From the NCBI RefSeq assembly GCF_003253995.1, contig NZ_QKZL01000007.1, positions 62,001 to 126,000 of the forward strand: a DNA stretch of 64,000 nt. The letters run 5' to 3'. This stretch comes from Palleronia aestuarii. GTDB taxonomy: Bacteria > Pseudomonadota > Alphaproteobacteria > Rhodobacterales > Rhodobacteraceae. Below, one piece after another: positions 1 through 64,000 of the stretch; the first letter of the stretch is position 1; the number at the start of each line of letters is the position of its first letter. The notes beneath the pieces were generated by a model. It did no database searches and was not told the DNA's origin. It was given only the letters and a program-made list of their open reading frames with translations. A program made the position numbers and the translations under genes.

Positions 1-243
1 GGCGCGAACCATGCGGGCTTCCATGCCGAGGGCGGCACGGCCTACGACCTCCTCGCGGACTGGCTCGTGCGGCTCGACCCGGTCAATCCGCAGACCACCG
101 CGCGGATGACGACCCTCTTCGAGACGTGGCCGCGCTACGATGCGGACCGGCAGGCGCTGATGCGCGCGGCGCTCGAGCGGATCGGCAACGCCCCCGGCCT
201 CTCGCGCGATACATCGGAGATGGTGAGCCGGATGCTCGGCTGA
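1..243 (+). CDS. pepN: Aminopeptidase N, C-terminal end (partial)
   Basis: The window opens inside this gene; 80 residues and a TGA stop at 241-243 are visible. They match the end of M1-family aminopeptidase N: the NPQ...ARM stretch, then RYDADRQALMRAALERI and a final LSRDTSEMVSRML, as in proteobacterial PepN. PepN is a cytoplasmic zinc metallopeptidase that removes N-terminal residues from peptides. The catalytic HEXXH domain lies upstream, outside the window, so the call rests only on the helical C-terminal domain. Confidence 0.8.
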   Translation, partial: GANHAGFHAEGGTAYDLLADWLVRLDPVNPQTTARMTTLFETWPRYDADRQALMRAALERIGNAPGLSRDTSEMVSRMLG

Positions 244-331
244 GGGGAGATGTCGCATCGGGACGGGGGATCGGAACCACGGCCGGGCCCGCCCGTTCTC
301 CCGACCGAACAAGACGCGAAAGGATAACCCG

Positions 332-892
332 ATGACCGCCATCACAGATGCGAAAATCCTCATCATCGCCAGCGACGGGTTCGAGCAGGCCGAGCTCACC
401 GTCCCCCAGAAGCAACTGGCCGACGCAGGCGCCACCGTCCACGTGGCCTCCCCCGACGGCTCCGAAATCCGCGGTTGGGACGAGACCGACTGGGGCAAGA
501 CCGTTTCCGCCGATCTCGGTATCGGCGACACGTCGGTCGACGACTACCACGCGCTCGTCCTGCCGGGCGGACAGATCAATCCCGACGTGCTGCGCGTCAA
601 CGACGAGGCGGTTCTGCGCGTGCAGGAATTCGTCAAGGCCGGCAAGCCCGTCGCCGCGATCTGCCACGCGCCGTGGCTCTTGATCGAGGCCGACGTCGTG
701 CGCGGCAAGCGGCTCACCTCCTACAAGTCCATCCGGACCGACCTGAAGAACGCAGGCGCCGAGGTGGTCGACGAGGCCGTGGCCCGTGACGGCAACCTCA
801 TCACCAGCCGCAATCCCGGCGATCTCGACGCGTTCTGCAAGGAGATCATCGCGGCCATCGAGGGCGAGACGAGCCTCTCGTCGGCGGCATGA
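332..892 (+). CDS. DJ-1/PfpI family protein (YhbO/general stress protein 18 type)
   Basis: A 186-residue single-domain protein of the type 1 glutamine amidotransferase-like fold. The nucleophile elbow AICHAPW places the reactive Cys at residue 111 followed by His112, and the N-terminal DGFEQAEL supplies the conserved acidic residue. Relatives are described as stress proteins, proteases or glyoxalase/deglycase enzymes, and the true substrate is disputed, so only the family is called. The ATG is preceded by an AAAGGA Shine-Dalgarno sequence. It stands alone between pepN and a divergently unrelated acyltransferase gene. Confidence 0.85.
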   Translation: MTAITDAKILIIASDGFEQAELTVPQKQLADAGATVHVASPDGSEIRGWDETDWGKTVSADLGIGDTSVDDYHALVLPGGQINPDVLRVNDEAVLRVQEFVKAGKPVAAICHAPWLLIEADVVRGKRLTSYKSIRTDLKNAGAEVVDEAVARDGNLITSRNPGDLDAFCKEIIAAIEGETSLSSAA

Positions 893-1009
893 TGCACAAG
901 GTGGGGCGTGGGCGAGGCTTTGCCGTTGTCCTCGCCCCAACCGGCGAACGCTTGCCTTCGGCACCGCCGCAGGCCATGTGTGGACCTGTGATGGGGCAGC
1001 GGTGCCGGG

Positions 1010-1885
1010 ATGGATACCAGAAGTCGATTTGACGAACAGATCGTCGAGCGGGCCCCTTGGCTCGCCCGACGTTTTCCTGCGAGCGACATCGTTCGCCGCG
1101 GCCTGAACGGGCTTTTGCGGTACGAGGAGACCGTATCGCTCGCCGAAGAGATGTCGGACTGGTCCGGCGACGCCCTGATGACCCGGATGGGTCGCAAGCT
1201 CGCGCAGGACCTCAAGGTCACCGGGCTCGAGCAGATTCCGCGCACCGGCCCGGCAATGATCGTCGCGAACCACCCGACCGGGATCGCGGACGGAATCATC
1301 CTCTACCACATCCTCGCCCCGATCCGGCCGGATCTCTACTTCTACGCCAACAGCGACATCGTGCGCGTCATTCCGCAGCTCGCCTCGATGATCGCGCCCG
1401 TCGAGTGGCGGCCGGAGAAGCGGACCCACGGCAAGACGCGCGAGACGATGGCCTATACCCGCAAGGCGATGGATGCCGGGCGTCTTGGGATCATCTTCCC
1501 GTCGGGCCGGCTCGCCAAGCGCCGCGGCCTGAGGCTCTTCGAGCGTCCCTGGATGCCGTCCGCCGCGATGATCGCGCGCAAGTTCGAGGTGCCGGTCATC
1601 CCAATCAACATCCGCGCGCGCAACTCGGCGCTCTTCTACATCTTCGACATGATCCATCCCTCGCTCAGGGACATCACGCTCTTCCACGAGACGCTGAACA
1701 AGGACCGCCAGCCCTATCGCGTCACGGTTGGCGAGCCGATTTCCGCGGCCGCGCTGCCCTCCTCGTCGGAGGAGAGCATCGGCCTCATGCGCCGGGCTAC
1801 GCTCGACCTCGGCGGCCGGCACGCGCCGTCCGTCTCGCTCGTCGACAGTTCCCGCCATCGCTGGGTGTGGAGCCCGCGCGCCTGA
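1010..1885 (+). CDS. PlsC-like lysophospholipid/glycerol acyltransferase
   Basis: A 291-residue protein with the acyltransferase motif I NHPTGIAD (Asn87, His88, Asp94; the NHxxxxD catalytic pair) and the later FPSGRL and VPVIPINI blocks typical of the PlsC superfamily. It should transfer an acyl chain from acyl-ACP or acyl-CoA to a lysophospholipid or related acceptor at the inner face of the cytoplasmic membrane. It lacks the N-terminal transmembrane helix of classical PlsC and is closer to the soluble hemolysin-like/OlsA-like branch, so the acceptor lipid is uncertain. The ribosome binding site upstream of this ATG is weak. Confidence 0.75.
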   Translation: MDTRSRFDEQIVERAPWLARRFPASDIVRRGLNGLLRYEETVSLAEEMSDWSGDALMTRMGRKLAQDLKVTGLEQIPRTGPAMIVANHPTGIADGIILYHILAPIRPDLYFYANSDIVRVIPQLASMIAPVEWRPEKRTHGKTRETMAYTRKAMDAGRLGIIFPSGRLAKRRGLRLFERPWMPSAAMIARKFEVPVIPINIRARNSALFYIFDMIHPSLRDITLFHETLNKDRQPYRVTVGEPISAAALPSSSEESIGLMRRATLDLGGRHAPSVSLVDSSRHRWVWSPRA

Positions 1886-1898
1886 GGGCCGGCACCGT

Positions 1899-2501
1899 TC
1901 AGCCCTCCTGGCAGTACTCCTGCTCGACGAGCCAGCTCCGCATCTCCTCGCGCTTCTCCTCCGACCGAAGCGGAGCCCAATCGGCGGCCACGCCCTGCCA
2001 GCGAGCTTCCTCCGCGCTGATCACGCCGTCGCGCGGCACCGTCTCCGCGAGGATGCGGATCGCGCAGCTCAGGTTCGTGGCCCCGTCCATCAGGGCGGAG
2101 CCCGACCGGCCGCGGCATCCGAATTCCCGTGCCGTCGGGATCCCGATCTGCAGGAGGCCGAACCACTGGTCGCCTCCGCCAACGGCATCCGGCCGCCAGG
2201 TGCTTTCGTATTTCGCGAGCGCGGACAGGAAACCGACCCAGAAGGCACGCCTGTCCTCATCGGTCCCGTCCTCGTAGGCCGGACACCAGCGCGCGATATC
2301 GTCGGGCGTTTCCTCCACGAGCGGCATGCCGTGCGAGCGGAGCGCGGAAAGCGCGGCCCGGTTCCACTGATCCGATTCGTCTCGATGCTCCCAGAGGAGC
2401 TCCGGCATCTCCGCCGCCTCCTCCGCCACGTCCGCCTGCTGCGCCACGGCCGAACCGACGGCGAGAACCATCCCGGCCGCCGCGGCGATCACGTATCTCA
2501 A
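1899..2501 (-). CDS. Exported lysozyme-like (SLT-fold) protein, paralogue 1
   Basis: About 200 residues: a hydrophobic signal peptide (VIAAAAGMVLAVGSAVA) and then a transglycosylase SLT-like domain. LAKYESTW carries the presumed catalytic Glu, followed by WFGLLQI and a CAIRI segment. The sequence is closely similar to the next gene upstream (2527-3117), so the two arose by tandem duplication. It probably cleaves or binds peptidoglycan in the periplasm. The start shown is TTG with no strong ribosome binding site; a GTG three codons inside is an alternative. Translation may be coupled to the neighbour 25 bp upstream. Confidence 0.65.
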   Translation of the reverse strand: MRYVIAAAAGMVLAVGSAVAQQADVAEEAAEMPELLWEHRDESDQWNRAALSALRSHGMPLVEETPDDIARWCPAYEDGTDEDRRAFWVGFLSALAKYESTWRPDAVGGGDQWFGLLQIGIPTAREFGCRGRSGSALMDGATNLSCAIRILAETVPRDGVISAEEARWQGVAADWAPLRSEEKREEMRSWLVEQEYCQEG

Positions 2502-2526
2502 GGTTCCGAAGATCGGCCTTCTCCCC

Positions 2527-3117
2527 CTATCCCCCGGTCGATTCGTCGATCCTGCAATAGGGCTGCGCGCGCGTCCATGACGCCATGTCGGATCGTTTCG
2601 ATGAGGAATGGAACGGACCCCAATCGAGCATTCCGCGATTGATTGTCCCGCGTTTCGTAACCTGTGCCGTGGCGATCCGGACCGCGCAGCGCAGGTTCGC
2701 CGCCCCGTCTTTCAAAGCCGCGCCCGACCGCGCCGCGCAGCCATAGCCGCGCGCGGTGCGCGGATCGATCTGCACGAGCCCGTACCAGAGGCCGCCGCCG
2801 CCCACCGCTTCGGGCCGCCAGGTGCTCTCGTGCTCGGCCAGCGCGGAGAAAAGCCCGTTCCAGAAAGCCGCGCGGTTCTCGGGCGACTGGTTGGGATAGT
2901 TCGGGCACCATTCGGCGTAATCGGCGGGGACCATCTGCGGCAACGCCGCGCCGTGGGTCGCGAGCGCCTCCATCGTCTCGGCGGTCCAGACGGCGCCTTC
3001 GGGGCGGAAATCCCAGCGCGCGACGGGGGGCGACGCGGGTTCGGGGTCGGGCGCGCGGGCGGCGCCCACGCAGCCCGAAAGCGCGGCAATGGCGAGGATG
3101 AGGACGAAACGCGGCAT
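2527..3117 (-). CDS. Lysozyme-like (SLT-fold) lipoprotein, paralogue 2
   Basis: A 196-residue protein with a lipoprotein signal: LSGC puts the lipidated Cys at position 16. A proline/alanine-rich spacer follows, then the same SLT-like domain as its neighbour: AEHESTW with the candidate catalytic Glu, [13 protein letters not shown], and a CAVRIA segment. The ATG has a GAGAGG ribosome binding site 8 bases upstream. It is the first gene of a two-gene minus-strand unit and is divergent from gatB. It is likely anchored in the outer membrane and acts on peptidoglycan; activity is inferred only from the fold and the conserved Glu. Confidence 0.7.
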
Positions 3118-3282
3118 GGAAACACCTCTCGAGTGATACCGCGCTTCCCCCGGCCCGGCCTCGATGGTCTAGGCCCCTGCCCCGCCGCGTGCCAGATCCC
3201 GCCGGGGCGGTCGGCGGCGTTGCGCCGATCCGGCAGGCGGAGTAGAGAACGCCCGTCCCCTGACCTGACGAGGAGCTCCGCG

Positions 3283-4800
3283 ATGCTCGACCTGACCTAT
3301 GAGGCCCCGGCACCCAAGGTGATCCAGGGGGCGCGGGAGGATTGGGAACTCGTCATCGGGCTTGAGGTCCACGCGCAGGTCGCGAGCGACGCAAAGCTCT
3401 TCTCCGGCGCCTCCACCCTCTTCGGCGCGGAGCCCAATTCCAACGTCGCCTTTGTCGATGCGGGGATGCCCGGAATGCTGCCCGTCATCAACGAGGGCTG
3501 CGTCGCGCTCGCGGTCAAGACCGGGCTCGGGCTCAAGGCCGCGATCAACCTGCGCTCCGCCTTCGACCGCAAGAACTACTTCTACCCCGACCTGCCGCAG
3601 GGCTACCAGATCAGCCAGCTCTACCACCCGATCGTGGGCGAGGGCGAGGTGATCGTGGACATGGCCCCCGGCATCGCGCGGCGCGTCCGGATCGAACGCA
3701 TCCATCTCGAACAGGATGCGGGCAAGTCGATCCACGACATGGACCCGACGATGTCCTTCGTCGATCTCAACCGCACCGGCGTCGCACTGATGGAGATCGT
3801 CTCCCGCCCCGACATTCGCGGGCCCGAGGAGGCGGCGGCCTATGTCGCGAAGCTTCGGCAGATCATGCGCTATCTCGGCACCTGCGACGGCAACATGCAG
3901 AACGGCAACCTGCGCGCCGACGTCAACGTCTCCGTCTGCCGTCCCGGCGATTACGAGAAGTACCAGGAGACGCAGGACTTCTCGCATCTCGGCACCCGCT
4001 GCGAGATCAAGAACATGAACTCCATGCGGTTCATCCAGGCCGCGATCGAGGTCGAGGCGCGGCGCCAGATCGCCATCATCGAGGAAGGTGGCAGCGTGGT
4101 GCAGGAGACGCGGCTCTTCGATCCCGACAAGGGCGAGACGCGGTCGATGCGCTCCAAGGAGGAGGCGCACGATTACCGCTACTTCCCCTGCCCCGACCTC
4201 TTGCCGCTCGAGATCGAGCAGGCCTGGGTGGACGACATCGCGGCCTCCCTGCCGGAACTGCCCGATGCGAAGAAGACACGGTTCGTCGCGGAATACGGGA
4301 TGACCGAATATGATGCGGGCGTCCTCACGGCCGACGTGGAGAACGCCGCCTTCTTCGAGGAAACCGCGCGCGGCTCCGACGGCAAGCTCGCGGCGAACTG
4401 GGTGATCAACGAGCTGTTCGGGCGGCTGAAGAAGGACGGCGACCGGGCGATCGGCGAGAGCCCCGTCTCCGCCGCGCAACTCGCGGGGATCGTGCGCCTC
4501 ATCAAGTCGGGCGACATCTCGGGCAAGATCGCCAAGGACCTCTTCGAGATCGTCTACACCGAAGGCGGCGATCCCGAGACGCTGGTCGAAGAACGCGGAA
4601 TGCGCCAGGTCACCGATACCGGCGCGATCGAGGCCGCGGTCGACGAGGTCATCGCGGCCAATCCCGCTCAGGTGGAGAAGGCGCAGGCCAATCCCAAGCT
4701 CGCCGGTTGGTTCGTCGGTCAGGTGATGAAGGCCACGGGCGGGAAGGCCAACCCGGCTGCCGTGAACGAGATCGTGCGCCGAAAACTCGGCGCGGACTGA
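3283..4800 (+). CDS. gatB: Asp/Glu-tRNA(Asn/Gln) amidotransferase subunit B
   Basis: 505 residues, normal length for GatB. Diagnostic blocks are [12 protein letters not shown] near the N terminus, [26 protein letters not shown] and a C-terminal GatB/Yqey domain ending in [13 protein letters not shown]. With GatA and GatC it converts mischarged Glu-tRNA(Gln) and Asp-tRNA(Asn) to the amidated forms; GatB carries the kinase/transamidase site and tRNA contacts. gatA and gatC are not adjacent, as is common in Rhodobacteraceae. The ATG chosen follows GAGGAGCTCCGCG. A longer reading frame upstream has no family support. Confidence 0.95.
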
Positions 4801-4822
4801 CTTCGTTCTTGCGAGGGACGGA

Positions 4823-4851
4823 CGCCGGACGAAGAATGAATTCGTCCGGCG
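4823..4851. terminator. Hairpin between convergent gatB and lipoprotein gene
   Basis: Stem CGCCGGACGAA (4823-4833) pairs perfectly with TTCGTCCGGCG (4841-4851) around a 7-nt loop, 11 bp in all. It sits 22 bp after the gatB stop and 25 bp after the end of the convergent lipoprotein gene. The position fits a bidirectional terminator, but neither side has a clear U-tract. Confidence 0.5.
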
Positions 4852-4875
4852 CCGTGAAATGTTCGTTCGGGCCGA

Positions 4876-5040
4876 TCAGCCGTCGGTCGAGATCTCGTTG
4901 TCCAGACCATCGGTCGGGCTCTCGATTGCCTCGCCCATCGGAGCGTTCATGCTCTCTTGTGCCTCAGGGCTGGAAGCCGTGTTGCTCATGCAGGCGGACA
5001 GGAAGATGGCGGTCCCCAAAAGAAGCGTCAGTCGGGTCAT
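4876..5040 (-). CDS. Small 54-residue lipoprotein
   Basis: A 54-residue reading frame with start ATG at 5040 and an AAAGGA ribosome binding site 6 bases upstream. The N terminus MTRLTLLLGTAIFLSAC is a textbook lipoprotein signal, with lipobox LSAC and lipidated Cys at residue 17. The mature part is short, polar and acidic (Ser, Glu, Asp, Met-rich), with no recognisable domain. It resembles the many tiny 'lipoprotein' genes of Rhodobacteraceae whose role is unknown. It is divergent from the DUF4177 gene. Confidence 0.65.
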   Translation of the reverse strand: MTRLTLLLGTAIFLSACMSNTASSPEAQESMNAPMGEAIESPTDGLDNEISTDG

Positions 5041-5201
5041 TGCGAATCCTTTCTATAATCATCAACGCAACGCTACTCCACGGACCGGGTTCCGATGCAA
5101 ATCCGCACCATGCGAACCCGGCGGGAGTTCGCGCGTAGACACTTGCAGAGCACGAAGCCACCGTCGATAGAGGTTAATACGAAACGAAACACGAGGCCCG
5201 A

Positions 5202-5576
5202 ATGTCACATTATGAATACAGGGTCGTTCCCGCGCCGCGCGAAATCCCCCGGGTCAAGGGATTGCGCGGAACGGAGGAGCGTTTCGCCTACGGCCTGTCC
5301 GCCGTGCTCAACGACGAGGCGCGCGACGGATGGGAATTCGTCCGCATGGAAGTGATGACGGCGGAGATTCGCCGGGGCTTCCTCGGCGGCAAGCGCAGCG
5401 AGACCACGACGCTGCTCGTCTTCCGCCGCTGGGCGGAAGGGATCGCGGCCAATCCCCCGACGGCCCGGCAGACCGAGGCGCAGAGGCCGGACAAAGCCGC
5501 CCCGCGCATCGGGGCGGTCCGCCGTCCGGATATCGGTCTCAGAACCGTGCCCGCCCCCAATCGCGAGGAGCGGTGA
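5202..5576 (+). CDS. DUF4177-like protein
   Basis: 124 residues. The N-terminal half (YEYRVVPAP ... NDEARDGWEFVRME ... LLVFRRW) has the pattern of the DUF4177 family: two beta strands flanking a conserved GWE. The C-terminal 45 residues are proline/arginine-rich and probably disordered. The function of the family is unknown. The ATG lies behind ACGAGG. It is convergent with the BolA gene, the stops being 6 bp apart. Confidence 0.6.
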   Translation: MSHYEYRVVPAPREIPRVKGLRGTEERFAYGLSAVLNDEARDGWEFVRMEVMTAEIRRGFLGGKRSETTTLLVFRRWAEGIAANPPTARQTEAQRPDKAAPRIGAVRRPDIGLRTVPAPNREER

Positions 5577-5582
5577 GCCCCG

Positions 5583-5855
5583 TCACTCCGCGAGATCGAG
5601 CGCGAGGGCATGGATTCGCCCCATGAGCTCCGGCCCGATCGCGTCGTGCACCGCGCGGTGCCGCGCGAGCCGCGACATTCCCGCGAGCGCATCCGACCGC
5701 ATCCTGACGGAGAAATGGCTTTCTCCGCCCGCGGGCGCGCCGGCATGACCCGCATGTGCCGCACTGTCGTCCGTGACCGTGAGATCGCGCGGGTCGAAGG
5801 CGGCGTCGAGCCGCGCGCGGATTTCCTCGGTCACGGGAAGTTTGCTTGTCGCCAT
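5583..5855 (-). CDS. BolA family protein
   Basis: 90 residues from ATG at 5855, which has GGGAG 9 bases upstream; a GTG two codons earlier is an alternative. The class II KH-like BolA fold is indicated by the order I-R-RLDAAFDP, a glycine/histidine-rich loop (AAHAGHAG), ESHFSVR and the signature RHRAVHDAIG. BolA proteins partner with monothiol glutaredoxins in Fe-S handling and affect cell shape and stress response. It is divergent from the DnaJ-like gene; bolA, DnaJ-like gene, cobS and cobT are a recurrent alphaproteobacterial neighbourhood. Confidence 0.85.
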   Translation of the reverse strand: MATSKLPVTEEIRARLDAAFDPRDLTVTDDSAAHAGHAGAPAGGESHFSVRMRSDALAGMSRLARHRAVHDAIGPELMGRIHALALDLAE

Positions 5856-5928
5856 TTTCACGATCTCCCCTCTTCAACTCCCGGTGCGTTTGCCTAAACT
5901 CTCCGCTCCGACTCGGAAAGGAGCCATC

Positions 5929-6567
5929 ATGTCGAAAAGCGATCCCTTCGGATTCGATATGCGCGTGACCTCTTCTAAGAAGAAGAACCCGCGCGGCAAG
6001 CGGGGCATGACCGGCGCCTTCGAGACGTCGACGCGGGTTTGCGAGCATCCCGGCTGCGAGGAACAGGGGCAGTACCGCGCTCCGCGCTCCCCCGATCACC
6101 TCGACGAGTACCTCTGGTTCTGCAAGGATCACGTCCGCGAGTACAATCTGAAGTGGAACTTCTTCAACGGCACCACCGAAGAGGAGTTCGACGACCAGAT
6201 TTCCAAGGACCGCGTCTGGGGCCGGCAGACGAAGCCCTTCGGTCGCAAATCCGACGAGCAGCGTGCCTGGGCCCGGCTCGGGGTGGACGACGCGCATCAG
6301 GTTCTGGGCGACAATGCCACACGCAATCCGGGCCGTTCCACGACCGGCGGCTCCACCCGCCGCCTCCCGCCCACGGAACGCCGTGCGATCGAGATCCTCG
6401 ATGCCAAGGATCATTGGACCAAGACGGAGATCCGCAAGGCCTACAAGGCGCTGATCAAGGTGCTCCATCCCGACATGAACGGCGGCGACCGCGGCCACGA
6501 GGAACAGCTCGCCGAGGTCGTCTGGGCCTGGGACCAGATCAAGGACAGCCGCAACTTCACGACCTGA
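5929..6567 (+). CDS. DnaJ-domain protein with N-terminal Cys/His motif
   Basis: 212 residues from ATG at 5929, behind a strong AAAGGAG. The J domain is at the C terminus (about 150-210), with the essential HPD at 180-182 (KVLHPDMNGGD), so it should stimulate an Hsp70 ATPase. The N-terminal half is unlike classical DnaJ: it has a possible metal site made of Cys38, His40, Cys43, Cys65 and His68, followed by a WNFFNG motif. This architecture is common next to bolA and cobS in alphaproteobacteria. The partner chaperone and clients are unknown. Confidence 0.85.
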   Translation: MSKSDPFGFDMRVTSSKKKNPRGKRGMTGAFETSTRVCEHPGCEEQGQYRAPRSPDHLDEYLWFCKDHVREYNLKWNFFNGTTEEEFDDQISKDRVWGRQTKPFGRKSDEQRAWARLGVDDAHQVLGDNATRNPGRSTTGGSTRRLPPTERRAIEILDAKDHWTKTEIRKAYKALIKVLHPDMNGGDRGHEEQLAEVVWAWDQIKDSRNFTT

Positions 6568-6580
6568 GCGGGTCCGGACC

Positions 6581-7111
6581 GTGCGGGTAAGGGACAGCAT
6601 CGACGCCGATCTGGAGGCGATCACCGCGATCTACGGCCGGGAGGTCGCGGGCGGCACGGCGACCTTCGAACTCGACCCGCCGGAACTCGCCGAGATGGCT
6701 CGCCGCCGACGCGCGCTCGTCGAGAGCGGGTTTCCCCACCTCGTCGCGGAGATCGGGGGCGAGGTCGCGGGCTATGCCAGCGCGGGTCCGTACCGCCCCC
6801 GGCCGGCTTACCGCCACAGCGTCGAGATCTCGATCTACGTGGCGGAGCGCCATCGCGGCGCGGGGGTCGGGCGGCGGCTGACCGCCTCACTGCTCGACCG
6901 CTGCACGGCGATGGGGATGCGGCAGGCGATCGCCGTGATCGGCGGGGCCGACAACGCCGCCTCCCTCGCGCTTCACCGGGCGCTCGGGTTTTCCCGCGCC
7001 GGTGTGCTTACGGATGTCGGCTTCAAACACGGGGCCTGGCGCGACACGATTCTCATGCAGCGCGCCCTCGGTCCGGGCGCATCAACGCCGCCGGATGTCA
7101 GGCCTCGGTAA
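6581..7111 (+). CDS. GNAT N-acetyltransferase, phosphinothricin acetyltransferase-like
   Basis: 176 residues starting with GTG. It carries the GNAT acetyl-CoA pyrophosphate loop RHRGAGVGRRL and the later DNAASLALHRALGF, both as in the Pat/YncA branch, whose members acetylate phosphinothricin, methionine sulfoximine or related amines. The stretch STAATFELDPP-like (ATFELDPPE) and the final GAWRDTILMQR also fit that branch. It lies 13 bp behind the DnaJ-like gene and may be co-transcribed with it. The physiological substrate cannot be read from the sequence. Confidence 0.8.
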   Translation: MRVRDSIDADLEAITAIYGREVAGGTATFELDPPELAEMARRRRALVESGFPHLVAEIGGEVAGYASAGPYRPRPAYRHSVEISIYVAERHRGAGVGRRLTASLLDRCTAMGMRQAIAVIGGADNAASLALHRALGFSRAGVLTDVGFKHGAWRDTILMQRALGPGASTPPDVRPR

Positions 7112-7580
7112 AGGTGAGGCTCACGCCGTTGATGCAATGCCGCTTGCCGGTCGGCTCGGGCCCGTCGTCGAAGATGTGACCGAGATGCGATCCGCAGCGG
7201 TCGCAATGGACCTCCGTGCGCACCATGAAGAAGCTGCGATCGGATTGCGTGCCCACGGAATCGGGCAGCGCCTCGTAGAAGGATGGCCAGCCGGTGCCGC
7301 TGTCGAACTTCGTCTCGGAGGAATAGACCGCCTGATCGCATCCCTTGCAGTGGAAGATGCCGTCCGCCTTGATGTCGTTGAGCGGCGAGGTGAAGGCACG
7401 CTCCGTCCCCATCTCCCGCATCACGTCGTATTCCTGTTCGCTCAGCATGGCCTTCCACTCGGCCTCGGTCCGGGTCACGGGAAAGTTTCCCGGCTCCGCG
7501 GCGGACAGCGCCCTGGGAAGCGCCGCGACAGCCGCGGCAGAGGTGAGGAACGTTCTTCGTCTCATCATCTTCTCCATCAC
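7098..7580 (-). CDS. msrB: Exported peptide-methionine (R)-S-oxide reductase
   Basis: 160 residues. MsrB reduces methionine-R-sulfoxide in proteins. The zinc-binding Cys pairs are Cys78/Cys81 and Cys126/Cys129, and the catalytic Cys149 sits in RHCINGVSL. An N-terminal RRRTFLTSAAAVAALPRALSA looks like a twin-arginine signal, so this copy probably works in the periplasm. It lies 102 bp downstream of the anti-sigma gene on the same strand. It may therefore belong to the regulon or transcript of the ECF sigma factor, which would make it an envelope repair function. Confidence 0.88.
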   Translation of the reverse strand: MMEKMMRRRTFLTSAAAVAALPRALSAAEPGNFPVTRTEAEWKAMLSEQEYDVMREMGTERAFTSPLNDIKADGIFHCKGCDQAVYSSETKFDSGTGWPSFYEALPDSVGTQSDRSFFMVRTEVHCDRCGSHLGHIFDDGPEPTGKRHCINGVSLTFTEA

Positions 7581-7682
7581 ATCGCGCCGTCAGGAGGGGC
7601 GCCAGACAAACTCGTCACGTAATGTAACACGTCCGGCCCTCCTTTGAACGCTCGTCCCGCGGACGTGAACGGAGCGAGAGGC

Positions 7683-8405
7683 TCAGGTCGGGGTATCCCC
7701 GACGGTCCCGAGGCCGAGCACGTTGCCCGTGGGGCCCGCTTCGGGCGATCCGCCGGGAGGCTCTTCCGAGATCTCGAGAAGTCCGCCCGGAATGCCGTCC
7801 GCGATGGCGCCCGCGACTTCGAGCGTCACGACCTCTTCCTCGGGCAGGATCGCGACGGAGAGCGGCGCGGTCGCCCCTTCGGGCAGGAGCCAGAGCTGCT
7901 GGACGCGCCCCGGCGGCGTCGTTCCCGCCTCGCGCATGAGGACGAGCACGCGCCGCGCCGGATCGTAGGCCGCGCGCACAGAGAACGACCCGTCCTCCGC
8001 GGCGATCTGCGCGCGGTAGGCCCCGTCGCCGGGCATGGTCGGCGCGCCGGGCAGGATGGCGAAGAGCGCGACCGTCGCGGCGAGCGCCAGGGCGGCCCCC
8101 GCGAGGAGCCCGCGCGCGAGCCCGCCGCGCCGCGCCCTCCCGGCGGTCTCGGTGGGCGCGGCGAAGAGCGTGCGTTCGAGGCGGTCGCGGCACCTGGCGG
8201 GCGGCCTCTCCTCTGCCACGTCCTGCGCGAGCGCGATGAAGGTTTCCGTCCACTCGGCCACGCGGGCGCGCAAACCGCCATCGGTGGCGAGCTGCCCCTC
8301 GAAATCCGAGCGTTCGCCCGCATCGAGGAGGTTGAGGACGTATTCGGCGGCGCGGACGCTGTCGGAACGATCGGGGCCACCATGGGGGAAGGACGTGTCG
8401 GTCAT
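7683..8405 (-). CDS. Anti-sigma factor, RskA-like (membrane)
   Basis: 240 residues from ATG at 8405, overlapping the sigma gene stop as ATGA. The N-terminal 60 residues (AAEYVLNLLDAGER...WTETFIAL) form the helical anti-sigma domain. One transmembrane helix lies at about 100-118 (LLAGAALALAATVALFAIL). The outside domain ends in the RskA signature region with QLWLLPEGA and GLLEISEEPPGG. It should hold the adjacent sigma factor at the membrane and release it on a signal. It has no HxxxCxxC zinc motif, so it is not a ChrR/ZAS type. A 7-bp palindrome overlaps its last codons (7687-7703). Confidence 0.85.
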   Translation of the reverse strand: MTDTSFPHGGPDRSDSVRAAEYVLNLLDAGERSDFEGQLATDGGLRARVAEWTETFIALAQDVAEERPPARCRDRLERTLFAAPTETAGRARRGGLARGLLAGAALALAATVALFAILPGAPTMPGDGAYRAQIAAEDGSFSVRAAYDPARRVLVLMREAGTTPPGRVQQLWLLPEGATAPLSVAILPEEEVVTLEVAGAIADGIPGGLLEISEEPPGGSPEAGPTGNVLGLGTVGDTPT

Positions 8406-8947
8406 CTGTCCAGGCACTCCCTCAGGGCTTGCAAGCTCCGCCGCAGCCAGGTCCGCATCGTGTTCAGCGGCACCCCGTGCCGCTCCGCCAGTTCCTTGTA
8501 GCTCAGCCCGTCGAGATAGGCGCCGCGCACCGCTTGCGCGCGATCCTTGTCCAGCTCCTCGAGGCAGTCGTTGATCCGCCGCGCCTCCGACGACGCGATC
8601 GCGACATCCTCCGGACCGGCGCCCTGATCGGGCAGGTCCCACGGCACGTCGCCCGACGCCGTATCGGACCGGCGCGACCGCAGCCGGTCGATCGCGGTAT
8701 TGCGCGCGATGGTGATGAGCCAGGTCATGGGGCTCAGTCCGTTCGCGGCGTACCGCCCGGCATTGCGCCAGACCTTGACGAAGGATTCCTGCAGCGCCTC
8801 TTCCGCGTCGGCACGGTTCTTCAGCACCCGGAGGCAGATCCCGAAGAGCTTGGCCGAGGTCGCGTCGTAGAGTGCGAGGAACGCGCCGCGATCGCCAAGC
8901 GACACGCGATGGATCAGCCTCTCGATATCATCGGGCGTCGTGGCCAA
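8402..8947 (-). CDS. ECF RNA polymerase sigma factor (SigK/RpoE-like)
   Basis: 181 residues with only sigma regions 2 and 4. Region 2 (about 20-95) includes [16 protein letters not shown] and [17 protein letters not shown]. Region 4 (about 125-178) includes [26 protein letters not shown], a helix-turn-helix. The start is TTG at 8947 with GGAG about 8 bases upstream. It is followed without a gap by its RskA-like anti-sigma gene, then msrB, suggesting an oxidative or envelope stress circuit. I could not identify a convincing autoregulated -35/-10 pair upstream. Confidence 0.9.
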
Positions 8948-9119
8948 AGGGCGTTACTCCGTTACGAACATCAACGCGATAAGACCAAACCTGCGGCCGT
9001 ATGACCAGATGTTTCCGCCGCGGCCCGGTCCAGGGCCGAACCGCGCGGCCCTCTCCCGCTTTCCCTTGCGCGGCCAAGCTATATGTTGCACCACGCGCCC
9101 ACGCACGAAAGGACCCGAC

Positions 9120-10106
9120 ATGGCCGACGGCAGCATCGACATCCACGCCACGCCCAGCGAGACCCACTCCGTCCGGGACGTGTTCGGGATCGACAGCGAC
9201 ATGCAGGTCAAGGGCTTCGCGGATCGCACCGAGCGTGTTCCGGAGGTCGACAGCACCTACCGCTTCGACGCCGACACCACGCTCGCGATCCTCGCGGGGT
9301 TCGAGCACAATCGCCGCGTCATGATCCAGGGCTATCACGGCACCGGCAAGTCCACCCATATCGAGCAGGTGGCGGCCCGCCTCAACTGGCCCTGCGTGCG
9401 CGTCAACCTCGACAGCCACATCTCCCGCATCGACCTGATCGGCAAGGATGCGATCAAGCTCCGGGACGGCGTACAGGTCACGGAATTCCAGGAAGGCATC
9501 CTGCCCTGGGCGCTCAGGAACCCGACCGCCATCGTCTTCGACGAATACGATGCGGGCCGCGCGGACGTGATGTTCGTGATCCAGCGGGTGCTCGAGGTCG
9601 ACGGCAAGCTGACGCTCCTCGACCAGAACCAGGTGATCCACCCGCACCCCTATTTCCGGCTCTTCGCCACGTCGAACACGGTGGGCCTCGGCGACACGAC
9701 GGGCCTCTATCACGGCACGCAGCAGATCAACCAGGGCCAGATGGACCGCTGGTCGCTCGTCGCCACGCTGAACTACCTGCCCCACGACGCGGAAGCCGCG
9801 ATCGTCGTCTCCAAGGTGCCTTCCTACGCCTCCGACGCAGGCCGCACGACGATCAGCCGCATGGTGACCGTGGCCGACCTCACCCGGACGGCCTTCATGG
9901 CGGGCGACCTCTCGACCGTCATGTCGCCCCGGACCGTCATCGCCTGGGCGCAGAACGCCAACATATTCGGGAATGTAGGCTACGCGTTCCGGCTGTCGTT
10001 CCTCAACAAGTGCGACGAGCTCGAGCGGGAGACGGTGGCGGAATTCTACCAGCGCTGCTTCGACGAGGAACTGCCCGAGAGCGCGGCCTCCGTCAGCCTC
10101 GGCTGA
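9120..10106 (+). CDS. cobS: Cobaltochelatase subunit CobS
   Basis: 328 residues from ATG at 9120 behind AAAGGA. AAA+ ATPase with Walker [10 protein letters not shown] (71-79), Walker [16 protein letters not shown] and sensor region LFATSNTVG. CobS works with CobT and CobN to insert cobalt into hydrogenobyrinic acid a,c-diamide in the aerobic cobalamin route, hydrolysing ATP like the Mg-chelatase I subunit. cobT follows on the same strand after the oppositely oriented K+ channel gene. cobN is not in the window. Confidence 0.95.
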
Positions 10107-10116
10107 GGCCCGCGCC

Positions 10117-10881
10117 TCACGTATCCCCTTCCGTCTCGATGTAGATGACGCTGCCGCAATGCTTGCAGTGGCTCGCGTCGCGATCGTGCAGCTCGAGCCC
10201 GCATTGCCGGCAGCGCTGCTCGATCTTCGCGGGCTGGTAGAGCGCCTGCAGCAGCTTGAGGAAGAACCCCACGCCGAACACCATGATCCCGATGGTCATG
10301 ATCCGTCCCACGCGATCGGTCAGCGTGATATCGCCGTAGCCCGTCGTGGTCAGCGTCGTCACGGTGAAATAGAGCGCGTCCACATAGGTCGCGACGTTCT
10401 CGTTGCGGTCGTGTTCCCATACCCAGACGAGGCTCGTGACGACGAAGATGAACGCCGCGAGGTTCGCCGCGGCCACCACCACCCGCGTGTTGACGTCCCA
10501 GCCCTGCGTGAGACCGTCGAGCCGCTCGGCGAGCCGGAAGGTCCGCATGAGCCGCAGGATCCGCAGCACGCGCAAAAAGCCCAGGTTCGACCCCGTGACG
10601 ATCGGCACGGCGAGGGAGGCGAGCACGACAAGGTCGGCGAGCGTCGGCAGCGACAGGAGGAACCTCAGCTTCCGCTCCGCGATCGCGCAGCGCGCCGCCA
10701 CGTCGAGCGCGACGAGCGCCCCGATCCCGGTGTCGAAGATCAGGAGGGTGGCGTCGGGTTTCGCCGTCGCCGTCACGAGGAAATAGGCGATCGTCGCGAG
10801 ATCGAAGACGAGGAGCCCCGCGCGGAACCACCGCCCGGCCGCGCCGTCCCCCTCGTAGAGCGTGCGGAGCGTCGCCTTCAC
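10117..10881 (-). CDS. Voltage-gated K+ channel with C-terminal zinc ribbon
   Basis: 254 residues from GTG at 10881, which has AGGGGG 7 bases upstream; a TTG six codons earlier is an alternative. Six membrane segments. S4 is arginine-rich (FLRVLRILRLMRTFRLAERL, about 103-121). The pore loop has the K+ filter TTTGYGD (178-184), followed by S6. After S6 the protein ends in a small zinc ribbon, with Cys224, 227, 239 and 242 (CRQCG ... CKHCG). The Kv fold is unmistakable; the ribbon is an uncommon tail. It is oriented against cobS and cobT, splitting them. Confidence 0.88.
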   Translation of the reverse strand: MKATLRTLYEGDGAAGRWFRAGLLVFDLATIAYFLVTATAKPDATLLIFDTGIGALVALDVAARCAIAERKLRFLLSLPTLADLVVLASLAVPIVTGSNLGFLRVLRILRLMRTFRLAERLDGLTQGWDVNTRVVVAAANLAAFIFVVTSLVWVWEHDRNENVATYVDALYFTVTTLTTTGYGDITLTDRVGRIMTIGIMVFGVGFFLKLLQALYQPAKIEQRCRQCGLELHDRDASHCKHCGSVIYIETEGDT

Positions 10882-11035
10882 CGCCAATCCCCCCTGCAAT
10901 CCACTGGACGCCGATCCGCCCGCGCATCCTCTTCATCCCTGACGCCGGCGCTTCGGGATGGCAACGCCCCCCGCGAACTCGCATTTCCTCTCCCGGGTCA
11001 TTGTGTCCGCCACGCGTGCGGCTAGATTGGGGTCC

Positions 11036-12913
11036 ATGAGCAAGCCCCAGGACAACCCCGCCGATCCGTTCAAGAAGGCCCTCGCGGAGGCGACGCGGGT
11101 GCTCGCCGACGACCGCGAGCTCGGCGTCACCTATTCCGTCGATCCGCCCGGCCTTTCGAACGACGCGCTGCGTCTGCCGCAGATCAGCCGCCGCCTCACC
11201 CGCGAGGAGGTACTGCTCGCGCGCGGCACCGCCGACGGCTACGCGCTTCGACGCCGCTTCCATGACCAGGGCACGTTCAACCGCTACGCCCCCGAAGGGC
11301 CGATGGCGCGCGATCTCTACGAGGCGATGGAATTCGCCCGCTGCGAGGCGATGGGCGCCCATTCGATGCCCGGCACGGCGGGCAACATCGATGCCCGCAT
11401 CGGCGCCGAGGCGGCGCGCAAGGGCTACGCGGAGATCAAGGACAAGGCCGAAGCGCCGCTCTCGGTCGCCGCGGGCTACCTGATCCGCGCGCGGGCCACC
11501 GGCCGCGACCTGCCCGAGGGCGCGAGGAACGTCGCCGATCTCTGGCGCGAGACGTTCGAGGAACAGGCCGGCGAGACGCTCGAGGGCCTGCAGGAGGCGA
11601 TGTCCGACCAGGCGGGCTTCGCGCGCCTCGCCCGCCGCATCATCGAGGATCTGGGCTACGGCGACCAGCTCGGCGACGACCCCGACGATCAGGGCGGCGA
11701 CGAGGACGAGGCGCAGGGCGACGAGGATCCGGAAGAGGGCGACGAGCCCGACAGCTCCGGCGACGAGGAGAGCGGCGAGGAAGAGGACGCCGCCCCCGAC
11801 CAGAGCCAGGAACAGACCCAGGACAGCGCCCAGGCGGAGGTTTCGCTCGACGAGACCGCCGATGCCGAGGATGCCGAGGAAACGGAGATGCCCGAGGGCG
11901 AGGCGCCGCAGGAGCCGCCGCCCCCCGCCCCCGTCAGCGAGGCCGATCCGGGCTACCAGGTCTACGAGCAGAGCCACGACGAGGAAATCCGCGCGGAGGA
12001 TCTGGCCGAGCCCGCGGAGCTCGAACGGCTTCGCGCCTATCTCGACCAGCAGCTCGACCCGCTGAAGGGCGCGGTCGGACGGCTCGCCAACAAGCTGCAG
12101 CGCCGCTTGCAGGCCAAGCAGAACCGCTCCTGGGAATTCGACCGGGAGGAGGGAATCCTCGATGCCGGGCGGCTCGCCCGCGTCGTCGTCTCGCCCACCA
12201 CGTCGCTGAGCTTCAAGGTGGAGAAGGACACGGAATTCCGCGACACCGTGGTCACGCTGCTCCTCGACAATTCGGGCTCGATGCGCGGCCGTCCGATCTC
12301 CATCGCCGCGATCTGCGCCGACATCCTCGCCCGCACGCTGGAGCGCTGCGACGTCAAGACGGAGATCCTGGGCTTCACCACCCGGACCTGGAAGGGCGGG
12401 CAATCGCGGGAGAAATGGCTGGCCGACGGCCGCCCGCAGAAGCCCGGACGCCTGAACGACCTGCGCCACATCGTCTACAAGTCCGCCGACGCCCCTTGGC
12501 GTCGGGCGCGCCCCAATCTCGGGCTGATGATGAAGGAGGGGCTCCTGAAGGAGAACATCGACGGGGAGGCGCTCGAATGGGCGCATCGCCGGATGGCCGG
12601 GCGCGGCGAGCAGCGCAAGATACTGATGGTGATCTCCGACGGGGCGCCGGTCGATGACAGCACGCTCTCGGTCAACCCCGCGAATTACCTCGAGAAGCAT
12701 CTGCGCGACGTGATCGCGATGATCGAGAGGCGCCGCGCGGTGGAACTCATCGCCATCGGCATCGGCCACGACGTCACCCGCTACTACAACCGCGCGGTGA
12801 CGATCACCGATGTGGAGCAGCTCGCGGGCGCGATGACGGAGCAGCTCGCCTCCCTCTTCGACAGCGATCCGCGCAAGCGGGCACGCGTCACGGGAATGCG
12901 CCGCGCCCGCTGA
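11036..12913 (+). CDS. cobT: Cobaltochelatase subunit CobT
   Basis: 625 residues from ATG at 11036. An N-terminal CobT domain is followed by a long acidic linker rich in Asp/Glu/Gln, encoded at about 11680-11990. A C-terminal von Willebrand A domain carries the MIDAS motif DNSGSM ([13 protein letters not shown]) and [13 protein letters not shown]. CobT is the counterpart of the Mg-chelatase D subunit, and assembles with CobS rings for cobalt insertion by CobN. Its separation from cobS by about 0.9 kb holding an inverted ion channel gene is the odd feature. Confidence 0.95.
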
Positions 12914-13038
12914 CGCGACGCGTCCTCCGCCCGGCCCCGTTCCCTCCGCAGCGCCGGGGCGAGGCCCGGCCTCCCTTGCAATCGCGCCGATCTTCGGGTT
13001 CCTCGGAGGCAGGCACGAACGACGAGGGCGGGAAACCG

Positions 13039-14850
13039 ATGTTCCAGAGCTTCGACACCAAGGGCGGCCCCGCGGATCCCGCCCGGCTCGCCTCCCTCCG
13101 CGAGGAACTGGCGGCGCGGGGTCTCGACGCGATCCTCGTACCGCGGGCCGACGCGCATCAGGGCGAGTACGTGGCCCCGCACGACGCCCGCCTCGCCTGG
13201 CTCACGGGCTTCACCGGATCGGCAGGTTTCGCCATCGTGACCACCGCGAAGGCCGCGATTTTCGTCGACGGCCGCTACAAGCTGCAGGTCCGCTCCGAGG
13301 TCGCGGAAGAGATCACGCCCGTCGACTGGCCCGCCACCCGCGCCGAAGCCTGGCTCGACGACCATCTCGACGACGGCGCCCGCGTGGGCTTCGATCCGTG
13401 GCTCCATACCGCGAAGGAGGTGGAGGCGCTGAAGGCGCGGCTCGAGCCGCGGGGGATCGAGATCGTGCCCGTCACGCCGAACCCGGTCGACGCGATCTGG
13501 ACCGACCAGCCCGCACCGCCGATGGGTCCGGTCACGCTCTATCCCGAAGAGCTCGCCGGGCGCGACCGGGCGGAGAAATGCCGCGAGATCGCCGAGACGC
13601 TGCGCGAGGCCGGGGAAGACTGGGCGGTCCTCACCCTGCCCGATTCGATCTGCTGGCTCCTCAACATCCGCGGCAGCGACATCCCCCGCAATCCGGTCGC
13701 GCATGGCTTCGCGATCCTCGAGGCCGCGACCGGCGCCGTCCGCCTCTTCATGCACGCCGAGAAACTCGCGAAGATCCGCCTCGACGGTGTCGACCTGCTG
13801 CCGCCCGAAGGGCTCGTGGCCGCCCTCGCCACGCTGTCGGGCAAGGTCCGCGTGGATCGCGAAAGTGCCCCCTGGATCGTCGGCGACACCCTCGCCTCCG
13901 AGGGGATCGCGCTCTCCTGGGCGCCCGATCCCTGCCTCCTTCCGAAGGCGCGGAAGACCGAGGCGGAGCTCGCCGCGACGCGCGCCGCGCATCTGCGCGA
14001 CGGCGCCGCGATGTGCGCCTTCCTCCGCTGGCTCGACGACGCGGCGGAACGTGTCGTCCAGGGGGGCGCCACGGTCATGGAGATCGACGCCGTCCGGGCC
14101 CTCGAGGAGTTCCGCCGCGCGGGCGGGGACCTCCTCGACATCGCCTTCGACACGATCGCGGGCAGCGGCCCGCACGGCGCCATCGTCCATTACCGCGTGA
14201 CGGAGGCGACCGACCGCGCCCTCGCGCCGGGAGAGCTTCTGCTCGTCGATTCGGGCGGTCAATATCTCGACGGCACCACCGACATCACCCGCACGATCGC
14301 CATCGGCGTGCCCGACGAGGAGCAGATCGCCGCCTTCACCCGGGTCCTGAAGGGGATGATCGCGGTGAGCCGCGCGCGCTGGCCGAAGGGGCTCGCCGGC
14401 CGCGATCTCGACGCGCTCGCCCGGGCCCCGCTCTGGATGGCGGGGCAGGATTACGACCACGGGACCGGGCATGGCGTCGGCGTCTATCTCAGCGTGCACG
14501 AAGGCCCGCAACGGCTCAGCCGCACGAGCGACATCCCCCTCGAGCCCGGCATGATCGTGTCGAACGAGCCCGGCTATTACCGCGAGGGCGCCTGGGGCAT
14601 CCGCATCGAGAACCTCGTCGCCGTGGAGCCGGCCCCCGATCTCGACAGCGCCGATCCGGCCCGCGACATGCTCGCCTTCGAGACGCTGACCTGGGTGCCG
14701 ATCGACCGCCGCCTGATCGACGTGGACGCGCTCTCGCCCGGCGAACGCGCGTGGATCGACGCCTATCACGCGGGCGTGGAGCGGCAGATGACCGGGCGGC
14801 TCGACGCCGAAACCGCCGCCTGGCTCGGCCGGGCCTGCGCGCCCCTCTGA
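13039..14850 (+). CDS. Xaa-Pro aminopeptidase (M24B, three-domain type)
   Basis: 603 residues from ATG at 13039, the length of the long aminopeptidase P class (as in eukaryotic APP1) rather than the 440-residue E. coli PepP. Two N-terminal creatinase-like domains precede a pita-bread C-terminal domain with metal ligands in LLVDSGGQYLDGTTDITRT, GTGHGVGVYLSVHEGP and SNEPGYYREGAWGIRIEN. It releases the N-terminal residue from peptides with proline at position 2, using a dinuclear metal centre, in the cytoplasm. It stands alone, with 125 bp of unremarkable spacer upstream. Confidence 0.92.
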   Translation: MFQSFDTKGGPADPARLASLREELAARGLDAILVPRADAHQGEYVAPHDARLAWLTGFTGSAGFAIVTTAKAAIFVDGRYKLQVRSEVAEEITPVDWPATRAEAWLDDHLDDGARVGFDPWLHTAKEVEALKARLEPRGIEIVPVTPNPVDAIWTDQPAPPMGPVTLYPEELAGRDRAEKCREIAETLREAGEDWAVLTLPDSICWLLNIRGSDIPRNPVAHGFAILEAATGAVRLFMHAEKLAKIRLDGVDLLPPEGLVAALATLSGKVRVDRESAPWIVGDTLASEGIALSWAPDPCLLPKARKTEAELAATRAAHLRDGAAMCAFLRWLDDAAERVVQGGATVMEIDAVRALEEFRRAGGDLLDIAFDTIAGSGPHGAIVHYRVTEATDRALAPGELLLVDSGGQYLDGTTDITRTIAIGVPDEEQIAAFTRVLKGMIAVSRARWPKGLAGRDLDALARAPLWMAGQDYDHGTGHGVGVYLSVHEGPQRLSRTSDIPLEPGMIVSNEPGYYREGAWGIRIENLVAVEPAPDLDSADPARDMLAFETLTWVPIDRRLIDVDALSPGERAWIDAYHAGVERQMTGRLDAETAAWLGRACAPL

Positions 14851-14911
14851 GCCTTGTCATCGACCCACGACGTGATAGCGTTAACCCCTCGAAATTGTGA
14901 GGAGGGTCTCC

Positions 14912-15271
14912 ATGACCGCTGACACGGCCACGACGAGCGAGATCACCATCGAAGACGCCCCCGGAACGTGGGTCATCCGCGCCGGCGGCTCCGTCATCGG
15001 CGAATCGCGCGCCGCGCTCTTCCTGCACGAGGACGGGCATTCCCCGGTGCTCTATTTCCCGCGGGAGGACATCGCGATGGCGGTCCTCGATCCGTCGGAG
15101 ACGCACACGACCTGCCCCCTGAAGGGCGAGGCGCGCTATTTCTCCCTCGAGACGGAGAGCGGCCATTTCGCCGACATCGCCTGGAGCTACGAGGATCCCC
15201 CCGAGACCCTGTCGCGCATCCGCGGCAGGCTGGCGTTCTCGAGCGACGACGTCGCGGTCGAGGAAGTCTGA
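14912..15271 (+). CDS. DUF427 domain protein
   Basis: 119 residues from ATG at 14912, preceded by AGGAGG. The motifs GTWVIRAGG, VLYFPREDI and THTTCPLKGEARYFS are those of DUF427, a small all-beta family usually present in one or two copies per domain. The biochemical role is not established. It ends 55 bp before the convergent ClC gene, with a strong palindrome in between. Confidence 0.8.
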   Translation: MTADTATTSEITIEDAPGTWVIRAGGSVIGESRAALFLHEDGHSPVLYFPREDIAMAVLDPSETHTTCPLKGEARYFSLETESGHFADIAWSYEDPPETLSRIRGRLAFSSDDVAVEEV

Positions 15272-15292
15272 CCGCGCGCCCCGGACCCGCGA

Positions 15293-15315
15293 GGCCCCGG
15301 ATCAGGTCCGGGGCC
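15293..15315. repeat. Palindromic repeat element between convergent genes
   Basis: GGCCCCGGA (15293-15301), loop TCAGG, TCCGGGGCC (15307-15315): a perfect 9-bp stem. The CCCCGGA-TCAGG-TCCGGGG core is the form of a dispersed palindrome frequent between alphaproteobacterial genes. It lies between the converging ends of the DUF427 and ClC genes and could end transcription or stabilise 3' ends, although no U-tract follows. Confidence 0.5.
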
Positions 15316-15326
15316 CGGTCCGCCCG

Positions 15327-17015
15327 TCACGAATGTTCCTCCGCCGCCGTCGCCGCGAGCGCGCGGTTGTAGGCGCGGAGCGCATCGACATGGAAGAGCG
15401 CGCCGAGCACCACCGGCGTCTCTCCCCGCGCACCCACCCGGACGACCGGCAGGAACATCCGGTTGGTCTTCTCGAAAAGCGGCATCGCCGCGTCGAGCGT
15501 CGCGTTGCCGTCGATGAAATGCCCCTGCTCGATCGCCTCCCAGACCGCGTCCGTGGGCGCCGCGCGGGCATGCTCGGGCGGCCGCATCACGTTGGCCACG
15601 CGGAACATCGCGAGCAGATAGGCCTGCGGCCCCGCGGCGAGGTGGATGTTGCGCATCTCGAGCTGCGTGAGGAAGAAGCTGCGATCGACGAGCCGCGAGG
15701 CGAGCGCGGTGGAGGTCGAGACGGCCACCATCACGGCGAGGCCCGTCTGCCAGTCTCCCGTCAGTTCGAAGACGATGAGCGTGGTCGAGATCGGCGCGCC
15801 CAGCACCGCCGCGGCCACCGCCCCCATCCCGGCCAGCGCATAGAGCGTCTCCGCCCCCGAGACCTCGGGAAAGAGCCCCGTGGCGATCAGCCCGAACGCG
15901 AGCCCCGTGAGCGCACCCAGCATCAGCGACGGCGAGAAGACCCCGCCCCCCATCCGTCCGCCCATCGTGATCGACACCGCGATCACCTTGACCACCGCGA
16001 GCACCACCGCCTCGTGGAAGAACAGCTCTCCGGTCAGCGCGAGCGAGGTCGTCTCGTAGCCGACGCCGATGATGTGGGGATAGAAGATCGCGATCCCGCC
16101 CAAGAGCCCGCCGGCGAGGGCCGGCCGGATCCAGCGCGGCAGGCCGGTCCTGGCCTGCACCGCGCTCGCCACCCCGTCGGTCCAGAAGATCGTGCGCATC
16201 ATCACCACGGCGACGAACCCGCAGATGAGGCCGAGGATCAGGAAGGCGGGCAATTCGCGGTAGAAGGCGAGCGTGCCCTCGGTGGCGAGGCGGAACTCGG
16301 TCACGTCGCCGAATTCGAGCCGGTTGATGACCGTGCCCGCCGCGGATGCGATGACGATGGGCGCGAAGGCATGGACCGCGAAATGCCGCAGCACCACCTC
16401 GAGCGCGAAGAGCGCGCCCGCGATCGGCGCGTTGAAGCTCGCGGAGACCGCGGCGGCCACCGCACAGCCGAGGAGGTCGCGCGCGGTGATGCCGGTCGCG
16501 CGGATCGCCATGTTGACCCATGTGGCGAGCACGGCGGCAAGGTGGACGACCGGGCCTTCCCGTCCCGTCGAGCCGCCGGAGCCGAGCGTGATGAGCGACG
16601 CCGCGGCGGAGGCGAGCCCGGCCCGCGTCTCGACCCGCCCATCATAGAGCGCGGCGCCCTCGATCACGTCCGCGACGGACCGGACGCGTCCGCCGGGCGT
16701 GAACCGGTGCAGGATCACGCCCACGATGAGCCCGCCGCAGACGGGATAGAGCACGATCCAGTACCACGGCAGCCGTCCGGCCACCTCCGTCAGGGCGGAG
16801 ATGTCGGCGGTGCCGTAGAGCCAGGCCTGCAGCGCGTTGATCCCCTTGCGGAAGAAGAGCGCGGCAAAGCCCGAGGCGGTACCGACGGCGAGCGCGATGA
16901 ACCAGAACTGGACCTGCCCCGGCCCCTGCTCGCGCAGGATGCGCCACGAATCGCGCCCGCCCGACACGATGCTGCCGAAGACCGTCCATTCCTCTGGTTC
17001 GCCGCGTCCGGCCAT
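15327..17015 (-). CDS. ClC-family chloride channel/transporter with C-terminal CBS-like region
   Basis: 562 residues from ATG at 17015, with GGGAGG upstream. The ClC signature is GSGGSTGREGP (145-155), holding the gating Glu153; the second selectivity region is GGRMGGGVFSPSL, followed by GMGAVAAAVLGAPIST. Around ten or more membrane helices are evident. The last 100 residues resemble a CBS-type regulatory region (MFLPVVRVG ... LGALFHVDALRAYN). The protein moves chloride, or exchanges chloride for protons, across the inner membrane. The 366-bp upstream region contains the 11-bp phased array described separately. Confidence 0.9.
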   Translation of the reverse strand: MAGRGEPEEWTVFGSIVSGGRDSWRILREQGPGQVQFWFIALAVGTASGFAALFFRKGINALQAWLYGTADISALTEVAGRLPWYWIVLYPVCGGLIVGVILHRFTPGGRVRSVADVIEGAALYDGRVETRAGLASAAASLITLGSGGSTGREGPVVHLAAVLATWVNMAIRATGITARDLLGCAVAAAVSASFNAPIAGALFALEVVLRHFAVHAFAPIVIASAAGTVINRLEFGDVTEFRLATEGTLAFYRELPAFLILGLICGFVAVVMMRTIFWTDGVASAVQARTGLPRWIRPALAGGLLGGIAIFYPHIIGVGYETTSLALTGELFFHEAVVLAVVKVIAVSITMGGRMGGGVFSPSLMLGALTGLAFGLIATGLFPEVSGAETLYALAGMGAVAAAVLGAPISTTLIVFELTGDWQTGLAVMVAVSTSTALASRLVDRSFFLTQLEMRNIHLAAGPQAYLLAMFRVANVMRPPEHARAAPTDAVWEAIEQGHFIDGNATLDAAMPLFEKTNRMFLPVVRVGARGETPVVLGALFHVDALRAYNRALAATAAEEHS

Positions 17016-17250
17016 CGATGTGAACCTCCCGCCTGCTCCGTGCTTAGGCCTTGAGCCGAAGGGCTCCAAGCCCTGTCGGCACGACGCCGCCCGGCGCGTT
17101 GCAGCGGTGCGATAACTAGGCCCGCGGAAGGCGCGCGGTCGCGGGAGGGGGTTCGCGCTTTGCGATCGGTCGGGCGGTCACACGAGGGGCGAGGCACCCC
17201 GTTGCCGCGTCGCGCGGGTCTCCGGGGACCGTACCCTCCGGTCATGACTC
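17016..17250. other. Spacer between ClC gene and the 11-bp array
   Basis: Non-coding leader/promoter region of the ClC gene. I see no RNA gene, no clear terminator for recN and no convincing -35/-10 pair. The open frame reading through on the plus strand has no ribosome binding site and no family features. Confidence 0.5.
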
Positions 17251-17382
17251 GGCACGGGCTGCCGACGCGCGGTGCACGATGTATGTACGCGTCGTGCACG
17301 ATGTATGCACGCCCGCTGCACGCCTGCGGGACAGGGGCTGCACGCGCCCTGTACGTCCCGTGTACGTTAGGTGTACGCCACT
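17251..17382. repeat. 11-bp phased array of TGYACG hexamers
   Basis: A hexamer TGCACG or TGTACG begins at 17273, 17284, 17295, 17306, 17317, 17339, 17350, 17361 and 17372: exactly every 11 bp, with one degenerate unit (GGGACA) at 17328. Two further weaker units continue the phase upstream (GGCACG at 17251, CCGACG at 17262). Units 1 and 3 are identical over all 11 bases; elsewhere the 5-bp spacers diverge. The hexamer alternates pyrimidine and purine. The last unit touches the recN stop codon. This is not a CRISPR (no spacers of CRISPR size). The pattern suggests a protein-binding array presented on one face of the helix. Confidence 0.8.
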
Positions 17383-19031
17383 CACCCGGCGAGGAGCGCG
17401 CGCGCGGCGCCCCGGGCCTCCTCGGTGATCGTGTCGCCCGCGAGCATCCGCGCGATCTCGTCGATCCGCTCCTGCGGACCGAGCGGCGCGACGTCGGACA
17501 GGGTCATCCCCTCCCGGACGCTTTTCGCCACCCGCCAATGATGCGCGCCGAGCGCCGCGACCTGCGGCGAATGGGTGACGACGAGGACCTGCGCGCCCTC
17601 CGCGAGCGCCGAGAGCCTGCGGCCCACCGCGTTTGCCGTGGCCCCGCCCACGCCCCGGTCGATTTCGTCGAAGATCAGCGTGAGGCCCGGTGTCGCCTGC
17701 GTCAGGCTGACCTTCAACGCGAGGAGAAACCTCGACAATTCCCCGCCCGACGCGATCCGCCCCAGGGGCCCGGCGGGCGCGCCGGGATTGGTCGCGACGG
17801 TGAATTCGACATGATCGCGCCCGTCCGGCCCCGCCTGCGCCTCCCCGATCTCCGTGACGAAGACCGCCCGCTCCATCTTCAGGGGCCCGAGCTCCGCCGC
17901 CATCGCCACGTCGAGCCGGCCCGCCGCCTCCCGGCGCTTGGCGCCGAGCGCCTCCGCTGCCGCGTCGTAGTCCTCTGCCGCCGCACGCACCGCCGCTTCG
18001 AGTTGGGCGATGTCCCCCGCCCCCGCATCGAGCGCCTCGAGCCGCCCCCGAAGCGTCTCGGCATGCTCTCCGAGCGCATCCGGGAGCACTTCGTACTTCC
18101 GCGCCAAACCCCTGATCGCAAAGAGCCTTTCTTCGATCCGCTCGAGCTCGAACGGGTCGAAATCCAGTCCCTCGAGCGCCGTGGCCACGCCCTGCTCCGA
18201 CTCCGCGAGCTCGTTCATCGCGCGCCCGAGCGCCTCGATCGCCGCGTCAAGCGCGCCCTCGACCTCCGCCGCCGCCGCGTCGAGCCGTCGCGCGGCGTCG
18301 ATGAGCATCCCCTCCGCACCCTCCAACCCTAGCGCGGCATGGGCCCGCGTGATGTCCTCCCCGACACGCTCCGCCGCCTGCATCCGCCGCCGCTGGACAT
18401 CGAGCGCCTCGTCCTCCCCCGGCTGCGGATCGAGCGCGTCGAGTTCCGCCACGGCGTGCCGCAGATACTCCTCCTCCGCCGCCAGCGCCTCGAGCGCGCC
18501 CCGTGCGGATGCGAGATCCCGCTCCGCCCGCGCCCGGGCCGTCCAGGCGCGCCGGACGGCTTCCCGCTCCGCCCCCGTTTCCGCGAAGGCGTCGAGAAGC
18601 GCACGATGCCCCTTTGGATCGAGCAGGCCCCGGTCGTCATGCTGGCCGTGCAGCTCCACCAATGTCTCCGAGAGGCGCCGCAGAACGTCGCCCGAGACAC
18701 GCCGGTCGTTGACCCAGGCGGTCTTGCGTCCATCCGTCGCGTTCACCCGGCGCAGGATCAGCTCGTCCTCGATCTCCACGCCCGCCTCGTCGAGCACCGC
18801 CCGTCCGGGATGGTCGGGCGGGAGGTCGAACCACGCGATCACCTCGCCCCGCTCCGCGCCCTGCCGCACGAGCTCCGCTCGGCCGCGCCAGCCCAGCACG
18901 AAGCCCAGCGAGTCGAGAAGGATCGATTTCCCGGCCCCCGTCTCGCCCGTCAACACGTTGAGCCCGGGCTGGAAATCCAGCTCGAGCCTGTCGATGAGCA
19001 GCATGTCGCGAATCTGCAAGCCGCGCAGCAT
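17382..19031 (-). CDS. recN: DNA repair protein RecN
   Basis: 549 residues, normal for RecN, an SMC-like ATPase in double-strand break repair. Walker A GETGAGKS is at 29-36. The two coiled-coil arms are visible as long Ala/Glu/Arg-rich heptads, and the C-terminal half carries the ABC signature region IASGGELSRFLLALK, Walker B LIFDEID and the switch His in VVTHSPQVAA. It is the last gene of the minus-strand cell-envelope run, 81 bp after bamD. No LexA box was recognised upstream. Immediately after its stop begins the 11-bp repeat array. Confidence 0.95.
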   Translation of the reverse strand: MLRGLQIRDMLLIDRLELDFQPGLNVLTGETGAGKSILLDSLGFVLGWRGRAELVRQGAERGEVIAWFDLPPDHPGRAVLDEAGVEIEDELILRRVNATDGRKTAWVNDRRVSGDVLRRLSETLVELHGQHDDRGLLDPKGHRALLDAFAETGAEREAVRRAWTARARAERDLASARGALEALAAEEEYLRHAVAELDALDPQPGEDEALDVQRRRMQAAERVGEDITRAHAALGLEGAEGMLIDAARRLDAAAAEVEGALDAAIEALGRAMNELAESEQGVATALEGLDFDPFELERIEERLFAIRGLARKYEVLPDALGEHAETLRGRLEALDAGAGDIAQLEAAVRAAAEDYDAAAEALGAKRREAAGRLDVAMAAELGPLKMERAVFVTEIGEAQAGPDGRDHVEFTVATNPGAPAGPLGRIASGGELSRFLLALKVSLTQATPGLTLIFDEIDRGVGGATANAVGRRLSALAEGAQVLVVTHSPQVAALGAHHWRVAKSVREGMTLSDVAPLGPQERIDEIARMLAGDTITEEARGAARALLAG

Positions 19032-19112
19032 GGATCGGGTCCCCGGAGGCGCGCGTTCGTTATCGCACGCCGTTTGGCGAGGGGCCAGTGCCCCGCCGCC
19101 CCGGCCCGCCCG

Positions 19113-19958
19113 TCAAAGCCATTCGCCGCGGATCACCTGCCGGTAGATGGCAGAGAGCCAGTTGTCCCCCGCGGGCTCCAGCGTCAGACCCCGGCCGGTC
19201 AGCAGCGCATAGGCATCCTGGTACCATTCGGTCGACCGGTAATTGTAGCCCAAGATCGCCCCCGCGCTGCGTGCCTCGTCCACCAGCCCCAGCGAGAGAT
19301 AGCTCTCCACGAGCCGATAGAGCGCTTCCGGGGTATGCGTCGTGGTCTGGAACTGCTCCACCACGACGCGGAAGCGATTGATCGCGGCGGCGTAATGCTG
19401 GCGACGAAGGTAGTAGCGACCGATCTCCATCTCCTTGCCGGCGAGATGGTCGAAGGCGAGGTCGAACTTCAGCATCGCTTGGCTGGCGTATTCGCTGTCG
19501 GGATAGACCTCGATCACTTCGCGCAGGGCCTGCAATGCTTGGAAGGTCAAACCCTGGTCACGGCCGACATCGTCGATCTGGTCGTAGTAACTGAGCGCCA
19601 GGAGATATTGCGCGTAGGCCGCATCCTCGCCTCCCGGGTAGAGGTCGAGATAGCGTTGCGCGGCGCCCCGCGCGGATTCGAAATCGCCGTCGCGATGATA
19701 GGCGAAGGCCTGCATTACCAACGCTCGCTGGGCCCAGGCGGAATAGGGATAGAGCCGCTCGACCTCTCCGAAGAAGCGGGCGGCCTCCTCGGGGTCCCGG
19801 GTCTCGAGCTCGAGCTCAGCGCGGCGGTAGATCTGCTCCGCCGACATCGATTCGAGCGGGACATCCCGCGATGCCATACCCACGCGCTCGCATCCCGCCA
19901 CGCCGGCGGCGAGCGCGAGGATCCATGCCAGGTGTCGAACCGTTCGCCCGAATGTCAT
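19113..19958 (-). CDS. bamD: Outer membrane assembly lipoprotein BamD
   Basis: 281 residues from ATG at 19958. A lipoprotein signal ends at Cys23 (AGVAGC). TPR-like repeats follow (EQIYRRAELEL, YPYSAWAQRALVMQAFAYHRDGDF, AQYLLALSYYDQ), the hallmark of BamD/ComL. BamD is the essential partner of BamA in folding outer-membrane beta-barrels. The lpxC-bamD-recN order is standard in Rhodobacteraceae. An intergenic stretch of about 100 bp separates it from lpxC. Confidence 0.93.
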   Translation of the reverse strand: MTFGRTVRHLAWILALAAGVAGCERVGMASRDVPLESMSAEQIYRRAELELETRDPEEAARFFGEVERLYPYSAWAQRALVMQAFAYHRDGDFESARGAAQRYLDLYPGGEDAAYAQYLLALSYYDQIDDVGRDQGLTFQALQALREVIEVYPDSEYASQAMLKFDLAFDHLAGKEMEIGRYYLRRQHYAAAINRFRVVVEQFQTTTHTPEALYRLVESYLSLGLVDEARSAGAILGYNYRSTEWYQDAYALLTGRGLTLEPAGDNWLSAIYRQVIRGEWL

Positions 19959-20061
19959 GTAACCGCCTACCCTCGCCCGAAATTCCGACCCTTGCGCCGC
20001 GCCGCCATTAGCACAGATCGATCGAGGGCAAAACGTCTTCCGTCGGGCGATCCGCCACGGC

Positions 20062-20985
20062 TCAGGCGTGAAGCGCAGGGGCGTCCGTGCGACGGAGCCC
20101 AGCGCCGGGCAGAGTGGCCGCGATCTTGGCATCCACGACGACCATCCGGCAGGCGTCGGGCCGGGCGAAAAGCGCATGGAGCAGCGCATTCGTCATCGCA
20201 TGGCCCGCACGATACCCGGTGTAGCGGCCGAGGATCGGCGCGCTGGCCAACGCAAGATCGCCGAGCGCGTCGAGCATCTTGTGACGCACCGCCTCGTCGG
20301 CATGGCGCAGGCCACCCGGGTTGAGCACCGTCGCGCCGTCGACCACCACCGCATTCTCGAGCGTGCCGCCCAGGGCCAGTCCGCGCGCGCGCATCGCGTC
20401 GACGTCGGATTGACGGCAGAAGGTCCGGCTGTCGCAGAGTTCACGCACGAAGGCGCCGTTAGAAAGTTCGAGCCGCTTTTCCTGCCGCCCGATCGCGGCC
20501 TCGGCGAAATCGATCTGGAAATCCATCTCCAGCATCCTCGCCGGATCGAGGCGGGCATACGCCTCGCCCTTGCGCACCTCGACCGGAGCCAGCACCTGCA
20601 GGGCACGGACGGGGGCCGCGAGTTGCCTCAGACCGGCGGAAAGGATCGCCGAGACGAAGGGGGCAGCGGACCCATCGAGGATCGGGACTTCCGGACCGTC
20701 GATTTCGATCTGCAGATTGTGGATGCCGCATCCGGCAACGGCGGCCATCACGTGCTCGATCGTAGAGATCTCGACGCCCGCGGAATTCGCGATACGGGTG
20801 CAGAGCTCGCCAGGCCGGACCGCTGCCCAGTTCGCCGGGACGAGCGCGTTGCGGCTCTCCACATCCGTGCGGCGGAACCAGATCCCGTATTCGGCCGATG
20901 CGGGACGCAGGACCATGCGGACGGGCACGCCCGAATGAAGCCCTACCCCGGTAAACGTCACCGCCTTCTTCAATGTCGTCTGCAT
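20062..20985 (-). CDS. lpxC: UDP-3-O-acyl-N-acetylglucosamine deacetylase
   Basis: 307 residues from ATG at 20985. LpxC is the zinc enzyme of the committed step of lipid A synthesis. Ligand motifs are IEHVMAAVAGCGI near residue 80 and HKMLDALGDLAL near residue 240. The N-terminal QTTLKKAVTFTGVGLHSG is the usual opening. It lies 222 bp beyond ftsZ, behind an intrinsic terminator, so it probably has its own promoter in the AT-rich 20990-21150 segment, though I cannot place it with confidence. Confidence 0.95.
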   Translation of the reverse strand: MQTTLKKAVTFTGVGLHSGVPVRMVLRPASAEYGIWFRRTDVESRNALVPANWAAVRPGELCTRIANSAGVEISTIEHVMAAVAGCGIHNLQIEIDGPEVPILDGSAAPFVSAILSAGLRQLAAPVRALQVLAPVEVRKGEAYARLDPARMLEMDFQIDFAEAAIGRQEKRLELSNGAFVRELCDSRTFCRQSDVDAMRARGLALGGTLENAVVVDGATVLNPGGLRHADEAVRHKMLDALGDLALASAPILGRYTGYRAGHAMTNALLHALFARPDACRMVVVDAKIAATLPGAGLRRTDAPALHA

Positions 20986-21151
20986 TGCCGCCTCGCGTTT
21001 TTTCTTGGGGCCATGACGACCCAGTAAGGCGGACCTAAGGACGGTGGGCGGGCGCAGCAATTCAACGTTTATGTCGGTTTGTAACAGAACAATTTACGCG
21101 TGTAGGTTTTCCCCGCCGAAGCGTGAAGGCGCGGTTACAAGAGCCTGATTT

Positions 21152-21182
21152 AAAACGAAAAAGGGCCGGCTGATGCCGGCCC
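21152..21182 (-). terminator. Intrinsic terminator after ftsZ
   Basis: On the minus strand, stem GGGCCGGC, loop ATCA, stem GCCGGCCC (21182 down to 21163), followed by TTTTTCGTTTT: an 8-bp GC stem with a tetraloop and a U-rich tail. It lies 26 bp after the ftsZ stop and separates the division cluster from lpxC. Confidence 0.9.
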
Positions 21183-21207
21183 CGTGATGTCTCGAATGGT
21201 GATCGCT

Positions 21208-22824
21208 TCAGTTGGCTTGGCGCCGGAGGAAGGCGGGGATTTCGATCCGATCCTGGTCTGCCTCATCCTCGGCCTGCACGCGCTGGACGGGCGGTTGGGC
21301 GCGTCTGACCGGCTGCGGCGCGGCGGCCGGACGCGCAGCCGGCGCTTCCGCGGCATGACCCGTCATCCGGTTGATGAGGTTGTTGATGCCGAACCGGGGC
21401 CGTTCTGCCGCCTGGGCGGTCTCGCCCTGATAACCCGCGGGGGACCGACCCTGCATGGGACGGTTGGCGAACGCATCCTGGGCCGAATTCGGCACCTTCC
21501 GCACGGCCTGGTCGCGACGCGCGATCGCCTCGGGCGTCGGTTGACCGGGCATGGCGGCGCGCGGTGCAGCCACGGCTTGCTGCGGGCGATAGGCGGGCGG
21601 GGGCAGATCGTCAGCGCCCACGACCTCATCCGTCCGTTCCGTGCGACGGCTTTCTTCCCAATCGGCGAAGAAGTTGGCCTCCTCCGTCTCGCGGGGCGCG
21701 GCTTCGGAACTGGCGACGATCGCCGGACGCACCGGCGCCGCCTCGCGCTCGGCCGCGACAGGCTGCGCCGGAACCTCTTCCGCGGCTTCCACGCGCGGCT
21801 GGGGTGCCAGCGGCTCGGACAGGCGACGGCGCGGGACCGGAACGTCGCTCGACTTCTCCGTGGCGTCGATGCCGGTGGCGACGACGCTCACCCGCATGCG
21901 GCCCGACATGCTCTCGTCGAGGGTGGAGCCCACGATGATGTTGGCGTCGCTGTCGACCTTCTCCCGGATGACGTTGGCCGCCTCGTCGAGTTCGAAGAGG
22001 GTGAGGTCGTGGCCGCCGGTCACGTTGATCAGGACGCCCTTGGCGCCGTTGAGGCTGATCTCGTCGAGAAGCGGGTTGGCGATGGCGAGCTCTGCCGCCT
22101 GCAGCGCGCGATCCTCGCCTTCGGCCTCCCCGGTGCCCATCATCGCCTTGCCCATCTCGTCCATGACGGCGCGGACATCGGCGAAGTCGAGGTTGATGAG
22201 ACCCGGACGGACCATCAGGTCCGTGACACCCTTGACGCCCTGGTAGAGCACGTCGTCGGCCATCGCGAAGGCGTCGGTGCAGGTCGTCTTCTCGTTGGCG
22301 AGACGGAAGAGGTTCTGGTTGGGGATGATGATCAGCGTGTCGACCATCTTCTGCAGCGCCTCGATGCCTTCCTCGGCCTGGCGCATCCGCTTCGTGCCCT
22401 CGAACTGGAAGGGCTTCGTCACGACACCCACGGTCAGCACGCCGAGCTCCCGCGCGGCCTGCGCGATGATGGGCGTGGCACCGGTGCCGGTCCCGCCGCC
22501 CATGCCGGCCGTGATGAAGCACATGTGAGCGCCGGCCAGGTGATCGACGATCTCCTCGATGCTCTCCTCAGCGGCCGCGGCACCCACGGTCGCGCGCGCG
22601 CCGGCGCCGAGACCCTCGGTCACCTTGACGCCCATCTGCACCTTGGCCTGCGCCATGCTCTGCGCCAGCGCCTGCGCATCGGTGTTGGCGACGACGAACT
22701 CGACCCCCTCGAGCTGCTTCTCGATCATGTTGTTGACCGCGTTGCCGCCGGCTCCACCAACGCCGAACACGGTAATGCGCGGCTTCAGGTCGTCGTGCTG
22801 TGGAATGCTGAGATTGAGTGTCAT
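21208..22824 (-). CDS. ftsZ: Cell division protein FtsZ
   Basis: 538 residues. The tubulin-like GTPase has the signature GGGTGTG at 109-115 and the N-terminal [14 protein letters not shown]. The core ends near residue 320. A long Pro/Ala/Gln/Arg-rich linker of about 190 residues follows, then the conserved C-terminal peptide [11 protein letters not shown] that binds FtsA. FtsZ polymerises into the division ring at mid-cell. The long linker is typical of alphaproteobacteria and explains the length compared with 383 residues in E. coli. The ATG has AGGCGGA upstream, and a strong terminator follows the gene. Confidence 0.97.
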
Positions 22825-22845
22825 CGATGATCCGCCTGTTTCTAC

Positions 22846-22862
22846 GCCCGGTTAGCCCGGGC
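22846..22862 (-). promoter_or_regulatory. Small hairpin in the ftsZ leader
   Basis: GCCCGG, 5-nt loop, CCGGGC, 21 bp before the ftsZ ATG and just before its ribosome binding site, in an otherwise AT-rich 174-bp spacer after ftsA. It could be an mRNA 5' structure for ftsZ or a weak ftsA end; it has no U-tract. Confidence 0.35.
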
Positions 22863-22998
22863 TTTCCGCCACGTATTTAGTTCAAATTTTACCGGATTAT
22901 GCCGTGCGCGTCACCTGAAAAACACATCTCCGCCGCAAAATCTAGAAATGCGGGACCCGGCTTCAGCGGGATGTCGCGCACGTGCGCAGATATGGGCA

Positions 22999-24333
22999 TC
23001 ACCAGTTTTCCTTGAACCATTTCACCGCCCGCCGCAGCGAGCGCACCGGATAGCGATCGGCCGGAATTTCGAAATCCCACCATTCGTCCTGCGGATGCGC
23101 GGCGAAGAGACAAAGGCCCACCGCGCTCGCGAACGCCCCGCCCGCGGCCTTCTCGGGCAGCCCCGCGACGCGCAGCGGACGCCCGATCCGCACCTGGGGC
23201 CCGAGGATGCGGAGCGCCAGGCTGTCCAGTCCCGGGATTTGGCTCGCGCCCCCCGTGAGCACGATCTGCTTTGAGGGAAGGTGATCGAAGCCCGCGGCAT
23301 CCAGTCGCGCCCGGACCTCGTCGAGAATCTCTTCGACCCGCGGCCGCATGATTCCGATGAGTTCCGCCCGGCTGACCTTGCGCCGGTCGCGCTCCCAATC
23401 GCCGCTGTCGCCGCCGAGCGCGATCATCTCGCGATCGTCGATCGACGTCGCGATCACCCCGCCGTGGAGAGTCTTCAACCGCTCGGCGCGGTCGAGCGGG
23501 ATCTTCAGCCCCTTCGAAATGTCTGAGGTCACGTGGTCGCCACCGAGCCGCACGCTGTCGGCGTAGATCATGTGCCTCTTCATGAAGACCGAGACGCCCG
23601 TCGCGCCGCCGCCCATGTCGATGCACGCGGCGCCCAGTTCCTGCTCGTCCTCCACGAGACTGGAGATGCCGCTGAGATAGGCCGAGGAGGCCAGGCCCGC
23701 GACCTCCAGATCGCATCGCTTGATGCAATGCAGCAGATTCGACAGGGCCGTCCCGTTCACTGTCAGAAGGTGCATGTCGCAGGCGAGCGTGTTGCCGAAC
23801 TGCCCCTGCGGATCGCTGAGGCCCGTCCGGTGATCGAGGGCGAAGTTCACCGGCTGGGCGTGTAGCACCTCCCGGCCTTCGCCGATCTCGGGCATGTCGC
23901 AGGCCGCCATCACCGCGGCGATGTCGCCGTCGCGCACGTGGCGCCCGCCGAGGTCGATCTCGCCCGCGAGCCCGTAGCTGCGGGGCGAGCCGCCCGAGAT
24001 CGTGGCGATGACGTGGTCGACGCGGGTTTGCGCGATCTTCTGGGCGGCCTGCACCGCGGTCCGGATCGCGCGTTCCGTTTCACGCATCGCGTCGATCTCG
24101 CCGAACCTCATGCCGCGCGAGCGCGTCGTGGAGGCGCCAATGATGCGGAACGCACCCTGGCCCGCCATCGAGCCGATCCCGTCGTCCGCTCCGGGCCGAT
24201 CGGCTCCGGCGAATTGCAGGATCAGGCACGCGATCTTCGACGTGCCCACATCGAGGATCGCGATCACCCCGCGCTGCATCGCCGCCCGCCGCATCGCCCG
24301 CATCGCCCGCTGCGTCCGGTAGAGATCGTGCAT
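22999..24333 (-). CDS. ftsA: Cell division protein FtsA
   Basis: 444 residues from ATG at 24333, which has AGGGGG at good spacing; the TTG two codons upstream is too close to it. An actin-like ATPase with phosphate-1 motif ILDVGTSKIACLI, the 1C insertion domain, CIDMGGGATGVSVF and VLTGGASQIPG. The C-terminal SLRRAVKWFKENW is the amphipathic helix that tethers FtsA, and through it FtsZ, to the membrane. It overlaps the end of ftsQ. It is separated from ftsZ by 174 bp, room for an ftsZ promoter. Confidence 0.95.
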   Translation of the reverse strand: MHDLYRTQRAMRAMRRAAMQRGVIAILDVGTSKIACLILQFAGADRPGADDGIGSMAGQGAFRIIGASTTRSRGMRFGEIDAMRETERAIRTAVQAAQKIAQTRVDHVIATISGGSPRSYGLAGEIDLGGRHVRDGDIAAVMAACDMPEIGEGREVLHAQPVNFALDHRTGLSDPQGQFGNTLACDMHLLTVNGTALSNLLHCIKRCDLEVAGLASSAYLSGISSLVEDEQELGAACIDMGGGATGVSVFMKRHMIYADSVRLGGDHVTSDISKGLKIPLDRAERLKTLHGGVIATSIDDREMIALGGDSGDWERDRRKVSRAELIGIMRPRVEEILDEVRARLDAAGFDHLPSKQIVLTGGASQIPGLDSLALRILGPQVRIGRPLRVAGLPEKAAGGAFASAVGLCLFAAHPQDEWWDFEIPADRYPVRSLRRAVKWFKENW

Positions 24334-24335
24334 CT

Positions 24336-25214
24336 TCAATCGCCCCCTAATTCGCCAAGCCTGATCTGCCGCATCGTCCGCGCGCTCGCCTCCGCCATGC
24401 GGATGGTGGGACGGGACGGCGTGCGCATGTCCACGCGCAGGACATCGCGCGACAGCAGATCCTGCGCCTCGTGGATCGCGATCGCCTCTTCCAGTGCCGC
24501 GACGGGACGCGTCTCGGGCAGCATCACCCGCTGCCCGCGATCGAGGACGAGGTCCCAGCGCCGCGCCCCCACGCGCAGAAGCCCCCGGACGCGGTCCGCG
24601 AGCGGATGAGCGGCCGCGATGATGGCAAGCGCCTCCGGAACGGCCTCCGGCGCGCCGTCGCCCGCAACGAGGGGCAGGTCGGCCCGGTCGCGGCGGCGCT
24701 GCAGGGCACCGGTCGGGTGCCCCTCCGCGTCGAGCAGGACGAGCCCCTCCGGCCCCCGCCAGACCAGCGCGGGGATCCGCTCCTCCACCGCGATCTGAAG
24801 GGTGCCGCCCGACAGGATGCTCAGCTCCGCCTCACGGACCGCGTCGATCGAGGTAACGGCCTCGCGCATCGCCGCGAGATCGAGGTCGAAGCTCGAGGCG
24901 GGCAGATCGACGTTCAGCCGCTCCCGTATCGCGGCCGTCGTCGCGTCCGATCCGCCGCGGAAGGCGATCTGGCGGACCATGAACTCCTCGCGCTGCGCGA
25001 TCGCGAGCTTCCAGGCCGCGACACGCGCGCCGAGCGCCTGGCGACGGTCGGCATCGGCCAGAGCGAGCGTCAGGATCAGGGTGGCCACGGCGAGCGGCAA
25101 TCCGACCGTGAAACCGCGACGGACGGAGGGCGTCAGCGCCAGCCGGTGCAGACGGTAGGCCAGACGCGACGGCGCCGGATCGCGCCGGACGGCGGGACGG
25201 TTCAGCGGCCGCAC
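24336..25214 (-). CDS. ftsQ: Cell division protein FtsQ
   Basis: 292 residues from GTG at 25214, with GGAGG 7 bases upstream, overlapping ddl by 13 bp. A short basic cytoplasmic tail is followed by one membrane helix (GLPLAVATLILTLALA). A POTRA domain begins at VRQIAFRGGSDATTAAIRERL, followed by the FtsQ beta domain. It is a bitopic divisome scaffold that links FtsL/FtsB with FtsW/FtsI. The order ddl-ftsQ-ftsA-ftsZ is canonical. Confidence 0.92.
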   Translation of the reverse strand: MRPLNRPAVRRDPAPSRLAYRLHRLALTPSVRRGFTVGLPLAVATLILTLALADADRRQALGARVAAWKLAIAQREEFMVRQIAFRGGSDATTAAIRERLNVDLPASSFDLDLAAMREAVTSIDAVREAELSILSGGTLQIAVEERIPALVWRGPEGLVLLDAEGHPTGALQRRRDRADLPLVAGDGAPEAVPEALAIIAAAHPLADRVRGLLRVGARRWDLVLDRGQRVMLPETRPVAALEEAIAIHEAQDLLSRDVLRVDMRTPSRPTIRMAEASARTMRQIRLGELGGD

Positions 25215-26116
25215 GAGGCATCCTCCACCATCCAGCGGCAAAGGGCGCCGAAACCGATCCCTGCATGCGCCGCCTGTTCCGGTGCGAGCGAGGTGGGTGT
25301 CATCCCGGGCTGCGTGTTGATCTCCAGAAGAATGAGCCCGTCGAGCCCGCGCGCCTCGTCCCATCGGAAATCGGCACGGCTCACCCCCCGGCAACCCAGC
25401 GCGTCATGCGCGCGGCACGCATAATCGAGGCACGCCTCACGGATTTCGTCGGGGATTTGCGCGGGCACGACGTGACGCGATCCGCCGGGCGTGTATTTCG
25501 CGCGGTAATCGTACCAACCGTCGGTCTGGATGTCGGTCACGTCGAGAGGTCGATCGCCCATCACGGTCGTGGTGAGTTCCCGGCCCGGCACGAAACGCTC
25601 CACCATGACGGTCGCGGGCATCGAGGGATCGAGTTGCGGGGGACCGTTCGCGGCCTCGTGGACGAGATAGACACCGACCGAGGAGCCCTCGTTGTAGGGC
25701 TTCACCACGTAGGGCGGCTCCATGACGTGGTTGGCCGCGACGTCGTCCCGGGGGGCCAGGACCGACGCGACGACGGGCAGGCCCGCGCGGCGAAACGCCT
25801 CCTTCGAGCGCACCTTGTCCATTGCGAGGGCGGAGGCGAGAACGCCCGAATGGGTATAGGGCAGACGCAGCCATTCGAGGAGGCCCTGCACGCAGCCATC
25901 CTCCCCCCAGCGACCGTGGAGCGCGTTGAAGACGATGTCGGGCGCGATCTCGTGCAAACGGGCGGCGAGGTCGGATCCGGCATCCACCTCGATCACCTCG
26001 TAGCCTTCGTCCCGCAGCGCGGTGGCGCATTCGCGCCCTGAGGACAGCGACACCTCGCGTTCAGCGGAGGGCCCACCCATCAGCACCGCAACTTTGGGGT
26101 GTGTCCCGCTCGACAT
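25202..26116 (-). CDS. ddl: D-alanine--D-alanine ligase
   Basis: 304 residues from ATG at 26116; a GTG three codons upstream is possible. ATP-grasp enzyme with VAVLMGGPSAEREVSL at the start, NALHGRWGEDGCVQG, PYVVKPYNEGSSVGV (ATP-binding lysine region) and the metal-binding LILLEINTQPGMTPTS. It makes the D-Ala-D-Ala dipeptide used by MurF. It is 71 bp after murB and overlaps ftsQ. Confidence 0.95.
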   Translation of the reverse strand: MSSGTHPKVAVLMGGPSAEREVSLSSGRECATALRDEGYEVIEVDAGSDLAARLHEIAPDIVFNALHGRWGEDGCVQGLLEWLRLPYTHSGVLASALAMDKVRSKEAFRRAGLPVVASVLAPRDDVAANHVMEPPYVVKPYNEGSSVGVYLVHEAANGPPQLDPSMPATVMVERFVPGRELTTTVMGDRPLDVTDIQTDGWYDYRAKYTPGGSRHVVPAQIPDEIREACLDYACRAHDALGCRGVSRADFRWDEARGLDGLILLEINTQPGMTPTSLAPEQAAHAGIGFGALCRWMVEDASCGR

Positions 26117-26187
26117 ACCCGTCACTCTTGCCTGCCGGCCCTTTGACGGGCCTTCTTGATCTTACGCGGCGTCGTTGCGCCCCGGCC

Positions 26188-27114
26188 TCAGTCGCGCGCA
26201 GGTTCACCCACGCGCATGATTTCCCACTCTAACCGAATGCCGGAGTTTTGAAATACCCTTTCTCGCACCTCCTCTCCGAGGGCTTCGAGATCGGCGGCAC
26301 TCGCCCCCCCGGCATTGACGAGGAAGTTCGGGTGGATGGGCGACATCTGCGCCCCTCCGCGCGTAGCCCCCCTGAGACCGGCCGCCTCGATGACGCGCCA
26401 AGCCTTCAACTCATGCGTGTCGTCCGCTAGTCCCGTACTCGAGTGGCCGGCGGGATTGCGGAAGGTCGATCCGGCGCTGCGCTCCTTGGTGGGCTGCGTC
26501 GCGTCGCGCCGGGCGAGCTGCTCCGCCATGCGCGCGGCAAGCACTTCCGGGTCGTCCTCGGGGGCCTCGAACGTGGCCCGCGTCACGATCCAGTCCGCGG
26601 GCAGTTCGCTGTGGCGGTAGGCGAGACCGAGTTCCGTGGCGGGCAGCGTCGCCGTCCGGCCATCGCGCCCGACGACCTCCACCTCAACGAGACGGTCGGA
26701 GACATAGGTGCCGTAGCAGCCTGCGTTCATCCGCACCGCGCCGCCGATCGAGCCCGGGATGGTCCTGAGAAACGTCAGGTCGCGCCCCGCCTCGGCGGCC
26801 TTGCGGGCCACATGGGCGTCGAGCGCCGCGGCCCCCGCGATGACGCGTCCCTCTTCGATCTCGATCCCGTTGAAGCCCCGACCGAGGCGGATGACGACGC
26901 CTTTGATCCCGCCATCCCGCACGATGAGATTGCTGCCGACGCCCATCGGAAACACCGCGACATCCGGCGCCAGCGCCGCGAGGAACGCGACGAGGTCGTC
27001 GTGATCGGCGGGCTGAAAGAAATGGTCCGCCGGCCCGCCGACGCGGAGCCATGTCAGGTCCGAGAGCGGCCGCCCGGGCGTGAGCCGCCCCCGGGTCGCC
27101 GGCAGAACGGTCAT
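26188..27114 (-). CDS. murB: UDP-N-acetylenolpyruvoylglucosamine reductase
   Basis: 308 residues from ATG at 27114, overlapping the murC stop as ATGA. FAD-binding PCMH domain with [16 protein letters not shown], the catalytic region [18 protein letters not shown], the active-site Ser in [11 protein letters not shown] (the tyrosine-loop type I/II details were not resolved) and a terminal [17 protein letters not shown]. It reduces the enolpyruvyl ether to UDP-MurNAc with NADPH. No extra small gene lies between murC and murB. Confidence 0.95.
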
Positions 27115-28550
27115 GCCTCGCCGGAAAGTCGTCCGGCCAGGGCGATGGCCCAGGCGCTGATCGTGCCCGCACCGAGGCAGACCACCATGTCGCCGGGACC
27201 CGCCTGCTCCCGCACGAGGCGCAGGAGATCGTCCTCGTCGCGCACCGCGCGGGCATGCCGGTGCCCGTGGCGGACCAGCCCGCTTACCAGATCGTCGCGG
27301 CTGATGCCCGGAATGGGCTCCTCGCCGGCGGCGTAGACCTCCGCGATGCCCACGACGTCGGCATCGTTGAAGCAGGTGCAGAACTCCTCGAAGAGCGAGG
27401 AGAGACGGGAATAGCGGTGCGGCTGGTGAACGGCGATGACGCGGCCCTCGGTCGCCTGTCGCGCGGCTTTCAGGACCGCGGCGATCTCTACCGGATGATG
27501 GCCGTAATCGTCGATGATGGTGACGCCGTCGACCTCGCCCACCCTGGTGAAACGGCGGTTCACGCCGCCGAACTTGGCGAGGGCGGTGCGAATCGCTTCC
27601 GCCTCCATGCCGAGATGGCGCGCGACGGCCACGGCGGAAAGCGCGTTCGAAACGTTGTGGTCCCCGGGCATCGGAAGGCTGCATCCCTCGATCACGCGGC
27701 CTTCGGATTGAAGCGCCACGTCGAAATGCGCCACGCCCGCCTCGTAGTGAAGGTTGAGCGCACGGACATCGGCCTGCGCATTGAAGCCGAAGGTCACGAC
27801 CCGGCGATCGGTGATCCGGCCCACGAGCGCCTGAACCTCCGGGTGGTCGGTGCAGCAGATCGCGAGCCCGTAGAACGGGATGTTCGACACGAAATCGAGG
27901 AAGCCCTGGCGCAGGGCATCGAAATCGCCCCAATGCTCCATGTGCTCGGGGTCGATATTCGTCACGATCGCGATCGTCGCGGGCAGGCGGTTGAAGCTGC
28001 CGTCGCTCTCGTCGGCCTCGACGACCATCCACTCGCCCTGCCCCATCCGGGCATTGGAGCCATAGGCGTGGATGATGCCGCCGTTGATGACGGTCGGATC
28101 GACGCCACCCTCGTCGAGGAGGGCTGCCACCATCGTCGTCGTCGTGGTCTTGCCGTGCGTGCCCGCGACCGCGACGTTCGACCTGAGCCGCATGAGTTCG
28201 CCCAGCATCTCCGCGCGCCGCACGACGGGCAGCCCGCGCCCGCGCGCCGCGTCGAGCTCGGGATTGCCGCGCTTGATGGCCGAGGAGATGACGACCACCT
28301 CCGCCGCGTCGAGATTGGCCGCGTCCTGCCCGATGAAGATGCGCGCCCCGAGCCGGGCGAGCCGTTCGGTGATCGGGCTCGGCTTCAGATCGGAGCCCTG
28401 CACGTCGTAGCCGTGTTCGAGCAGGACTTCCGCGATACCGGACATGCCGATGCCGCCGATCCCCACGAAGTGGATCGGCCCCATGCGGGAGGGCAGCTTC
28501 GTGGGCCTCAGGTTCATCGCGAACTCGGACTTGATCGGCTGATGTCTCAT
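27111..28550 (-). CDS. murC: UDP-N-acetylmuramate--L-alanine ligase
   Basis: 479 residues, with the start overlapping the murG stop (ATGA). Mur ligase with [17 protein letters not shown], the P-loop [27 protein letters not shown], and the HxPHRYSRL block ([14 protein letters not shown]). It adds the first L-alanine to UDP-MurNAc. An internal ATG eleven codons later is an alternative start, but the overlap supports the first. Confidence 0.96.
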
Positions 28551-29668
28551 GGCTCTCCTGCCCCTTCTGTCGAGGAATTGTCCAGCCCCGCGACCTGCGT
28601 CACGAGATCGGCGAGATCGTCCGCGGCGCCGGGACGTCCGACGGTGAGCGCACGGCGCGCCATCTCCGTCGCGGCCTCGGGCTGGTCGAGGATCGCCGCG
28701 ATATGATCGGCAAGGGTCGCGGCATCGAGATGGCGCTCCGGGATCACCACCGCCGCGCCCGCTGCAGCAAGACCACGCGCATTGGCCGATTGCTCGTCGC
28801 GGATGGCCGCAGCGAGCGGCACGAGGATGGAGGGACGGCCGATCACGCTGAGATCGGCGACGCTCGACGCGCCCGCGCGGCTGATCACGAGCTGCGCTTC
28901 GCTCATCCTGCGCGGAATATCGTCGAAGAAGGGCTCGACCTCGGCCGGAATGCCCACGGCGCGGTAGAAATCCGTCACCCGCCGCTCGTCCTCGCCGCGG
29001 GCCTGGTGCGCGACGCGGATGCGTCCGCGAATGGGCTCGGGGAGCGCATCGAGCGCTGCGGGCACGACATCCGAGAGGATCCGCGCGCCCTGCGATCCCC
29101 CGATGACGAGCACGGACAGCGGGTAGTCTCCGGGCGCGATGTAGCCCGCGCCGGCGCGGCTCAGCACGCTCGCGCGCACCGGGTTGCCGGTATGGACCGC
29201 CTCGACCCCCTCGGGAAGCGCGGTGGGCCAGGTCCCGCAGGCCACGACGTCCACGCGGGAGGCGAGGAGCTGGTTCACCTGCCCCAGCACCCCGTTCTGT
29301 TCGTGGATCATCCGCGGCCGCTTGGCGAGGATCGCGGCGGCGACGGCCGGGAGCGAGGGATAGCCCCCGAACCCCACGACGATGGCGGGCGGGTCGCGGC
29401 GCATCGACAGAAGCGTCCGCAGCGTCCCGCCGGCGATGCGGAACGGGACCACGGCCTTGGAGAGCGCGCCGCCGCGCGCGAAGGTCCCTGCGGAGACGAT
29501 CTCGATCCCCACGTCCTTCGGGAAGCCGCCGGTATAGCGCGCGCCCCGCGCGTCGGTGCTGAGCGTCACACGCCAGCCGCGCGCGAGCAGGGTCTCGGCC
29601 AGCGCCTGAGCGGGGAACATGTGCCCACCGGTGCCACCCGCGGCGATGATCGCGAGCGGCGGGCTCAC
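28547..29668 (-). CDS. murG: UDP-GlcNAc:lipid I N-acetylglucosaminyltransferase
   Basis: 373 residues starting with GTG. GT28-family GT-B enzyme with the glycine-rich [12 protein letters not shown] loop, [26 protein letters not shown] and the donor site [15 protein letters not shown]. It makes lipid II on the inner membrane surface. It lies between ftsW (25 bp upstream) and murC (overlapping), consistent with one transcript. Confidence 0.96.
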
Positions 29669-29693
29669 AACAGGGATCTCTGCGGGAAGACGA

Positions 29694-30860
29694 TCATCTC
29701 TGGCGGGTGATCAGGATATCGCCGATCTCGCCCTGCGGACGGACCCGTGTGAGGGCGAGGAGCATGCCCACCGCGATCCCCCCGGCGATCAGGGAGGAGC
29801 CGCCGTAGCTCACGAACGGCAGCGTCATCCCCTTGGCGGGCAGAAGACGCACCGCGACGCCCATGTTGATCATCGCCTGGACGCCGAAGGTGCAGGCGAG
29901 GCCGGTGCCCGCGAGGCGGATGAAGGGGTCGCGCTCGCGCATCAGCCGGATGAGGGAACGGACCACGATCGTCGCATAGAGCGCGAGGATGACCAGGACG
30001 AGCAGGAGCCCGTATTCCTCCGCGGCCACGGCGATGATAAAATCGGTGTGGGCATCAGGGAGCGACCATTTCACCTGCCCCTCCCCGATGCCGACCCCGA
30101 AGAACCCACCTTCCTGAATCGCGTTCGCGGCGTAGCCGAGCTGCGTGGTCGGGTCGACATCGGCACTCAGGAACCCGTCGATCCGGCGGGCGAAATGCTC
30201 CGAATTGGAATAGGCGAGCGTTCCCGCGAGGGTGACCGCCCCGGCGAGGCCCACGAGGAGAGTCACGGGGGCGCCGGCGACGAAGTACATCACACCCCAG
30301 CCGAAGAGGATGAGACAGGCCTGCCCGAAATCCGGCTGCATCGCGAGCAGCATCACGATCGCCAGTGTCAGACCGAAGGAGATGCGTTTGCCCGGCGGGC
30401 CGCCCGGATCCTGGCTTGCCGCAAGCATCCAGGCGGCGGTCACGACGAAACCGGGCTTCAGGAATTCCGAGGGCTGAACGCTCGCGAAGCCGAGGGAGTA
30501 CCAGCGCACCGCCCCCTTGCCGAAATCGGTGCCGGCGATGGGCAATGCGGCGAGCGCCAAGAAGGCGAGGCCGAATCCCACGACCGCAAGCCGGCGCACG
30601 AGCCGTGGCGACATCATCGTGGTCACCGCCATCGCGACGAAAGCGAGCCCGCCGAAGAAGATCTGCCGCTCGACATAATGGAAGGGCGCAAGCCCGTTGC
30701 GCGCCGCGAGCGGCGGCGAGGCTGCGAGCCCGAGCAGGAGACCGATGCCGAAGAGCACGAGGACGCAGGAGAGCGACCACTTGTCGATCGTCCGCCACCA
30801 TCGGGGAAGAATCGGATCGCCGTCCCGCAGGGGGACGGTTCCATAGACCATCTCAGTCAT
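29694..30860 (-). CDS. ftsW: Lipid II polymerase FtsW
   Basis: 388 residues, a SEDS family glycosyltransferase with about ten transmembrane helices. Recognisable parts are [32 protein letters not shown] (the catalytic Asp region is near here), [25 protein letters not shown] and [12 protein letters not shown]. Septal peptidoglycan polymerase paired with FtsI. A 211-bp spacer upstream, with no gene in it, leaves room for an internal promoter of the cluster; that spacer has no obvious terminator. Confidence 0.95.
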
Positions 30861-31071
30861 GGGGTGCCGCTCGCGTCGCCTCGTTCAACGCCCGTTTTCC
30901 GGGTCTGACCGCAAGCCTAGCGCGATCGGACGCGTTTTGGAAGCGCAAAGCCAGTAAAGTCGGACGCCGGAGCCGGACGTGGCTGCGGGGCCATAGCAAA
31001 GATCCCCGGACGACGAGAGGTACCACCAAGCGGCTGCTTTCAGTGAACGAGACTTCGGACCAACCGCCCTA

Positions 31072-32469
31072 TCACTCCGCCCCGCGCACGAGGTCCACGA
31101 AATGCTGGCCCCGGCGCTCGAAATCCGGGTATTGATCGAAGCTCGCCGCAGCCGGCGCAAGCAGGACGACGTCGCCCGGTTCCGCCTCAGCCGCGGCACG
31201 CGCGACGGCGACCTCCATCGTCTCGCAGACCTCGAGCGGCACCTCGCCCAATTGCAGCGCGAAATCGCGCGCCGAGTGACCGATGAGGTAGGCCTTGGCA
31301 ACGCTGCCGAGATGGGGCGCGAGCGCGGCGATTCCCCCCTCCTTGCCGAGCCCCCCGGCGATCCAGCGGATCCGCCCGAAGGCCTGCAGGGCTTTTGCAG
31401 CCGCATCGACGTTCGTGGCCTTGCTGTCGTTGACGAAACGGACCCCGCCCCTCTCGGCGACGAGCTGCGAACGATGCGGCAGGCCCGGGAAGGACGCGAG
31501 CGCCGCCTCGATCCCGCGGGGCGACAGGCCCAGGGCACGACACGCCGCGTAGGCCGCGCAGGCGTTCTGGTGATTGTGGCGCCCCGGCAGGCCCGTGATG
31601 GGGCGCAGATCGATCGAGGCCACCTGCCGGGACTTGCGCCGCTCCGCGAGAAACCCCTTGCGCGCCGCCACCGACCAGCCGGGCCCGTCGAGCTTTTCGG
31701 CGACGGAGATCCGGATCACCCGATCGTCGCTAGGCCCCTCCGAAAGCTGCCCCGCGAGGAACCGTCCCTCCGGCTCGTCCACACCAATCACGGCGCGGTC
31801 GGGCCCGCCTTCGGCGAAGAGACGGCGCTTCGCCGCGAAATACCCGCCCGGACCCCCGTGCCGGTCGAGATGGTCGGGCGAAAGATTGGTGAAGACGGCG
31901 ATGTCGGGGGTGAGCGCCCGCGCGAGCTCCGTCTGATAGGAGGAAAGCTCGAGCACCACGACGCCGCCGTTCCCGGGCGGGTCGAGATCGAGCACGCCGC
32001 GCCCGATATTGCCCGCGAGTTGCGCGGGGCGGCCATCCTCCGTCAGGATGTGGTGGATCAAGGCGGAAGTGGTGGACTTGCCGTTCGAGCCCGTCACCGC
32101 GACGATCCGCGGCGGGGTATCGAAATCCTGCCAGTCGGGGGTCGCGACGGAGCGGAAGAACAGGCCGATATCGTTGTCGACGGGCACCATCGCGGCCTCT
32201 GCCGCCGCGATCGCCGGATGCGGGCGGGGATAGAGATGCGGGATCCCCGGCGAGGTGACGAGCCTCGCCACGCCGAAGAACGCGTCCCGGCCGGTGAGGT
32301 CTCGGATAACGAACCCCTCCGCCGCGGCCCGCTCGCGCCCCTCGGCGCTGTCATCCCAGCAGATCGGCCGCGCGCCACCCGCGGCCAGCGCGCGGGCCGT
32401 CGAGAGGCCCGACCGCCCGAGGCCGAGGACGGCCACGTCGTGGCCCGCGAAACCGGTAACGGGGATCAT
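31072..32469 (-). CDS. murD: UDP-N-acetylmuramoylalanine--D-glutamate ligase
   Basis: 465 residues. N-terminal Rossmann domain [18 protein letters not shown], the ATP loop [24 protein letters not shown] and a C-terminal domain ending in [19 protein letters not shown]. It adds D-glutamate to UDP-MurNAc-L-Ala. It starts 10 bp after mraY. Confidence 0.96.
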
Positions 32470-32479
32470 CGGCGACGGC

Positions 32480-33565
32480 CTATCTCAGCTTCAGCGTGGC
32501 GAGGCCGATCAGCCCGAGAATCAGGCTAATGATCCAGAAGCGGATGACGATCTGCGGCTCCGCCCAGCCGCGCTTCTCGAAATGGTGGTGGATGGGCGCC
32601 ATCAGGAAGACGCGTTTGCCCGTCCGCTTGAAGTAGAAGACCTGCACGATGACCGAAAGCGCCTCGGCTACGAAGAGACCGCCCACGATGGCCAGAACAA
32701 GCTCGTGCTTGATCGCGACGGCGACGGCCCCGAGCGCGCCGCCGAGCGCAAGAGAGCCAGTATCGCCCATGAAGACCGCGGCCGGAGGCGCGTTGTACCA
32801 CAAGAACCCCAGCCCGCCGCCGATGAGCCCGGCGCAGAAGACGAGGATCTCTCCCGTGCCGGGTACGTAATGGACGTCGAGATAATCGGTGAAGTCGACA
32901 CGCCCCACGGTATAAGCCATCACGCCTAGCGTGCCTGCGGCGATCATCACCGGCATGACGGCGAGCCCGTCGAGCCCGTCGGTGAGGTTCACCGCATTGG
33001 CCGCACCGACGATCACCACCATTCCGAACGGAATGAAGAAGAGCCCGAGATTGAGGAGCACGTTCTTGTAGATCGGAAAGGCGAGCTGGTACGAGAGTTC
33101 CGCCGGGTGGAACCAGGCGGCCCAGGCCGACGCAATCGCGGCGATGAGGAATCCAAGGCCCAGCCGCATCTTTCCCGACAGGCCCGAATGGGTGTTCTTC
33201 GTGACCTTCGCGTAATCGTCGGCGAAGCCGATCAGGCCGAAGCCCGCGGTGACGAAGAGCAGCATCCAGATGTAGGGATTGTCGAGACGCGCCCAGAGGA
33301 GCGTCGAGACGAGAAGCGCTCCTAGGATCAGGACGCCCCCCATCGTCGGCGTTCCGGCCTTCGTGGCGATATGGCTCTCCGGCCCGTCGGCGCGGATCGG
33401 CTGGCCGTGGCGCTGGCGGCGGCGCAGCAGGTTGATCAGCGGTCGCCCGAAGAGGAAACCGAAGACCAGCGCAGTGAAAAACGCCCCGCCGGATCGGAAG
33501 GTGATGTAGAGAAACAGGTTGAAGACATCGCCGCCGTCGGAGAATTCGGTCAGCCAGTACAGCAT
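32480..33565 (-). CDS. mraY: Phospho-N-acetylmuramoyl-pentapeptide-transferase
   Basis: 361 residues with ten membrane helices. Family motifs: [24 protein letters not shown] with the catalytic Asp pair, [14 protein letters not shown], and [12 protein letters not shown] near the C terminus. It makes lipid I by moving phospho-MurNAc-pentapeptide to undecaprenyl phosphate at the inner membrane. Confidence 0.97.
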
Positions 33566-33577
33566 GCAGCGGACCCC

Positions 33578-34996
33578 CTAGGCCGTTCGGCGCTCGCGAT
33601 GGCCCAATTTGCGGATGGCGTCAACGACGCGGGCCGTTCGCGCGCCCTTCGATCCCTTGACGAGGACGATGTCGCCCGGACGGACGAGACCCGCGACGCG
33701 TCCCGCAAGCTCCTCGGCCCGCTCGGTCCAGACGCCGCGGCGGAGTTCGGGCAGTGCCTCCCAGGCCGCGCGGATCCGGGGGCCGGCGCAATGGACGAGA
33801 TCGACGGCGTCGAGGCCCGGATGACTTGCGATCGCGGCATGGAGCGCCATCTCGTCGGCCCCGAGCTCGAGCATGTCCCCGAGGATCGCGACACGCCGCC
33901 CATCCGGCCCGGGATCGGAGGCGATCAGGGCATCTAGCGCCGCTCCCATGGAGGCGGGGTTCGCGTTGAAGGCGTCGTCGATGAGTTCGATCATCGCGTC
34001 CTCCACCGGATCGAGCGCGACGAACTCCCGCGTGCCCCGCCCCGCGGAGGGCTGCCATTCGGCGAGCGCGTGGCCGGAGAGCACCATGTCCCCGCCGAGC
34101 GCCTCCGCGGCCGCGAGCACCGACAAGGCGTTGGGGGCGAAGTGCCGCCCCGCGCCGCCGAGCCGGAAGACCAGAGCCAGATCGCCTGCCCGCGCCTGTA
34201 CGATCGTGCTGCCCGCCCGCAGCTCGACCGTGTCGAGACGATAATCCGCGGCGTCTGCGAAGCCCACGCGGCGGATGTCGGAGGTTCGGGCCCTCGCGGC
34301 CTCGGCGAGGATTTCCAGGTTCGGGCTATCCGCGGGGACGATCGCCGTGCCGCCGGTTCCGAGCCCCTCGAAGATCGTCGCCTTCTCGCGCGCGATCTCC
34401 TCGACGGAAGCGAAGGCTTCGAGATGGGCCGGCGCGATCGTCGTGACGAGGGCGACGTCGGGACGGGCGAGGCGCGCGAGCGGCGCGATCTCTCCAGGGT
34501 GATTCATCCCGATCTCGATCACCGCGACCTGGGCGTCGGGATCGAGCCGCGCCAAGGTCAGCGGCACGCCCCAGTGGTTGTTGTAACTCGCCTCCGCCGC
34601 GTGGACGCGCATCTGGCCCGAGAGCGCAACGCGCGCCATGTCCTTCGTCGTCGTCTTGCCGACCGATCCCGTGATCGCGAGGACCTTGCCTCCGAACCGC
34701 GACCGGGCATCGGATGCCATCTGGCCCAACCCTGCCAGCACGTCGTCGACGAGAAGGAGGGGCGCGTCGTCGTCGACGCCATTGGGAACACGGGCGACGA
34801 GCGCCGCCGCCGCGCCGCGCGCGAAGGCATCCGCCACGAAATCGTGGCCGTCCCGCTCGGCCGTAAGGGCCACGAAGAGATCGCCGGGGGCAAGGGTCCG
34901 CGTGTCGATCGAGAGCCCCGATGCGCTCCACGCGCCCCGGCTCTCGCCCCCCGTCGCGGCCGCGGCCTCCTCCGATGTCCAGAGCGGGCGGTTCAC
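33578..34996 (-). CDS. murF: UDP-MurNAc-tripeptide D-alanyl-D-alanine ligase
   Basis: 472 residues from GTG, overlapping the murE stop as GTGA. N-terminal domain with SIDTRTLAPGDLFVAL, ATP loop AITGSVGKTTTKDM, YNNHWGVPLTLARL, IEIGMNHPGEI and DDAFNANPASM. It completes the pentapeptide by adding the dipeptide made by Ddl. Confidence 0.96.
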   Translation of the reverse strand: MNRPLWTSEEAAAATGGESRGAWSASGLSIDTRTLAPGDLFVALTAERDGHDFVADAFARGAAAALVARVPNGVDDDAPLLLVDDVLAGLGQMASDARSRFGGKVLAITGSVGKTTTKDMARVALSGQMRVHAAEASYNNHWGVPLTLARLDPDAQVAVIEIGMNHPGEIAPLARLARPDVALVTTIAPAHLEAFASVEEIAREKATIFEGLGTGGTAIVPADSPNLEILAEAARARTSDIRRVGFADAADYRLDTVELRAGSTIVQARAGDLALVFRLGGAGRHFAPNALSVLAAAEALGGDMVLSGHALAEWQPSAGRGTREFVALDPVEDAMIELIDDAFNANPASMGAALDALIASDPGPDGRRVAILGDMLELGADEMALHAAIASHPGLDAVDLVHCAGPRIRAAWEALPELRRGVWTERAEELAGRVAGLVRPGDIVLVKGSKGARTARVVDAIRKLGHRERRTA

Positions 34997-36477
34997 GCGA
35001 CGCGTCCGTCGAGCGCCGCGACGGCCACGCTTGCCTGCTCCGCATCGTCGAAGGGATAGATTGCGCCGCCCACGATCTGTCCCGTCTCGTGCCCCTTGCC
35101 CGCGATGAGAAGCGCGTCTCCGGGTTCGAGCGCGTCGACGCCGCGCAGGATCGCCTCCGCCCGGTCCGCGATCTCGATCGCCTCCGGATCGGTGGCGAGG
35201 ATTCCCGCCCGGATCGTCGCCGGATCCTCCGAACGCGGGTTGTCGTCCGTTACGATGCGAAGATCAGCATGATCGCGCGCGGCCTCCCCCATCAGGGGCC
35301 GCTTGCCGCGGTCGCGGTCGCCGCCCGCCCCGTAGACAACGATGAGCCGGCCCATCACATGGGGGCGCAGCGCGGTAAGCGCGATCCTGAGGGCGTCCGG
35401 CGTATGGGCGAAATCGACGAAGATCGCCGCTCCGTTCTCCCGCATCGCGGCGCGCTGCATCCGGCCGCGCACCGTGGCGAGCCGCGGCAACGTGGCGAAG
35501 ACATCGCGCGGTTCGATCCCGCTCGCGATGGCGAGGCCCGCCGCCAGGAGCACGTTCTCCGCCTGGAATCCGCCGATGAGGTCGAGGCGGACCTGATACG
35601 GCGTGCCGTTCCAGTCGAAGCGCAATTCCTGTCCCGTCGCGTCGAAACGCTGCCCCCGGATGCGGATCGCCGCCCCCGCCTCGCGGCCGACGCTTAGCAC
35701 GTCCTGTCCGCGCATCTCCGCCAAAAGCCGCACCTCCGCGGCGCGCGGATCGTCCATGTTCAGCACCGCCGTCCCGTCCTCGGGCAGGACACGGGCGAAA
35801 AGACCTGCCTTCGCCGCGAAATACTCGTCGAAATCCGCGTGATAATCGAGGTGGTCCTGGCTGAAATTGGTGAAGGCCGCCGCGGCCAGCGTCACCCCGT
35901 CGAGCCGCCGCTGGTCGAGCCCGTGGCTCGACGCTTCCATCGCGGCATGCGTGATCCTGTTTCGCGCCGCTTCGGAAAGCGCGCGGTGAAGCGTCACGGG
36001 CTCAGGTGTCGTGTGGCGCAGCGGCGCGGTCCACGCGCCCTCAACGCCCGTCGTTCCGAGATTGATGGCGTCGAGACCGAGCGCGCACCAGATCTGGCGG
36101 GTGAAGGTCGCGACCGACGTCTTGCCGTTCGTTCCGGTCACCGCGACGCAGACCTCGGGCTGGCGCTCGAACCACAGGGCGGCCGCAAAGGCGAGGGTCT
36201 GGCGCGGATCCTCGGCAAGGACCAGCGCGGCGCTCGACGCGGCGAGCACGTCCGCTGCCAGATCGGCACCGTCGCGATCGGTGAGGATCGCGGCGGCCCC
36301 CCTATCGACTGCGTCCTCGACGAAGCGGGCACCGTGGACCTGCGAGCCCGGAAGTGCCGCGAAGAGGTGACCCGGACGGGTCTCCCGGCTATCGACGCTC
36401 AGGCCGGTGATCTGCGCATCGCGCCCGGCCTGCGCGGTGAGCCCCAGGGCGGACAGCGGTCTCGTCGTCTCGGACAT
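34993..36477 (-). CDS. murE: UDP-MurNAc-L-Ala-D-Glu--meso-diaminopimelate ligase
   Basis: 494 residues from ATG at 36477 behind GAGGATGCCGCC; a longer frame upstream would run into ftsI. SVDSRETRPGHLFAALPG, ATP loop VTGTNGKTSVATF, EASSHGLDQRRLDGV, and the DNPRSEDP motif that selects meso-diaminopimelate rather than lysine. It adds the third residue of the stem peptide. It begins 10 bp after ftsI. Confidence 0.96.
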   Translation of the reverse strand: MSETTRPLSALGLTAQAGRDAQITGLSVDSRETRPGHLFAALPGSQVHGARFVEDAVDRGAAAILTDRDGADLAADVLAASSAALVLAEDPRQTLAFAAALWFERQPEVCVAVTGTNGKTSVATFTRQIWCALGLDAINLGTTGVEGAWTAPLRHTTPEPVTLHRALSEAARNRITHAAMEASSHGLDQRRLDGVTLAAAAFTNFSQDHLDYHADFDEYFAAKAGLFARVLPEDGTAVLNMDDPRAAEVRLLAEMRGQDVLSVGREAGAAIRIRGQRFDATGQELRFDWNGTPYQVRLDLIGGFQAENVLLAAGLAIASGIEPRDVFATLPRLATVRGRMQRAAMRENGAAIFVDFAHTPDALRIALTALRPHVMGRLIVVYGAGGDRDRGKRPLMGEAARDHADLRIVTDDNPRSEDPATIRAGILATDPEAIEIADRAEAILRGVDALEPGDALLIAGKGHETGQIVGGAIYPFDDAEQASVAVAALDGRVA

Positions 36478-36487
36478 GGCGGCATCC

Positions 36488-38278
36488 TCATTGCGCGGCC
36501 AGTGATACATCGGATGCGGGATGAGGTTCAATCTCGGGGCGCAGACCGAGGAGCGGCGCGGTGCGCCGGATCACCTCGGCCGCAACCGGAACGGCGGTCC
36601 AGCCAGCGGTGCGGCGCGGCTCCTCCCCCGAATTGTCGGACGCCTCGTCGAGGCTGACGATAAGGACGTATTTCGGGTCCGCGGCCGGAAAGACCGACGC
36701 GAACGTGTTGATGTTCTTGTCGTCGTAATAGCCCCGACCGTCCCTGCGCGGCTTGTTCGCCGTCCCCGTCTTGCCGCCGACGTCGTAGCCCGGGACTTTC
36801 CCGAAGCTCGCCGTGCCCTCGAGGACGACATCGCGCAGCATCTTCGCCGCCTCCCGGCTGACATGCTCGGAGACGAGGCGTTCCCCCTTCGGAACGTGGT
36901 CGCGCTTGAGGAGCGTAGGCTCGATCCGCGTCCCGCCATTCAGGAGCGAAGCGTAGGCGGCGGCCAGATGCAGCGGAGAGGCCGAGAAGCCGTGGCCGTA
37001 GGAGGCCGTGATCGTCACGATTTCGGACCAGGTGGGCGGCACCAGCGGCTTGGCACCCGGCGCCTCCACGAGTTCCACCGGCGTCGGCTCGAACACCCCG
37101 AACTTCGACAGGAACGCCTTCTGCCGCTCGCCCCCGATCCTGAGCGCGAGCTTGGCCGTGCCGACATTGGAGGATTTCACGATCACGTCCGAGACCGAGA
37201 GAAGCGGCCCGTAATTCTTGTTCTGGAACTCGCGAATGGTGAAACGGCCCCATTTCATCGGAGCATCGCCGTCGACCATCGTTTCCGGCCCGACGAGCCC
37301 GAGCTCCATCGCCTGCGCGACGGTGAAAATCTTGAAGGTCGAGCCGAGTTCGTAGACCCCCTGCACGGCGCGATTGAAGAGCGGCGAATCGCCCGCATCC
37401 CCGGTCGCGAGCGGCCGCGGACGGTCGTTCGGGTCGAAATCCGGGAGCGAGGCCATCGCCACGATCTCGCCGGTATGCACGTCCATCAGGATCCCCGCCG
37501 CGCCCTTGGCGTTCATCAGGTTCATCCCGCCGAAAAGCACTTCCCTGAGCGCGCTCTGCACCGTCAGGTCGATCGAGAGTTCGAGCGGCTTGCCGCCCTG
37601 AGCCGGGTCGCGCAGGAAATCGTCGAACTGCTTCTCGACGCCCGCCACACCGATCACCTCCGCCGAACTCACGCCCTCGCGCCCGAAGCTCGCGCCGCCG
37701 AGGACATGCGCGGCGAGACGGCCGTTCGGATAGAGCCGCATCTCCCGCGGCCCGAACAGGAGACCGGGATCGCCGATGTCGTGGACGGCCTGCCGCTGCT
37801 CGGGGCTGATCTTCTTCTTGATCCAGAGAAACTTCCGGGTGCCGGTGAAATCCTTGACCAGACGCTCGCGGTCGAGATCTGGGAAGATCTCCACGAGCTG
37901 CTCCGCCGCGCCCTCCGGGTCGATCATGAGGGGCGGTTGCGCGTAGAGCGCGTAGGTCGAGAAATTCGTCGCGAGGATCCGGCCACGCCGGTCGACGATG
38001 TCGGCCCGCTGCGCCACGATCGGGCTGCCCGAGATCGCGGTGCGCGGCTCCATCGGCTCGGACGCGGCGAGCAGGCCCATCCGCGCACCGACGATTCCGA
38101 AGGCGCAGAAGAAGAAGACGGCAAGGATGAGAAGCCGCCCTTCCGCGCGGAGTCTGTCGCGATCCTGTGCGCGTTCTTCCCGCAGGCGGCGGTTCTCGCT
38201 TTCGATCGCGTCGGGATTCTCGCCTCTCCGGCGGGCCTCGAGGATACGGGCGAGCGGACGAAGGGGCGTGCGGATCAT
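36488..38278 (-). CDS. ftsI: Septal transpeptidase FtsI (PBP3)
   Basis: 596 residues from ATG at 38278, overlapping the ftsL stop as ATGA. A cytoplasmic N terminus of about 45 residues, one membrane helix (LLILAVFFFCAFGIVG), a PBP dimerisation domain, and a transpeptidase domain with the catalytic Ser in GSTFK, SSN as the second motif and GKTGTA as the third. It cross-links septal peptidoglycan with FtsW and is a beta-lactam target. Confidence 0.96.
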   Translation of the reverse strand: MIRTPLRPLARILEARRRGENPDAIESENRRLREERAQDRDRLRAEGRLLILAVFFFCAFGIVGARMGLLAASEPMEPRTAISGSPIVAQRADIVDRRGRILATNFSTYALYAQPPLMIDPEGAAEQLVEIFPDLDRERLVKDFTGTRKFLWIKKKISPEQRQAVHDIGDPGLLFGPREMRLYPNGRLAAHVLGGASFGREGVSSAEVIGVAGVEKQFDDFLRDPAQGGKPLELSIDLTVQSALREVLFGGMNLMNAKGAAGILMDVHTGEIVAMASLPDFDPNDRPRPLATGDAGDSPLFNRAVQGVYELGSTFKIFTVAQAMELGLVGPETMVDGDAPMKWGRFTIREFQNKNYGPLLSVSDVIVKSSNVGTAKLALRIGGERQKAFLSKFGVFEPTPVELVEAPGAKPLVPPTWSEIVTITASYGHGFSASPLHLAAAYASLLNGGTRIEPTLLKRDHVPKGERLVSEHVSREAAKMLRDVVLEGTASFGKVPGYDVGGKTGTANKPRRDGRGYYDDKNINTFASVFPAADPKYVLIVSLDEASDNSGEEPRRTAGWTAVPVAAEVIRRTAPLLGLRPEIEPHPASDVSLAAQ

Positions 38279-38619
38279 GGCGCCACCCCGAGGCTGCTGA
38301 TGGTCATCGGCAGCGGCAAGGGCCCGATGAGCGGAGACGGATAGGAGACCTGCTCCACCCTTGCGAAATGCTCCGGCGTCAGCGGCAGCAGTCCGAGCCG
38401 GTCGAAATTGAGCGCGGCAAGGTCGCTCAGCCGTTCGGGACGGTTGAGATAGGCCCATTCGGCGCGCAGGATCGCGAGAGTTTCGCGCCCCGCGCCGATC
38501 TTCGATTGCAGGGTCTCGACGGTCCGGATCGCCTTCTGCGTCTCGTAATTCTCCGAATAGGCCCAGAAGGCCAGCGCCATGATCGCGGCTCCGGGCAGGA
38601 GGTAGAGAAAGGCTCGCAT
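38275..38619 (-). CDS. ftsL: Cell division protein FtsL
   Basis: 114 residues: an N-terminal membrane helix (FLYLLPGAAIMALAFWAY) followed by a leucine-zipper-like periplasmic coiled coil (TVETLQSKIGAGRETLAILRAE) and EWAYLNRPERLSDLA. Sequence conservation of FtsL is low, but size, topology and the position between rsmH and ftsI make the call firm. Confidence 0.92.
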   Translation of the reverse strand: MRAFLYLLPGAAIMALAFWAYSENYETQKAIRTVETLQSKIGAGRETLAILRAEWAYLNRPERLSDLAALNFDRLGLLPLTPEHFARVEQVSYPSPLIGPLPLPMTISSLGVAP

Positions 38620-38620
38620 A

Positions 38621-39601
38621 TCAGTTCGTCCCCGTCAGTTCGTATTTGGGCAGGCCCAGCTTGGCGCGATCGACAGGGCCCGCGGCCGCTGCGGTGCGCC
38701 GTGCGATGCGCAGGCGCGCAGACCGCGCGCGCGGATTGCGGTCGCGTTCCGCCGCATCCGCGGCGATCCCCTTCGAGACCCGGTCGAAGCGCGGCTCTTC
38801 CTCCGCCAGGGCCGGGGCGTACCGGTTTGCGGCGCCACCGGCCCCGGAACGCTGCTGCAGGAACCGCTTGACCACCCGGTCCTCCAGCGAATGGAAGCTC
38901 ACCACGGCGAGGTGCCCGCCCGGGGCGAGCGCGCGCTCGGCTGCCTCGAGCCCCGCGACGAGCTGACCGAATTCGTCGTTCACCGCGATGCGCAGCGCCT
39001 GGAAGGCGCGGGTCGCGGGATGGCTCTGGCCGGGCTTCGGGCGAGGCAGCACACGCTCCACCAGGGCGGCGAGCGCAGCTGTCGTGTCGAGCGGAGCCTT
39101 CGACCTCTCGGCGACGATGGCGCGGGCGATCCGCCGGGCGGCCCGCTCCTCCCCGAAATGATAGAGAATATCGGCCAGCACGGCCTCGTCCGCCTCCCCG
39201 ACGAGGCGCGCGGCGGTCAAATCGCCCGTGCCCATCCGCATGTCGAGCGGCCCATCACGGAGAAACGAGAACCCCCTCTCCGGCCGGTCGAGCTGCATGG
39301 AGGAAACGCCGAGATCGAGGACCACGCCCGCGACGGGCTTATCTGCCTGGGTATCCAGAGCCGAGAACGTCTCCTCGACGAGGCGGAGCGCCGTGCCGTA
39401 CTCCGCAGCCCAGTTCGCCGCTTCCGCGAGAACGCTCGGATCGCGGTCGATACCGATGACCTGGTCGGCACCCGCGGCGAGAAGCCCCTTCGCGTATCCA
39501 CCCGCCCCGAACGTGCCGTCGATCCACGTCCCCGATACAGGGGCGCATCGCTCGAGGATCGGGTCGAGCAGGACGGGAATATGCGGCGGTCCGGCTATCA
39601 C
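38621..39601 (-). CDS. rsmH: 16S rRNA (cytosine(1402)-N4)-methyltransferase
   Basis: 326 residues from [16 protein letters not shown], the SAM loop [24 protein letters not shown], and [17 protein letters not shown] near the C terminus. It methylates N4 of C1402 in the ribosomal P site. Also known as MraW, it is the second gene of the dcw cluster, 3 bp after mraZ. Confidence 0.96.
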
Positions 39602-39604
39602 GGC

Positions 39605-40108
39605 TCAATCGTCGTCGTCGTCGCCGGGCAGGTAGGTGTTCGGATCCTTGTCCGGATCATAACCCTCCTCGATCTCGAGCTGACCCATCGGCGCGGTATC
39701 GTACTCGTCGGGGTTCCAGATCAGGAAGGTCTCCCCGTTGCCCACCACCCGCGCCGAATCCGTGAGGCCGAGCTTGTCGCGGATCTTGGCACTCAGAACG
39801 ATGCGGCCCGTATCGTCGACGGTGAGCGTGGACGCCTGGCGATAGTAAAGTTTCTGCAGGTCGTCGCGTTTCTGCGATCCATTAGACATCTTCGCTATCT
39901 TCTTGGCGCGCTTCATCATTTCCTTGATCGGAAGAACCTCGAGGTAGTTGCGACGGTGATCGCCGTAGACAAGAACCATGGAAGCCTTGCCGCCAGGCGC
40001 GCAATTCGGGTCGCCATCCTCGAGTTCGCGTCTGAAATCGGCTGGAATCGACAACCGGCCCTTGCCGTCGATCTTGTTGTCGTGGTCGCCGATGAACAGA
40101 CCGAACAC
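39605..40108 (-). CDS. mraZ: Transcriptional regulator MraZ
   Basis: 167 residues from GTG at 40108, with GGAGAGG upstream. Two AbrB/SpoVT-like half-domains carry the DxxxR motifs: DGKGRLSIPADFR near the N terminus and DDTGRIVLSAKIRD in the middle. MraZ forms ring oligomers and controls the dcw promoter in other bacteria. The acidic C-terminal tail (PGDDDDD) is unremarkable. I could not find the tandem TGGGN boxes that MraZ binds in E. coli. The gene is preceded by a long leader with a terminator-like hairpin. Confidence 0.95.
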   Translation of the reverse strand: MFGLFIGDHDNKIDGKGRLSIPADFRRELEDGDPNCAPGGKASMVLVYGDHRRNYLEVLPIKEMMKRAKKIAKMSNGSQKRDDLQKLYYRQASTLTVDDTGRIVLSAKIRDKLGLTDSARVVGNGETFLIWNPDEYDTAPMGQLEIEEGYDPDKDPNTYLPGDDDDD

Positions 40109-40154
40109 CGCGCCTCTCCCGAACCGTCCCCGTGGCCATGTTTTCCGGTGCTGG

Positions 40155-40198
40155 AACGAAAACGGCGATCCGAACTGCTGCCACTGTCCGGATCGCCG
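40155..40198 (-). terminator. Terminator-like hairpin in the mraZ leader
   Basis: On the minus strand, stem CGGCGATCCG, a 16-nt loop, CGGATCGCCG (40198 down to 40163), then TTTTCGTT. The stem is 10 bp with no mismatch. It ends about 55 bp before the mraZ GTG, so transcripts entering dcw from upstream must pass it. In Rhodobacter sphaeroides premature termination in the dcw leader releases the sRNA UpsM; this hairpin is in the equivalent place. Confidence 0.75.
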
Positions 40199-40400
40199 CC
40201 GTTATCCCGTCACCGGGTGTCCGATTGCGCGCGCCACCTAGGGGGATGTCTGCTCGCCCGCGCATCGGAACTTCGAGTATCGAAGAATGTTTGCCTGTAT
40301 GAGACCTAAGCCCCTGTTATCGTTGAAGCCTTGCGATTTCTTCCGACCGCCTCGGCCCTGCTCTTCGATGACGTATGATTGGCATGGTACTGCATGGGAA
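40155..40400 (-). ncRNA. UpsM-like leader sRNA of the dcw cluster (5' end approximate)
   Basis: The minus-strand region upstream of mraZ is gene-free and less GC-rich than its surroundings, and it ends in the hairpin/U-tract at 40198-40155. In R. sphaeroides the dcw leader is about 270 nt and yields a roughly 200-nt sRNA, UpsM, by termination and RNase E processing. Position and structure match here, but I did not compare sequences and I cannot place the promoter, so the 5' boundary is a guess from the known size. Confidence 0.55.
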
Positions 40401-40559
40401 AGCAACGGATATTTTTGGGAACTCATGCCAACTGGCCGGGATCCTATGGCGAAATGTCCACATAACGCGTGAAACAACGCAATATTTGGATACCTTGCCG
40501 CCTTTCGGCACATGATCTGGAGGCGCCGGAAATTTCGCGTTCAGGTATTTTTTTTGGGA

Positions 40560-41033
40560 TCAGATCATCTCCAAGTTGATTCCTGATCGGTATTCATTCG
40601 AATCGAAGGAGGCATTTTTGGTGCGGGAAGCGATCGAGCGACCCTTGCGCGGGATCATCTCGCCGATGCAGTCCGCAGATACGCCGGAGCTACTTATGCG
40701 TTCGCCGCATAGCAGCATTGAGCCCGATCCGTATTGTGCAACCGCAGAAACGGCGTATGTTGGGATCAACGGCGGCAAGACGATGAGCCGCGATCGGAAA
40801 GGTGATAAAGACAGTAACGTTGGCGTTCAACAGAAATCAGCCCGACAATGCAGCATCTAGCTGTGCGTCGGAAAGAATTCTCCGGGGCAGCCAAACCTCT
40901 TGGACCCAGACGACGCTGTGAGAAGTTGAAGGCCCAGATCGATCCTGAAGATGGAAGTTGGGAACGTCCCGACTCTGGTTTCAGGAGTACGCACGCAACA
41001 CCGTGCGATCCTGGGTTTAGAATAGACGATCGG
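40560..41033. other. Gene-poor divergent region between the two sRNA loci
   Basis: Relatively AT-rich spacer holding no recognisable gene apart from a doubtful small reading frame. It contains small inverted repeats: AGTTGGG/CCCGACT (40956-40962/40968-40974) and CGCACG/CGTGCG (40990-40995/41002-41007). A possible -10 box, TAGAAT, lies at 41018-41023 just before the first hairpin of the plus-strand array; no good -35 matches it. Confidence 0.4.
40621..40860 (+). CDS. Doubtful small hypothetical protein
   Basis: A 79-residue frame from GTG with an excellent AAGGAGG ribosome binding site 7-8 bases upstream. The protein (REAIERPLRGIISPMQ at the start, KSARQCSI at the end) matches no family I recognise. 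Codon use looks normal for this genome in the first 20 codons, then drifts to AT-ending codons. It may be a decayed gene or a chance frame in front of the sRNA array. Confidence 0.25.
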   Translation: MREAIERPLRGIISPMQSADTPELLMRSPHSSIEPDPYCATAETAYVGINGGKTMSRDRKGDKDSNVGVQQKSARQCSI

Positions 41034-41322
41034 ACTGTCCGCTCCTCCCTGGGCAGTTCGTGACTGGCGACGGCACCGACCTCCTCCCCGATGTCGTCGT
41101 CACCCTACAAGGATGCCCAAGGGTATCCACGAGACGCGGTCGAGCCCACCTCCTCCCGGGCGACACCGCTAAACGCGGCGGCGCCGACCTCCTCCCCGGC
41201 GCCGTCGTGACCCCATAGGGCTCAGGCCCAACCGAATGCGAGCATCCCGTCCTCCTCCCTAGGGGTGTTCGCTGTAAGAGCGGCGGCGTCCACCTCCTCC
41301 CGGGCGTCGCCGTTTCTCTTTT
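41034..41322 (+). ncRNA. Tandem CCUCCUCCC-loop sRNA array (cuckoo/CcsR type), three units
   Basis: Six stem-loops expose CTCCTCCC in their loops. Stems (left/right): 41034-41040/41051-41057; 41065-41075/41092-41102; 41136-41147/41158-41169 (interrupted); 41174-41186/41197-41209; 41238-41248/41262-41272; 41281-41291/41302-41312. They form three pairs whose first bases are at 41034, 41136 and about 41238, a 102-bp period. Small hairpins sit between units (41111-41128, 41218-41229). The last stem is followed by TTTCTCTTTT. The loops are complementary to the Shine-Dalgarno sequence. Two-hairpin anti-SD sRNAs of this form are the cuckoo RNAs of Rhizobiales and the CcsR RNAs of R. sphaeroides, which act with Hfq under stress. 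Confidence 0.85.
41281..41322 (+). terminator. Intrinsic terminator ending the hairpin array
   Basis: The sixth CCTCCTCCC hairpin (11-bp stem with two G-U pairs, 41281-41312) is directly followed by TTTCTCTTTT (41313-41322). It fixes the direction of transcription as plus, towards the 3' end of the convergent uvrD gene. Confidence 0.85.
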
Positions 41323-41390
41323 GTAGATCCCGTAACATTCCCCGAAGTCGTCGGCTTGCGCCAGCCGCGTGTTGTCGAACGCCCTTCAGG

Positions 41391-43778
41391 TCAGAACGGC
41401 ACGCCGTCCGCGTTCTGGGCCGGGACGACGAACTTCCCGACGATCTTCTTCGTGCCTGCCTTGTCGAAGGCGATCTCGAGCTTGTCGCCCTCCACACCCA
41501 CGACCCCGCCATAGCCGAACTTCGTGTGGAACACCCGATCCCCGACGGCGAAGGCGGATACGGCGCTGCCGTCGATGACCATCTGGCGGGCCTCCCGCGG
41601 CTGGCTTACCGGCCGATCCGCCGCACGCGCCTGAAGACGCCGCCAGCCCGGGGAATTGTAGACGTTCGCCTCAGCTGCGCGATCGTGCAGGTCGCTCGAC
41701 GCCGCCGCGACGATGGCCGGCGACGCACTCGCCGCCATGCCCGCCGCCCCGTAGCCGCCGCCGTAAAGGCCCGGCGGGGTCAGAACGTCCACGTGGTCCG
41801 CCGGCAATTCGTCGATGAACCGCGAGGGAAGTGCGGATTGCCATTGTCCGTAGACGCGCCGGTTGGCGGCAAAGCTTACGGTCGCGAGCTCTTCCGCGCG
41901 GGTGATCCCGACATAGGCGAGGCGCCGCTCTTCCTCGAGGCCCTTCAGACCCGATTCGTCCATGCTCCGCTGCGAGGGAAAGAGTCCGTCCTCCCAGCCG
42001 GGAAGGAATACGGCGGGAAACTCGAGTCCCTTGGCAGCATGGAGCGTCATGATCGACACCTTCGCGCCGTCGCTCTCGCCGGCATTGTCCATGACGAGCG
42101 CTACATGTTCGAGAAAGCCTTGCAGGTTCTCGAAGGATTCGAGCGCCTTCACGAGTTCCTTGAGGTTCTCGAGCCGCCCCGGTGCCTCCGGCGTCTTGTC
42201 GTTCTGCCAATGCCCGGTATAGCCCGATTCGTCGAGGATGCGCTCCGCCAGCTCAACGTGCGGGGCGCCGCTGCGAACCGCGTCGTTCCAGCGACCGATC
42301 GCATCGACCAGAGCGCGCAACTCCGTCGCGCCGCGCCCGCCCAGCCCCTTCTCGGCAAGCAGGATCCGCGCCCCGTCGACGAGCGTCGTGCCGTTCTCCC
42401 GCGCGCTGCGCTGGATCGCCTGCTGCGCCTTGTCGCCGAGGCCACGCTTCGGCGTGTTGACGATTCGCTCGAAGGCCAGGTCGTCGTCGGGCCCGACGGC
42501 GAGCCGCAGATAGGCCATGGCATCGCGAATCTCCATCCGCTCGTAGAAGCGCGGGCCGCCGATGACCCGGTAGGGCAGACCGATCGTGAGAAACCGGTCC
42601 TCGAACGATCGCATCTGGTGCGACGCGCGCACGAGAATCGCGATCTCGTCGAGACCCACCTTCCGCAAACCGCGCGTGCCGCGCCCGAGCGCCTCGATCT
42701 CCTCGCCGATCCAGCGCGCCTCCTCCTCCCCGTCCCAATGGCCGATGAGGCGCAGCTTCTCGCCCGCCTCTTCCGCGGTCCAGAGCGTCTTGCCGAGCCG
42801 CCCCTCGTTCGCGGCGATCACGCCGGACGCGGCGGCCAGGATGTGCGGGGTCGATCGGTAGTTCTGCTCCAGCCGGACGATCTCCGCCCCCGGAAAATCC
42901 TTTTCGAAGCGCAAAATGTTGCCCACCTCCGCCCCGCGCCAGCCATAGATCGACTGGTCGTCGTCACCGACGCAGCAGACGTTGCGATGCTCTTGGGCGA
43001 GAAGTCTCAGCCAGAGATACTGCGCGACGTTCGTGTCCTGGTACTCGTCGACGAGGATGTAACGAAACCACCTCTGGTACTGGGCGAGCACGTCGGAATG
43101 GGTGCGGAAGATCGTCAGCATGTGAAGCAGGAGATCGCCGAAATCCACCGCGTTCAGGGTCTTCAGACGTTCCTGGTACTGCGCGTAGAGTTCGCTGCCC
43201 CGATGGTTGAAGGCGCCGGCCTCGGAGGCGGGAACGCTTTCCGGCGTCCAGGCGCGGTTCTTCCAACCATCGATGATCGAGGCGAGTTGACGCGGCGGCC
43301 AGCGCTTCTCGTCGATGTTCTCCGCGACGATGAGCTGCTTCAGGAGACGGAGCTGGTCGTCAGTGTCGAGGATGGTGAAGGAGGATTTGAGACCCACGAG
43401 CTCCGCATGGCGACGCAACAGCTTGACGCAGATCGCGTGGAACGTGCCGAGCCACGGCATCCCCTCCACCGTCTGGCCGAGAAGCCGCCCCACCCGCTCC
43501 TTCATCTCCCGCGCGGCCTTGTTCGTGAAGGTGACGGCGAGGATCTCGTTCGGACGTGCGCGCCCGGTCATCATCAAATGCGCGATTCGCGCGGTCAGCG
43601 CCTTGGTCTTCCCGGTGCCCGCGCCGGCGAGCATCAGGACCGGACCGTCGAGCGCCTCAACCGCGCGCCGCTGCGCGGGATTGAGATCGTCGAGATAGGG
43701 CGCCGCGCGGGGCGCCATCGCCCTCTGGGACAGCGGCACGGCCGCGTCGAAGGCGGCATCTTCGGAGGAACTGCTCAT
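41391..43778 (-). CDS. uvrD: UvrD/PcrA-type DNA helicase
   Basis: 795 residues from ATG at 43778; a GTG three codons earlier is possible. Superfamily 1A 3'-5' helicase: Walker A AGAGTGKTKALTARI, DEXX box ILVDEYQDTN, GDDDQSIYGWRGA, QNYRSTPHIL, and VSIMTLHAAKGLEFP (motif V). The C-terminal 60 residues form the Tudor-like RNA polymerase-binding domain (VFHTKFGYGGVVGVEGDKLEIAF), as in PcrA/UvrD. Acts in nucleotide excision and mismatch repair. It ends convergently with the sRNA array, 69 bp after the array's U-tract. Confidence 0.95.
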   Translation of the reverse strand: MSSSSEDAAFDAAVPLSQRAMAPRAAPYLDDLNPAQRRAVEALDGPVLMLAGAGTGKTKALTARIAHLMMTGRARPNEILAVTFTNKAAREMKERVGRLLGQTVEGMPWLGTFHAICVKLLRRHAELVGLKSSFTILDTDDQLRLLKQLIVAENIDEKRWPPRQLASIIDGWKNRAWTPESVPASEAGAFNHRGSELYAQYQERLKTLNAVDFGDLLLHMLTIFRTHSDVLAQYQRWFRYILVDEYQDTNVAQYLWLRLLAQEHRNVCCVGDDDQSIYGWRGAEVGNILRFEKDFPGAEIVRLEQNYRSTPHILAAASGVIAANEGRLGKTLWTAEEAGEKLRLIGHWDGEEEARWIGEEIEALGRGTRGLRKVGLDEIAILVRASHQMRSFEDRFLTIGLPYRVIGGPRFYERMEIRDAMAYLRLAVGPDDDLAFERIVNTPKRGLGDKAQQAIQRSARENGTTLVDGARILLAEKGLGGRGATELRALVDAIGRWNDAVRSGAPHVELAERILDESGYTGHWQNDKTPEAPGRLENLKELVKALESFENLQGFLEHVALVMDNAGESDGAKVSIMTLHAAKGLEFPAVFLPGWEDGLFPSQRSMDESGLKGLEEERRLAYVGITRAEELATVSFAANRRVYGQWQSALPSRFIDELPADHVDVLTPPGLYGGGYGAAGMAASASPAIVAAASSDLHDRAAEANVYNSPGWRRLQARAADRPVSQPREARQMVIDGSAVSAFAVGDRVFHTKFGYGGVVGVEGDKLEIAFDKAGTKKIVGKFVVPAQNADGVPF

Positions 43779-43930
43779 TCTCGGCACGATAGCCGTTCAC
43801 GTGCAGGAACGGAAGTCCGGTGTTCCTCCTCCGTTCCGTTTCAAAGACCAGGTCGAGCGGGCGGCGCGCTGTAGCGGCCATGTCTTGCGATCCGCCTTGC
43901 GCGGCGTCTCCCCCTCTCCATAAGAGAGGG

Positions 43931-45049
43931 ATGGATCTCGACGAACGCTATCCCGCCCTGTCCGACCTCGCCAAACGCGCGCAGCAGCGCATCCCGCATT
44001 TCGTATGGGAATATCTCGACAGCGCGACCGGAAATCAGGCTTCGGCCCATGGCAGCATCGCCGCGCTCGACCGGATCACGCTGGCCCCGCGGGCTCTGCG
44101 CAAGACCGATCCCGACCTCTCGACACGGATGCTCGGTATGAACTGGGATCGGCCATACGGCATCGCGCCCGTCGGCATGTCGGGCCTGATCTGGCCGGGC
44201 GCGGAGCGCTGCCTCGCGGCGGCGGCGCGCGATCACCGCGCGCCCTTCGGCCTCTCGACCGTCGCCGCCGCCACGCCGGAGGATGTCGGTCCGGTCGCGG
44301 GTCCGTCGGGGTGGTTCCAGCTCTATGCACCGGGTGACGAGGGAATTCGCCGCGACATGCTCAAGCGTGCCCGCGATGCCGGGTTCACCGCGCTGATCCT
44401 GACCGCCGACGTCCCCGTGGCCAGCCGGCGAGAGCGGCAGCGCCGCGCGCGGCTCACGAACCCGATGAAGTTCACGCCCCATATCCTCGCGCAGACCGCG
44501 GCAAAGCCCGCCTGGGCGCTCGCGACGGCGCGGGCGGGGATTCCGCGGCTGCGGACGCTCGAACCCTATGCCGATACTGCGAAAGCGCGGGGGGCGACCG
44601 ACCATATCGGCTACCTGCTGCGCACCGCACCCGATTGGGATTATCTCGCGGTGCTGCGCGAGGAATGGGACGGGGCGCTGATCGTCAAGGGCGTCCTCGA
44701 TCCCGAGGATGCGGCGCAGGCCGCCGGGATCGCCGATGCGGTCTGGGTCTCCAACCACGGCGGACGTCAGTTCGAGGCGGCCCCAGCCCCCGCCGACGTC
44801 CTGCCCGCGATCCGTGCCGCGGTCGGCCCGGACGTGCCGCTCATCGCGGATGGCGGCGTTCGCTCGGGGACGGATATCCTCCGCCTGATCTCCCGCGGCG
44901 CGGATTTCGTCATGCTCGGGCGCGCGTTCCACCATGGCCTCGCGGCCTTCGGGCGGCGCGGGGTCGACCATGTCTTCCATATCCTCGACGCGGGTCTCAA
45001 GGCGGATATGGGCCAGCTCGGCATCCACCGCCCCGACGAGGTTCGCTAG
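43931..45049 (+). CDS. FMN-dependent alpha-hydroxy-acid dehydrogenase (LldD-like)
   Basis: 372 residues from ATG at 43931 behind GAGAGGG. TIM-barrel flavoprotein of the L-lactate dehydrogenase/glycolate oxidase family: IAPVGMSGLIWPGAE, LTADVPVASRRERQRR, the catalytic His in VSNHGGRQFEAAPAP, and IADGGVRSGTDILRLISRGAD for FMN phosphate. L-lactate is the likeliest substrate, but mandelate-like or other 2-hydroxy acids are possible. It sits 89 bp before pyc, so it may feed pyruvate to the next enzyme. Confidence 0.88.
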   Translation: MDLDERYPALSDLAKRAQQRIPHFVWEYLDSATGNQASAHGSIAALDRITLAPRALRKTDPDLSTRMLGMNWDRPYGIAPVGMSGLIWPGAERCLAAAARDHRAPFGLSTVAAATPEDVGPVAGPSGWFQLYAPGDEGIRRDMLKRARDAGFTALILTADVPVASRRERQRRARLTNPMKFTPHILAQTAAKPAWALATARAGIPRLRTLEPYADTAKARGATDHIGYLLRTAPDWDYLAVLREEWDGALIVKGVLDPEDAAQAAGIADAVWVSNHGGRQFEAAPAPADVLPAIRAAVGPDVPLIADGGVRSGTDILRLISRGADFVMLGRAFHHGLAAFGRRGVDHVFHILDAGLKADMGQLGIHRPDEVR

Positions 45050-45138
45050 GCTGCCGCTGCCGCCGCATATGTAGGTCCATTGCCGATCCCTGAGGATCGC
45101 CCTAGGCTTTGCTGCACCTGCATAACGGAGGCCAGGCC

Positions 45139-48100
45139 ATGTCCGACTTCAAGAAGATCCTGATTGCCAACCGCGGCGAGATCGCCATCCGCGTGATGCG
45201 GGCGGCCAACGAGCTCGGCAAGCGGACGGTCGCGGTCTTCGCGGAGGAGGACAAGCTCTGCCTGCACCGCTTCAAGGCGGACGAGGCCTACCGGATCGGC
45301 GAAGGCCTGGGGCCTGTCGCGGCCTATCTCTCGATCGAGGAGATAATCCGCGTCGCCCGCCAATCGGGCGCGGACGCGATCCATCCGGGTTATGGCCTCC
45401 TGTCGGAGAACCCCGACTTCGTCGATGCCTGCACGGCAGCCGGGATCGCCTTCATCGGTCCGAAGGCCGACACGATGCGCGCGCTCGGCGACAAGGCCTC
45501 CGCCCGCCGCGTCGCGATCGAGGCGGGCGTGCCGGTGATCCCGGCCTCCGAGGTTCTGGGCGACGATATGGAGAAGATCCGGGCGCAGGCGGAGGAAGTC
45601 GGCTACCCGATCATGCTGAAGGCCTCCTGGGGCGGCGGCGGGCGCGGCATGCGGCCAATCATGAAGCCCGAGGAACTGGAGGAGAAGGTCCGCGAGGGTC
45701 GCCGCGAGGCGGAGGCCGCCTTCGGCAACGGCGAGGGTTATCTCGAGAAGATGATCCTGCGCGCCCGTCACGTTGAGGTGCAGATCCTGGGCGACAGCCA
45801 AGGTCACATCTATCACCTCTGGGAGCGCGACTGCTCCGTCCAGCGGCGCAACCAGAAGGTCGTGGAGCGCGCGCCCGCCCCCTATCTCTCAGGTGCGCAG
45901 CGGGAAAAGCTCTGCAATCTCGGCAAGAAGATCGCGGAGCATGTCGGCTACGAATGCGCCGGGACGATCGAGTTCCTGATGGATATGGAGACGGGCGAGT
46001 TCTACTTCATCGAGGTGAACCCGCGCGTCCAGGTCGAGCATACCGTGACCGAGGAGGTCACCGGCATCGACATCGTCCGCGCGCAGATCCTCATCGCCGA
46101 GGGCAAGTCGCTGATGGAGGCCACGGGCACCGCGAGCCAGTACGACGTGAAGCTCGACGGTCATGCCATCCAGTGCCGCATCACCACCGAAGATCCGACC
46201 AACAACTTCATCCCCGATTACGGCCGCATCACCGCCTATCGCGGCGCGACCGGCATGGGGATACGGCTCGACGGCGGCACCGCCTATTCCGGTGCCGTCA
46301 TCACCCGCTACTACGATTCTCTACTGGAGAAGGTCACCGCCTGGGCGCCCACGCCCGAAGCCGCCATCGCCCGGATGGACCGCGCGCTTCGCGAGTTCCG
46401 CATCCGCGGCGTCTCCACCAACATCGCCTTCGTCGAGAACCTGCTGAAGCACCCGACCTTTCTCAACAACGAGTACCATACCAAGTTCATCGACGAGACG
46501 CCGGAGCTCTTCGACTTTAAGCCGCGGCGTGACCGGGCGACGAAGATCCTCCGCTACGTCGCCGACGTCACGGTGAACGGTCATCCGGAGACCGAAGGCC
46601 GTCCGAGGCCGCCCGCGGGCATTCGCACGCCCACGCCACCGAAACCGCAGACCGAGGCCCCCGCCTCTGGCACGCGTCAGATCCTCGAGGAGAAGGGGCC
46701 GCAGGGGGTCGCCGACTGGATGGCGGCGCAGTCGCGCCTCCTTATCACCGACACGACGATGCGCGACGGGCACCAATCGCTGCTCGCCACGCGCATGCGT
46801 TCGATCGACATGATCCGAGTCGCCCCCACCTACGCCGCGAACATGGCGGGGCTCTTCAGCGTCGAGTGCTGGGGTGGTGCGACCTTCGACGTCGCCTACC
46901 GTTTCCTGCAGGAATGCCCGTGGCAGCGCCTGCGCGACCTGCGCGCGAGGATGCCGAACCTGATGACGCAGATGCTGCTCCGCGCATCGAACGGCGTGGG
47001 CTACACGAACTACCCCGACAACGTCGTCGAGGGTTTCATCGGGCGCGCGGCGGAAAGCGGGGTCGACCTCTTCCGCGTCTTCGATTCGCTGAACTGGGTG
47101 GAGAACATGCGCGTCGCGATGGATGCCGTCATCGCCGCGGAGAAGGTCTGCGAGGGGACGATCTGCTATACCGGCGACATGGCCGACCCGGAGCGGTCCA
47201 AGTACGACCGCGACTATTACGTTAAGATGGGCAAGGATCTGAAGGCCGCCGGCGCGCATGTCCTGGGCGTCAAGGACATGGCGGGGCTGCTGAAACCCGC
47301 CTCCGCCCGGGTTCTCGTGACCGCGCTGAAGGAAGAGGTGGGCCTGCCCATCCATCTGCACAGCCACGACACGGCGGGCATCGCCTGCGCCACGCTTCTC
47401 GCCGCGGCCGATGCGGGCGTCGACGCGGTCGATTGCGCGATGGATTCTCTATCGGGCAACACGAGCCAGGCGACGCTCGGGACCGTCGTCGAGGCTCTGG
47501 CACGGTCGGAGCGCGACACCGGGCTCGACATCGCCGCGATCCGGGCGATCTCGAATTACTGGGAGGCCGTGCGCGAGCATTACGCCGCCTTCGAGAGCGG
47601 GATGCAGGCCCCGGCCTCCGAGGTCTATCTGCACGAGATGCCGGGCGGGCAATTCACCAACCTCAAGGCACAGGCCCGCTCCATGGGGCTCGAGGAGCGC
47701 TGGCACGAGGTCGCGCAGACCTATGCCGACGTGAACCAGATGTTCGGCGACATCGTGAAGGTCACGCCGTCCTCGAAGGTCGTGGGCGACATGGCGCTGA
47801 TGATGGTTTCTCAGGGCCTTTCGCGTGCCGAGGTCGAGGATCCGAAGAAGGACCTCTCCTTCCCCGACAGCGTGATCGACATGATGCGCGGCGCGCTCGG
47901 ACAGCCTCCCGGCGGCTGGCCCCAGGCACTGCAGAAGAAGATCCTCAAGAACGAGACGCCCTATACGGACCGGCCCGGCAAGCACCTCGATCCCGTGGAT
48001 TTCGAGGAGACCCGCGCGGAGGCGTCGAAGGCCGCGGGTGGGGTGGAGATCGATGACGAGGATCTCATGGGCTACCTCATGTATCCCAAGGTCTTCACCG

Positions 48101-48582
48101 ATTACCGGCTCCGCAACGAGGAATACGGCCCCGTCCGCACCCTGCCCACGCAGACCTTCTTCTACGGCATGGAAGTCGGCGAGGAGATCACGGCGGAGAT
48201 CGATCCGGGCAAGACGCTCGAGATCCGGCTCCAGGCACTCGGCGATACCGACGAGAAGGGCCAGGCCAAGGTCTTCTTCGAGCTGAACGGACAGCCCCGC
48301 ACGGTGCGCGTGCCGAACCGCAAGCTCACCGGCGCGGCCGCGCCGCAGCGCAAGGCGGAACCCGGCAATCCCGACCATGTCGGTGCACCGATGCCGGGGA
48401 TCGTCGCGGCGATCGCCGTGGAGGCCGGAAAGACCGTGAAGGAAGGCGATCTGCTTCTCTCGATCGAGGCGATGAAGATGGAGACGGGCCTCTACGCCGA
48501 CCGCGCGGCGACGGTGAAGGCCGTCCATGTGACGCCCGGGGCGCAGATCGACGCGAAAGATCTCCTGATCGAGCTGGAATAA
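45139..48582 (+). CDS. pyc: Pyruvate carboxylase
   Basis: 1147 residues from ATG at 45139 behind CGGAGG. One-chain biotin enzyme: biotin carboxylase domain (1 to about 460; [19 protein letters not shown] loop [12 protein letters not shown]), carboxyltransferase domain (about 535-800; [17 protein letters not shown] and [13 protein letters not shown]), the allosteric linker, and a biotinyl domain with AMKM, where Lys1113 carries biotin. It makes oxaloacetate from pyruvate for anaplerosis and gluconeogenesis. Confidence 0.97.
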
Positions 48583-48663
48583 GTCCGTTTCCGGAACCGA
48601 ACGGGACCGGCGGCGATGAGGGAGGTGGGCATCGCATCGATGCCGCTCCCCGGAGTAGGAAGT

Positions 48664-48831
48664 ATGACGACCATTCGAACGATATGCCTTGCGGCACTCA
48701 CCCTCGGGCTTGCGGCCTGTGGCGACAATGCGACCGAACGGGCCGCGACGGGCGGTCTCGGCGGCGCGCTCGTGGCCGGACCCGCGGGCGCGGTCGTCGG
48801 CGGCACGGTAGGCGCAGCGACGGCGCGCTAG
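48664..48831 (+). CDS. Small glycine-zipper lipoprotein
   Basis: 55 residues from ATG at 48664 with AGGA upstream. Lipoprotein signal TICLAALTLGLAAC (Cys19) followed by a short polar stretch and a glycine zipper (GGLGGALVAGPAGAVVGG), which tends to insert in or pair with membranes. Such 'osmotic-inducible/YMGG-like' mini-lipoproteins are frequent in proteobacteria and their roles are unclear. It lies between pyc and tRNA-Gly. Confidence 0.7.
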   Translation: MTTIRTICLAALTLGLAACGDNATERAATGGLGGALVAGPAGAVVGGTVGAATAR

Positions 48832-48925
48832 GCGCAGCGACGGGCGGGGCCGAAACGCGAAAAAGTCGCGAAAGCCTCTTGCGGCGTGCGCCGCCCGGCG
48901 GTAAGTCCGCTGCACCAGATCGGAT

Positions 48926-49000
48926 GCGGGCGTAGCTCAGGGGTAGAGCATAACCTTGCCAAGGTTAGGGTCGTGAGTTCGAATCTCATCGCCCGCTCCA
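48926..49000 (+). tRNA. tRNA-Gly (anticodon GCC)
   Basis: 75 nt including an encoded CCA. Acceptor stem GCGGGCG/CGCCCGC, D arm GCTC...GAGC, anticodon arm TAACC-TTGCCAA-GGTTA with GCC, T arm GTGAG-TTCGAAT-CTCAT. All stems pair. A T-rich stretch follows. No integrated element was seen next to it. Confidence 0.97.
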
Positions 49001-49029
49001 ATCTGGTTTTCCTTTAATATCGAGACACG

Positions 49030-49716
49030 TCAGACCGGCACGAGCGTGCCGTCGCGCAGCCGCACGGCGCGGTCCATGCGACCCGCGAGTTCGAGATTGT
49101 GCGTTGCGATCAGCGCGGCGAGGCCGGTTTCCCGTACGAGGGTCAGGAGCGCGGCAAAGACCGTCTCCGACGTCTCGGGATCGAGATTTCCCGTGGGCTC
49201 GTCGGCGAGCAGAAGTTTCGGGCTGTTGGCGAGCGCGCGGCAGACCGCGACGCGTTGCTGCTCGCCCCCCGACATCGCCGACGGCCGATGCTGGGCGCGG
49301 TGGCCGACCCCGACGGACGCCAGGAGCGATTGCGCGCGCCGCTCGGCCGCGCCGGGATCGGTGCCGTTCGCGAGCTGCGGCAGGACGATGTTCTCCGCGG
49401 CGGTGAATTCCGGAAGCAGATGGTGGAACTGGTAGACGAAGCCGATATCGCCACGGCGCGCGCGTGTCCGGCGGCGGTCGCCGAGATCGGTCATGTCCTC
49501 CCCCCCGAGCCAGACACGGCCCGTGTCGGCCGTATCGAGGAGCCCCGCGATATGGAGAAGCGTCGACTTGCCCGCGCCCGACGGTGCGACCAGTGCCACG
49601 ACCTCACCCGGCGCCACGTCGAGCGACGTCCCGCGCAGCACCTGTACCTCCGAGGGCAGGTTGCGATTGTAGACCTTTTCGATCCCCTCGAGGCGGAGCA
49701 CGGGAGCATCACTCAT
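49030..49716 (-). CDS. lolD: Lipoprotein-releasing ABC transporter ATPase LolD
   Basis: 228 residues. ABC ATPase with Walker [10 protein letters not shown], signature [15 protein letters not shown], Walker [13 protein letters not shown] and switch His in ATHNLELA. The combination [18 protein letters not shown] is typical of LolD/MacB ATPases. With the adjacent permease it extracts outer-membrane lipoproteins from the inner membrane and hands them to LolA. Its start overlaps the end of the permease gene by 8 bp. Confidence 0.93.
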
Positions 49717-51001
49717 AGCGCAGCGCCTCCACAGGGTTCATCCGGGCCGCGCGGCGCGCCGGGAAGATCGTCACGATGAAGGAAAGCCCCAGCGACAGAG
49801 CCACCGCCGAGAGCACGTCGCCCGCTTCGAGCTTGGCGGGCAGGAAGTAGATGCCCCGGATCGAGGCGTCCCAGGCGCCGCCGCCCGACAGCCCATTGAT
49901 CGCGGCGAAGATCGGATCGATCCAGATCGCGAAGGCGCAGCCGAGAATCACGCCGAAGAGTGTGCCGAGGATCCCCGTGAGCGAGCCGCAGATGAAGAAC
50001 ACCCGCAGGATCGAGCCTTCCGTCAGGCCCACGGTCCTGAGGATTCCAATGTCGCGACCCTTGTTCTTCACGAGCATGATGAGGCCCGAGACGATGTTCA
50101 TCGCGGCGATCAGGACGAGAACACTGAGGATCACGAACATCACGTTGTCCTCGATGTCGAGCGCGCGGAGGAACGACCCCGACGCCTCCTTCCAGGTCCA
50201 GAGGAGCGATTGCGGCCCTGCCGCCTCCGCGATGGCGGGCAGGAGCCGCTCGACCTGATCGGGATCCGCGACCATGACCTCGAGCTCGTCTGCCGCGCCT
50301 TCGGAATTGAAGTAGGTCTGCGCCTCGTCGAACGGCATGTAGAGCCGCGTAAGGTCGATATCGTAACGCCCGGCGGTGAAGACGTAGACGATCTCGTAAT
50401 CGGAGACGCGCGGGCTCGTCCCGAAGGCCGTCCGTGCCCCGTCGGGCGAGATGAGACGGATCGTGTCGCCGACGCTGGCCTGCAATTCGCGGCTGACGCC
50501 CGAGCCTATGGCGATGCCGGGACGCTCACCGGTCCCGAAATCGGCGAGATCGCCGAAGCTCTCCTGCGGGTCGGCAACACGGGGGACCTGCGCGAGATCC
50601 TCGGGCGTGATACCGAACACGTCGACGGCGGAATTGTTGCCGCGGAACGATGCCATTACCTGCCCGCGGACGAGAGGCGCCGCGCTGACGACGCCCGGCA
50701 CCTCCGCCACTCGGTCCGCCATCTCACGATAATCGGTGATCGCGTCCGACAGCGCGCCGTCTTCGGTCTCGTAGGCGGCCGTATAGACGGTGACATGCGC
50801 GTTGGCCCCTAGGATCGTGTCCACAAACTCGTCGCGGAACCCCGAGCGCACCGCGAGCGTGGCGATGAGCGCGAAGACCGCGAGCGTGATCCCGACCAGG
50901 CTGATCCAGGTCATCACGCTGACGCCCCCCTCCGCGCGCTTGGCGCGAAGGTAGCGCCACGCGATCATCCATTCGAAACGGGAGAAGGGATAGGCGGACA
51001 A
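49709..51001 (-). CDS. Lipoprotein-releasing ABC transporter permease (LolC/E family)
   Basis: 430 residues from TTG at 51001 with AGGAG about 8 bases upstream. Four membrane helices with a large periplasmic MacB-like domain between the first and second: [14 protein letters not shown] then [15 protein letters not shown] at the N terminus, and the FtsX-like block [21 protein letters not shown]. The window has one permease gene only, so the complex may be a homodimer, as in LolF systems, or the second subunit lies elsewhere. Confidence 0.9.
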
Positions 51002-51098
51002 GGGCGGCTCCTCGCATGTCTTGCGCCGCCGGGCATGGGGGTTTCGATGCGGACCGTCAAGCCGCGCCGCTCGCCCCGTGCCGCCCTTGTGAGGTGCC

Positions 51099-52328
51099 TC
51101 AGGCCGGATCGGCCGGCGTCACCCGCAGGACCGCACCGTTGTCGTAATCGGTCAGCAGCAGGATCGCCCCGTCCCGGTCGATCGCGACGTCGCGGATGCG
51201 GCCCTCGTTTCCGAGGAAGCGCTCCTCTCCCGTCACCGTGTCCCCGTCGAGGGTCAGCCGCACCAGACCGCCGGGGCTGAGCGAGGAGGCCAGCACGTCG
51301 CCCTCCCAGTCGGAGAACATCTCCCCCTCGTAGAACAGGAACCCGCCCGGCGCGATGACCGGATCCCAGTAGTAGCGCGGCTCCACGAAACCTTCGGCGC
51401 GCGGCTCCCCGCTGCCGATGGGCCCGCCGGAATATTGCTCGCCATAGCTCACCACGGGCCATCCGTAGTTCTCGCCCGGCTCGATCAGGTTGAGTTCGTC
51501 GCCGCCCGCGGGCCCGTGCTCGAGCCCCCAGAGCTCACCTGTTCCGGGACGCATCGCCGCGCCCTGGATGTTGCGGTGCCCCGTCGACCAGATCATATCG
51601 ATGGCCCCGTCCTGCCCGACGAAGGGGTTGTCGTCCGGTGCCGTGTAATCGTCGAGCGAGATGCGCACGATCTTGCCGTAGGTCTTGTCGAGGTCCTGCG
51701 CATAGACCCGCGTCTCCATCGACGAATGCTCCCCGGTGGTGATGAAGGCATGGTCCCCGTCGAGCACGATACGGCTGCCGAAATGCTTCGCCGGGGCGGA
51801 GGGGGGCTCCTGCTGGAATATTTCCTGCACCTCCGACAGCTCGGTCATTTCCGCGTTCAGGACGCCTGTCGCGGCGGCGGTGGCGGACATGCCACCCGGC
51901 ATCGGCTTGGCATAGGTGAGGTAGATGCGCCGGGTTTCGGAAAAATCCTCCGCCAACGCGACATCGAGAAGGCCCCCCTGGCCCTGCGACAGCACGTCGG
52001 GGACATTTGCGATCGGCCCGCCCGCCTCCCCGTCCCGCACGATCCGGAGTTGCCCTGCGCGTTCGGTGACGAGGTAGCCGCCATCCGGCAGGACCTCGAT
52101 TCCCCACGGGTGGACGAGACCCTCGACCACCGGCTCGGCGACGAGCCTCATTTCGCTGTCGATCGCGGGGGCGCGGGTCTGGTTCTCGAAGGCCGGCTCG
52201 AATTGCGGGGCGTTCTTCGGGCCCTGTTCGACAGGCGCGCCGCTCGGGGCGGTCTGGGCGCAGCCCATCACGGGGATCGTCAGGAAGACGGCCGCACAGA
52301 ATGCGGGCGTCGGTGCGGTCTTGATCAT
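51099..52328 (-). CDS. PQQ-dependent sugar dehydrogenase (YliI/Asd family), exported
   Basis: 409 residues from ATG at 52328 with GGAG upstream. A hydrophobic signal with MGCAQ, which could be a lipobox (Cys at about 23), precedes a six-bladed beta-propeller of the soluble aldose dehydrogenase type: HPWGIEVLPDGGYLVTER, FSETRRIYLTYA, STGHRNIQGAAMRP and LWGLEHGPAGGDELNLI. Family members oxidise sugars with PQQ in the periplasm. PQQ synthesis genes are not in the window. Confidence 0.85.
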   Translation of the reverse strand: MIKTAPTPAFCAAVFLTIPVMGCAQTAPSGAPVEQGPKNAPQFEPAFENQTRAPAIDSEMRLVAEPVVEGLVHPWGIEVLPDGGYLVTERAGQLRIVRDGEAGGPIANVPDVLSQGQGGLLDVALAEDFSETRRIYLTYAKPMPGGMSATAAATGVLNAEMTELSEVQEIFQQEPPSAPAKHFGSRIVLDGDHAFITTGEHSSMETRVYAQDLDKTYGKIVRISLDDYTAPDDNPFVGQDGAIDMIWSTGHRNIQGAAMRPGTGELWGLEHGPAGGDELNLIEPGENYGWPVVSYGEQYSGGPIGSGEPRAEGFVEPRYYWDPVIAPGGFLFYEGEMFSDWEGDVLASSLSPGGLVRLTLDGDTVTGEERFLGNEGRIRDVAIDRDGAILLLTDYDNGAVLRVTPADPA

Positions 52329-52434
52329 CTCGTGTCTCCGTCGTCGCGATGCCTGCCGAAGGAGGATAGGCCGCGGGCGGCACGGGAACCGCAATCGCGT
52401 GGTCACGCGGGATCACGCTCCCGCGAGATGCGCC

Positions 52435-53775
52435 TCAGGGAAGGGCGCGATAGACCTCCGCCACCCTGTCCACCGCCGCGAGGAGCGACATCTCCTCGCT
52501 CTCGCCCGTCCGGCGCGAGGTAAGCTCGACCGTTCCCGCCGCGATGCCGCGGGGCCCCACGGTGATCCGCCAGGGTAAGCCGATCAGGTCCATCGTCGCG
52601 AACTTCGCCCCGGCCCGCTCTTCCCGGTCGTCGTAGAGCGGCTCGAGCCCCTGGGCCTCCAGCGCCGCCTCGATCTCCTCGCAGGCCGCGTCGCAGGCCG
52701 CGTCGCCCTGCCGCAGGTTGACGATCCCGCAATGGAAGGGCGTCACGCCTTCGGGCCAGACGATACCCTTGTCGTCGTGGGAGGCCTCGATGATCGCGCC
52801 GACGAGGCGGCTCACGCCGATGCCGTGACTGCCCATGTGAACCGGCACGACCTCCCCCTTCGAATTGGTGACGGTCGCGCCCATCGCCTCGGAATACTTC
52901 GTGCCGAAGTAGAAAATTTGTCCCACCTCGATCCCGCGGGAGGTGCGCCGCCGATCCTCCGGGATCGCCTCGAAGAGCGCGGCGTCATGGGTCTCGTCGG
53001 TCCGCGCATAGGGGGCGGTCCACTCCTCGACGATGGCGCGGCATTCTTCCTCCGAGGCGTAATCTACCTCGCGCGATCCGAGGGTGAGATCGGTGATCGC
53101 GGCATCGTAGAAGACCTCGCTCTCCCCTGTTTCGGCGAGGACCAGGAATTCATGCGTGTCGTCGCCGCCGATGGGCCCCGAATCGGCGCGCATCGGGATC
53201 GCCTTGAGGCCCATCCGTTCGTAGGTGCGCAGGTAGCTCACCATGTGGCGGTTGTAGGCGTGCAGCGCCGCGTCGCGGTCGACGTCGAAATTGTAGCCGT
53301 CCTTCATATAGAATTCGCGGCCCCGCATGACCCCGAAGCGCGGTCGGACCTCGTCGCGGAACTTCCACTGGATGTGGTAGAGCGTCATCGGCAGGTCGCG
53401 GTAGCTCGTCACGTGGGAGCGGAAGATGTCGGTGATCAGCTCCTCGTTCGTCGGCCCGTAGAGCATGTCGCGCCCCTGCCGGTCGGTGATCCGCAGCATT
53501 TCGGGACCATAGGCATCGTAGCGCCCGCTCTCGCGCCAGAGTTCGGCCGATTGCAGCGTCGGCATGAGCATCGGGATATGGCCCGCGCGCGCCTGCTCCT
53601 CGTGGACGATCGCCTCGATCTTCTTAAGCACGCGGTAGCCCAACGGTAGCCAGGAATAGATGCCGGCCTGCGCCTGCTTAATCATGCCCGCGCGCAGCAT
53701 CAGGCGATGGCTCGCGATCTGCGCCTCCGCGGGCGTTTCCTTCAGGACGGGCAGGAAATAGCGGCTGAGACGCAT
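52435..53775 (-). CDS. proS: Prolyl-tRNA synthetase (short, alphaproteobacterial type)
   Basis: 446 residues from ATG at 53775 behind GGAGG. Class II synthetase: motif 1 region [17 protein letters not shown], motif 2 [33 protein letters not shown], motif 3 [14 protein letters not shown], and a C-terminal anticodon-binding domain. It lacks the roughly 180-residue editing insertion found between motifs 2 and 3 in E. coli ProRS, as usual for alphaproteobacteria, so editing of Ala-tRNA(Pro) must come from a separate protein. Confidence 0.96.
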
Positions 53776-53833
53776 GGGGAACCTCCGGGTAGCGGTCCGG
53801 GATCGGTATGCGATCACCCCAATGCGCGCAAGT

Positions 53834-54637
53834 TCACTCGCGCCAATGCTCCGCAACCCAGGGCGCCGGCCTGAGATAGTGGCGCAGATACTTGTCGATC
53901 CGCTCCGGCCGGTCGGACGAGAAGGCGCCGCGTAAGTGCTCGAGCGGGGCCTTCGGCGCGTAGCGGGGGCCGTAATGCCCGGCGATGGCATGGGGCGGAT
54001 GCACGCCGCCCGGGAAGATCACGATGCGGGCGTCCTTCGGAAGCTTCGGCGCGAGAGCGTAGTTCAGGGGGAATGTCCGGGTGCAATCCTGCCGGTAGTG
54101 GAGCACCCACCGCCGAGGGAAGAAACTGATGCCGTTCGGCGCGTTGCGGGTGACGAAGCGCTGCTCGAACTTGTGCGCCTCGGCGAGCCGCTGCGGATCG
54201 GATGCGAGGTAGTCCTGCATCGGCTTCAGGCCGCCCACGGGGAAGCGGAAGACGGAGGTCTGGCCCAGCCGTTCGAAGGGCGTCGATTGGTTGCGGGCGA
54301 GGATCACGTCGTCGGAAGCGCCCACCTCGAAGAAGGGATCGAGCGATCCGGTGATCACGAGGTCGAGGTCGAGAAAGAGCACCGGCCCCTCGAGATCGCC
54401 GAGGCGTTCACCCCAGAGCCGCGATTTTGGCCAGATACCGTAGCGGGTCCTGGGAATCTCGTAGTCGACTTGCGGAAGGTCGAAAGTCCTGACCTCCGGC
54501 CGGAACCCCGAAGGATCGTCACAGAAGCATGTGAAGCTGAAGGGCGGCGTGATGTTGCGCGCGACCATCGCATAGAGGCGATTGACGAAGGGAGGGCCGT
54601 ATTTGTCGCCCCAGTTGATGCAGATGACCTGTTTCAT
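53834..54637 (-). CDS. Glycosyltransferase-like hypothetical protein
   Basis: 267 residues. It begins [21 protein letters not shown] and contains a DxD-like motif in [16 protein letters not shown], with later [16 protein letters not shown]. This arrangement resembles GT8-like or related GT-A folds that use a nucleotide sugar and a metal. No signal peptide is present. It stands alone, divergent from the perM-like operon, with no other polysaccharide genes nearby, so the acceptor is unknown. Confidence 0.55.
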
Positions 54638-54762
54638 CGCCCCTCGCGCCGCATGCCGCCTTGTAGCCGCGGGACGCGCCGGGCGACAGTCCCGATGGCC
54701 TTGCGCGAGACCGGGGCATAAGAGACAAGGGGTCCGTCCGCCCCCTGAGCCCCGAGGTCGTC

Positions 54763-55878
54763 TTGGCCCTGCCCGTCCGAGATCAGTTGAAGTACTGGGG
54801 CATCGCCGCCCTCGTGTTCCTGTTGCTGCTCTGGTGGCTCGGCAACGTCATCATGCCCTTCCTGCTCGGCGCGGCGCTGGCCTACCTGCTCGATCCCATA
54901 GCCGACCGGTTCGAGCGGCTGGGCCTCTCCCGGGTGCTGTCGGTCGCGCTCATGACGGTGATCGGCATCGTCCTCTTCGCGGCGATGATCATCCTGGTCA
55001 TCCCCACCGTCTTCACCCAAACGGCCTCCCTGGTGGATCGCATCGCGACCATCATCGAACGGACTCCCGACACGATCTCGGGCCTTCAGGACTGGCTCGT
55101 CGCGAATCATCCCGGTCTGGTCGAACGGTTTCCCGACATCGGCGATCTCGAGACGCAGATCCGCAATTCCGTAAGTTCGATCACCTCGGGCATCCGGCAG
55201 CGCGCGGGAACCCTGCTCGAAGGGGCGCTGGCCTCGGTGAACGGGCTCGTCAACATTCTCATCCTCTTCGTCATCGTCCCCGTCGTCGCCTTCTACCTGC
55301 TTCTCGACTGGGACAAGATGGTGTCGAAGATCGACCAGCTCCTGCCCCGAGAACATGCGCCGACGATCCGCGAACTCGCCGCTCAGATCGACGAGACGCT
55401 CGCCTCCTTCATCCGCGGCCAGGGTACGGTGTGTCTCATTCTCGGCACATATTACGCATTCGCGCTCTGGTTCGTCGGGCTGCAATTCGGCTTCATCGTG
55501 GGTGCGCTCGCCGGCGCGCTGACCTTCATCCCCTATGTCGGTGCGCTCGTGGGGGGCGTGCTCGCCATCGGGCTCGCGCTTTTCCAGTTCTGGGGCGACT
55601 GGCTCTGGATCCTCGCGGTCTGGGCGATCTTCCAGTCGGGACAGTTCATCGAGGGCAACATCCTGACGCCGAAGCTCGTGGGCGACAGCGTCGGGTTGCA
55701 CCCGGTCTGGCTGCTCTTTGCGCTTTCGGCCTTCGGGGCGGTCTTCGGCTTTGTCGGGCTCCTCGTCGCCGTTCCGGTCGCCGCGGCGATCGGGGTGATC
55801 GCGCGCTTCGCCACCAAGCGCTACAAGCAAAGCGCGCTCTATCGCGGCACGGACGGGACCGAAGGCCCACGGCAATGA
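54763..55878 (+). CDS. AI-2E family transporter (PerM-like)
   Basis: 371 residues from TTG at 54763 behind GAGG. Seven to eight membrane helices with the long central hydrophilic segment typical of the family: YLLDPIADRFERLGLSR, FIRGQGTVCLILGTYYAFAL, QFGFIVGALAGALTFIPYVG and FIEGNILTPKLVGDSVGLHP. Members export quorum signals or exchange ions; the substrate here is unknown. It overlaps hdaA as ATGA and starts the operon PerM-like/hdaA/ppk/ppx. Confidence 0.88.
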   Translation: MALPVRDQLKYWGIAALVFLLLLWWLGNVIMPFLLGAALAYLLDPIADRFERLGLSRVLSVALMTVIGIVLFAAMIILVIPTVFTQTASLVDRIATIIERTPDTISGLQDWLVANHPGLVERFPDIGDLETQIRNSVSSITSGIRQRAGTLLEGALASVNGLVNILILFVIVPVVAFYLLLDWDKMVSKIDQLLPREHAPTIRELAAQIDETLASFIRGQGTVCLILGTYYAFALWFVGLQFGFIVGALAGALTFIPYVGALVGGVLAIGLALFQFWGDWLWILAVWAIFQSGQFIEGNILTPKLVGDSVGLHPVWLLFALSAFGAVFGFVGLLVAVPVAAAIGVIARFATKRYKQSALYRGTDGTEGPRQ

Positions 55879-56576
55879 TCGCCCGGCAGCTCCCGTTCGA
55901 CCTGCCGGTCCGGCCGGCGCTCGATCGCGAGGCGTTCTTCGTTTCGCCCGCCAATGCGGACGCGGTCGCGCTTCTCGACGACGACGCCCGCTGGCCGGGC
56001 GGAAAGCTCCTCCTGACCGGGCCGGAGGCGTCGGGCAAGACCCATCTTGCCCATGTCTGGGCCGCGCGCGGGGACGCCGTCGTCGTCGCCGCCGAGCAGC
56101 TCGGACGCCTCGACGTCCCGACGCTCGCCCGCGCCCGCCATGTCGTGGTCGAGGACATCCCCGCCATCGCGGGACGCCGGCGGGAGGAAGCGGCCCTTTT
56201 CCACCTCCACAATCTCGTCCTCGCGGAGGGCGGGCGGCTTCTCCTGACGGGGCGCGGCCGCCCGGCAAGCTGGCCCATCGGCCTGCCGGACCTCGCGAGC
56301 CGGATCCGCGCGACGGCGCCCGCGATGCTCGACGCGCCGGACGATCCGCTCTTGGGGGCGCTGCTGATGAAGCATTTCCGCGACCGGCAACTCGTCGTGC
56401 CCGAACCGCTCGTGCCGTACCTGCTCGCGCGGATGCGCCGCACCGCGGCCGCGGCGCGGGCCATCGCCGCCGAACTCGACCGCCTGTCGCTCGCCGAGCA
56501 TCACCGCGTTACCCTGCCGATGGCGAGACGCGCGCTCGAGGCCGACCCGACCCCGGACAAATCCGAGGAAGACTGA
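55875..56576 (+). CDS. hdaA: Hda-like regulator of DnaA (HdaA)
   Basis: 233 residues, a short DnaA-like AAA+ protein without the DNA-binding domain IV. It opens with QLPFDL (residues 5-10), a beta-clamp binding motif, followed by Walker A TGPEASGKTH (49-57) and VVVEDIPAIAGRRREE. It should bind the sliding clamp and stimulate ATP hydrolysis by DnaA after initiation. It overlaps the transporter gene and is 6 bp before ppk. Confidence 0.85.
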   Translation: MIARQLPFDLPVRPALDREAFFVSPANADAVALLDDDARWPGGKLLLTGPEASGKTHLAHVWAARGDAVVVAAEQLGRLDVPTLARARHVVVEDIPAIAGRRREEAALFHLHNLVLAEGGRLLLTGRGRPASWPIGLPDLASRIRATAPAMLDAPDDPLLGALLMKHFRDRQLVVPEPLVPYLLARMRRTAAAARAIAAELDRLSLAEHHRVTLPMARRALEADPTPDKSEED

Positions 56577-56582
56577 GACGTC

Positions 56583-58763
56583 ATGACATCACCCACCGAC
56601 TTCCTATCCGCCCCGTTCCCGAAAGCGTCGCAGATCGACGGTCAGGTCGATCTGAGCGGACCCGCCCGCTTCGTCAATCGGGAGCTTAGCTGGCTCGCGT
56701 TCAACTGGCGCGTTCTCGAAGAGGCGGAGAACCCGCGCGTCCCCCTTCTCGAGCGGCTGCGGTTCCTGTCGATCTCCGCCACCAACCTCGACGAGTTCTA
56801 CACCGTTCGCGTGGCGGGCCTGCGGGAACTCGCGGGCGCGGGCAACGTGACGCCCGCCGCCGACGGGCTCACCCCCGCAGAGCAGCTCCGTCTCATCAAC
56901 AGCGACGCACGCAACCTCATGGCACGGCAACAGACCGTCTATTCGGGTCTTTGCGAGGAGATGCGCGGCGAGGGGATCGCGGTTCTCGCCGCCGACGAAC
57001 TGACCAAGGACGACCGCGACTTCCTCAAGGCCGTGTTCCTCGAACAGGTCTTTCCGGTCCTCTCGCCGCTCGCGATCGACCCCGCACATCCGTTCCCCTT
57101 CATCCCCAATGCGGGCTATTCGCTCGCGCTCGACCTCGAGCGCATCTCGGACAAGCTGACCGTGCGGGCGCTTCTGCCGATCCCCAACCAGATCGAGCGC
57201 TTCATCCGGCTTCCCGCGGAGGAGGGGCAATACCGCTTCCTGCCACTCGAATCGCTTCTGATGCTGCATCTCGGCACGCTCTATCCGGGCTACCGTTCCA
57301 AGGGGCATTGCACCTTCCGCGTGCTCCGCGACAGCGATCTGGAAGTCGAGGACGAGGCTGAGGACTTGGTCCGCGAGTTCGAGGTCGCGCTGAAGCGCCG
57401 CCGCCGGGGCGAGGTCGTGCGGATGACGATGAGTGCCGGCGCGCCCAAGGGTCTGCGCCAGATCATCATGTCGGAACTGCCGGTGCGGGAGGACGAGGTC
57501 GTCGAAGTCGACGGCGTGATCGGCGTGGCCGACCTGTCGGAACTCGTCCTGAAGGAGCGTCCGGATCTTCTCTGGCCGCCCTTCACCCCCCGCGTGCCGG
57601 AGCGGGTGCAGGATCACGACGGCGACATGTTCGCCGCGATCCGGCAGAAGGACATGCTGCTCCACCACCCCTACGAGACCTTCGACATGGTGGTCCGTTT
57701 CCTCGCGCAGGCGGCCAACGATCCGAACGTACTCGCGATCAAGCAGACGCTCTACCGGACCTCGCAGGACAGCCCGATCGTCGACGCGCTCTGTGAGGCT
57801 GCGGAGCAGGGCAAGTCGGTGACCGCCCTCGTGGAGCTGAAGGCGCGGTTCGACGAGGCCGCCAACATCCGCCAGTCGCGCAAGCTCGAACGGGCGGGGG
57901 CGCATGTCGTCTACGGGTTTCTCAATCTCAAGACCCACGCCAAGATCAGCGTCGTGGTCCGCCGCGAGGGCAAGAAGCTCGTCACCTACACGCATTTCGG
58001 CACCGGCAATTACCACCACATCACCGCGCGCATCTATACCGACCTGTCGTTCTTCACCTGCGACGCGGCCCTCGCGCGCGACGCGACGCGGCTCTTCAAT
58101 TTCCTTTCGGGCTATGCCGAGCCGGGCGATCTGGAAAACCTCTCGATCTCGCCCATGATGCTCAAGAAGACACTTCTCGAACGCATCGCGGAGGAGGCGC
58201 GCAACGCGGAAGCCGGCAAGCCCGCCGCGATCTGGGCCAAGATGAACGCGCTAATCGAGAACGACGTGATCGATGCGCTCTACGCCGCCTCCCGATCCGG
58301 CGTGAAGATCAGCCTCGTCGTGCGCGGCATATGCGGGCTCAGGCCCGGTATCGAGGGCTTGAGCGAGAATATCCGCGTGAAGTCGATCGTGGGCCGCTTT
58401 CTCGAACACAGCCGGATCGTCTGCTTCGGCAATGGCAGCGACCTGCCCTCCAAGAAGGCCCGCGTCTACATCTCCTCGGCCGACTGGATGGGGCGTAACC
58501 TGAACCGCCGGGTGGAGACGCTGGTGGAGTGCAAGAACCCGACCGTGAAGGCCCAGATCGTCAGCCAGATCATGGCCGCGAACATGGCCGATGTGGCGCA
58601 GAGCTGGATCCTCGGGCCCGACGGAACTTTCGTCCGCCCCGAGCCGGAACCCGACGTCCGCAACTTCTCCTGCCACCGCTTCTTCATGGAGAACCCATCG
58701 CTCTCGGGCCGGGGATCGGCAGGCGCCGCGGACGTTCCGGAACTGACCCATTCGGAGGAATGA
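56583..58763 (+). CDS. ppk: Polyphosphate kinase 1
   Basis: 726 residues, normal for PPK1. N-terminal [31 protein letters not shown] split by the usual domain boundaries, then [21 protein letters not shown] with the phospho-accepting His region, [20 protein letters not shown], and [18 protein letters not shown] near the second His. It reversibly transfers phosphate from ATP to polyphosphate. The hdaA-ppk-ppx order couples polyphosphate synthesis and breakdown in one transcript. Confidence 0.96.
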
Positions 58764-58767
58764 GGGC

Positions 58768-60381
58768 ATGGCCCGCGAGACCGACCATGGACCAAACCGG
58801 GGACATCCCAAGCACGGCCAGCGTGAGGCGGAGATGACGCAAGACGCGACCGATCCGCAGGACGACAAGGGCCCTTTCGGCCGGCCCATCTTCGAGGATC
58901 CTTCGGCGCGCGCGCTGAGCCGGGTGGGCGTCGTCGATATCGGATCGAATTCCGTCCGCATGGTGGTCTTCGACGGCGCCGCTCGAAGCCCCGCCTATTT
59001 CTTCAACGAGAAGGTCATGGCGGGCCTCGGGGCGGGCTTCGCGGAGACGGGACGCCTCAATCCCGACGGCCGGCGCCGCGCCCTTTCGGCGATCCTGCGC
59101 TTTGCGGAACTCGCAAGGCGCATGGGGGCCGATCCCCTCACGGTGGTCGCCACCGCCGCGATGCGGGAAGCGGTCGACGGACCGGAATTCCGGGCCGAAG
59201 TCGAGGCTGCGACCGGATTGTCGATCTGGATCATCGACGGACAGGAGGAGGCGCGGCTCTCTGCGCAGGGTGTCCTTCTCGGCTGGCCGGAGGCGGAAGG
59301 CCTCGTCTGCGACATCGGCGGCTCCTCGATGGAGCTTGCGCGGATCGCGAACGGACGCGTCGGGCGTCGCCTGACCTCCGCGCTCGGCCCGCTGCGGCTC
59401 GAGGGTCTCGGAAGCGCGAAGGCGATGCGGGAAGAGATCAAGTCGACCGTCGCGCGGATCGCGGAGGAGATCGGAACGGGGCACCGGCGCCTGTTCCTCG
59501 TCGGGGGATCGTGGCGGGCCATCGCCCGGATCGACATGATCCGCGCCGATTATCCACTCCACGTCCTCCACGAATACCGGATGAACCCCGCCTCGCTTCG
59601 CACCACGCTTGCCCATATCGGCTCCCGCAGGATCGACGAACTCCGGGCGGAAACCGGAATCGGAGAGGCAAGGATGTCGCTGATCCCGACGGCGAGCCTG
59701 GTGCTCAAACACTTGGTGCGCGTCCTGAAGCCTCGGGAGATCGCCATCTCGAGCTACGGTATCCGCGAGGGCCTGCTCTACGAGCAGATGCCGCAGCGCC
59801 TGCGCGACCGCGATCCGCTGATCGAGGCCTGCCGTTTCGCGGAGCAGAAGGACGCGCGACTGCCGGGTTTCGGGCGCGCGCTCTACCGCTTCGTCCTGCC
59901 GATCTTCAAGGGTGAACCGGACAGCCGGAAACGGATCATCCAGGCCGCCTGCCTGCTGCACGACGTCAGTTGGCGGGCGCATCCCGATTACCGTCACGAA
60001 GCCTGCTTCGACAACGCCACGCGGGCCAATCTCGGTGGGCTCACCCATCGCGAACGGATCTTTCTCGGCCTGGCGCTCCTGCACCGGTACAAGAATTCGC
60101 GGCAGGGAACGCGCTTCGAGCAGATGATCCAGATCCTGAGCGAGAAGGAGGTCGCGCAGGCCGAGGTTCTCGGAAAGGCGATGCGGTTCGGTGCGATGTT
60201 CTCGGCCCAGACACCGGATACGCTCGGCGAGATACTGTGGCAGCCGAAGAAACGTCATCTCGTGCTGCAACTGCCCGAAGCGGCCGAGGATCTCTTCGGG
60301 GAGGTCGCGCAGGCGCGGTTCGGCGCGCTGGTCACTGCCCTCAAGGCGACCCCGGAAATTCGACGGGGTGCCGATCACTGA
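58768..60381 (+). CDS. ppx: Exopolyphosphatase / guanosine pentaphosphatase family
   Basis: 537 residues from ATG at 58768, with GGAGG overlapping the end of ppk. ASKHA-fold N-terminal domain: VVDIGSNSVRMVVFDG, ATAAMREAVDG, CDIGGSSMELA. The C-terminal HD-like half (ACLLHDVSWRAHPDY, HRYKNS) is present, so it is the long Ppx form. It removes terminal phosphate from polyphosphate and perhaps hydrolyses pppGpp. The N-terminal 45 residues before the first strand are polar and probably disordered; an internal ATG (MTQDATD) is an alternative start. Confidence 0.92.
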   Translation: MARETDHGPNRGHPKHGQREAEMTQDATDPQDDKGPFGRPIFEDPSARALSRVGVVDIGSNSVRMVVFDGAARSPAYFFNEKVMAGLGAGFAETGRLNPDGRRRALSAILRFAELARRMGADPLTVVATAAMREAVDGPEFRAEVEAATGLSIWIIDGQEEARLSAQGVLLGWPEAEGLVCDIGGSSMELARIANGRVGRRLTSALGPLRLEGLGSAKAMREEIKSTVARIAEEIGTGHRRLFLVGGSWRAIARIDMIRADYPLHVLHEYRMNPASLRTTLAHIGSRRIDELRAETGIGEARMSLIPTASLVLKHLVRVLKPREIAISSYGIREGLLYEQMPQRLRDRDPLIEACRFAEQKDARLPGFGRALYRFVLPIFKGEPDSRKRIIQAACLLHDVSWRAHPDYRHEACFDNATRANLGGLTHRERIFLGLALLHRYKNSRQGTRFEQMIQILSEKEVAQAEVLGKAMRFGAMFSAQTPDTLGEILWQPKKRHLVLQLPEAAEDLFGEVAQARFGALVTALKATPEIRRGADH

Positions 60382-60399
60382 GCCGAGGCTGCGGTTATC

Positions 60400-61026
60400 C
60401 TATGCTACGGGCAATGCGAGCCCCGCGATCTCGCCGAGAAACGAAATAATCTCCTCGACGCCCGCACCGCGCTTGAGATCGGTGAAGACGACGCGCCCCT
60501 CGCCACGCATTCGCGCCGCGTCGCGGGCCATCACGTCGAGCGAGGCGCCGACATGCGGCGCGAGGTCGATCTTGTTCACGACCAGAAGATCGGAGCGCGT
60601 GATCGCCGGTCCGCCCTTGCGCGGTATCTCCTCCCCCGCGGCAACGTCGATGACGTAGACGGTGATATCCGCGAGTTCGGGACTGAACGTCGCCGAAAGA
60701 TTGTCGCCGCCCGACTCGATCAGGATGAGGTCGAGATCGGCGTGGCGTTCCCGCATCTCGGCCACTGCAGCAAGGTTGATCGAGGCATCCTCGCGGATCG
60801 CGGTATGCGGACATCCGCCCGTCTCCACCCCGAGAATCCGATCGCCGGGGAGGATCTGCATCCGCATCAATGCTTCGGCATCCTCCTGCGTATAGATGTC
60901 GTTGGTGATGACGCCGAGCGACACCTGCGGATGCAGGCGCCGTGCGATCGTGGCGGTCAGCGTCGTCTTGCCGGCGCCGACGGGGCCGCCTATGCCGATC
61001 CGGACGGGTCCGTTCGGGCTTGTCAT
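60400..61026 (-). CDS. ureG: Urease accessory GTPase UreG
   Basis: 208 residues from ATG at 61026, overlapping ureF as ATGA. SIMIBI GTPase with P-loop GGPVGAGKT (13-21), [13 protein letters not shown], the nickel-binding CPH motif in [16 protein letters not shown], and [12 protein letters not shown]. It delivers Ni2+ to urease with UreE, UreF and UreD, driven by GTP. It is the last gene of the block, convergent with ppx. Confidence 0.97.
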
Positions 61027-61661
61027 GTCTGGAAGATCCTCGGTTGAAGCGTTTCGTGCCGCATCGAGGCGATCTCGGCGGCGAAGGCGGATTGCGACAG
61101 ATCGTCGAGGCCAAGACCGATACTCGACGCCGCGATCTCCGCGCAGAGATCCGACACGCCAGCGAGGACACTTTGTCCATCGGTCTGACCGAGAGGAACA
61201 CGGCGCACGGCGGCGGAGACGAGATTGGCGGCGATGGCCTGGAGATAGAGACGAACGGTCAAGTCGATCGGAAGATCGAGCATCCGCGCGGCGCGGCCGA
61301 CCGCGACGGGATAACTCGTCGCGTCGAGATGTATTTGCCACACCCGCGCGGTCGTCCCGGCGAAGGCGGCGCCTTGCCGCGTGGTCTCCCGCAGGCGCTC
61401 CGCGGTCCCAGCCCAAGCTTGGGCTATCGCGTCGATCCGTCGGACCTCGTCGGGCTCGGCGGCATGGGAAACGCGCAGAAGGATGGCGTCCGACCGGCCT
61501 GCACCGAAGGCAAGGATATCGGCGATCCATATCCTCAGATCGTCGGCGGATGCGATCTCCCAGTCCACGATCACCTGTTCGAGCCCGTGGGAATAAGCGA
61601 AGGCCCCCGTGGGATAGCCGGGCGACAGAAGCTGGAAGAGGATGAGGGCCGGATCATTCAT
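61023..61661 (-). CDS. ureF: Urease accessory protein UreF
   Basis: 212 residues from ATG at 61661; longer in-frame starts upstream would deepen the overlap with ureE. All-helical protein: [18 protein letters not shown] at the N terminus and [14 protein letters not shown] in the C-terminal part, both UreF hallmarks. It bridges UreD and UreG in the nickel-insertion complex. Confidence 0.95.
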
Positions 61662-62142
61662 GGGAATGCCCATGGGTCCGGCCATGCCCGTAGGCGCCGC
61701 CTTCTGGCGTGAACGGCGCGCTGATGGTGACGACGGACGCCCCGAGCCCCTCGAGCATCCGGCCGATCACCGGATCGTTCTGGATCCTCAGACGGTCCGG
61801 AAGAATCTCGCAAGGCTGATGGCGATTGCCGATATGCCAAGCATAGCGGGTGATCGCAGGTCCGCTGATCTCGAACAGATCCTCGGACGCCGCCTCGACC
61901 CCGATCGTCCGCCCGTCGTCGCAGAGGAAGGCGTCACCCTCCTCCACGGAAACGGTTTGCGGCAGGTCCACGAGGAAGGGCTGTCCGTCCGAACCCAGAA
62001 GCCGGCGCCGTCTCAGGAAGCGGCCCGCGTAGTCCAGCGTGACATGCGCATCGGCCGCGCCCGCAAATCCGCGCTCGAGCTTGCGGGCGACCGGCAGGTC
62101 CGCGCTCACGCCAACATGTCCGGGATCAGTAGTACATGACAT
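61654..62142 (-). CDS. ureE: Urease nickel metallochaperone UreE
   Basis: 162 residues from ATG at 62142; a GTG eleven codons inside is an alternative start. UreE N domain with LDYAGRFLRRRRLL, then C domain with YAWHIGNRHQPCEI, the conserved Ni-binding His region, and a histidine tail [10 protein letters not shown] (153-162) for extra nickel binding. The ATG overlaps the end of the DUF1127 gene by 17 bp, in another frame, so the two are translationally coupled or the start is internal. Confidence 0.9.
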   Translation of the reverse strand: MSCTTDPGHVGVSADLPVARKLERGFAGAADAHVTLDYAGRFLRRRRLLGSDGQPFLVDLPQTVSVEEGDAFLCDDGRTIGVEAASEDLFEISGPAITRYAWHIGNRHQPCEILPDRLRIQNDPVIGRMLEGLGASVVTISAPFTPEGGAYGHGRTHGHSHE

Positions 62143-62350
62143 CCCGGAAGACGTGACGGACGATGTCCTGACGGCGCAGTCCGAGCTTGGCGAGTTCCGC
62201 GTCCGATTTGGCGTTCAGGCGTTCGACCTGCTTGGTGCGGGCCTGGCTTTCCATGATGAGAACCATCGTTTCGGAGAACCGGGCGTAACCGTTCGCAAGC
62301 GCCTGCCGCAGGCCTGTGAGCGGAGCGTGATGTTTGATCGTAGCGTGCAT
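62126..62350 (-). CDS. DUF1127 small protein within the urease block
   Basis: 74 residues from ATG at 62350 with GAGG 6 bases upstream. The C-terminal half, RLNAKSDAELAKLGLRRQDIVRHVF, is the DUF1127 signature (short basic helix-rich domain). Small DUF1127 proteins in Rhizobiales and Rhodobacter (for example CcaF1) bind RNA and affect sRNA processing or phosphate and carbon responses. It lies between ureC (121 bp upstream) and ureE (17-bp overlap), so it should be expressed with urease maturation genes. Confidence 0.85.
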   Translation of the reverse strand: MHATIKHHAPLTGLRQALANGYARFSETMVLIMESQARTKQVERLNAKSDAELAKLGLRRQDIVRHVFRDVMYY

Positions 62351-62470
62351 TGGAAACCTCTTTGAACTTCCAGTCTGGTTTCCTCCCTTGCCTGACAAGA
62401 TAGCCATTGGGCCCTGAACGCCTAGCCGTCGATCTCTCATAGCCGCATTGCAGCATTCGCAACCCCGATC

Positions 62471-64000
62471 TCAGAACAGGAAGTATCTCTGCGCCATCGG
62501 CAGCGTTTCCGCTGGTTCGCAGGTCAAAAGTTCACCATTTGCGCGAACTTCGTAGGTTTCCGGGTCAACTTCGACCGTCGGTAACGCATCGTTAAGGATC
62601 AGGTCCCGCTTACCAATACCCCGCGTTCGCTGCACCGCAGCGGTTCGCTTGGCGAGACCGAGCGTGCCGCGCAGATCCGCAGCCTCCGCGGCGGCCGAGA
62701 CGAAGGTGATGGAGCTCTCGGTTCTGGCGCGTCCGTAGGCCCCGAACATCGGGCGGGTATAGACCGGCTGCGGCGTCGGGATGGAGGCGTTCGGATCGCC
62801 CATCTGCGCCGCGGCAATCGAGCCGCCGATCAGTACCATTTCGGGCTTCACGCCGAAGAAGGCCGGGTTCCACAGGACGAGATCGGCGCGCTTGCCGACC
62901 TCGACGGACCCGATCTCGTGGCTCATGCCATGCGCGATGGCGGGGTTGATCGTGTACTTCGCGATGTAGCGGCGGACGCGATAATTGTCGTTGTCGCCCG
63001 TCTCTTCCGGCAACCGACCGCGCTGCTTGCGCATCTTGTCGGCCGTCTGCCAGGTGCGGATGATCACCTCGCCGACCCGGCCCATCGCCTGGCTGTCGGA
63101 CGCGATGATCGAGAACGCGCCCATGTCGTGGAGGATGTCCTCAGCCGCGATCGTCTCCCGCCGGATGCGGCTCTCGGCGAAGGCGATGTCCTCGGGGATC
63201 GATTTCGACAGGTGATGACAGACCATCAGCATGTCGAGATGCTCCTCGAGCGTGTTGACCGTGAAGGGCCGCGTCGGGTTCGTAGACGACGGCAGTACGT
63301 TCGCGTCGCCGCAGATCTTGATGATGTCGGGCGCATGACCGCCACCCGCGCCCTCGGTATGGAAGGCATGGATGGTCCGGCCCTTCATCGCGGCGACCGT
63401 ATCCTCGACGAACCCGCTCTCGTTCAGCGTGTCGGTGTGGATCATCACCTGCACGTCCATGTCGTCCGCGACCGTCAGGCAGCAATCGATGGCCGCGGGC
63501 GTCGTTCCCCAATCCTCGTGCAGCTTGAGCGCGCAGGCGCCACCCTCGATCATCTCCACGAGCGCGTCGGGGCGCGAGGCGTTCCCCTTGCCCGAAAGAC
63601 CGAGATTGACCGGGAAGGCGTCGAAGCTCTGCAGCATTCGCGCGATATGCCAGGGCCCCGGCGTGCAGGTCGTCGCCAGCGTGCCATGCGCGGGGCCGGT
63701 GCCGCCGCCGAGCATCGTCGTGATGCCGGAGGCGAGCGCGTCGTCGATCTGTTGCGGGCAGATGAAGTGGATGTGGCTGTCGAAGCCCCCCGCGGTGAGG
63801 ATGCGCCCTTCCCCGGCGATCGCCTCCGTTCCGGGGCCCACGATGATGTCGATGTTCGGCTGCGTGTCGGGATTGCCGGCCTTGCCGATCGCCACGATGC
63901 GCCCGTCCCTGAGCCCCACATCCGCCTTCACGATGCCGGAGTGATCGACGATCAGCGCGTTGGTGATGACCGTATCGACGGCCCCTTCGGCGCGGGAGGC
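62471..64000 (-). CDS. ureC: Urease alpha subunit (partial, N terminus beyond window)
   Basis: 509 residues visible, about 60 short of the usual 570 at the N terminus; the frame runs open off the window end. Nickel site ligands: HIHF in [14 protein letters not shown], the carbamylated Lys in [30 protein letters not shown] with catalytic-site His, and the flap His region [14 protein letters not shown]. It hydrolyses urea to ammonia and carbamate. It should follow ureA/ureB on the same strand, beyond the window. Confidence 0.97.

Follow-up and report, generated by a model that had tools for sequence, protein, structure and literature searches.

A CcsR-like small RNA array without a recognisable DUF1127 gene at the mraZ-pcrA locus of Palleronia aestuarii

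Introduction

Small RNAs of the CcsR family cover ribosome-binding sites, and the cuckoo RNAs consist of two-hairpin units with an exposed CUCCUCCC in the loop of either hairpin, whose variable stems stay paired by compensating change around a constant loop. CcsR arrays have so far been studied within an operon that unites a protein gene with the sRNAs. For Rhodobacter sphaeroides, published work describes a CcsR precursor that is processed by RNase E. The sRNA names used there include RSs0680a (CcsR, made with RSP_6037) and RSs0682 (UpsM, the dcw leader RNA; PMC5089854), a numbering which suggests that R. sphaeroides CcsR lies in the same neighbourhood as the dcw leader RNA.

Here, we examine a 64,000-nt stretch of P. 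aestuarii DNA (hereafter the window), in which a sequence-only reading had marked an array of such hairpins. The array it observed is real and is confirmed in part, and its interpretation is partly supported: the RNA type and the missing DUF1127 gene were rightly named, while the contrast drawn over the chromosomal place and the fixed period were wrong. The array is of the CcsR/cuckoo type in its ordinary place and in a less ordinary, protein-free form, and what is most interesting about it (a conserved double operator, and the uncoupling of the sRNAs from the protein gene) lies outside the interval which that reading had delimited.

Architecture of the hairpin array

Six stem-loops with an exposed anti-Shine-Dalgarno loop had been proposed, and all six were located on the forward strand, each carrying CTCCTCCC (n = 6, at 41042, 41081, 41150, 41189, 41252 and 41294). 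The hairpins, which present CUCCUCCC, group into three two-hairpin units, as had also been read from the letters: unit 1 at 41024-41106 (+; loops 41042 and 41081), unit 2 at 41130-41214 (+; loops 41150 and 41189) and unit 3 at 41232-41319 (+; loops 41252 and 41294). The first unit begins near 41024, rather than at 41034 as first thought, and the supposedly constant period of 102 bp gives way to spacings of 108 and then 102 between first loops, and of 108 and then 105 between second loops.

The longer loop sequence is CCTCCTCCC in five of the hairpins and GCTCCTCCC in the first one. Within the 64,000-nt window CCTCCTCCC occurs in 7 copies (1.3 expected; none of 100 shuffles reached 7), five of which fall in the array. 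Elsewhere in the genome, a pair of CCTCCTCCC copies 102 bp apart on contig C13 was set aside as a chance occurrence (at most 6 of 9 positions paired, and reading frames open over the whole 1 kb). The array region folds at -153.7 kcal/mol (z = -5.35 against shuffles), and the three units folded alone reach z values of -2.2, -3.8 and -5.0.

A U-rich tract (TTTCTCTTTT, 41313-41322, +), read directly from the sequence, lies 3' of the last hairpin and is probably the intrinsic terminator of the array. The earlier claim that the array ends in a U-tract thus stands as far as the tract itself is concerned, but a simple terminator scan, which admits loops of 3-8 nt only, reports no terminator at the array end.

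Covariation and covariance-model searches

Covariation was assessed in units extracted from the arrays of relatives, with the window left out. Extraction had admitted only units that paired at 7 or more of 9 positions in any one of eight registers, which gave 46; for building a covariance model, R1, 26 of these were picked by eye, with nearly identical tandem copies and certain units of odd spacing left aside. In the relatives' units both partners had changed in 15 of 18 pairs without loss of pairing, and on none of five measures did any of 500 shuffles reach the observed value; the percentage paired in this 26-unit test is inflated, because pairing was a prior requirement of extraction. As the extraction favoured pairing loops, the test was repeated without the filter on 305 loops, namely CTCCTCCC sites lying up to 600 nt 3' of a DUF1127 gene at the 57 named loci having such a gene. 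There, 0.60 of the first eight positions were paired, as compared with 0.47 when the arms were permuted (maximum of 500 permutations, 0.494). When the window's six hairpins were taken alone in a fixed register and their 3' arms were reassigned in all 720 ways, 33 arrangements, counting the real one, paired at least as well. Hence, the compensating change which had been claimed for the stems is strong across relatives, where variable stems remain paired around a constant loop, and unconvincing within the six hairpins themselves.

A covariance-model search had been set beforehand as the test on which the cuckoo/CcsR identity could fail, and neither of the two models rejected any of the units, which were matched in all three cases. 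R1 recovered units 3, 2 and 1 in the window at 60.3, 58.5 and 55.8 bits (E from 5.4e-10 to 3.8e-9; next match 18.8 bits), and over the genome (4.54 Mb, 77 contigs) these three were the only matches with E <= 1, among the 150 of 9436 first-look candidates that were scored. RF02791 (CcsR1) matched units 2, 3 and 1 at 42.6, 35.2 and 28.6 bits (E from 8.8e-9 to 1.2e-4 in a 1251-base search); none of them attains its gathering score of 65.3 bits, and an Rfam search at gathering scores did not report the array. RF02791 has matches throughout the genus (14 of 14 genomes) and in 30 of 60 relatives, both counts including the window's genome; the cut-off is reached in just 1 of the 60, so that the curated model is narrow. 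A further RF02791 match, on contig C14 (E = 0.08), was rejected, since CTCCTCC is absent from the surrounding kilobase and R1 gives no match there at E <= 1. The alpha-r14 model (RF02344) matches two stretches of the array below its curated score (41170-41317 at 47.5 bits, cut-off 58.8). At the far end of the window, 63739-64000 matches the 5_ureB_sRNA model (RF02514) at 90.6 bits, the match being cut by the window end.

Chromosomal place

The array is flanked on the dcw side by mraZ (39605-40108, -) and on the other by a convergent pcrA/uvrD-type helicase gene (41391-43787, -; Pfam UvrD-helicase, UvrD_C and PcrA_UvrD_tudor). Upstream of mraZ, a block conserved in blastn comparisons with relatives (40155-40387, -) occupies the place of a UpsM-type dcw leader, which it putatively represents; it is a divergent neighbour and lies outside the array. 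The order mraZ < ... DUF1127 > CcsR units > ... < pcrA is the usual one in the window's genus (which includes Palleronia rufa and P. pelagia) and across Rhodobacteraceae. The PcrA proteins of three named Palleronia species are 82-84% identical to that of the window, those of Kandeliimicrobium and Oceaniovalibus 82% and 81%, respectively.

The array lies between mraZ and pcrA on a single contig in 11 of 13 congeners, and the contigs of the remaining two (G008 and G013) break inside it. A DUF1127 gene is found immediately 5' of the array in 11 of the 14 genomes of the genus and is absent in P. rufa (G010) and in the window's genome; in G008 the contig ends upstream of the array, and a DUF1127 gene with the same promoter is located at the end of another contig. 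We further considered 80 named loci that were the best matches to PcrA. R1 units are present in 62 of them (the 18 without an R1 match being counted as misses), and six of these 62, with less than 600 nt upstream, were excluded from the DUF1127 and motif counts (n = 56). On the array's strand, which the search covered, the DUF1127 gene is directly upstream in 47 of the 56 loci and 321 nt upstream in one; in six it ends 430-519 nt downstream of the start of the first unit, and two have none (P. rufa, L119, and L130). The sequence-only reading had contrasted the array's place beside the dcw leader with that of the CcsR sRNAs next to a DUF1127 gene; given the genus-wide and 56-locus counts, the mraZ-pcrA interval is instead the conserved locus of the family, and it is the missing protein gene that makes the exception. 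The array thus shares with ccaF1-CcsR and CIN1 loci the conserved mraZ-pcrA place and a conserved promoter, and has no co-transcribed DUF1127 gene directly upstream.

Other arrangements were encountered among the named loci. Five of them labelled Sulfitobacter (L131, L146, L161, L166 and L182) have the sRNA first, in the order promoter, CcsR unit and DUF1127 gene ending about 500 nt downstream, and at L138 (uncultured Tropicimonas; G020) four DUF1127 genes alternate with CcsR units.

Locus positions (taken from alignment A2, which holds 150 of 162 R1 matches, and from 13 rows of the match table, giving 162 distinct units) show 1 to 8 units per named locus, with the last unit from less than 100 nt to at least 4.6 kb away from pcrA; the distance of the array to the DUF1127 gene and promoter is far less variable. 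These figures bear on whether the hairpins could be cis-acting, terminating or stabilising RNA between the dcw leader and the convergent pcrA, with a loop that has no role in trans. The adjoining convergent gene and the U-tract on the last hairpin would suit such a role, which we nevertheless judge very improbable, as a constant loop on varying stems is the reverse of a plain terminator, and as unit number and distance to pcrA vary so widely while the spacing to DUF1127 and promoter changes far less.

Promoter and operator-like element

An operator-like element (TATGCGTTCGCCGCATAGCAGCATTG), conserved 5' of the DUF1127-CcsR operon, was recognised by sequence comparison at 40695-40720 (+), where it reads TGCG-N6-GCAT plus CCGC-N3-GCAG and constitutes the only zero-mismatch match to GCNGCATNGCAGCATTG in the genome. 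A copy of the operator core with one mismatch (GCCGCATTGCAGCATTC) is present at 62442-62458 of the window. Downstream of the element, comparison with relatives revealed a promoter-like segment (40734-40761, +) with a -35 TTG at 40734 and a -10/-12 TATGTT at 40756, its -35 and spacer being overlapped by a second box, TGCA-N6-GAAA. The window departs from the operator boxes in having TGCG for TGCA in box 1, GAAA for GCAT in box 2, and CCGC for CTGC, with one or two departures in each of the three site readings. The core of the genus-wide promoter and 5' leader is situated 335-460 nt 5' of the first loop (window and 11 congener loci), and 108 nt in P. rufa.

Across 49 distinct promoters the consensus is TGCANTTGCTGCATAGCAGCATTG, 13-14 nt, TTGTGCANNYGCAGCAT and then TA..T, of which only the positions outside GC.GCAT.GC(A/G)GCATT and TTGT are informative, these having been fixed in the collecting expression. 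Of the 56 arrays, 41 have the element in the 900 nt that precede them, as compared with 148 of 4000 random 900-nt windows; the expression is strict, and misses L130, in which the element is plain by eye.

The element suggests several regulators. In published work, the TTG/TAT arrangement corresponds to the RpoHI/RpoHII pattern described for a CcaF1 homologue's gene in R. sphaeroides (PMC10673084), TGCA-N6-GCAT is the LsrB site in the NfeR1 promoter, and CTGCN3GCAG (CTGCNNNGCAG) is the published R. sphaeroides site of PhaR. The TGCA-N6-GCAT reading fits 31 of the 49 promoters at each box and CTGCN3GCAG fits 38 of the 49 at box 1, a comparison that cannot decide between LsrB and PhaR because the collecting expression fixes part of both sites. 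The genome encodes PhaR (PF07879), and CTGCN3GCAG is present upstream of 8 of 30 phasin genes, as against 23 of 900 windows taken at random, the sample being 30 loci out of the 50 matches listed for the genus, with near-identical G008/G013 pairs counted separately. One phasin gene (PF09361; L115, G000:C6:49861) is preceded by TGCTGCAGTGCAGCATT. Among the titles and abstract beginnings listed in searches of the open literature, we found no report tying PhaR or LsrB to CcsR, or describing arrays that lack DUF1127. The array is most likely induced by stress or nutrients. The family-wide operator names LsrB/VtlR, PhaR and RpoHI/II as candidate regulators, and a shared one would join rhizobial NfeR1 and rhodobacterial CcsR in one control scheme.

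The missing DUF1127 gene and a CcaF1-like gene elsewhere

Between promoter and array, where relatives have the DUF1127 gene, the window holds a leader or spacer (40762-41023, +) that is conserved to about 40807 and contains no recognisable DUF1127 coding sequence beyond. The claim that no DUF1127 gene adjoins the array was borne out from mraZ to the array by protein profile, nucleotide profile and shuffled-control scan alike. A six-frame profile search of the locus for a remnant returned nothing significant (a congener's gene scored E = 3e-19 in comparison). A nucleotide profile of nine congeners (nhmmer) identified the window's promoter and 5' leader with E = 1.8e-22, the match ending at about 40807. 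The best ungapped match to a DUF1127 matrix reached 14.2 bits, off the expected register and equalled by 23 of 300 shuffles (158.9 bits for a congener's gene), and the nucleotide similarity of the spacer to DUF1127 genes was no better than that of shuffles. The length from operator to first loop, 367 nt, agrees with that of eight of the nine congeners (363-383 nt; 456 nt in the ninth). Since profile, matrix and nucleotide searches recognise no DUF1127, we do not speak of a pseudogene: by these comparisons, the gene has been lost from the locus or has decayed beyond recognition, with promoter, leader and array retained. An ORF at 40621-40860 (79 aa, GTG start) was discarded as a replacement gene, as it lacks a Pfam match and overlaps operator and promoter; its better tblastn matches among relatives, those with E below 0.1 at residues 25-60, coincide with the conserved promoter element.

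Three DUF1127 genes above the Pfam cut-off are encoded in the genome, none on the array's contig. One of them, on contig C19, is preceded by the element GCTGCAACGCGGCATT, followed by TTGTGCGTCTGCAGCAT and a similar leader, 98 nt 5' of its ATG, an offset also seen at the array-adjacent DUF1127 genes of G008 and G013. When 20 DUF1127 loci (four without an ORF match) were searched by expression, the element was found only at these three genes; inspection by eye showed looser variants 5' of DUF1127 genes in P. rufa (C10) and G006 (C16 and C27). The C19 element and the looser variants together suggest that CcsR arrays share a promoter type with some of the DUF1127 genes. The C19 protein is 31-60% identical to its matches in congeners, and the gene may be a paralogue of long standing and not a copy that has moved. 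Published work on R. sphaeroides describes CcaF1 as affecting CcsR levels in trans, and the C19 protein, which is CcaF1-like, would probably serve the array in trans. At another locus (L114, G000:C4:105581, 1501-1769), a GCTGCATGGCAGCATAG element begins 110 nt 5' of a DUF1127-like ORF of 53 aa, which has no Pfam match but is found by the profile of array-adjacent DUF1127 proteins (E = 1.9e-5).

An array deprived of its DUF1127 gene might be a decaying relic, with a drifting operator and RNAs that are no longer made or used. The undetectable coding sequence, the imperfect operator boxes and the low RF02791 scores (28.6-42.6 bits) would fit such decay, yet all six loops are intact, the units score 55.8-60.3 bits with a model built without the window, promoter and leader are conserved, and RF02791 scores of this order are normal for the group (1 of 60 relatives at the cut-off). 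The DUF1127-free state moreover occurs elsewhere, as P. rufa (L119) and L130 likewise keep promoter and units without the gene. We therefore consider a relic unlikely, and retain the reading of a kept array from whose locus the protein gene has gone.

A broader proposal is offered tentatively, as one that may well prove wrong: the Rhodobacteraceae CcsR arrays and a set of DUF1127 genes would form one regulon under the double operator (TGCANTTGCTGCAT and TGCANNYGCAGCAT around the -35), read either by a LysR regulator of the LsrB/VtlR type, as are the promoters of rhizobial NfeR1 and AbcR1, or by PhaR, which controls storage polymers, with the sRNAs turning down nutrient uptake. Within this proposal, array and CcaF1-type gene are split in the window's species and, as each keeps the promoter, would be co-regulated in trans. 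Natural arrays without DUF1127 (the window, P. rufa and L130) show that sRNAs and protein gene can be uncoupled, and they offer a direct test of whether a CcaF1-type protein is needed in cis for sRNA maturation.

Proposed mechanism and candidate targets

The reading we favour, with considerable though not full confidence, is that of a CcsR/cuckoo-type array at the ordinary locus of the family, from which DUF1127 has been lost, and whose sRNAs would block ribosome-binding sites (ABC-transporter mRNAs likely among the targets), with a CcaF1-like protein probably supplied in trans from C19. The analysis itself establishes the hairpin structure, the homology, covariation in relatives, synteny, a conserved promoter, the lack of any recognisable DUF1127 coding sequence and a second gene carrying the same promoter. 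As to transcription, processing, targets and the role of the C19 protein, we infer the following course. The promoter at about 40734-40761 would drive a single forward-strand transcript with the three units, ending in the U-tract near 41322, and this would be cut into two-hairpin RNAs some 80-90 nt long, with CUCCUCCC displayed in every loop. By pairing with purine-rich Shine-Dalgarno sequences, the loops would block the translation of a set of mRNAs, probably including some for ABC transporters and sugar use. In the window's species the operon has lost its CcaF1-type (DUF1127) gene and retained promoter, leader and array, and the protein probably now comes from the C19 gene, which carries a copy of the array's promoter.

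Strong ribosome-binding sites are complementary to the loop sequence. A genome search for GGGAGGAGG-N3-9-ATG gave 15 sites (0 for a reversed-pattern control), one of which is the array's own antisense; the excess is no proof of targeting, because any strong ribosome-binding site has such a pattern. Among the 14 sites outside the array, six lead into ORFs of only 4-39 aa, the other eight into ORFs of 77 aa or more. For six of these eight a Pfam family was found (phosphonate-type binding protein, SBP_bac_1 binding protein, ABC ATPase, FGGY sugar kinase, nitroreductase and deaminase, the start of the deaminase ORF falling inside the deaminase gene). NfeR1, an RNA with the same loop, is described in published work as silencing two periplasmic ABC-transporter mRNAs via these motifs, and the genes behind the GGGAGGAGG sites are candidate targets that fit the transport targets published for it.

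The RNAs could also mainly bind the ribosome or a protein, as a general translation brake or sponge, instead of chosen mRNAs; in a variant of this idea, antisense read-through from pcrA would show GGGAGGAGG loops, as CsrA sponges do, and act as such a sponge or as an antidote to the array. Six repeated identical loops do resemble a multivalent binder, and the loop itself resembles the anti-Shine-Dalgarno sequence of 16S rRNA. We give this explanation only a slight chance, seeing that the conserved promoter is on the forward strand and that the best studied relative silences chosen mRNAs via base pairing.

Comparison with known systems

Among the systems closest to the array is CcsR1-4/ccaF1 (RSP_6037) of R. 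sphaeroides (RF02791). The two have in common tandem units with CCUCCUCCC loops, an end terminator, a promoter with the TTG/TAT pattern resembling RpoHI/RpoHII and, by the sRNA numbering, a neighbourhood beside the dcw leader RNA UpsM; they differ in that the array has no DUF1127 in its operon, has three units rather than four, and remains below the Rfam cut-off. With the cuckoo RNA family and the CIN1 locus (DUF1127 plus CcsR-like RNAs) it shares the constant anti-Shine-Dalgarno loop and the variable stems, whereas the DUF1127 gene that usually accompanies such loci is missing here. The alpha-r14/NfeR1 RNA of Sinorhizobium meliloti (RF02344) presents the same CCUCCUCCC loops, and its promoter contains a TGCA-N6-GCAT box resembling the boxes of the conserved CcsR promoter. 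It has three hairpins per RNA, unlike the two-hairpin units of the array (47.5 bits, short of the RF02344 cut-off of 58.8), and its transport targets are published, whereas those of the array are candidates only. A further close counterpart is the array of P. rufa (L119, G010), which has the same place, the same promoter, three units and no DUF1127, as in the window; its promoter element begins 88 nt 5' of unit 1, while a spacer of DUF1127-gene length is retained in the window.
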